Shown: piece after piece, positions 1-32,927 of the stretch
Numbering within the stretch: position 1 is the stretch's first letter
Layout of the letters: every line of letters starts with the position of its first letter
Source of the DNA: Acidobacteriota bacterium
Lineage (GTDB): Bacteria > Acidobacteriota > HRBIN11
Reading direction: 5' to 3'
Length of the DNA: 32,927 nt
NCBI GenBank assembly: GCA_030550225.1
Contig: JAUQPV010000004.1
Location: 1-32,927 of the forward strand
The notes under the pieces: model-generated
What the model saw: only the letters and a program-made list of their open reading frames with translations
Database searches by the model: none
Told to the model about the DNA's origin: nothing
Position numbers and translations under genes: made by a program

Positions 1-615
1 CATGTCCTGTGGGGGCGGGCCTATTGGGCCGAGTCGCTCTTCATCGCCTTATGGCTGGCGACGGCTCCTGTGGCGGGCTTCATCTTACCGTTGCTCGTCT
101 GGCTGGCGGCCGCTGGCCTGACTTATGAGGTCTATGTGTGGACCCGAAGCGGTATCCTCGCCCTCGGGACGTTACTCGGGACCATCGTCTTGGGGATAGG
201 GCTACTCTATGGGTATGGCACCCGGACCGGTCGGTATCGGCCGGCCCAGCCCCTGAAGCTCAGCATTGCCCCGAAGGTCGGGTGGTCCTGGGGCGTCATC
301 ATGGGCGGTATGGCTCTTTTGCAGGAGGTTTTAGAGCGTCACGGTGGTCTGGAGACCGGTGACTACGTAGCCCTGTGGGGCTATGCCATCGGGCTGGGCC
401 TATTTGTCAGCGGGATTCTGGTGCCAGGCTTCTTTGTCCTCGGCATCGTCGGTATCTTTGGGATTCCCCTGGTAAGCCTCTGGACGGTCCGGGGGGCCTA
501 CCTGATGTATGGCGGTCTGGCCCTCCTGATGGCCTTATACGCCTGGCGGCTTCGACGGCGTGCGGGGCCCGTCCCGATGCGGGATAAGCTTTCCGAATCG
601 GAGCAGACCGGATGA
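1..615 (+). CDS. Multi-pass membrane protein, 5' truncated by window edge (weakly NfeD-like)
   Basis: The frame is open from base 1 (HVLWGRAYWAESLFIALWLATAPVAGF...) through the listed ORF 70..615. Several hydrophobic segments; 'GILVPGFFVLGIVGIFGIPLVSL' resembles NfeD-type membrane segments. ATGA overlap with the next gene. Confidence 0.6.
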   Translation, partial: HVLWGRAYWAESLFIALWLATAPVAGFILPLLVWLAAAGLTYEVYVWTRSGILALGTLLGTIVLGIGLLYGYGTRTGRYRPAQPLKLSIAPKVGWSWGVIMGGMALLQEVLERHGGLETGDYVALWGYAIGLGLFVSGILVPGFFVLGIVGIFGIPLVSLWTVRGAYLMYGGLALLMALYAWRLRRRAGPVPMRDKLSESEQTG

Positions 616-1811
616 AGCGAGAGGAATTGGAGGTCCTGCGGATTCCCGCCGAGGCGCGAGCGGCTCGAAAGCGGCCTTGGGTATGGGTGGCGGCTGTCGT
701 CTTGGGGGCCGTGGCCCTTGTCGTGACCGTAGGGGTCCTGAGAAATCCACGGATTTGGGTCTCGGTGGTAGAGGCGCAGGCGGTGACGGACGCCGGACGT
801 CCGGTGGTCCTGAATGCCTCGGGTTACGTCACGCCCCGACGGCGGGCGACGGTCGCGGCCAAGGTCACGGCGCGAGTCGTCGAGATTCGCGTAGACGAAG
901 GGGCGACGGTCCGGGCCGGCGACGTCTTGGCCGTCTTGGACGCCAGCGACGCCCAGAAACGGCTGGCGACGGCCGAAGCCCAGGTGCGTGTGAATCAGGC
1001 GACTTTGCGGGTCCTAGGGGTACAACTGGCGGATGCGATGCGGGAACTGAATCGGCAGGAAGAGCTTCAGGAAGCCGGCATCACGAGCCAGCAGGCGGTA
1101 GACACGGCGAGGACCCGGGTCGAGAGCCTGCGAGCCCAGCTTGAGCAGGCCGAAGCGGCCGTGCGACTTGCCCAAACCCAGGTCGAACAGGCCCGGCAGG
1201 ACATCGAGAACTGCATCGTCCGGGCGCCGTTTTCGGGGGTCGTCGTCAGCAAGGACGCCCAGCCCGGGGAGATGGTGTCCCCGATTTCGGCCGGGGGTGG
1301 TTACACCCGGACGGGGATCGTGACCCTGGTCGATATGGACTCCCTGGAAATCGAAGTGGACGTGAATGAGTCCTATATCTCCAAGGTCCGGCCGGGACAG
1401 GCCGTCGAGGCGACTCTGGACGCCTATCCCGAATGGAAGATCCCGGGGACGGTGCGGACCGTCATCCCGACGGCCGACCGGCAGAAGGCGACCGTCAAGG
1501 CTCGAATCGCTCTCGGCGTCCGGGACCCTCGGGTCCTGCCCGATATGGGCGTGAAGGTAGCTTTCCTGGGGGACGGGAAGGTCGTCACGGATCCCCGAGT
1601 CTCCATCCCGGCCAGGGCCCTGCGAGAAGAGGGCGACCAGACCGTCGTGTATGTCTTGCGGGAAGGCCGGTTAGAACGGCGCGCTGTCCGGGTGGCCGAA
1701 CGGCAGGCGGACCGGGTCTTGCTGGAGAGCGGTCTTTTCCCTGGGGAGCCGGTCGTCGTCGAGGCAGGCGGTACCTTGAAGGACGGCATACCTGTGCGTG
1801 TACGGAGGTAA
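612..1811 (+). CDS. HlyD/MacA-family periplasmic adaptor (membrane fusion protein)
   Basis: N-terminal TM, lipoyl-like 'VVEIRVDEGATVRAGDVLAVLD', coiled-coil region, 'IVRAPFSGVVVSKDAQPGEMVSP'; followed by MacB-like ABC genes. Confidence 0.9.
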   Translation: MKREELEVLRIPAEARAARKRPWVWVAAVVLGAVALVVTVGVLRNPRIWVSVVEAQAVTDAGRPVVLNASGYVTPRRRATVAAKVTARVVEIRVDEGATVRAGDVLAVLDASDAQKRLATAEAQVRVNQATLRVLGVQLADAMRELNRQEELQEAGITSQQAVDTARTRVESLRAQLEQAEAAVRLAQTQVEQARQDIENCIVRAPFSGVVVSKDAQPGEMVSPISAGGGYTRTGIVTLVDMDSLEIEVDVNESYISKVRPGQAVEATLDAYPEWKIPGTVRTVIPTADRQKATVKARIALGVRDPRVLPDMGVKVAFLGDGKVVTDPRVSIPARALREEGDQTVVYVLREGRLERRAVRVAERQADRVLLESGLFPGEPVVVEAGGTLKDGIPVRVRR

Positions 1812-1814
1812 GCG

Positions 1815-2531
1815 ATGGTTCGCTTAGACGGCCAGGGTCAGGGTCTGATTCAGGTCCGGGGCCTGGACAAGGTCTATCGGCGGGGGAGCGAGGTCATCCA
1901 CGTCCTGCAGGGTCTGAACCTGGACGTGGACGCCGGCGAGTTCGTGGCCTTTATGGGGCCCTCGGGGTCCGGCAAGACGACACTCTTGAACCTCCTGGGA
2001 GGTCTGGACCGACCCAGCGCCGGGCGCATCATCGTCGATGGCGTGGACATCACGAGACTTTCAAATTCGGAGCTGGCCCGGTGGCGGGCGCGTCACGTGG
2101 GTTTCGTGTTTCAGACGTTTAACCTCATCCCTGTCCTGACGGCCTTTCAGAACGTGGAACTTCCCTTGCTCCTGACTCGTCTCTCTCGAGCTGAGCGCCG
2201 CCAGCGGGTCGAGGCGGCCTTGCGGCTGGTCGGCTTGGCAGACCGGATGAAGCACTACCCGCGTGAGCTTTCGGGCGGGCAAGAGCAGAGGGTCGCCATC
2301 GCCCGAGCCATCGTGACGGACCCTACGTTTTTACTGTGCGATGAGCCGACGGGCGACCTGGACCGCCGGAGCGCCGAAGAGATCCTAGACTTGCTGGTGG
2401 CGCTCCATCGAGAATTCGGGAAGACAATCCTGTTAGTCACGCATGACATGCGGGCCGCCGAGCGGGCTCCCGTCGTCCTCCACCTGGATAAGGGGGTCCT
2501 GGTCGAAGCTCGGGGAGGAGTCGGCGTATGA
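1815..2531 (+). CDS. ABC transporter ATP-binding protein, MacB/LolD type
   Basis: Walker A GPSGSGKTT, signature LSGGQEQRVAIARA, Walker B LLCDEPTGDLD, H-loop VTHD. Confidence 0.95.
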   Translation: MVRLDGQGQGLIQVRGLDKVYRRGSEVIHVLQGLNLDVDAGEFVAFMGPSGSGKTTLLNLLGGLDRPSAGRIIVDGVDITRLSNSELARWRARHVGFVFQTFNLIPVLTAFQNVELPLLLTRLSRAERRQRVEAALRLVGLADRMKHYPRELSGGQEQRVAIARAIVTDPTFLLCDEPTGDLDRRSAEEILDLLVALHREFGKTILLVTHDMRAAERAPVVLHLDKGVLVEARGGVGV

Positions 2532-3667
2532 CATTCGGGACGTTGATTTGGGCGAACCTGCGGCGTAGAAAGCTTCGGACTTTGCTGACGATGGCCTCCT
2601 TCGGGTCCGCCCTGTTTCTGTATGGTATCCTCAGGGCCCTCCACGGAGCCTTGTATGGAGGCGTGGAGCTGGCCTCGGCCAGCCGACTCGTCGTCATCAA
2701 TCGGGTTTCTCTCACTCAGCCCCTCCCTCAGGCTTATGGGGAGAAGATCCGGCGGGTCCCGGGCGTCGTAGCGGTGACCAGTGCCAACTGGTTCGGGGGT
2801 GTGTATCAGGATGAGAGGAATTTCTTCCCCCAGTTTGCCATCGAGGCCGAGACTTACCGGGACATGTATCCGGAATTCGTCATCCCGGACGAGCAATGGC
2901 AGGCCTTTCTTCGAGACCGGCAGGGGTGCGTCATCGGCGAGGCCACGGCCCGACGGTTCGGCTTCCAGGTCGGCGACCGAGTCGTCCTACGGGGCACGAT
3001 CTTCCCCGGCACGTGGGAGTTTAATGTCCGGGCCATCTATCGAGGGACGCGGGACTTGGACGACACGACCCAGTTCTGGTTTCATCGGGAGTACTTAGAG
3101 GAACGAGCCGGCGGCTGGGTCCGGGGGATGGTCGGTTGGTACGTCGTGCGGGTCGCCGACCCGGACCGGGCCTTGGAGGTCGCCCGGGCCATCGACGCCC
3201 GCTTCGCCAACTCGCCGTGGGAGACCAAGACGGAGCCCGAGCAAGCCTTTACGGCATCCTTTGTGAAGCAGATGGGGAATGTCCAATTCCTGATCCTTAC
3301 GGTGGGAGCCGTCGTATTTGCGACCCTGCTATTAGTCACGGGCAACACGATGGCGATGGCCGTCCGGGAGCGGACCGGCGAACTCGGCGTGCTGAAGACG
3401 CTGGGGTTTACCGATACGAACCTTCTGCTCTTGGTGGAGGCTGAAATCCTGGTCCAGGCCTTGATCGGCGGGGGTCTGGGCGTCTTGGCGGCCGGGGCCG
3501 TCGTGCCGGGCCTGTCCCGGGCCATCCCGGGCATGATATTCCACCTGTCCCTACCGGAGGTCGTGAGTGGCGTCCTGCTCGCCTTGGGCGTGGGCGGCGT
3601 GGCCGGTCTCCTGCCGGCCCTTTCGGCGGCGCGGCTCTCGGTAGCGGCGGCTCTGCGGAGGGTGTGA
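2528..3667 (+). CDS. ABC transporter permease, FtsX/MacB-like
   Basis: N-terminal TM, large extracytoplasmic domain, three C-terminal TMs with 'RTGELGVLKTLGFTDTNLL'; 4-nt overlap with the ATPase gene. Confidence 0.92.
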   Translation: MTFGTLIWANLRRRKLRTLLTMASFGSALFLYGILRALHGALYGGVELASASRLVVINRVSLTQPLPQAYGEKIRRVPGVVAVTSANWFGGVYQDERNFFPQFAIEAETYRDMYPEFVIPDEQWQAFLRDRQGCVIGEATARRFGFQVGDRVVLRGTIFPGTWEFNVRAIYRGTRDLDDTTQFWFHREYLEERAGGWVRGMVGWYVVRVADPDRALEVARAIDARFANSPWETKTEPEQAFTASFVKQMGNVQFLILTVGAVVFATLLLVTGNTMAMAVRERTGELGVLKTLGFTDTNLLLLVEAEILVQALIGGGLGVLAAGAVVPGLSRAIPGMIFHLSLPEVVSGVLLALGVGGVAGLLPALSAARLSVAAALRRV

Positions 3668-4836
3668 TGGGCATCCCGGTCCTCTACACAATCCGTTCGG
3701 CCCAGGTCCGCTGGGTCCCGAACCTGGTCGCCGTCGTGAGCATCGCGGGCACTGTCGCCGTCTTCGTCTCCATGCTGGCCCTGGCATCGGGCTTCCGGGC
3801 CACGCTGGTCGCCTCGGGGTCGGCGCAGAACGCTTTGGTCCGACGGGCCGGCTCGACGGCTGAAGTCGAGAGTGTCCTGACGATCGAAGAAGTCCGTACC
3901 ATCCAAGACGCCCCCGGGATCGCCCGGGACGACCAAGGACCGCAGGTCAGCCCAGAGGCTCTCGTGATCGTGGCCCGCCCCCTCCGTCAGACCGGGACTG
4001 ACGCCAATGTCCAGCTCCGGGGTGTATCGCCTCGGGTCTGGGCTGTCCGACCCAATGTACGCATCGTAGCCGGGCGTGCGTTCACGCCAGGGCTCCCTGA
4101 GGTCATCGTCGGGAAGCATGCGGCCCGGGCTTATCAGGGGACCGAGCTGGGCAGTACCCTGCGGTTCGGGGGTACCGCCTGGAAAGTCGTCGGTATTTTC
4201 GACGCGGGCGGGACGGCCTTCGACTCCGAGATTTGGTGCGACGCCGTCTTGCTGAATCAGGCCTTCCAACGGCCGGCCCAGATCTTTCAATCGGTCACGG
4301 TGCGCTTGGTCTCTCCAGATGCCTTTTCGTCGTTCAAGGATGCCCTCACGGCCGACCCCCGTCTGCGGGTCCAGGTAGATCGGGAAATCGACTACTATCG
4401 GAAAAACTCTCAGGCTGTCACCCGCATGATTGAAATCCTGGGTACCTTGGTCGCCTTCATCATGGGCATCGGGGCTGTCTTTGCCGGACTCAACACGATG
4501 TACTCGGCCCTGTCGGCCCGGGTGCGGGAGGTCGCCGTCTTGCGGGCTCTGGGATTTGGAGCTCTGAGCGTCTTGGGAGCATTCCTACTGGAGGCCCTCC
4601 TCATCGCCGCTATAGGCGGTCTGGCGGGCCTCTTCCTGGTGCTTCCCCTGAACGGCTGGACGACTTCGACCATCAACTGGCAAACCTTTTCCCACCTCAG
4701 CTTTGCGTTTCGAGTGACGCCCCGTCTTGCCTTCGAGGGCTTCTTCTTTGCCCTCGGCATCGGTTTCTTAGGCGGTCTGCCGCCCGCCTGGCGGGCCGCT
4801 CGATGGCCCGTCGCTCGGGCCTTACGGGAACTCTGA
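3664..4836 (+). CDS. ABC transporter permease, FtsX/MacB-like (second paralogue)
   Basis: Same architecture; 'SARVREVAVLRALGFGALSVLGAFLLEALLIAAIGG'; overlaps the previous gene. Confidence 0.92.
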   Translation: MMGIPVLYTIRSAQVRWVPNLVAVVSIAGTVAVFVSMLALASGFRATLVASGSAQNALVRRAGSTAEVESVLTIEEVRTIQDAPGIARDDQGPQVSPEALVIVARPLRQTGTDANVQLRGVSPRVWAVRPNVRIVAGRAFTPGLPEVIVGKHAARAYQGTELGSTLRFGGTAWKVVGIFDAGGTAFDSEIWCDAVLLNQAFQRPAQIFQSVTVRLVSPDAFSSFKDALTADPRLRVQVDREIDYYRKNSQAVTRMIEILGTLVAFIMGIGAVFAGLNTMYSALSARVREVAVLRALGFGALSVLGAFLLEALLIAAIGGLAGLFLVLPLNGWTTSTINWQTFSHLSFAFRVTPRLAFEGFFFALGIGFLGGLPPAWRAARWPVARALREL

Positions 4837-4840
4837 GGTT

Positions 4841-4865
4841 GTAGGCCGGAGGCCTGCGCTCCTAC
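4841..4865. repeat. 25-nt GTAG...CTAC palindromic element (REP-like), copy 1
   Basis: GTAGGCCGGAGGCCTGCGCTCCTAC; AGGCC/GGCCT inner stem and GTAGG/CCTAC ends; same length and core as 24933-24957. Confidence 0.65.
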
Positions 4866-5728
4866 GCCTGCTCCTCACTAAATCGTTTGTATAGAACGTT
4901 GGCTGGCTGGCCTGTCCAGCGGGCGAGGAGCCGCACGGCCGCCCGGGGTTTGAGGCCCGCCGCCACGAGGTCCCGATACATCGCCGACAGGTCGGCCTCG
5001 ATGTGAGCCGCTTCCGTCTTGATCGCCTCCTCCGTCGGCCCGGTCACATGAACTAAGAGGACCCACTCGCCGGCCGTCTCGTCGGGGTTCGCCCGAAAGT
5101 GGTCGATCAGCCGCCCCGGCGTGTCGAGGTACCGCCGCTCGTGGACCTTCGTGAGCTCCTTGATCAGACATACGGCCTGCTCGGGTCGCCAGGCGTGCAG
5201 GCGCTCGAGGGTCTTCAGGAGCCGCCGGCCGGTCTCGAAAGCCATGTGGGTCGCCGGCCACCGGGCCCATCGGTCCAAGAGCCGCCGTTGATCGGATTCC
5301 CGCCGTGGCAGGAAGCCCCAGAAGACGAAGGGCTGGGTCGGTAGGCCCGCCATCGCCAGGGCCGCTACGATGGCCGACGGTCCCGGGACGACCCGGACCC
5401 GACCGCCGGCGTCCCAGACGGCCCGCACGAGGCGTTCGCCGGGGTCCGACAGGCCGGGCATGCCGGCGTCGCTGACGAGGGCCAAGGCGGCCCCGGCCCG
5501 GAGTCGGCGGAGGACTTGAGGGATGCGCCGGGCCTCGTTGTGGGCATGAAAGCTGACGAGGCGGTTGCGAATTCCGTGGGCCTGCAGGAGGATGCGCGTT
5601 CGCCGGGTGTCCTCACAGAGGACGGCGTCCACCGCCCGCAGGACCGCCAAGGCCCGCAGGGTGATGTCCTGCAGATGGCCAATAGGCGTGGCGACCAAGT
5701 ACAACGTGCCGGCTTCGACGTTCGTCAT
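4862..5728 (-). CDS. rsmI: 16S rRNA (cytidine1402-2'-O)-methyltransferase RsmI
   Basis: MTNVEAGTLYLVATPIGHLQDITLRAL..., 'LCEDTRRTRILL', 'SDAGMPGLSDPG'. Start set at 5728, because the upstream ATG at 5776 lies inside a palindromic repeat. Confidence 0.93.
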   Translation of the reverse strand: MTNVEAGTLYLVATPIGHLQDITLRALAVLRAVDAVLCEDTRRTRILLQAHGIRNRLVSFHAHNEARRIPQVLRRLRAGAALALVSDAGMPGLSDPGERLVRAVWDAGGRVRVVPGPSAIVAALAMAGLPTQPFVFWGFLPRRESDQRRLLDRWARWPATHMAFETGRRLLKTLERLHAWRPEQAVCLIKELTKVHERRYLDTPGRLIDHFRANPDETAGEWVLLVHVTGPTEEAIKTEAAHIEADLSAMYRDLVAAGLKPRAAVRLLARWTGQPANVLYKRFSEEQA

Positions 5729-5743
5729 ACGGATAGGATGCAG

Positions 5744-5803
5744 GTTTGTAGTAGCGCAATTCATTGCGCGTGCCATGCGGCGATAAATCGCCGCACTACA
5801 AAC
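5744..5803. repeat. 60-nt composite palindrome (REP-like, two internal hairpins)
   Basis: GTTTGTAG...CTACAAAC outer 8-bp inverted ends enclosing GCGCAAT-TC-ATTGCGC and GCGGCGAT-AA-ATCGCCGC hairpins. Confidence 0.8.
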
Positions 5804-5811
5804 CCCAGGAA

Positions 5812-5827
5812 CCGGGAGCTATCCCGG
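5812..5827. other. Short hairpin CCGGGA-GCTA-TCCCGG
   Basis: Perfect 6-bp stem with 4-nt loop in the ddl-rsmI intergenic region. Confidence 0.5.
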
Positions 5828-5864
5828 CTGCCGTTCGCCTGAAGGAGGAGGACCGAACCCCGAT

Positions 5865-6956
5865 TCAGGGGGTCAGCTTCAGGACTCGGCGGCGTCGGGA
5901 GCGTTCGACGGCCAGGGCCAGGAGCCGTTCGAGGAGCTCGTCGGCCGGCAGGCCGGTCGCCGCCCACAGGCGGTGGTACATGCTGTACCGCGTGAAGCCC
6001 GGAATCGTATTGATCTCGTCGATGAAGAGGCCCCGCGTGGGGTGCAAGAAGAAATCGACCCGGGCCATGCCTTGACATCGCAGGGCCAGGAAGGCCTCGA
6101 CGGCCATCCGGCGGACTCGCTCGGCGACCTCCGGGGGCAGGTCGGCAGGAATGTGAAGCTGGGTGCCCTCCTCGTCGTGGTACTTGGCGACGTAGTCGTA
6201 GAAGGGACGCCGGTAGGTGATCTCCCCGACGACAGAGCTGACCGGTGGGTCGCCGTCCAGGACACTACATTCCACTTCCCGGACGGGGACGAGGCCCTCC
6301 TCGACGAGGACCGTATCGTCGTACTGGAAGGCCGTCTCGACGGCCGTCGTCAGGCAACTCCAGTCATCTACACGCGTGATCCCGATCGAGGACCCCAGGT
6401 TGCTGGGCTTGACGAAGACGGGCAGGGGAAGCCGCTCGCGGATGTCTTGCTGGATGGCCTCTGGCCGATGGGACCAATCCCGGCGGTCGACGGCGACAAA
6501 TCGAACGACGGGGAGGCCAACGGCCTGGAGGATTCGCTTGGTCGAGAGCTTATCCATCCCGAGGGCCGACCCCAGGACACCGGCGCCGACGTAGGGGACG
6601 TCCAGCAGGTCCAGCAGGCCCTGGACGGTCCCGTCCTCGCCGTAAGGCCCATGAAGGGCTGGGAATACGACGTCGACGGCCGCATAGGGCTGACCGGAGG
6701 TCGCATCGCAGACCCACACGCCATCGCCGCGCCGCCCAAGGAAGACGGCGGGCCACTCGCCGACGCGTTCCGGAAAGGTCGGGAAGGCCTCAGCCGGGTA
6801 AGGCGGGGGGACGTAGTGCCACAGGCCATCCCGTCGGATGTAGACGACGTGACACGTGTGCCGCTGGGCCAGGGTCTCCGTGATGAAGGCCGCCGACAGC
6901 AGGCTGATCTCATGCTCGGCCGATCGGCCGCCGCATAGGATAAGCACGCGAGCCAT
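5865..6956 (-). CDS. ddl: D-alanine--D-alanine ligase
   Basis: MARVLILCGGRSAEHEISLLSA..., 'FVKPSNLGSSIGI', 'EINTIPGFT'. Confidence 0.95.
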   Translation of the reverse strand: MARVLILCGGRSAEHEISLLSAAFITETLAQRHTCHVVYIRRDGLWHYVPPPYPAEAFPTFPERVGEWPAVFLGRRGDGVWVCDATSGQPYAAVDVVFPALHGPYGEDGTVQGLLDLLDVPYVGAGVLGSALGMDKLSTKRILQAVGLPVVRFVAVDRRDWSHRPEAIQQDIRERLPLPVFVKPSNLGSSIGITRVDDWSCLTTAVETAFQYDDTVLVEEGLVPVREVECSVLDGDPPVSSVVGEITYRRPFYDYVAKYHDEEGTQLHIPADLPPEVAERVRRMAVEAFLALRCQGMARVDFFLHPTRGLFIDEINTIPGFTRYSMYHRLWAATGLPADELLERLLALAVERSRRRRVLKLTP

Positions 6957-7012
6957 GGTTCCTCGGGGTTGCAGAATGGCGTCCTTTCTGTCGTGAGCCA
7001 TACCTCATTCAG

Positions 7013-8278
7013 CTATTCCTCATCCTTCTTGCGTTGGCGAAAACCGGGAAACACGTATCGGGGCTGTTTTCGCTCGATGGCCGGTCGTCGAAGGGCCTCG
7101 GGGTCGATCTCCAGGGCCGATTCGGGCGTGGGCTCCTCGAAAACCCGCTCGAGGCGGGTCGGGGTCGGCGTGCGGCCGTCATAGTAAGAAGCCGTCCGTC
7201 GGGTCGTGGCGACGATAGGTTCGGCCGCCACCCCGACGCCCTTGGTCTCCTCCTTTTCCGTCGGCGGTTCATTGGGAAAGCCCGAGACGATCATCGTGAC
7301 CCGCATGCCGGCCGAATCATTGCGGGTCGAGTATCCGAAGTACATGTGGGAATGTTCGGGGTGCAGGAACTCGTAAATATAACTGCAGGCCGTCTCGACT
7401 TCCCGGAGGGTGATCCGGTTCCCGGTGATGTGGACCAGGACGTTGCGGGCGTCCTTGACGGAGGTATTCTCCAAGAGAGGGCAGTGCAGGGCCGTTTCGA
7501 CGGCCTTCATCGCCCGGTCGGCACCCTCGGCGTAGCCGGACCCAAAGACAGCCCGGCCCTGGTCCTTCAAGACGTTGTACACGTCGGCAAAGTCCAGGTT
7601 GATCTCACCGGGTCGGACGATCATATCCGTCAGGCCCTCGACGGCCCGGTAGAGGATCTCGTCGGCCATCCAGAAGGCCTCCGCCAGGGGCAGGTCCGGG
7701 TCGGCGATCTGGACGATGTTCTGATTCGGGATCACGATGTAGGCGTCGACCTTCCGCTTGAGTTGGGCCAAGGCGACTTGAGCGTTACGCTGACGGATGG
7801 GGCCCTCGAAGTAGAAGGGGAGGGTGACGACGGCGACGAGGAGGGTTTCGGGGAACGTCTTGCGGATCTCTTGAGCGATGACGGGCGTGGCGCCGCTCCC
7901 AGTCCCGCCGCCCAAGCCCGCCGTCAGGAAGATCATCTGCGCTCCGGCGATGACCTCTCGGATGCGCTCGATGTCCTCGAGGGCGGCCGTCTCGCCGGCC
8001 TTGGGGCTACCCCCGGCGCCGAGGCCCTTCGTGAGACGGTGGCCGATCTGGATCTTGACGGGCGCCAGGGACTTCTGGAGGTCCTGGGCGTCCGTGTTGA
8101 TGGCCACGAACTCGACGCCCTGGAGACCCCGTTCGATCATGCGGTTCAGGGCGTTCCCGCCGGCCCCGCCGATGCCCAAGACCCGGATGACCGGGATGAA
8201 GGCCGACGTCTCTTCGACCTCGGGGATGATCCGCGGCGTCCGCTCGCCGGGTCCGAAAAACCCATAGAGGTTCGTCAT
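7013..8278 (-). CDS. ftsZ: Cell division protein FtsZ
   Basis: NTDAQDL, GGGTGSGATPVIA, NLDFADV; SD AAAGGAG upstream of ATG 8278. Confidence 0.96.
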   Translation of the reverse strand: MTNLYGFFGPGERTPRIIPEVEETSAFIPVIRVLGIGGAGGNALNRMIERGLQGVEFVAINTDAQDLQKSLAPVKIQIGHRLTKGLGAGGSPKAGETAALEDIERIREVIAGAQMIFLTAGLGGGTGSGATPVIAQEIRKTFPETLLVAVVTLPFYFEGPIRQRNAQVALAQLKRKVDAYIVIPNQNIVQIADPDLPLAEAFWMADEILYRAVEGLTDMIVRPGEINLDFADVYNVLKDQGRAVFGSGYAEGADRAMKAVETALHCPLLENTSVKDARNVLVHITGNRITLREVETACSYIYEFLHPEHSHMYFGYSTRNDSAGMRVTMIVSGFPNEPPTEKEETKGVGVAAEPIVATTRRTASYYDGRTPTPTRLERVFEEPTPESALEIDPEALRRPAIERKQPRYVFPGFRQRKKDEE

Positions 8279-8306
8279 GTCGGACTCCTTTCCGACGCCT
8301 CCCGGG

Positions 8307-8356
8307 GCCTCCCACTGGAGAAACCCATTCAAGGGGAGGCTTAAAGGGTTCAGTGG
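8307..8356 (-). other. Two overlapping, mutually exclusive inverted repeats in the ftsA-ftsZ gap
   Basis: GCCTCCC 8307-8313 with GGGAGGC 8334-8340; CCACTG(gaga)AACCC 8312-8326 with GGGTTCAGTGG 8346-8356. Confidence 0.4.
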
Positions 8357-8409
8357 ATTTCAGGTCCGGTCCCACCAGGACTCTAAGCGATCAGGCGAGA
8401 CCGGGGCCT

Positions 8410-9675
8410 TTAGGGCACCATATTACGGACCCACTGCCACAGACGCTTGGGGATACCGACCCTCCGCTGCAGGCGGGAACGCCATTCGTCGTCCTGCGCC
8501 ACCAGCTGGACGATCCCACAGGCGACGGCATAGACCGGCGAGTTCACGACGTCTCGGAGGCCTTCGATATTTATAGGATAGCCGACGCGAACGGGCATTT
8601 CAAACACAGCGCGTGCGACCCGGTCGATGCCTCCCAGCAAGGCGCCGCCGCCGGTCAAGACGACCCGATGGACGAGGTCGATCATCCGAACGTGTTCCAA
8701 GTGCTGGCGGATGAGATAGAGAAGCTCTTCGGCCCGGGCTTCCAGGATCTCGGCGATCCGACGCCGGGGAACCAGTTGGGGCGAGGACCGGGGCTGGAGG
8801 GACGGCACGGGGACCATCTCCGTGTCGGACGGACTGCCCTCCCCCGGCGTCTCACCGGGCGGCGACGGTGCCTCGTAGACGGCCCCAACCAGACGCTTGA
8901 GGCGTTCCGCCTCATGGGGCGGCGTGTCCAGTACGCTGGCCACGTCGAGCGTGAACTGATGGCCACCCAGGGGCAGGATGTATGAGTGATAGAGACTCTC
9001 GTTTTTGATGACGACGAAGCCCGTCGTCCCGGCCCCGATGTCGACGACCAGGACGCCTTGCTCCCGTTCGAAGTCGTTGGTGACGCTGTAAGCCGACGCC
9101 AGGGGCGTCAGAAAGTATCGAAGCGCCCGCAGACCGGCCATCTCCACGCACCGGTTCACGTTATTAAGGACCGTCTGGGGGAGCGTCACGACGTGAAAGT
9201 CGGCTTCCAGCTTGGTCCCCTCCATGTCGACGGGATTACGCACGCCCGGCATGCTGTCGACGATGAACTGCTGGGCCAGCATGTGGAGGATGACCTGGCC
9301 CGACGGCAAGCTCAAGCTGTGGAGGGCGCTCTCCCGGACCCGCTCGACATCGGGCCGCCGAATGGGCTGGGCCTGGCCCGTCGGCGTCAGCGTGATGATC
9401 CCCTTCACGTTAAAGCAAGTCACGAACTCGCCGTTGACATTGATGTAGACCTCGTTCAATCGGACGCCGGCCATCTTGGAGGCTTCCAGGACCGTCTCCC
9501 GCAAGATCTTCACAAGGGGCTGGAGGTCCACGATACGCCCGTTCTCGACGCCAGCGCTTGTCTGTTTGGAAGCACCCAGGACCTCGACGACGGGAGCGTC
9601 CTTCTTATCCAGGGCAATGCGAGCGATCACGCAACAGACCTTGTGCGAGCCGATATCCAGGGCGCCGACGATCAT
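8410..9675 (-). CDS. ftsA: Cell division protein FtsA
   Basis: ALDIGSHKVCCVIA, 'VVDIGAGTTGFVVI', 'VVLTGGGALLGGI', C-terminal amphipathic 'IPKRLWQWVRNMVP'. Confidence 0.94.
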   Translation of the reverse strand: MIVGALDIGSHKVCCVIARIALDKKDAPVVEVLGASKQTSAGVENGRIVDLQPLVKILRETVLEASKMAGVRLNEVYINVNGEFVTCFNVKGIITLTPTGQAQPIRRPDVERVRESALHSLSLPSGQVILHMLAQQFIVDSMPGVRNPVDMEGTKLEADFHVVTLPQTVLNNVNRCVEMAGLRALRYFLTPLASAYSVTNDFEREQGVLVVDIGAGTTGFVVIKNESLYHSYILPLGGHQFTLDVASVLDTPPHEAERLKRLVGAVYEAPSPPGETPGEGSPSDTEMVPVPSLQPRSSPQLVPRRRIAEILEARAEELLYLIRQHLEHVRMIDLVHRVVLTGGGALLGGIDRVARAVFEMPVRVGYPINIEGLRDVVNSPVYAVACGIVQLVAQDDEWRSRLQRRVGIPKRLWQWVRNMVP

Positions 9676-10490
9676 GAGCCGTCCCTAAGCGGGCGAAGGT
9701 AGATGTAGCCGTCGAACCGAAGGTCGATTTCCTTCCGTTCCCGAAGGACTTGCGGCAGGACCTGTTCGTCCCACTGCGCGCGGAGTTCTTGCAATCGCCG
9801 ACGGTACCACCGGCGACATCGCTCGACGTCTGGCCCGCAGTCGTCCGTCAGTAAAATGCGAGTCTGGGGTTGGCTGAGTTCTAAAGCCATCTCAGGTCCC
9901 CATCGGAGCCAGAGCGTTTGGTCGAGGAGCCACGCGTGGTCCCGGCGTAAGACCTCGACGACCGCCCGAACCGGATAAAATCGAGCGTCCGGCCGACCGA
10001 CCCCATTATAGACGATCAGGGGACGCCACGCCGGGTCGTTGAGGTCGCCCTGGAACCACAGGAAGGGAACGCCTTCGGCGTCCACGAGCCGCACGCCCGT
10101 AGCGTCTTGGAGGACGGCGAAGGGCTTCCGCTCGACGATGAAGACGTGAATCGTGTCCGGCCATTGCTTGCGCACGACGACATGCCGGACGACCGGGACC
10201 CGTCGGAGGGATTCGGTGATCGCCCGGGTCGATACGGCCATCATCGGCTGGCCCACGACCGTCCACTCGAGGTTCGCCCGAAGCTTCGAGACGTCCAGGT
10301 AGTGGGCCCCGTGCCACATGACCGACCGGACCCGACCGACCGCCAGGCCATACAGAATCGACCCGACGGTGGCACCCATCAGGAGCCACAGGGCGACGTG
10401 TCCCCAGAACCGCCCGGACCTCAAACGACGGGGCCGCTCGCCCCGCCTGGCCGGGTCAGTCGCCAGATTTCGATTTCGGGTTCGAGCCAT
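9672..10490 (-). CDS. ftsQ: Cell division protein FtsQ (POTRA domain)
   Basis: Position between murB and ftsA; single N-terminal TM; 'RRVPVVRHVVVRKQWPDTIHVFIVERKPFAVL'. Exact start uncertain; 10490 overlaps the murB 3' end. Confidence 0.85.
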   Translation of the reverse strand: MARTRNRNLATDPARRGERPRRLRSGRFWGHVALWLLMGATVGSILYGLAVGRVRSVMWHGAHYLDVSKLRANLEWTVVGQPMMAVSTRAITESLRRVPVVRHVVVRKQWPDTIHVFIVERKPFAVLQDATGVRLVDAEGVPFLWFQGDLNDPAWRPLIVYNGVGRPDARFYPVRAVVEVLRRDHAWLLDQTLWLRWGPEMALELSQPQTRILLTDDCGPDVERCRRWYRRRLQELRAQWDEQVLPQVLRERKEIDLRFDGYIYLRPLRDGS

Positions 10491-11365
10491 ACGTGAAATT
10501 GCTCCCACACCCTCGACCGGGCGTATTCGATGAGTCGGACCACGTCTGACCACGTGGCCGACCCTGTGTTGACGATGAAGTTCGCATGTTTGGGCGAAAT
10601 CATCGCCCCACCGACCCGGTAGCCCTTCAGGCCGGCCCGTTCGATCAGTTGACCGGCCGAGCCGGGACCGTCCGGAGGATTCTTGAAAGCGCAACCGGCG
10701 CTCTTGTCCTGTAAGGGCTGGGTTTGCAGACGGTACCGCTTCATTTCCTGCAAGACGGCCCGGATCGTCTCGGGCGACTGGGCTTCGACGCGAAAGTCGG
10801 CCTGCAGGATGACGCTCCGTCGAGCCTGGAAGGGGCTCTTCCGGTAGCCGAATTCAGCCGGCACCGGCGTGACCCGCGTCGCCGTCGCCTGGCCCGGCTC
10901 CCAGACCCATACGGCCGTCAGGACGTCGGCGACGGACCGGCCAAAAGCACCGGCATTCATCCACACGAGACCGCCGACCTGGCCCGGGATGCCCGACATG
11001 AACTCGAGGCCGCCGAAGCCTCGCCGGGCCGCCCACATGCACAGCTTGGGGGCCGGGACACCGGCCCCGGCTTGCACGACACCGTCCGCCACCCGGACCT
11101 GGCGGAGGCGGTCCAGCTTCACGATGACCCAGGGCAGGACGCCCGTATCCGGGATGAGGACGTTGGAACCCCCGCCCAGGACCCGCCAAGGGATGTCCCG
11201 ATGAGTGAGAGTCTCTAAGACGGCGACGGCCTCTTCCAGGTCCCGGGGCCACAGGACCCATGGAGCGACGCCGCCGATTCGCAGGGTCGTCCACGGGGCC
11301 ACCGGGACGTCGGTTCGAGCCAGCCACCGGTGACGTCGGACCTCATCCTGGAGGTGCTCAAACAT
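10421..11365 (-). CDS. murB: UDP-N-acetylenolpyruvoylglucosamine reductase
   Basis: 'TTLRIGGVAPWVLWP', 'VLGGGSNVLIPD', 'SAGCAFKNPP'; start 11365. Confidence 0.94.
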   Translation of the reverse strand: MFEHLQDEVRRHRWLARTDVPVAPWTTLRIGGVAPWVLWPRDLEEAVAVLETLTHRDIPWRVLGGGSNVLIPDTGVLPWVIVKLDRLRQVRVADGVVQAGAGVPAPKLCMWAARRGFGGLEFMSGIPGQVGGLVWMNAGAFGRSVADVLTAVWVWEPGQATATRVTPVPAEFGYRKSPFQARRSVILQADFRVEAQSPETIRAVLQEMKRYRLQTQPLQDKSAGCAFKNPPDGPGSAGQLIERAGLKGYRVGGAMISPKHANFIVNTGSATWSDVVRLIEYARSRVWEQFHVWLEPEIEIWRLTRPGGASGPVV

Positions 11366-12740
11366 CGAGCCGCCCTCCTTCCAGACGTCGGGCCAGGGCT
11401 TCCCCGACCCGGTGTACATGGCCGGCCCCGAGGGTCAAGACCAGGTCGCCGGGCTGTACCGTCGGGACCAGGACCTCGACGGCCTGCTCGAGGGAATCGC
11501 AGTACGTCACGGCCCGATGCCCGCTCTGACGGATGTCCTCGGCCAAACGCTTGGCATCGACGCCGGGGATCGGGTCCTCCCCGGCCGGATAGATCGGCAG
11601 GACGAGGAGGACGTCGGCCAGGTAAAAGCATCGGGTGAAGTCGTCCCACAGGAAAGAGACGCGTGAGTAGCGGTGGGGCTGAAAGACGACGACCAGGCGA
11701 CGGTGAAAGCCCCGGGCCGTCTCCAGCGTCCGCACGATCTCCGTCGGATGGTGGGCGTAGTCGTCGACGATCCACACGTCGTCGACCTGGGCCTTCAACT
11801 GGAAACGTCGCTCGACGCCCGTGAACCGGGCCAGGCTCTCCTCGATGCGGTCCCAGGGGATGCCGATGAAGCGGGCCGTGGCGACGGTCGCCAGGGCGTT
11901 CAGTACGTTGTGCGCCCCCGGGATGCTCAGTCGCAGGGCCCGGTCCTCGCCCTCGCCGTGGACCCGAAAGTGGACCTGCCAGCCGTCCAGCCGCACGTCG
12001 TCGGCCCAGTAATGACTCTGCGGGTTCAGGCCGTACGTGATGACCCGCCGCTTCAGCCGGAACAGGATGCTCTGGACCTGGGGGTCCTCCAGACAAACGA
12101 TGGCGGCCCCGTAGAAGGGGACCTGGTTGCAGAACTGCACGAAGGCGTCCTTCAAGGCGTCGAAATGACCGTATCGGTCCAAGTGCTCCCGGTCGATGTT
12201 CGTCACGACGGCGATGATGGGCGTCAGTCGCAAAAACGAACCGTCGCTCTCGTCGCTCTCGACGACGATCCAGGAACCCTTCCCCAGGTAAGCGTTCGTC
12301 CCCAGGGCCTTCAGTCGACCCCCGATGACCATCGTCGGGTCTAGACCGGCGTCGGCCAGGACCATCCCGATCATCGAGGTCGTCGTCGTCTTCCCGTGCG
12401 CCCCGGCGATGGCGATGCCCTGCTTGAGGCGCATGAGCTCCGTGAGCATTTCGACACGATGGATCACGGGAATGCCCCGTCGCCGGGCCTCCAGGACCTC
12501 GGGATTGTCGTCTCGAATGGCCGACGAGATGACGACCACGTCGGCGCCTTCGACGTGCTCGGGCCGGTGCCCGATGAAAACCCGGGCCCCGAAACGCTCC
12601 AAGCGCTCCAGGACCGGGGACGCCGCCAGGTCCGAACCCTGCACCCTGTATCCCATATTCAGGAGGAGTTCGGCGATCCCGCTCATGCCCGTGCCGCCGA
12701 TGCCGACCATGTGGATACACGTAGGCTTGGGAACAAACAT
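11358..12740 (-). CDS. murC: UDP-N-acetylmuramate--L-alanine ligase
   Basis: 'HMVGIGGTGMSGIAELLLNMGY', 'AGAHGKTTTTSMI', 'DDYAHHPTEI'. Confidence 0.95.
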   Translation of the reverse strand: MFVPKPTCIHMVGIGGTGMSGIAELLLNMGYRVQGSDLAASPVLERLERFGARVFIGHRPEHVEGADVVVISSAIRDDNPEVLEARRRGIPVIHRVEMLTELMRLKQGIAIAGAHGKTTTTSMIGMVLADAGLDPTMVIGGRLKALGTNAYLGKGSWIVVESDESDGSFLRLTPIIAVVTNIDREHLDRYGHFDALKDAFVQFCNQVPFYGAAIVCLEDPQVQSILFRLKRRVITYGLNPQSHYWADDVRLDGWQVHFRVHGEGEDRALRLSIPGAHNVLNALATVATARFIGIPWDRIEESLARFTGVERRFQLKAQVDDVWIVDDYAHHPTEIVRTLETARGFHRRLVVVFQPHRYSRVSFLWDDFTRCFYLADVLLVLPIYPAGEDPIPGVDAKRLAEDIRQSGHRAVTYCDSLEQAVEVLVPTVQPGDLVLTLGAGHVHRVGEALARRLEGGRLDV

Positions 12741-12744
12741 CGTC

Positions 12745-13842
12745 TTACCCCGCTGGAAGGACCAACGCGTTGGACAAAGAAGGATGCAGGGCCTCGACCC
12801 ACTCCCAAAAGGCCCTCGCCGCATGGGGCCACGCCAAGCGCCCGGCCCGTTCCCGGACTTCCCGCCACCGGTCAGGGCGATTATACAACTCGATCAAGAG
12901 GCGGGCCAAGTCGTCTGGGGTCATCGTCTGACGGAACATCAGGGCCGCGCCCCGATCAGCCCAGTACTGGGCGTTCGCCCGCTGGTGGTCTCCGGCGACG
13001 CCTTCCAAGGGTACGAGGACGGCCGCCATGCGAGCCGCCGCGATCTCGGCCAGCGTCGTACTCCCGGCCCGGCTGATCACGACGTGGGCCCAGCCGTAGT
13101 GGGGCCCGATCGGGTCCAGAAAGTCGGCGACCTGCGCCGGCACATCGGCCTCTCGGTACCGGGCCCGTACGGCCTCTGCCTCCTGCGGTCCCGCTTGGTG
13201 AACGACCTCGACTTCCCAGCCGAGTCGCCGAACTTGGGCCAAGGCCACCGGGACGACGGCGTTCAGAAAGCGCGAACCCTGACTGCCGCCGACGACCAGG
13301 ACCCGAAAGGGCGGCCACGGCGGCCGTTCCCACGGGAGCTCGAAGAACTCCCGCCGGACCGGATTGCCGACCGTCTCCACGGGACACCGCCAGCGCCCCT
13401 CGACGGGATAGGTCAGGGCCAGACCCTGAGCCCACCGACTGATCCACCGAGTGGCCCAGCCCGGCGCGACGTTCTGCTCGTGCAGAAAGACAGGCACGCC
13501 CAGCCATCGGGCCGCCACGGCGGCGGCGACGCCCGCATAGCCGCCCGAGCTGACGACGACGTCGGGCCGCCACCGACGCAGGCGCCGATAGGCGACCCAG
13601 AGGCTCTGCCCAAGCCCCAGGCCCGCTCGGAACGCCTCGACGGGTCGCTTCCCCCGCAGGCCCCGGACCGGCAGAAGGCAGACCTCCCAATCGTCCGGGA
13701 GCCGCCGGCGGGCCTCCACGCCGTAGCGGGAGCCCACGTAGAGACAACGCAGGCCGGCGTACCGCCGACGGGCTTCCTCACCTAAGGCGACCAGGGGGTA
13801 CAGGTGCCCGCCGCTTCCGCCGCCCGTCAGCACGATGCGCAT
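12745..13842 (-). CDS. murG: UDP-GlcNAc:undecaprenyl-pyrophosphoryl-MurNAc-pentapeptide transferase MurG
   Basis: MRIVLTGGGSGGHLYPL, 'FLHEQNVAPGWATRW', 'VISRAGSTTLAEIAA'. Confidence 0.95.
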   Translation of the reverse strand: MRIVLTGGGSGGHLYPLVALGEEARRRYAGLRCLYVGSRYGVEARRRLPDDWEVCLLPVRGLRGKRPVEAFRAGLGLGQSLWVAYRRLRRWRPDVVVSSGGYAGVAAAVAARWLGVPVFLHEQNVAPGWATRWISRWAQGLALTYPVEGRWRCPVETVGNPVRREFFELPWERPPWPPFRVLVVGGSQGSRFLNAVVPVALAQVRRLGWEVEVVHQAGPQEAEAVRARYREADVPAQVADFLDPIGPHYGWAHVVISRAGSTTLAEIAAARMAAVLVPLEGVAGDHQRANAQYWADRGAALMFRQTMTPDDLARLLIELYNRPDRWREVRERAGRLAWPHAARAFWEWVEALHPSLSNALVLPAG

Positions 13843-13883
13843 GGCTCCACCTTCCGTATCCCGCATCCCATACTCTCCGCGTC

Positions 13884-15011
13884 TCAGTCCGTCGCCCCCA
13901 GCCGTACATGGTCCTCGGCGATGCTGATCAGGATCCCCGTCGCCAGCGAGTACAGCAGATACGCCGTGCCGCCGTACGATATAAAGGGCAGGACCGTCCC
14001 CTTCGGCGGCACCAGGCCGACCGACACCGTGATGTTCAAGAAGGCTTGAAAACAGATCCATACGGCGATCCCGACGGCCATGACCCGACCGGCCGGGAGC
14101 CGAGCCCGCCGGGCCGCCGTCAGGCCCAGTCCAAAGTAGGCGCCATACAGTGCCACGACCAAGAGGGTCGCCGGCAGGCCGAGTTCTTCCCCGAGAATGG
14201 CGAACACGTAGTCGTTATGGGGCTCGGGCAGATAGTAGAGCTTCTGCAAGCTCCGGCCGTATCCCGTGCCCCACAAGCCGCCGTGCCCTAAGGCGATGAG
14301 GGCCTGCCGCTGTTGGTAGCCCGTCGTCTGTGCATGGGCCTCCAGGTCCAGGAACGCCAAGACTCGGTCCTTCCAGTGACGGGGCACGTCGACCCACAGG
14401 AGGAACGCCAGGCCGATGACGGCCGCCGCCACGGCCGCCCCCAGGGCCATCTGCCGGAGAGACACCTGGCCGATAAAGACCATGCTCCCGGCGATGCAAA
14501 GGAGGATCAGGGCATTGCCCAAGTCCGGCTCCCGCACGATCAGGACGGCCCAGAGAGCCGTCACGAGGCCGGCGTAGGCCACCTGGCTAAGACGGTCCCG
14601 AAAGGCTTGGCGGCCCTGCCGGTGGACCAAAAAGGCGATGTAGACGATGATGCCCAGCTTGGCCAACTCGGACGGCTGAAACGATAGGAGGGGTCCCCAC
14701 CGAATCCAGCGGTGGACACCCCGGACCGGCGGAAGCCAAAAGACGGCGATGAGGAGGGCCGGGCAGACGAAAAAGAAGGCCCGGGCTACCGACGGATAGA
14801 CCCAGAAGTTATAGGGGACCCGGGCCGCCAGGAGCAGAGCACCGGTCCCGACCAGTGTGTAAAGGACCTGCCGCTTCAGAAAGAACAGGGGGTCGCCGAA
14901 CCGTTCCTGCGCGATCAAGACAGGGGCGCTCCCGCCCATCAAGAGACCGACGCCCGAGAGGAGACCCCACACGACCAGGATGCTCGTCGAAATCCTCATC
15001 CAGCCCTTCAT
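13884..15011 (-). CDS. ftsW: Lipid II polymerase / SEDS protein FtsW
   Basis: Multi-pass SEDS protein; 'FQPSELAKLGIIVYIAF', 'GYGRSLQKLYYLPEPHNDYVFAILGEELG', 'VPPKGTVLPFISYGGTA'. Confidence 0.94.
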   Translation of the reverse strand: MKGWMRISTSILVVWGLLSGVGLLMGGSAPVLIAQERFGDPLFFLKRQVLYTLVGTGALLLAARVPYNFWVYPSVARAFFFVCPALLIAVFWLPPVRGVHRWIRWGPLLSFQPSELAKLGIIVYIAFLVHRQGRQAFRDRLSQVAYAGLVTALWAVLIVREPDLGNALILLCIAGSMVFIGQVSLRQMALGAAVAAAVIGLAFLLWVDVPRHWKDRVLAFLDLEAHAQTTGYQQRQALIALGHGGLWGTGYGRSLQKLYYLPEPHNDYVFAILGEELGLPATLLVVALYGAYFGLGLTAARRARLPAGRVMAVGIAVWICFQAFLNITVSVGLVPPKGTVLPFISYGGTAYLLYSLATGILISIAEDHVRLGATD

Positions 15012-16468
15012 GCCGTCGACTCCTCGAGCGTGCGCTTCAGGTCCAAGACGGCCTTTCGGAAGACGTCGCCCCGGTGGGCGTAGCCCCGAAACATGTCAAA
15101 ACTGGCACAGGCCGGCGACAACAGCACGGCATCGCCGGGCTGGGCCATCGTGAAGGCGACCCGCACGGCTTCTTCCATGTCAGCGGCCTCGACCATCGGT
15201 ACGCCGGTCCCAGCCCACGCCGCCCGGATTTGGGCCCGGTCCTCACCGATCAGGACGACGGCCCGGGCCCTTTCCGCCAGGAGAGACCGCAGGGACCGCA
15301 CGTCCTGGCCCTTGGCCTGGCCGCCGGCAATCAGGACGACGGGGCGGGTCATGCTGGTCAGGGCCCACCGGACGGCGTGCACGTTTGTCGCCTTCGAGTC
15401 GTCGTAAAAGTCGACGTCTCGGATGCGGGCGACCCACTCGAGCCGGTGGGGTGGGGCCGTCAGGCGACGGACACTCGTCCGGATCTGGGGGAGCGTCAGA
15501 CGCAGGGCCACACCGGTCAGGATGACGGCCAGGAGGTTCGCCACCATGAAGGGCCACGGCGTCGACAGAAGACGGACCGGCCCGATCGGATAGGTCCGGC
15601 CCCACCAGAGCAGGAGCCAGTCGTCCCGGACGCCAGCGCCCGGGTACCACCGCCCGGAGAGACCAAAGCTCAACAGCCGGGCCGGGATGGACCGATAAGC
15701 CTCCCAGAGGTGCCGCTCGTCGCCGTTGACGATAGCCCAGTCATCGGGTCGCTGACGCTCAAAAAGCCGAAGCTTGGCGGCCACATAGTCGGCGACTGAC
15801 CCATGCCAGTCCAGGTGGTCCTGGTCGACGTTCAGTAAGACGGCTACGTCGGGCCGAAAGACGTTCAGCCCGTGCAGTTGGAAGCTACTCAGCTCGATGA
15901 CGTAGTAACTCCCCGGCCGAGCGTGGCGCACGAGTCGGGAGACAGGCTCGCCGATGTTGCCCCCGACGACCGTCGGGAGCCCCGCCTCGGTCAGGACCTG
16001 GCCGACCCACTGGGTCGTCGTCGTCTTACCGTTCGTGCCGGTGATGCCGATCCACGTCCCCGGCGGGGCGACCATGTAGCCGAGCTCGAATTCCGGGAGG
16101 ACCGCCTTACCCCGTGCTCGGGCCCGCTCGAGCCATGGATGCCAAGGCCGAAAGCCGGGCGACACGACAAGGCAGTCCCAGGCGTCCACGAAGGCGGCGT
16201 CCGCCGGCCGGGCATACGTCTCGACACCGGCCGCCGCCAGGGCCTGCCAGCGGGACCGCCGGTCAGGGTCCCAGGCGGCTGGGTCGCCTTCGTCGGCGAC
16301 GGCCAGGGCCGCCGGCCGGGCGACCGCCCGGATGAGGTCGAGCGCCGCCTGACCCGAGACGCCAAAGCCCAGGACGAGGACCCGCCGACCGTCGAGGAAG
16401 TCCCGGAGCGTCAAAACGCCGGGACCCGGAACTTCGAGTCGTGCCGACACGTCGGGCAAGACGACCAT
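15008..16468 (-). CDS. murD: UDP-N-acetylmuramoylalanine--D-glutamate ligase
   Basis: 'VLVLGFGVSGQAALDLI', 'GITGTNGKTTTTQWV', 'DDSKATNVHAVRWAL', 'LLSPACASFDMF'. Confidence 0.95.
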   Translation of the reverse strand: MVVLPDVSARLEVPGPGVLTLRDFLDGRRVLVLGFGVSGQAALDLIRAVARPAALAVADEGDPAAWDPDRRSRWQALAAAGVETYARPADAAFVDAWDCLVVSPGFRPWHPWLERARARGKAVLPEFELGYMVAPPGTWIGITGTNGKTTTTQWVGQVLTEAGLPTVVGGNIGEPVSRLVRHARPGSYYVIELSSFQLHGLNVFRPDVAVLLNVDQDHLDWHGSVADYVAAKLRLFERQRPDDWAIVNGDERHLWEAYRSIPARLLSFGLSGRWYPGAGVRDDWLLLWWGRTYPIGPVRLLSTPWPFMVANLLAVILTGVALRLTLPQIRTSVRRLTAPPHRLEWVARIRDVDFYDDSKATNVHAVRWALTSMTRPVVLIAGGQAKGQDVRSLRSLLAERARAVVLIGEDRAQIRAAWAGTGVPMVEAADMEEAVRVAFTMAQPGDAVLLSPACASFDMFRGYAHRGDVFRKAVLDLKRTLEESTA

Positions 16469-16483
16469 TTTGGAATCCCCGGG

Positions 16484-16553
16484 TTGGGTACTGGGTGTTA
16501 GGTGTTAGGTGTTGGGTGTTGGGTGTTAGGTGCTGGGTGCTGGGTGTTGGGTG
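16484..16553 (+). repeat. Tandem degenerate heptanucleotide array, 10 units of YTRGGTG
   Basis: TTGGGTA CTGGGTG TTAGGTG TTAGGTG TTGGGTG TTGGGTG TTAGGTG CTGGGTG CTGGGTG TTGGGTG. Confidence 0.93.
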
Positions 16554-16666
16554 AAAAGGGGCCGCGAACGATGAACCCGACGGGGTCACCCCGAAATGCC
16601 CCATCCCGAGACGAGGCAAACCAAGCTTCCACGACAGGTCTGGGATCCATGGCCTGTGGTCTTTCA

Positions 16667-16736
16667 TACCCAGCACCCAACACCCAACACCTAACACCTA
16701 ACACCCAACACCCAGCACCTAACACCCAACACCCAA
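16667..16736 (-). repeat. Tandem degenerate heptanucleotide array in inverted orientation, 10 units of CACCYAR
   Basis: TACCCAG CACCCAA CACCCAA CACCTAA CACCTAA CACCCAA CACCCAG CACCTAA CACCCAA CACCCAA. 34-bp perfect inverted match 16674-16707 vs 16492-16525. Confidence 0.93.
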
Positions 16737-16739
16737 CCC

Positions 16740-17825
16740 TCATCGGAGCTTCAGGGTCGTCAGGCTCAGCAGGGCAAACAGAAAGGCAAGGATCCAGAAC
16801 CGGACGACGACCTTGCTTTCCGGCCATCCTAAGAGCTCGAAGTGGTGATGAAGCGGGGCCATCCGAAAGATGCGCCGACCCCGGAGCCGGAAAGAAGCGA
16901 CCTGCAAGATGACCGACAGGGCCTCAAGGACAAACAGACCGCCGACCATCACCAGGACCAGCTCCTGCTTGATCAGGACGCTCAAGATGCCCAGCGATGC
17001 CCCCAACGACAGAGCGCCCACGTCCCCCATGAACACCTCGGCTGGGTGGGCATTAAACCACAGGAATCCGATACTGGCCCCCATCAGGGCCCCGCCGAAG
17101 ATGACGACCTCAGCCGCCTGGGGCACGTGCAAGATGTTCAGGTAGCCCGCAAAGACCCGGTGGCCGGCCACGTAGGCAAAGCCCGTCAGGGCCGCCGACG
17201 CAAAGAGGACGGACCCGATGGCCAGCCCGTCCAGGCCGTCCGTCAAATTCACGGCGTTGGAGGCTCCAGCCAAGACAAGCCACAAAAAGGCCAGGTACCA
17301 CCAGCCCAGGTCCGGGTGGAGCCACTTCAGAAAGGGGAACCACACCTCGGTCGAGAACATGCCTCGATGCCGCAAGTACATCAGGGCCAAGCCGATGACC
17401 AGGATGATGACCGTCTGGGCGAGGAGCTTCCCACGACCCGTCAGCCCCAGGTTCTGGCGACGCCTTAGCTTCGCCCAGTCGTCCCAGAAGCCCAAGGCGC
17501 CGAAACTCCACAACGTGCCCAGGGCGACCCACGGGTAGGGTTCGGCCAGGTCGGCCCACAGGAGGACGGCCACTGAGACGGCCAGGATGACCAAAAGGCC
17601 GCCCATCGTGGGCGTCCCCGCCTTCTGTTGATGGTGCTTCGGACCCTCTTCCCGGATGTACTGGCCCCACTGCCACTGACGCAGACGCCGGATTAGCGGG
17701 GGGCCCAACAGGAAGCTGAGGACCATGGCCGTGACGATGGCCATGGCCGTCCGGACGGTCACGTAGCGGAACACCCGTAGGGTGTCCCACCAGGGGCGGA
17801 GGAGTTCAAACAGGAGGTACAGCAT
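16740..17825 (-). CDS. mraY: Phospho-N-acetylmuramoyl-pentapeptide-transferase
   Basis: 'GTPTMGGLLVI', 'NAVNLTDGLDGLAIG', 'MAPLHHHFELLGW'. Confidence 0.95.
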   Translation of the reverse strand: MLYLLFELLRPWWDTLRVFRYVTVRTAMAIVTAMVLSFLLGPPLIRRLRQWQWGQYIREEGPKHHQQKAGTPTMGGLLVILAVSVAVLLWADLAEPYPWVALGTLWSFGALGFWDDWAKLRRRQNLGLTGRGKLLAQTVIILVIGLALMYLRHRGMFSTEVWFPFLKWLHPDLGWWYLAFLWLVLAGASNAVNLTDGLDGLAIGSVLFASAALTGFAYVAGHRVFAGYLNILHVPQAAEVVIFGGALMGASIGFLWFNAHPAEVFMGDVGALSLGASLGILSVLIKQELVLVMVGGLFVLEALSVILQVASFRLRGRRIFRMAPLHHHFELLGWPESKVVVRFWILAFLFALLSLTTLKLR

Positions 17826-19239
17826 GGGGGTCTTCCTCGGCCTGAAACTGCGTGCGGGCCCACTCGACCAAGCGCTCCAACCCCATGGCGTGCGACGCCT
17901 TCAGGAGCCATACGTCCCCGGGTCGCCAGGCTTGCGCCCACCACGGAAGGACGTCCTCGACGCTCGCAAAATGCAGGACCTCGGCCCGGACGCCTCGGGA
18001 CCGAAGCTCGTCGGCCAAAGCCGCCATGCGAGGCCCCACGGTGACGACGACGTCGACGGCTGACCAGTCGGCCATCTCGGCCAGTCGCCGGTGCCAGGCC
18101 ACCTCGTCGGGACCGAGCTCGAGCATGTCGCCGACGATGGCCCCCCGCCGCCGGGCGGGCCACCCGGCGAGCCACCGGATGGCCTGGACCATGGCGACCG
18201 GGTTGGCGTTATAGCTGTCGTCCAACAGCGTCCACCCCTGCTTCCACCGATAGACTTCCCCCCGGTGCGCCGGGGGACGAAAGTCGGCCAGGGCCGCCGC
18301 GACGGCGTCGCGGTCCATACAGAACAACGCCCGGGCGAGTCCGACGGCCGGCAGGAGGTTCCGCGCATTCCAAGGCTGGGGGATGGGCACGGTCAGCGTC
18401 CAGCGGTCCTCGAGGGCCCCGTCTCGGTAGAAGCCGACCTCGACGGTCATGCCCGTCGGCGTCGGCGTCACCCCCAAGAGACGCACGTCCCCGTCGGCTT
18501 CCCCGAAGGTCCATACCGGGGCCTCCCAAGGGTTCTTCTGACCGACCCGGTCCCGCAAGAGCGGGACGTCGCCGGCGATGAAGATCTCCCCACCGGGTAC
18601 CATGAAGCGCACGAGGTCCGTCTTCTCGTCGGCCACCGTATCGACTGTCTCGAAGGCCTCCAGATGAACGGGCCCGACGTTCAGGACGACCGGATAGTGG
18701 GGCCGAAGCAGGGCGGCGATCCGAGCCATCTCGCCCCGTTGGTTGATGCCGACCTCCTGGACCCACCAGGTGTAGGCCCGGCCACGTCCGTAGTTGATTA
18801 GCGAAAGCGGCACGCCCGTGATGCTGTTCCAGTTTCCCGGCGACACAAAGGTCGGAGCGACCCGACCGGCCAGACGACCGATGAGCTCCTTCGTCGTCGT
18901 TTTTCCCATGCTTCCCGTGATGGCGATGACCCGGGCCGCGAGTCGGTCCCGGACGGCGGCGGCCCACCGGAACAGGGCCGTCCAGGTGCTGGGGACCCGG
19001 ACGACCCCGACGTGCGAGGGTACCTCGACGGCCCGCTCGACCAAGACGGCGACGGCCCCCCGCTGGACGGCGTCGGCGACGAACCGATGCCCGTCGTCGT
19101 GACGACCCCGGAGCGCCACGAACAGGCTCCCGGCCGTGCACTGGCGACTGTCGATGTGAACGACCGTCACGGCCTGCAGGGGGTCGCCCCGTTGGACAGA
19201 GCCGCCCGTGAAGGCGGCGATCTCACCGAGTCTCCACAT
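17806..19239 (-). CDS. murF: UDP-N-acetylmuramoyl-tripeptide--D-alanyl-D-alanine ligase
   Basis: 'SLFVALRGRHDDGHRFV', 'ITGSMGKTTTKELI', 'DDSYNANPVAM'. Confidence 0.94.
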   Translation of the reverse strand: MWRLGEIAAFTGGSVQRGDPLQAVTVVHIDSRQCTAGSLFVALRGRHDDGHRFVADAVQRGAVAVLVERAVEVPSHVGVVRVPSTWTALFRWAAAVRDRLAARVIAITGSMGKTTTKELIGRLAGRVAPTFVSPGNWNSITGVPLSLINYGRGRAYTWWVQEVGINQRGEMARIAALLRPHYPVVLNVGPVHLEAFETVDTVADEKTDLVRFMVPGGEIFIAGDVPLLRDRVGQKNPWEAPVWTFGEADGDVRLLGVTPTPTGMTVEVGFYRDGALEDRWTLTVPIPQPWNARNLLPAVGLARALFCMDRDAVAAALADFRPPAHRGEVYRWKQGWTLLDDSYNANPVAMVQAIRWLAGWPARRRGAIVGDMLELGPDEVAWHRRLAEMADWSAVDVVVTVGPRMAALADELRSRGVRAEVLHFASVEDVLPWWAQAWRPGDVWLLKASHAMGLERLVEWARTQFQAEEDPHAVPPV

Positions 19240-20785
19240 GGTCGATCATCCACTCGAGGACCGTCTGCCGGTCTGAGTAGGGGACCTTGGTCGTCCCATA
19301 AATCTGGTAGTCCTCGTGTCCCTTTCCCGCTAAGAGCAAGCAGTCACCCGGTCGTAGCATGGCCAGCCCCGTGTGGACGGCCGTCCGCCGATCATGGATG
19401 ACCGACCAGGGCGGTGCCCCGGCGACAGCCCGGAGGCCGGCCTCGATGTCGGCCACGATACGCCGGGGGTCTTCCCGACGAGGATTGTCATCCGTCAGGA
19501 TGATGAAGTCGGCGTGCCGGGCAGCGACCTGACCCATCCGGGGACGCTTGGTCGCATCCCGTTCCCCGCCGCATCCGAACAGGACGATCAGCCGACCCGG
19601 GACCTGCGGTCGCAGGTGCTGGAGGACCAGCTCCAGCGACTCGGGCGTGTGCGCATAGTCGATGACGACGACTCGGCCGTCGGGGAACTCCAGACGTTCC
19701 ATCCGACCCGGGGCGCCCGAGAAGGCCGCCATCGCTTCCACGAGGTCGGGCCAGCGGTCGGCCGGAAGGACGCTGGCCGCCATCGCCCAGGCGACCAGGA
19801 AATTCGATATGTTGTACGACCCGCTCAGGCGGATCGACCACTCCAGAGGCTTCTCCAGACCGGGCCCCCAAAGCACGCCCCGGGCACCCCAGAGACCGCT
19901 GGCCCGGACGACGCCGTGGACCGTATGCTCACACGCCGTCGTCGGACCCCCGCACGTCCCGACCGTCACCACAGTCGCTCGACGGAAGGTCCGGTCCCGG
20001 AGGATCGCCCGCCCGAAGGGGTCGTCCGTATGAATGACGACGTGGCGGAGACCCCAATAGTCCTCATCAAAGAGCCGAAGCTTGGCCCGATAGTAGGCCT
20101 CCATGCCTCCGTGATAGTCCAAATGGTCGTGTCCCAGGTTCGTCAAGGCCGCCACCGTCACCCGAAGACCGTCGATCCGGTACTGGTCCAGGCCGATGGA
20201 AGACGCCTCGACGGCCATGTGGAAAATGCCTTGACGGACCAAGTGATGAGCATACTCGCCCAGGTCAGGCGCCTCCGGAGTCGTCAAGCCGGTCCAAAGG
20301 CCGACGTCGGGGTCCATCCCTAACGTCCCGACCCGGGCACAGGGCACGCCCAGCCGACGGAGGGCGTCCTGGACCCAGTGGACGGTCGTCGTCTTACCCT
20401 TCGTGCCTGTCACGGCCATCACGACCAAGCGGTCCAGGGCCGGCCCGTACAGGACTCGCGTGAGTCGGGCGGCCGCCGGTCGAGCCGCTCGGACGACCCA
20501 ATAGGGGATCGAAGGAGCTTGGGTCCGAAACCACTCGACCCACGTGGGGTCCTCCCCGACGACCCCGACGGCGCCCCGCCGGACGGCGTCCGGAATCCAG
20601 ATATGGCCGTCCGTCTGGCGGCCCCGTACGGCGACAAAGAGGCTCGCCACCTGAACCCGCCGAGAATCCGTCGTGACGTGGAGGGCCGGTTCCATCGCCG
20701 AGGGCCACCAGCCGTCGATGCTAAGGCCGTCCAGGGCTTCGTGGATGAGGGGGATAGACAACGGGCACCGGGTGGGCTCGGTCAT
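19223..20785 (-). CDS. murE: UDP-N-acetylmuramoyl-L-alanyl-D-glutamate--diamino acid ligase (motif suggests meso-DAP-adding)
   Basis: 'SLFVAVRGRQTDGH', 'VTGTKGKTTTVHWV', 'LTDDNPRREDPRRIV' (DNPR motif of meso-DAP MurE). Confidence 0.94.
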   Translation of the reverse strand: MTEPTRCPLSIPLIHEALDGLSIDGWWPSAMEPALHVTTDSRRVQVASLFVAVRGRQTDGHIWIPDAVRRGAVGVVGEDPTWVEWFRTQAPSIPYWVVRAARPAAARLTRVLYGPALDRLVVMAVTGTKGKTTTVHWVQDALRRLGVPCARVGTLGMDPDVGLWTGLTTPEAPDLGEYAHHLVRQGIFHMAVEASSIGLDQYRIDGLRVTVAALTNLGHDHLDYHGGMEAYYRAKLRLFDEDYWGLRHVVIHTDDPFGRAILRDRTFRRATVVTVGTCGGPTTACEHTVHGVVRASGLWGARGVLWGPGLEKPLEWSIRLSGSYNISNFLVAWAMAASVLPADRWPDLVEAMAAFSGAPGRMERLEFPDGRVVVIDYAHTPESLELVLQHLRPQVPGRLIVLFGCGGERDATKRPRMGQVAARHADFIILTDDNPRREDPRRIVADIEAGLRAVAGAPPWSVIHDRRTAVHTGLAMLRPGDCLLLAGKGHEDYQIYGTTKVPYSDRQTVLEWMIDHVETR

Positions 20786-22736
20786 CTCTACGTTCCTCTT
20801 CGTCCTCTATTAAAAGATGCCGTCTCTCGGGTACGTGTTCGACCCATACGATCCCGCGTCGGACCTCCAGGGGGGTCCCCGCCGGGGGAAGCTGACGGAC
20901 GACCCGGCGACCCCGCCCGATCATTGTAATGGAAACGCCGACCTGACGGGACCAGTCCAGGACTTCCTGTAAGTCCCGACCGGCCCAATCCGGCCAACGG
21001 TCCGGCCCCACCGACGCGCCGGGCGACCACCGGACCGGCACCGGCGTCGGACCCGCCGTCTCGACCGACGGCTCCAGTCGCCATCGGGTCGCTAAGAGAC
21101 GGGCCACGGCCTGGAATAGGGGCGCCGCCACCTCGGACCCGTAAAAAAGCCCCTCAGGTTCGTCTAACATGACCAGTAGGACGACCCGGGGCGCCTCGAC
21201 CGGGAAAAAACCCACAAAGGAGGCAATGTACCGTCCGCTCTCGTAAGTCCCACTCGGACCGATCTTCTGAGCCGTGCCCGTCTTGCCCGCAATCCGAAGA
21301 CCCGGGACTTGCGCCCGCTGGCCCGTCCCGCGGGTCACGACGGCCTCCAAAATCTCCGTCATCGGGCGGACCAGGTCGGCCGGAATCCGACGCGGCCCCA
21401 ACGGTCGGGTGAGGACGTGGGTCTGGCCCATCGGGTCGATGAAGCGCCGCGCCAAACGCGGCGTGACCTCGAAGCCTCCGTTGGCCAGCATGGCGTAAAA
21501 ACGAACGATCTGCAGAGGCGTCACCCCGATGCCCTGGCCGATGGCCAGATAGGCAGGGTCGACTCGGGACCACTGGTCCGGCGGCCGTAGCAGGCCTGGC
21601 CGTTCGCCTGGGGCGTCCACGCCCGTGGGCTGACCGAATCCAAAGGCCCGCAGGTGTTCGTATAAACGGGCCGGCGGCACCGTCATCCCGACCCGGATGG
21701 CACCCACGTTGCTGGAGTAAACGAAGACGTCGTCAAACCGGAGCCATCCAAAGGGGCGGTGGTCCCGAATCGTCACGCCCAGGACCCGAATCTGGCCTTG
21801 CTCCCCATAAAATTGCTGGTTTCGAATCGCCGGGTTTTCCCACAAGGCCGCCAAGCCGATGGCCGGTTTGAGGGTCGAACCCGGTTCATAGGTCCACCGG
21901 CCTCCACAGAAATTCCAGGCCCAGGGCTCGTCCAGGTAACGAACATACCGGGTCGGGTCCAAGAAGGGATACTGGGCATGGACCAGGACCTCGCCCGTCC
22001 ACGGGTCCATCGCCAAGACCAGGCCCCGTCGAGCCCCCGTCCGCTGGACCCACTCGGCCAGGACCTTCTCAGCCATGTACTGAGCGGAAAGGTCCAGGGC
22101 CAGCTCCAACCGGGCTGGTCCCCGGCCGGCGACCGGGACGCCGACGTCGTTCCAGAAGTACCGCTGAAGCCCGTCCCGACCGACCGACACGGGCCGCCGC
22201 TCGCCCCGGAGCCAAGCGTCGTATTGAAATTCGACCCCACTCAGGCCTTGGTTGTCGATGCCGGTCCATCCCAGCAAAGCCCCGGCCAGGTGGTGCTGGG
22301 GATACACCCGCTCCTCTTCCGGCGTGACGTAGACACCCGACAGGTTCAGGGCCTGGATCTCCTGGGCCTTGGCCGCATCGAGACGCTTCCGAGCCACCCA
22401 AACGAAGTGAGGCCGCTCGGACGCCTGCTCGCGAACGGTATCGACCGAGAAGGGAACGTACTGCCGGAGAACCCTCAGCGTCTCATCCAGGTCCGGCACC
22501 TCCACGGGCCGGATATACAGGCTGTAAACCGTCCGATTCATCGCCAGCTCATAGCCCCATCGGTCCGTGATGACCCCACGGCCGACCGACACGTGGACTT
22601 CCGTGTAATACTGCCGGACCGCCCGCTTACTCCATATGGCCCGTTCTAGGACCTGGACCTGGACCAGCCGACCCCACAGGACGAGGGCCCAGACCCCGAA
22701 GAAGCCGATGAGCACACGAAACCGCCATCCCGTCAT
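20721..22736 (-). CDS. ftsI: Peptidoglycan transpeptidase FtsI/PBP with a C-terminal PASTA-like domain
   Basis: 'YEPGSTLKP' (SxxK), 'SSNVG' (SxN), 'AGKTGTAQK' (KTG); C-term 'WPDWAGRDLQEVLDWSRQVGVSITMIGRGRRVVRQLPPAGTPL'. Confidence 0.94.
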   Translation of the reverse strand: MTGWRFRVLIGFFGVWALVLWGRLVQVQVLERAIWSKRAVRQYYTEVHVSVGRGVITDRWGYELAMNRTVYSLYIRPVEVPDLDETLRVLRQYVPFSVDTVREQASERPHFVWVARKRLDAAKAQEIQALNLSGVYVTPEEERVYPQHHLAGALLGWTGIDNQGLSGVEFQYDAWLRGERRPVSVGRDGLQRYFWNDVGVPVAGRGPARLELALDLSAQYMAEKVLAEWVQRTGARRGLVLAMDPWTGEVLVHAQYPFLDPTRYVRYLDEPWAWNFCGGRWTYEPGSTLKPAIGLAALWENPAIRNQQFYGEQGQIRVLGVTIRDHRPFGWLRFDDVFVYSSNVGAIRVGMTVPPARLYEHLRAFGFGQPTGVDAPGERPGLLRPPDQWSRVDPAYLAIGQGIGVTPLQIVRFYAMLANGGFEVTPRLARRFIDPMGQTHVLTRPLGPRRIPADLVRPMTEILEAVVTRGTGQRAQVPGLRIAGKTGTAQKIGPSGTYESGRYIASFVGFFPVEAPRVVLLVMLDEPEGLFYGSEVAAPLFQAVARLLATRWRLEPSVETAGPTPVPVRWSPGASVGPDRWPDWAGRDLQEVLDWSRQVGVSITMIGRGRRVVRQLPPAGTPLEVRRGIVWVEHVPERRHLLIEDEEERRDDRAHPVPVVYPPHPRSPGRP

Positions 22737-22744
22737 CGGATCCC

Positions 22745-23077
22745 TCAGGGTCGAGACGCCGCGGGTCGATCAGAAGCCGCCCCGTTCGGCCACGAATGGG
22801 GTAAGACTTGCGTCGGCTGAAGAAGCCGGAGATGCAGATAGCCCTGCGCCAGCCGGTCGACCCGGGATAGGGCCGTTAACTCCCGGTACTGGGCCTCCAG
22901 CGACTCCAGAACCCGCTGGAGTTCCTGACGTTGCTGGTATAGGGCCTGGACGGTGTAGCGCTTCTGCATGATTTGGGTCGAGACCCAAACATGAACGTAG
23001 GCCGCCATGACCAGCAGGACGATGCCGGCCCCGACCCAGCCTACATCCTTCGCCCGGAAGCGGTCGGTTCGCGCCAC
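22745..23077 (-). CDS. ftsL: FtsL-like division protein
   Basis: GTG start at 23077 with SD GAGGAGG 6 nt upstream; one TM plus coiled coil 'QALYQQRQELQRVLESLEAQYREL'; position between rsmH and ftsI. Confidence 0.8.
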   Translation of the reverse strand: MARTDRFRAKDVGWVGAGIVLLVMAAYVHVWVSTQIMQKRYTVQALYQQRQELQRVLESLEAQYRELTALSRVDRLAQGYLHLRLLQPTQVLPHSWPNGAASDRPAASRP

Positions 23078-23146
23078 GACAGACCTCCTCGAATCCGATT
23101 CTCTTGGATTCGCTTCCCCGTCCGGCCCATCCCCGTCCCCTTCGGG

Positions 23147-23174
23147 TTCAGTGTCGGGTGTTCGGTGTCGGGAT
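23147..23174 (+). repeat. Degenerate heptanucleotide repeats (TTCAGTG TCGGGTG TTCGGTG TCGGGAT)
   Basis: Four 7-nt units in the rsmH-ftsL gap. Confidence 0.7.
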
Positions 23175-23197
23175 GGGTTTTCAGGAGTCCGACCATG

Positions 23198-23231
23198 CCC
23201 AGTCCCAACGCCCAGCACCCAACACCGACTT
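23198..23231 (-). repeat. Degenerate heptanucleotide repeats in inverted orientation (CCCAGT CCCAACG CCCAGCA CCCAACA CCGACTT)
   Basis: Shares CCCAGCACCCAACACC with the 16667-16736 array; abuts the rsmH stop codon. Confidence 0.7.
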
Positions 23232-24228
23232 AACCCGTTCCCCCAGGCCACGAGACCCGAGGCTTAGGCTCCCGGTACACCAGGTCCCGAAACCGGACGG
23301 GCGCTAACTTCTCGATGACCCGTAGACGGGCGCTTCGCGACGCCGGATTCTGCCGGACTTCCGCCCGATCCGGCCGCTCCGGCTTCGGCGTCAAAACCCT
23401 ACCAAGGGGTTGACCTTCACATACACAAACCCCAACCTGGGGTTCACACCGACACGGTAAGGCCAGCCGATGAAAGATGCGCTTGACGACTCGGTCTTCC
23501 AGACTGTGGTACGCCAGGACGGCCAGGCGACCGCCGACCCGAAGGACGTGAAAGGCGTCGACGAAGAAGACGTCCAGCCCCTCCAGCTCCCGATTCACGG
23601 CGATCCGTAGGGCCATGAAGACTCGCGTGGCCGGGTCTGTCCGACCCCGACGGCGGACGACGCTCCGCACGATCTCGGCCAGTTGAGTCGTCGTCGTGAT
23701 GGGCTCCCGCTTCCGGGCTTCCACGATGGCCCGAGCGACGGCCTCGGCCCGGGGCTCTTCTCCATACTCCCGAAAGATCCGCACGAGCTCCTCGAAAGAC
23801 CGCTGGTTCACGATCCGCTCGGCCGTCTCGGCGTCCCAGGGATTCATCCGCATGTCTAAGGGGCCTTCCTGTTCGAAGCTGAAGCCCCGACTCGGGTCTT
23901 TCAATTGGTCCATGCTGATGCCCAGGTCGACCAGGACGGCGTCGACGAGGCCGAGGGGCGCATGGGACAGGGCGATCTTCAAAATGTGCCGAAAGTCTTC
24001 ATGCACGTATGTAACCCGGTCACCCCACTCGGCGAGCCGCTGACGGGCCCGTCGCAGGGCCTCGGGGTCCCGGTCGACGGCGATCAGGCGGTCGGCCCCG
24101 GCCCGGAGGAGGGCCTCGGCATGGCCGCCCGAGCCGACGGTGGCGTCGATGACGACCGAACCTTCACCCAGGACGGGGCGCAGGTAGTCAACGACCTTCT
24201 CCCGTAACACCGGCTGATGCAGAAACAT
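23230..24228 (-). CDS. rsmH: 16S rRNA (cytosine1402-N4)-methyltransferase RsmH (MraW)
   Basis: MFLHQPVLREKVVDYL, 'DATVGSGGHAEALL', 'VDLGISMDQLKDPSRGFSF', 'LAYHSLEDRVVKRIF'. Confidence 0.96.
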   Translation of the reverse strand: MFLHQPVLREKVVDYLRPVLGEGSVVIDATVGSGGHAEALLRAGADRLIAVDRDPEALRRARQRLAEWGDRVTYVHEDFRHILKIALSHAPLGLVDAVLVDLGISMDQLKDPSRGFSFEQEGPLDMRMNPWDAETAERIVNQRSFEELVRIFREYGEEPRAEAVARAIVEARKREPITTTTQLAEIVRSVVRRRGRTDPATRVFMALRIAVNRELEGLDVFFVDAFHVLRVGGRLAVLAYHSLEDRVVKRIFHRLALPCRCEPQVGVCVCEGQPLGRVLTPKPERPDRAEVRQNPASRSARLRVIEKLAPVRFRDLVYREPKPRVSWPGGTG

Positions 24229-24279
24229 GCCGCCTCCGTGGGGTCCCTTTCCGCCCTATCGGCCCACCTGCCGACCTGC

Positions 24280-24756
24280 TTATACCGAAATCTTCTGAAT
24301 CTGCCGGACCAGCTCGGGCGTCCAGGGAACCTGCGCCTGAAAGGCCTCCAGCAAGTCTGGGTTCCAGACCTGTATCGTGTTGAAGTATCCGACGAGGACG
24401 ACCCGGGACGACAAACGGGCATAATCCCGCAGTTCCGACGGGATCAGGATACGGCCCTTATCGTCCAGCTCCGTCTCGACGCCCTTGGTATTCAGGCGGT
24501 GCATGAGGGCCATCTTTTGCTGGGGGTCGATGTCGGTCTGGAGACGGATTTCGGCCTCGATGGTCTCCCACACGGGCAGGGGATAGATGACGATATGAGG
24601 GAATTCGAGCAGGAAACTCTGGGTGACGAACACCTGGGTCCCGTAGTGTTCCAGGAGGCGCTTGCGGAAGTTGGTCGGGACGACCATCCGGCCGGCGGTA
24701 TCGAACTGGGTCCACCCGGCGCCCCGAAAAAACACGTCGGTGCGAGGCCTTTCCAT
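24280..24756 (-). CDS. mraZ: Transcriptional regulator MraZ
   Basis: Two AbrB-like motifs 'FDTAGRMVVPTNFR' and 'DDKGRILIPSELRDYA'. Start 24756 preferred; ATG 24786 also possible but sits at the predicted TSS. Confidence 0.92.
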   Translation of the reverse strand: MERPRTDVFFRGAGWTQFDTAGRMVVPTNFRKRLLEHYGTQVFVTQSFLLEFPHIVIYPLPVWETIEAEIRLQTDIDPQQKMALMHRLNTKGVETELDDKGRILIPSELRDYARLSSRVVLVGYFNTIQVWNPDLLEAFQAQVPWTPELVRQIQKISV

Positions 24757-24790
24757 GCTGTCCCATTCTTTCCCAAAACGTCCCATCCCA
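24751..24790 (-). promoter_or_regulatory. Putative MraZ operator: 10-bp-phased TGGGA repeats
   Basis: On the - strand, TGGGA at 24785-24781, 24775-24771 and 24765-24761, and TGGAA at 24755-24751, each separated by 5 nt; extra TGGGA at 24790-24786. Confidence 0.8.
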
Positions 24791-24819
24791 ATTATAGGCC
24801 CCCGCCTCCTGGTTGTCAA
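24791..24819 (-). promoter_or_regulatory. Consensus sigma70-type promoter for mraZ/dcw (TTGACA-17-TATAAT)
   Basis: - strand TTGACA (24819-24814), 17-nt spacer, TATAAT (24796-24791), immediately upstream of the TGGGA repeats. Confidence 0.85.
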
Positions 24820-24920
24820 ACTATATTCGAGGGGAAGGATAAGGATAGGAAAAAGAGGCAAATAAAAGACAAAAATTTGGCAAATATCGATCCCCGTGTT
24901 CGCCCTCGATCGCCCCGGGT

Positions 24921-24946
24921 GGCCTCCGGAAAGTAGACCGGAGGCC
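24921..24946. other. Perfect 9-bp inverted repeat GGCCTCCGG-N8-CCGGAGGCC
   Basis: Read directly; overlaps the GTAG...CTAC element copy at 24933. Confidence 0.7.
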
Positions 24947-24957
24947 GGACCCCCTAC
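24933..24957. repeat. 25-nt GTAG...CTAC element, copy 2
   Basis: GTAGACCGGAGGCCGGACCCCCTAC, same length, ends and CCGGAGGCC core as 4841-4865. Confidence 0.6.
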
Positions 24958-24974
24958 TTGCCGACCCGCCCGAC

Positions 24975-25002
24975 TTGACTTTTGGCTCCCGTCGCCTATC
25001 CT
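24975..25002 (+). promoter_or_regulatory. Possible his operon promoter (TTGACT-16-TATCCT)
   Basis: TTGACT 24975-24980, 16-nt gap, TATCCT 24997-25002, just upstream of the hisZ N-terminal frame. Confidence 0.45.
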
Positions 25003-25003
25003 T

Positions 25004-25833
25004 ATGAACTCATCTCGTCGACTTCCGATGGAACGTTGCGAGGCGGGCGGTGGTGTTTTCCCAAATCTCCTTAGAGAACTGTCTTCACGCAGTGGCGAGC
25101 CCTGTTCGAAGCCCAAGGCGCTCGTGAGCTGCATCTTCCCCTCTTAGTCTCCTGGGACGACCTGGACCGACCCGTCCGGATCCTCTGGCAATCGGCCCCC
25201 AAGGTCGTCGACGGTCAGGGTCGTGTCTTCGTCCTGCGGCCCGAGATAACCGTCCAGATGGCCCTGACCGAGCGAAAGGCCGGGACCCGACGCCTGTACT
25301 ATATGGACCGGGTTTTTCGTCTCCGGCCGGGCGGGGCGATTGCGGAGTTCCTCCAGGTCGGTCTGGAGATCCTGGAGCCGGACGACCGGGCCTGGGAGAC
25401 CCTCCTGGAGGTCGCCGTCCAGAGTTTACGGGTCCTGTCGCCCACGTTCACGCTGGACATCGCCCATCGAGCCCTTCAGGACCAGCTCCCGTCGGAGCCC
25501 TGGAATTTAGCCGAGATGGCCGTCGACCCGACCGTCGTCCGGGGACGGGCCGAGACGCTGCGATGGATGGAGCAATGGGGCATCGGGACGTCTGAACAGC
25601 GGGCCCGGTTGGCTGTCTGGGTCGAGCGTTTTGCCCCTCACGTCGTCATCGACCTCACGATGAGTCCCCTGTTCCCGTATTACACGGGCTGGCTCTTAGA
25701 AGGCTTCGTGGATTTTCTCCCCCATGAAGTTTTGCGAGGCGGGGAGTACGTCATCGGGTCGACTTACGGGATGGGTTTTGCGATGGAGTTTCCCTATGAT
25801 GCGCTTAGCCCTTTCGAAGGGTCGACTCCTTGA
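25004..25833 (+). CDS. hisZ: ATP phosphoribosyltransferase regulatory subunit HisZ (HisRS-like), with apparent 1-nt frameshift near 25070-25100
   Basis: N-terminus in one frame (MNSSRRLPMERCEAGGGVFPNLLREL), remainder in another (VFTQWRALFEAQGARELHLPLLVSWDD...GRVFVLRPEITVQMAL...PYYTGWLLEGFVDF...GGEYVIGSTYGMGFAMEF). HisRS-like motifs LRPEIT, YYTG and GGxY. The listed ORF starts only at 25258. Confidence 0.75.
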
Positions 25834-26455
25834 GCCGTCGGTCGCCTATCTCCGCCGGTTGGGCCTCCAGGTCCCGCCGGAGATCGTCGAGGAGCGCCAG
25901 CTCATCGGGGTCCTGCCGGGTGCGCCCGTCGAGGTCGTCTTGCTCAAGCCGGCCGACGTGCCTGTATGTGTAGCCCTCGGGGCGGCCGACCTGGGGATCG
26001 CCGGCTACGACCAAGTCCTCGAAAGCGGCCAACGGGTCTTGATCCTCAAAGACTTCGGCTTCGGTCGAGCCCAGTTCGTCGTCGCCGTGCCCCAGGAGAG
26101 TCCCGTTCAGCGCTTGGAGGACCTGGCCGGGGGCCGCATCGCCACGAAGTATCCCAACGTCGCTCGGAGTCGCATCCGCGTCCCGGACGTCCGGTTTGTC
26201 CCCATGCAGGGCTCGGTCGAGATCGCCTGCTCGCTCGGCCTGGCCGACGCCATCTTCGACCTACGCCAGACGGGCCGCACCCTGCAGGCCCACTGCCTAC
26301 GGGTCATCGCCGTCTTGGGCGAGACGACGGCCCGGCTCATCGTGAGCCGTCACCGCTTCAAGATGGAGGCCGACAAGGTCCACCGATGGCTTCGTCTCTT
26401 CCAAACGCCCTCGGACGAGGAGGTCACCGTTGGTCGTCCGGCTTCACCTGAATGA
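25799..26455 (+). CDS. hisG: ATP phosphoribosyltransferase, short form HisG
   Basis: MRLALSKGRLLEPSVAYLRRLGL..., 'DLGIAGYDQVLE', 'RIATKYPNVARS'. ~218 aa without a C-terminal regulatory domain, consistent with HisZ dependence. Confidence 0.92.
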   Translation: MRLALSKGRLLEPSVAYLRRLGLQVPPEIVEERQLIGVLPGAPVEVVLLKPADVPVCVALGAADLGIAGYDQVLESGQRVLILKDFGFGRAQFVVAVPQESPVQRLEDLAGGRIATKYPNVARSRIRVPDVRFVPMQGSVEIACSLGLADAIFDLRQTGRTLQAHCLRVIAVLGETTARLIVSRHRFKMEADKVHRWLRLFQTPSDEEVTVGRPASPE

Positions 26456-27422
26456 AAACCCGTGGGATCTGCCGTCGGAGGCGAAGGCCTGGGTCGTCGC
26501 CCAGCCGTGGCATCGATACCCGGACGAGACCCTGTACGACCTCGTCCGGGCGAGGGTCGCCGCTTACTGGGGCGTCCCGGCTGAGTCGGTCCTCCTGACG
26601 AATGGAGCCGACGAGGCCATCGCCCTGCTGATGTTGTGGTACCGTCGGGTCGCCTTCTGGCGGCCCGCCTTCTCGGGCTACGCCTGGGTCGCCCGGGGCT
26701 GGGAGCTGGACGCCGTCGAAATCCCCTTGGGGCCAGACTTTGAGGTCCCCTGGGACGCCATGCTCGAGGCCCGGGACCGACTCCTTTTCCTCGACCGCCC
26801 CCACAACCCGTCCGGGATGTGCCTGTTCGGACGGGACCAGCTGACGGACCTGCTGGAGCGGTGGCAAGCGTGGATCGTCCTGGATGAAACGTATGCCGAC
26901 TTTGCCCGGACGTCGTTGACGGATATGTTCGACCCGGAGGGCCGCCTGATCGTCCTGCGGAGCTTCTCGAAGAGCTTTTGCATGGCCGGCCTGCGTCTGG
27001 GCTTCATGGTCGCGCCCCGGTCCGTCCGGAAGCCCTTGGAGGTCCGCCGCCTGCCCTTTAACGTCAACCGCCTGGCCCTGTACACAGCCTTGTGGGTCTT
27101 GGAAAGACCCGAGATCTTTCAGACGTACGTCGCCACCGTCCGTCGGGAACGCCAGGCCATGCTTGAACGGATGGCCCGCCTGCCGGGCCTGCGGGTGTGG
27201 CCCTCCGAGGCCAACTTTATCCTCTTTCAGGGGCCACGCCCCATCGAGGGCCTCGTCCGACGCTTAGCGGAATACGGCATCCAAATCCGGAATTTGGAAA
27301 ATGCCGTGGGCCCTGGTGCCGCACGGGTCAGCGTGGGGCGACCCGAGGACAACGCCCGATTCCTGGACGTCTTGGAGGCTTACTATGCCGCTGAAGTTCC
27401 AGGCCGACTGGCAGTCCCGTGA
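26430..27422 (+). CDS. hisC: Histidinol-phosphate aminotransferase
   Basis: TTG start with SD GAGGAGG; 'LNENPWDLP', 'LTNGADEAIALL', 'PHNPSG', 'VLDETYADF', 'SFSKSFCMAGLRLGF'. Confidence 0.92.
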   Translation: MVVRLHLNENPWDLPSEAKAWVVAQPWHRYPDETLYDLVRARVAAYWGVPAESVLLTNGADEAIALLMLWYRRVAFWRPAFSGYAWVARGWELDAVEIPLGPDFEVPWDAMLEARDRLLFLDRPHNPSGMCLFGRDQLTDLLERWQAWIVLDETYADFARTSLTDMFDPEGRLIVLRSFSKSFCMAGLRLGFMVAPRSVRKPLEVRRLPFNVNRLALYTALWVLERPEIFQTYVATVRRERQAMLERMARLPGLRVWPSEANFILFQGPRPIEGLVRRLAEYGIQIRNLENAVGPGAARVSVGRPEDNARFLDVLEAYYAAEVPGRLAVP

Positions 27423-27945
27423 GACCCATGTCCGGCTTCAAGGCCAGTTTCCCGGTCAGGGCCGGATCGATATCCAGACACCGGATGCCTTATTTACACA
27501 CTTTCTCCATGCGTTGAGCTTTTATGCTGAATGGGACTTTCAGTGTCACACCATCAGCCAGGACGGAATCTACCACCACTTCGTGGAGGACACGGGCATC
27601 GCCCTCGGCAATGCCCTCCGGGAAGCCCTCCAGACGGCCGGGCCAGTGACTCGCTTTGCTCACCAGGTCGTTCCCATGGACGAGGCCCTCGTCCTCGTCG
27701 CCATGGACCTGTCGGGACGAGCTGGGCTGTTTATGCGGCGGGTGCCGACTCACGAGATCACCGAATTTTACGCCGGTCTGACCCGATCGCTTCGGATGAC
27801 GCTTCACCTGCGGGTCCTTCGGCCGGGTCACTGGCACCACGTCATGGAGGCCTTCTTTAAGGCCACCGGCCGATGCCTGGCCCAGGCCCTGACGCCCAGG
27901 GCCGGTGAGGGCCCGACATCGACCAAGGGCGTCGTCTGGACGTGA
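27385..27945 (+). CDS. hisB: Imidazoleglycerol-phosphate dehydratase
   Basis: 'YHHFVEDTGIALGNALREAL', 'VPMDEALVLVAMDLSGR', 'HHVMEAFFKATGRCLAQAL'. Confidence 0.9.
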   Translation: MPLKFQADWQSRETHVRLQGQFPGQGRIDIQTPDALFTHFLHALSFYAEWDFQCHTISQDGIYHHFVEDTGIALGNALREALQTAGPVTRFAHQVVPMDEALVLVAMDLSGRAGLFMRRVPTHEITEFYAGLTRSLRMTLHLRVLRPGHWHHVMEAFFKATGRCLAQALTPRAGEGPTSTKGVVWT

Positions 27946-28009
27946 AACCGCATCGGGCCCACCTGCCCAAGCCTATGGCTTGTCACTCCATCCCTTTGGA
28001 GGGATCGCG

Positions 28010-28762
28010 ATGGACATGAGCGCCGTTCCGGCCACGGGTCCACACTCCCAGGCGGCAAGGCCTAAACGCCCCTCGGTCGTCATCGTCGACTACCAAGCCG
28101 GGAACCTGCGGAGCCTGACGGCCGCCTTTACGACCTTGGGTGCTCACGTGATCCTGCTGGACCGGCCGAAGCCCGGACTTCGGTTCGACCGGCTGGTCGT
28201 CCCCGGCGTCGGGGCCTTTGACTGGGCCTGCCAGCGACTGAATTCCACAGGACTGAAAGAACTGATTCAACGATCGGTAGCCGACGGCGTGCCGGTCCTC
28301 GGGATCTGCCTGGGCATGCAGTGGCTGTGGGAGACCAGCGAGGAGGGTCGCGAGCCGGGTCTGGGACTTTGGCCCGGCCGGGTCATCCGCTTTCGAAACG
28401 TCCCCCGGGTCCCTCACATGGGGTGGAATCAGGTCGAGTGGGTCGCCGGGACCCGGCGGCCGGCTTGGCTGGCCGGGTTCCCGTCGGGGTACGCCTACTT
28501 TGCCCATAGTTACTACCCCGAACCGGCCGACCCGGACCTCGTTTGGGCCGTGACCGAATATGGCCCCGTCCGATTTCCCTCGGTCGTGGGACGGGACCAC
28601 GTCGTGGGTGTGCAATTTCATCCGGAGAAGTCCGGCGCCTGGGGTCTGGCGTTCCTCCAGCGCTGGCTGGAGGAGGGTAGGGCACCCTGCATCACCCCCG
28701 AGACGATGACAGGGATTTCCGCCACAGGTGAAGTCGATGTTAGAAGTCATTCCGGCCATTGA
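28010..28762 (+). CDS. hisH: Imidazole glycerol phosphate synthase, glutamine amidotransferase subunit HisH
   Basis: 'VDYQAGNLRSL', 'VPGVGAFDWA', 'LGICLGMQWL', 'VGVQFHPEKSG'; SD GGAGGG upstream of ATG 28010. Confidence 0.94.
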   Translation: MDMSAVPATGPHSQAARPKRPSVVIVDYQAGNLRSLTAAFTTLGAHVILLDRPKPGLRFDRLVVPGVGAFDWACQRLNSTGLKELIQRSVADGVPVLGICLGMQWLWETSEEGREPGLGLWPGRVIRFRNVPRVPHMGWNQVEWVAGTRRPAWLAGFPSGYAYFAHSYYPEPADPDLVWAVTEYGPVRFPSVVGRDHVVGVQFHPEKSGAWGLAFLQRWLEEGRAPCITPETMTGISATGEVDVRSHSGH

Positions 28763-29465
28763 CCTCATGGGGGGTCACGTCGTCCGTCTGACGCAAGGCG
28801 ACTTCCGACGGGTGCGGCGGTACCCGTGGACGCCAGTCGAATGGGCCCGGCACTTGGAAGGCCTGGGCTTCCGCTGGCTCCACGTCGTCGACTTGGACGG
28901 CGCCCGGACGGGCCGTTGGACGCACGGCCCGGTGATCGCTGAGATCCGCCGACAGACCGGCCTTCGGATTCAGGCTGGGGGTGGGCTCCGGACGCTCGAC
29001 GTCCTGCGTACGGTCCGGGCCTGGGGTATCGACCGCATCGTCGTCGGGACCCAGGCGGCCGACCTGACCTTCTTACGACAGGCCGTCGACCTATGGGAGG
29101 GACGAGTCCTCGTAGCCTTGGATGTGCGGGGTTCCCGATGGGTCGTCCGGGGATGGCAGCAAGAGATACCCGAAGAAGTCGATGCATGGCTCCGACGGTG
29201 GGCCCCGATCCCCTTCGAGGGATTTCTGATCACGGACACGGAACGGGACGGCACCTGTCAAGGCATCGACCCCGAACGGGTTCGTCGCTGGACCGAGCGG
29301 GTCGGCCGACCCGCGTGGTGGGCTGGCGGCGTCGGGTCGGTCGAGGACCTGACGGTCCTGGCGTCGCTGGGTGTCGACGGCCTTCGGGGCGTCATCGTCG
29401 GCCGAGCCCTCTTGGACGGCCGGATCGATTTCCACATATTGAAAGCATTACTTCACAAAACTTGA
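28737..29465 (+). CDS. hisA: Phosphoribosylformimino-5-aminoimidazole carboxamide ribotide isomerase HisA
   Basis: 'VIPAIDLMGGHVVRLTQGDF', 'QAGGGLRTLD', 'TDTERDGTCQGID'. Start 28728 (GTG) or 28737 (ATG). Confidence 0.93.
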   Translation: MLEVIPAIDLMGGHVVRLTQGDFRRVRRYPWTPVEWARHLEGLGFRWLHVVDLDGARTGRWTHGPVIAEIRRQTGLRIQAGGGLRTLDVLRTVRAWGIDRIVVGTQAADLTFLRQAVDLWEGRVLVALDVRGSRWVVRGWQQEIPEEVDAWLRRWAPIPFEGFLITDTERDGTCQGIDPERVRRWTERVGRPAWWAGGVGSVEDLTVLASLGVDGLRGVIVGRALLDGRIDFHILKALLHKT

Positions 29466-29489
29466 TAGATCTGTTCGACCCGTGAGAAT

Positions 29490-29503
29490 GGCGTCAGGAC
29501 GCC
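29490..29503 (+). other. Hairpin GGCGTCAGGACGCC downstream of hisA
   Basis: Inverted repeat GGCGT-CAGG-ACGCC followed by CTTT. Confidence 0.4.
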
Positions 29504-29570
29504 CTTTCCCATCGTCCGGGAAACACGATTGTTCAAGCGGACGGCCGATGAGCCGGCAGAGCCCTGGATG

Positions 29571-29595
29571 GGCCAGGGGCACCCCCGGGCCTTTT
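29571..29595 (+). terminator. Weak terminator-like GC hairpin followed by TTTT in the hisA-hisF gap
   Basis: GGCCAGGGGCACCCCCGGGCC then TTTT; imperfect stem. Confidence 0.35.
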
Positions 29596-29640
29596 GGACG
29601 TTCTGCCGAACTGCCGAACTGCCTTTTGTGAGGCTTCCCC

Positions 29641-30429
29641 ATGCTGGCCCGACGTCTGATTCCGTGCCTGGACGTCGACCGAGGCGCCGTCGTAAAAGGC
29701 GTCCGTTTTCACGACCTTCAGCAGGCCGGCGACCCTGTCGAGTTGGCCCGACGCTATGAGGCCGAAGGCGCTGATGAGGTCGTCTTTTTGGACATCACGG
29801 CGACGACGGAAGGCCGGGCGACGCTCGTCCGGGTCGTCGAGCGAACGGCCGAAGTCCTCCGCATTCCCTTCACCGTCGGCGGCGGCATCCGGAGCGTGGC
29901 CGACGCTGACGTCCTGTTTCGGGCCGGGGCCGACAAGGTCAGCGTCAACACGGCGGCCGTCGAGAATCCTCGGCTTATCGCCGATTTGGCGGAGCGATAC
30001 GGCCGTCAGGCCGTCGTCGTGGCCATCGACGTGAATTTGGAACCCGGTGGGGGGTACCGTGTATACACCCATGCGGGAAAAAGGCCAACTCCCTGGGAAG
30101 CCCGGGCGTGGGCCCAGACGGCCGCCCGGATGGGGGCCGGGGAACTCCTCGTGACGGCCATCCATCGGGATGGCACCGGCCTGGGCTACGACTTGGACTT
30201 GTTGAAGCAGATTGTTGAGGTTGTGGAAATTCCCGTCATCGCCTCGGGGGGTGCCGGTCGACCCGAGCACTTACGGGACGCCCTCCTCGTCGGGGCCGAT
30301 GCCGTCCTCCTCGCCTCCCGTCTTCACCGAGCCCAATTTCGGGTCTGGGAGCTGAAGCAGTACTTAAATCACTGTGGAATTCCAATCCGCTGGATGTACG
30401 GTCCCGTATCGGAGGCCCTCCATGACTGA
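29641..30429 (+). CDS. hisF: Imidazole glycerol phosphate synthase, cyclase subunit HisF
   Basis: MLARRLIPCLDVDRGAVVKGV..., 'FTVGGGIRS', 'ADKVSVNTAAVENP', 'IASGGAGRPEHL'. Confidence 0.95.
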   Translation: MLARRLIPCLDVDRGAVVKGVRFHDLQQAGDPVELARRYEAEGADEVVFLDITATTEGRATLVRVVERTAEVLRIPFTVGGGIRSVADADVLFRAGADKVSVNTAAVENPRLIADLAERYGRQAVVVAIDVNLEPGGGYRVYTHAGKRPTPWEARAWAQTAARMGAGELLVTAIHRDGTGLGYDLDLLKQIVEVVEIPVIASGGAGRPEHLRDALLVGADAVLLASRLHRAQFRVWELKQYLNHCGIPIRWMYGPVSEALHD

Positions 30430-31060
30430 AGCGAACCTCATGCCTGTCGTCGTCCAACACGCCGTGACCGGCGAAATCCTCATGGTCGCCTTCGCCGACG
30501 CCGAGGCCCTCGAGCGGACGCGTCAGACCGGATGGGCCCACTTTTTCTCCCGTCGTCGGCGCCGCCTCTGGAAGAAGGGCGAAACGTCCGGCCATGGTCT
30601 CCAGGTCCTCCGGATCCGAACCGACTGTGACCAGGATGCCTGGGTCTATGAAGCGCTTCCGACGGGTCCGGTCTGTCACACGGGGACGGCTTCTTGTTTC
30701 GACGCCATCCCGTCCGGAGTCTTGGCGACGTGGTTATGGACCCTGGAGCAGATCGTCCGGAGCCGTCAGGGAGCCGATCCGGGGGTTTCTTACACGGCCC
30801 GTCTCTTTCAGGCGGGGCTTCCGCACGTCGTCCGGAAAGTCGGCGAGGAGGCCCTGGAGGTCCTGGTTGCGGCGCTTCGGGAGGGTCCCGACCGGTGTGT
30901 CCAGGAGGTGGCCGACCTCGTGTATCACCTGACGGTCCTCCTGGTCGCCCAGGGGCGGTCTTGGCAGGACGTGTTTGGGGAATTACAGACCCGTCATCTT
31001 CAGGCGTCTTCCGGGGCAGCCGGCGGGTCTTCCGGGGCGGCCGGCCGGCCCGAACCATAG
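30422..31060 (+). CDS. hisIE: Bifunctional phosphoribosyl-AMP cyclohydrolase / phosphoribosyl-ATP pyrophosphatase
   Basis: 'WKKGETSGHGLQVLRIRTDCDQDAWVY...VCHTGTASCF' (HisI) plus 'VRKVGEEALEVLVAAL...EVADLVYHLTVLL' (HisE). Confidence 0.94.
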   Translation: MTEANLMPVVVQHAVTGEILMVAFADAEALERTRQTGWAHFFSRRRRRLWKKGETSGHGLQVLRIRTDCDQDAWVYEALPTGPVCHTGTASCFDAIPSGVLATWLWTLEQIVRSRQGADPGVSYTARLFQAGLPHVVRKVGEEALEVLVAALREGPDRCVQEVADLVYHLTVLLVAQGRSWQDVFGELQTRHLQASSGAAGGSSGAAGRPEP

Positions 31061-32808
31061 GCTTCTAAGGTCTGGACCCGAAGCAGGCTGGCGAACACGG
31101 AGTCTCGCCGAAGCAGTTCCCGGGGCGGACCCTCTTCGACGATCTGGCCATCCCACAGAACGATGACCCGGTCGACGGCCGGGAGCGTGTACAGGCGATG
31201 GGCGATCAGGAGGACCGTGCGGCCCTGGGTGACGGACTCGATGAGCTCGTAGAGGTCGCGTTCGGTCTGGGGGTCCAGGGCCGAGAGGGCCTCGTCCAGG
31301 ATGAGGACTTGGGGGTCAGTGGCGATGCCCCGTAGGACGGCGATGGCTTGGCGTTCGCTTTGGGCCAAATTGCTCCCCCGTTCGTGCAGGGCCTCGTGAA
31401 GCTTCTGGTGAAGGCCCCGGACGAGAGCATTGTGTTGGAGCCGTTGGAACCACCGTTCCAGCTCGGCGCGGGCCGTCCCGTCGTGGTAGAGCAGGATGTT
31501 CTGGAGGACGGTCTCCGAAAAGAGGAAGGGCTCTTGGAAGATCATGCGAATGGTCCGGCGAAGGTCGCGAGCGTGGACCTCTTGGATCGACTGACGGCCG
31601 AAGTCGATGGAACCCAGGGTCGGGTCGTAGAGTCGGAGTAGGAGGGCGGCCAAAGTCGTTTTTCCGGCGCCGGTCGGTCCGACGATGGCGACCCGCTCAC
31701 CAGGACGGATGACAAGATTCACGTCTTTGAGGACCCAGGGCCCATCCGGCGTATACCGAAAGGTCACGTGACGGAAGGCGATGGGGGCCGGGCCGGCGAC
31801 GCGGAGGGGCTGACCTCGGTAGGCCGGGTCGGGCGGCGTCTGATGAATTTCCTGGATGCGGGCCTCGGCCACGAAGGCCTGGAGGAAGGCGTTGTACTTG
31901 TCGCTCAGGTCGGCCAGGGGCTCGAAGAACCGCTGGACGTACTGGAAGAAGGCGACGAGCGTCCCCAGGGTCAGCCGACCTTCATAGAAGAGCCAGCCGC
32001 CCAGCACGAGGACCAAGACCGACGTCAAGACTTCCAGGGCGCGGATCACGGGATAGTACCAGGCGTAGTGAAGCACGGCCGAGACATAGGCCTGCGTATA
32101 ACCCCGGTTAAGGGCCTGAAGCTCCCGAAAAGCTTGTGCCTCGGCCTGGTGGACCTGGAGGGTCGGAATGCCCCCGATGTGCTCCTGCAGGAAGCCGTTC
32201 AGCCGCGCCAACCAGGTGCGGATGTCTTCCTGGGCCCGCTGGGCATACCGTTGGAAGAGGAAGCTCACGCCGACGACCATCAGGGCCGTCGCCGTGACGG
32301 ACAGGGCCAGGACGGGGCTGATCCACCAGAGGAGGCCGAAGATGGCGACGCTGGTCCCGACGTCGGCGATAATGCTGAGGATCCCCTGACCCAGGATTTC
32401 CTGGAGGGCGTCCACGTCGTTGGTCACGCGCGTGACCAGCTTCCCGGTCGGCTGACGCTGAAAGAAGGCGATGGGGAGGGTCAGGAGGTGGCGGAACGTG
32501 TGGCACCGCAGGTCCCGCATCGCCTGGTAGGCCGTGACGTCGATGAAGTAGCCCTGGAGGTACTGAAGCAAGCCGATCAGGCCCAGGGTCAGGGCGTACA
32601 CGCCCAAGAGCCAGAGGCTGGCCGACCATCGGCCCGGGACGAAGTACCGGTCGATGGCCAGTTTCGTCCAGATAGGAAGGGTCAGCTCGAGGCCGGCGAG
32701 GAGGCCCAGATAGACGAGGCCACCCAAGAATCGGTAGCGGTAGGGCCGGACGTAGGGCCACACCCGTCGGAGGAATGCTCGAACCGACATGCCTGCCGTC
32801 GTTCTCAT
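31000..32808 (-). CDS. ABC exporter half-transporter (TMD-NBD fusion, MsbA/MdlB-like), likely one half of a heterodimer
   Basis: Six-TM region 'TGKLVTRVTNDVDALQEIL', Walker A GPTGAGKTT, Walker B LILDEALSALD, H-loop LLIAHRL; signature degenerate (NLAQSERQ). Start 32808 overlaps the upstream stop (ATGA). Confidence 0.93.
   Translation of the reverse strand: MRTTAGMSVRAFLRRVWPYVRPYRYRFLGGLVYLGLLAGLELTLPIWTKLAIDRYFVPGRWSASLWLLGVYALTLGLIGLLQYLQGYFIDVTAYQAMRDLRCHTFRHLLTLPIAFFQRQPTGKLVTRVTNDVDALQEILGQGILSIIADVGTSVAIFGLLWWISPVLALSVTATALMVVGVSFLFQRYAQRAQEDIRTWLARLNGFLQEHIGGIPTLQVHQAEAQAFRELQALNRGYTQAYVSAVLHYAWYYPVIRALEVLTSVLVLVLGGWLFYEGRLTLGTLVAFFQYVQRFFEPLADLSDKYNAFLQAFVAEARIQEIHQTPPDPAYRGQPLRVAGPAPIAFRHVTFRYTPDGPWVLKDVNLVIRPGERVAIVGPTGAGKTTLAALLLRLYDPTLGSIDFGRQSIQEVHARDLRRTIRMIFQEPFLFSETVLQNILLYHDGTARAELERWFQRLQHNALVRGLHQKLHEALHERGSNLAQSERQAIAVLRGIATDPQVLILDEALSALDPQTERDLYELIESVTQGRTVLLIAHRLYTLPAVDRVIVLWDGQIVEEGPPRELLRRDSVFASLLRVQTLEAYGSGRPAAPEDPPAAPEDA
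31006..31047 (+). repeat. 21-bp tandem duplication (2 copies, 2 mismatches) inside a convergent gene overlap
   Basis: GTCTTCCGGGGCAGCCGGCGG / GTCTTCCGGGGCGGCCGGCCG. Confidence 0.85.
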
Positions 32809-32927
32809 CGGGTCCGCTCCTGGGCCGGGGGTCCGTCCGAACGTTGCTGGAGTCGGAGCCACGTACGGAACCACTCGGAGGTCTGCAAGACCTCCCGGGG
32901 CGGGCCGTAAGCCTGCCACTGGCCCTC
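32805..32927 (-). CDS. C-terminal end of the upstream ABC exporter partner (5' part outside window)
   Basis: Frame ending '...EGQWQAYGPPREVLQTSEWFRTWLRLQQRSDGPPAQERTR*' fits a typical exporter C-terminus after 'xxGxxxxxGxPxEVL'; ATGA overlap with the next gene. Confidence 0.6.
   Translation of the reverse strand, partial: EGQWQAYGPPREVLQTSEWFRTWLRLQQRSDGPPAQERTR

Follow-up and report, generated by a model that had tools for sequence, protein, structure and literature searches.

The region upstream of mraZ in this acidobacterial genome raises the question of what reads a series of TGGGA repeats set at 10-bp steps behind a consensus promoter, and whether the merging of the last repeat with the start codon has consequences for translation. 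The window, i.e., the whole stretch of DNA analysed here (32,927 nucleotides), derives from a member of a small class of Acidobacteriota (5 genomes in our class set). The identity of the gene as mraZ, presumed in the preliminary description, is borne out: PF02381 is matched in two stretches (79.8 bits, cut-off 23), and the gene heads a dcw cluster with the order mraZ, rsmH, an ftsL-like gene, ftsI, and murE (coordinates in Table 1). Each of the two MraZ domains carries the motif D-x-x-G-R, with DTAGR and DDKGR aligning with DSKGR and DGAGR of E. coli. The score lies below the NCBIfam equivalog cut-offs, and the protein is therefore a divergent MraZ; no other MraZ-like gene was detected in the genome. 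A literature search found no paper on MraZ structures, though the PDB holds MraZ chains.

Table 1. Features of the mraZ locus in the window, ordered 5' to 3' on the minus strand.
Feature	Position	Strand	Evidence or remark
T-rich conserved block 5' of -35	24820..24905	-	aligned in all three congeners
Predicted -35 element, TTGACA	24814..24819	-	sequence; identical in both congeners
Predicted -10 element, TATAAT, 17 nt from -35	24791..24796	-	sequence; identical in both congeners
Extra TGGGA, out of phase, adjoins box 1	24786..24790	-	read as a possible G-rich discriminator beside -10
Putative MraZ box 1, TGGGA	24781..24785	-	10-bp phase; kept in congeners
Putative MraZ box 2, TGGGA	24771..24775	-	10-bp phase; kept in congeners
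Putative MraZ box 3, TGGGA	24761..24765	-	10-bp phase; kept in congeners; weak anti-SD pairing
Putative MraZ box 4, TGGAA, over start codon	24751..24755	-	10-bp phase in all three congeners
Four GGG tracts fitting a G-quadruplex motif, loops 2, 7, 7	24762..24789	-	present in all three congeners
Probable mraZ start codon ATG, its TG = TG of box 4	24754..24756	-	silent third-position changes begin there
mraZ coding sequence, 158 aa	24280..24756	-	PF02381, 79.8 bits; 35% identity to E. coli MraZ
rsmH (mraW), second dcw-cluster gene	23230..24228	-	TIGR00006, 289 bits, cut-off 154

The promoter, the three TGGGA units at exact 10-bp spacing and the TGGAA variant at the fourth phase over the mraZ ATG all match base for base what had been described, with the earlier promoter coordinates correct on the minus strand. 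The boxes are separated by the spacers CGTTT (boxes 1 and 2), AAGAA (2 and 3), and CAGCA (3 and 4). The array follows the predicted -10 element and would lie over the transcription start, which is predicted near 24784 from promoter spacing only. None of 300 dinucleotide shuffles of the upstream region gives a chain of four TGG cores with an exact 10-bp period. A box pair with one mismatch is by itself not rare (4 found in the window versus 3.6 expected). The pattern TGGGA-N5-TGGGA-N5-TGGGA, on the other hand, occurs without mismatch only once in the 2.79-Mb genome, namely in the mraZ array, and its single match with one mismatch is an overlapping register of the same array. All further three-box matches (9) carry two mismatches; neither these nor four further exact TGGGA-N5-TGGGA pairs make up a convincing array that would mark other MraZ targets in the genome.

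The preliminary description had proposed the conservation of the phasing in relatives as a check, and this was run at two levels. Within the genus three sequences are compared, the window and the congeners G001 and G002. The -35 and -10 elements, the four phased boxes and the ATG are kept in both congeners, while the promoter spacer varies; box 4 is TGGAG in one congener, with the 10-bp phase kept in all three. For the phylum, mraZ upstream regions were pooled from 30 other acidobacterial families, one genome each. Here TGG pairs at a distance of 10 bp occur 51 times versus 2.9 ± 1.7 in shuffles (the largest of 200 shuffles reaches 8), followed by 28 pairs at 20 bp and 15 at 30 bp, whereas distances of 9 and 11 bp yield 1 and 2 pairs, respectively. 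The controls for the 10-bp distance give 5 pairs on the complementary strand and 7 in the coding region. Outside the genus the box unit is mostly G-TGG-A/T, and in many families the array begins a few bases after a recognisable -10 element. By a looser rule, a phased array is present in 59 of 63 families, a count that lacks a separate shuffle control and calls for caution.

In L045 (genome G004, family f3, of the same class as the window) six GG dinucleotides stand at exact 10-bp spacing upstream of mraZ, only one of them within a TGG; this array, next to the start codon, looks degenerate. Two genomes of family f20 (G025 and G037) harbor two MraZ-like genes adjacent in tandem, approximately 290 bp apart. 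The listed genomes of genera g35 (G040, G104, G113, G140 and others, family f22) and g69 (family f32) yield no MraZ match. These genomes are mostly 97-100% complete, and other genera of both families have MraZ; in g35 and g69 the gene has probably been lost or has diverged beyond detection.

Sequence, position, and the phylum-wide 10-bp phase make it very likely that the array is an operator. Operators of this type show at least two to three direct TGGG/GTGG repeats with a 10-bp period upstream of mraZ, and here there are four. We assign a probability of about 0.9 to the reading that the array is the MraZ operator of the dcw cluster, with binding and repression taken over by analogy from other bacteria. 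MraZ would bind the four boxes, which follow each other at intervals of one helical turn and face the same side of the DNA, along a stretch that begins near the predicted transcription start and ends at the start codon. The bound protein would then sterically block RNA polymerase at the promoter and in the initially transcribed region, resulting in repression of the transcription of mraZ itself and of the downstream genes. As the fourth box (A-TGG-AA) would form the start codon, operator, leader, and start codon would be one piece of sequence. MraZ is known to repress its own cluster in E. coli and M. genitalium (PMC8475190). Repression is not certain here, since the effects of MraZ differ between bacteria: in M. 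gallisepticum, as reported in PMC8475190, overexpression of MraZ raised FtsZ.

The architecture corresponds closely to known systems. The MraZ operator of E. coli at Pmra is due to Eraso et al. (2014, J Bacteriol 196:2053, as relayed by PMC7761207 and PMC8475190). In the E. coli genome (NC_000913.3), GTGGG boxes repeated every 10 bp likewise begin immediately after a TTGACA-type promoter, and the mraZ gene behind them heads the dcw cluster. E. coli has three boxes, however, the last of which is separated from the ATG by about 22 nt that include a GGGGTGAGG stretch, whereas the acidobacterial array reaches and overlaps the ATG and leaves no fitting strong Shine-Dalgarno (SD) sequence. In B. cenocepacia, MraZ shifts an operator fragment in EMSA, and the mapped transcription start is overlapped by the boxes (PMC7761207). 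The promoter PmraBc also carries, 3' of its -10 element, four repeats in 10-bp steps (there 7 nt with 3-nt spacers), but its transcription start lies 100 bp upstream of the mraZ start codon, and the boxes are clear of that codon (PMC7761207). The Mollicutes site, given as AAAGTG[T/G] direct repeats (Fisunov et al. 2016, as cited in PMC8475190), similarly places direct GTG-containing repeats in the mraZ promoter region, with the difference that its box sequence is AT-rich.

The preliminary description also listed an additional TGGGA abutting box 1. The element is present, but its reading as a fifth operator box is rejected: its GGG precedes box 1 by 5, 6, and 6 bp in the three congeneric species, which places it outside the helical register of the array, although the GGG itself is kept. 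The motif may be better read as a G-rich promoter discriminator directly after the -10 element. Region 1.2 of sigma-A binds optimally when GGGA occupies -6 to -3 (PMC10232725); as the GGGA of the window lies one base further downstream, we infer such a discriminator with corresponding caution.

Upstream of the promoter, the T-rich block can be aligned among the three congeners, and the sequence further upstream is not alignable in G001. The block contains a direct repeat, TATTTRCC (24886-24879 and 24864-24857 on the minus strand, 22 bp apart), whose variable base in the two copies reads G/G (window), G/A (G001), and A/A (G002). The block with its repeat is a possible UP element or a possible site for a second regulator. 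On the plus strand a HisZ-like ORF, whose first ATG is at 25258, stays open in frame further back until a TAG near 25072. Translation of this extension is protein-like (RTVFTQWRALFEAQGARELHLPLLVSW), ATG, GTG, and TTG are all absent in between, and G002 has similar DNA at this place; the extension may point to an unusual start codon or to a misread frame.

The overlap of operator and start codon depends on where translation of mraZ begins. Three candidates are in frame, ATG 24786, ATG 24756, and GTG 24735. With the first the mRNA would be near-leaderless, and the last stands directly before a conserved FFRG, in accordance with many relatives and E. coli, whose start lies directly before (F/L)RG; in either case the operator would be devoid of the true start codon. 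Both are disfavoured by the substitution pattern among the three congeners. ATG 24786 is CTG in G001, and all 5 variable sites in the 30 nt before 24756 (24786-24757) fall on codon positions 1 or 2 (positions 1/2/3 = 4/1/0), whereas the seven codons spanning 24756 to 24735 contain 4 variable sites, every one a silent third-position change (0/0/4; Fisher p = 0.008 for this contrast, with few sites from three congeneric sequences). Because the coding signature begins at 24756, we consider both alternatives unlikely; on these few sites, translation probably starts at the ATG that overlaps box 4, which agrees with the earlier view that the operator fills the leader and overlaps the start codon. 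The earlier statement that an obvious classical SD sequence is missing likewise stands. The nearest SD-like stretch is the GGGA of box 3, 4 nt before the ATG, and the best anti-SD pairing upstream of ATG 24756 amounts to -4.2 kcal/mol, weaker than the mean background of the window (-5.3) and compared with -10.3 for rsmH and -10.7 for ftsI. These energies use an E. coli-type anti-SD, assumed since a search of the assembly found no 16S gene. The box over the ATG together with the absence of a strong SD had led to the suggestion that MraZ or the array also controls the initiation of translation directly. This suggestion is not supported: MraZ is an AbrB-like binder of double-stranded DNA (PMC7761207), for which reason the overlap on the DNA does not by itself act on the mRNA, and the predicted RNA structure of the leader is no more stable than that of shuffled sequences (z = +0.81; 156 of 200 shuffles at least as stable), so that an RNA structure in the leader beyond the level of shuffles is dismissed as well. 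Both results leave direct translational control without support, and we regard it as extremely improbable. What we infer instead is a passive possibility, weak initiation from a constrained leader of approximately 28 nt that lacks a strong SD.

A different interpretation is that the conserved element is a DNA G-quadruplex (G4) on the non-template strand that controls mraZ, with the TGGGA boxes as its G tracts. Each of the three congeners has four GGG tracts that satisfy the canonical motif (loops of 2-3, 7, and 7, within the canonical limits), and the E. coli mraZ leader fits it too. In S. aureus, PmraZ similarly has several G tracts downstream of the mraZ promoter, where a G4 has been shown to fold and to affect expression. 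The respective paper, published in 2025, assigns the control of S. aureus mraZ to this structure and reports the motif in mraZ promoters of other bacteria; the term 'MraZ box' is absent from it (PMC11796246). The 7-nt loops, however, are an automatic result of placing TGGG boxes at 10-bp steps: a GGG tract and a 7-nt loop add up to 10 bp, and hence the array doubles as a G4 motif. A quadruplex does not need a 10-bp period. Moreover, the motif is found in 0 of 47 mraZ loci of other Acidobacteriota families, which keep the phase, mostly with GTGGA boxes. As related families keep the phase with boxes of only GG, and thus without GGG tracts, it is the phase that is conserved, which fits a protein that reads a single DNA face. 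A quadruplex as the conserved element is therefore very unlikely in our estimation, if less so than direct control of translation. The acidobacterial data leave the reality of the S. aureus G4 unchallenged; mutation of the G tracts there would also alter any MraZ boxes.

Returning to the array as an MraZ operator, the position of the start codon inside it appears to recur. In seven other families (f2, f7, f36, f54, f56, f61, and f62) the sole ATG or GTG between the first box and (F/L)RG is the RTG of a phased box, and the mraZ start would lie inside that box as the only possible ATG or GTG. In five families (f24, f27, f29, f57, and f66) candidates occur in the array only, with more than one start codon there or with one also out of phase; the remaining families have a usual start outside the array or both kinds of candidates. 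We note that any run of three boxes puts an RTG into each reading frame, because 10 equals 1 modulo 3. An in-frame start within a box is thus given by geometry and its phase is no independent evidence; the argument for the seven families rests on the absence of any other start codon. A tentative proposal, which we hold to be possible rather than probable, is that in many families of the Acidobacteriota the MraZ operator and the mraZ start are one element: the RTGG array would supply the start codon, and weak initiation would inherently restrain MraZ synthesis, in addition to the transcriptional feedback. No prior description of an operator merged with a start codon was found in a literature search that missed key MraZ papers. 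The operator type as such is already known; its merging with the start codon, a modest and testable variation, appears to recur across the phylum.

A separate observation concerns one of the further box pairs of the genome, in L034, where TTGACA and then TGGGA-N5-TGGGA (1483-1514) stand a short distance 5' of a gene that probably encodes an outer-membrane protein, by eye of the OmpP1/FadL type. The pair is a weak candidate for a second MraZ site.

The results extend the MraZ box code to the Acidobacteriota with a clear phase signal. Where the operator overlaps with the start codon, a layout that appears to be recurrent, operator and translation start would be unable to evolve independently. 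The analysis also exposes a confound, in that TGGG boxes at 10-bp spacing always resemble G-quadruplex motifs. Altering the G tracts in the manner of the S. aureus G4 work would at the same time change any MraZ boxes present there. The two ideas can be told apart in families with GTGGA boxes, which makes the question testable.
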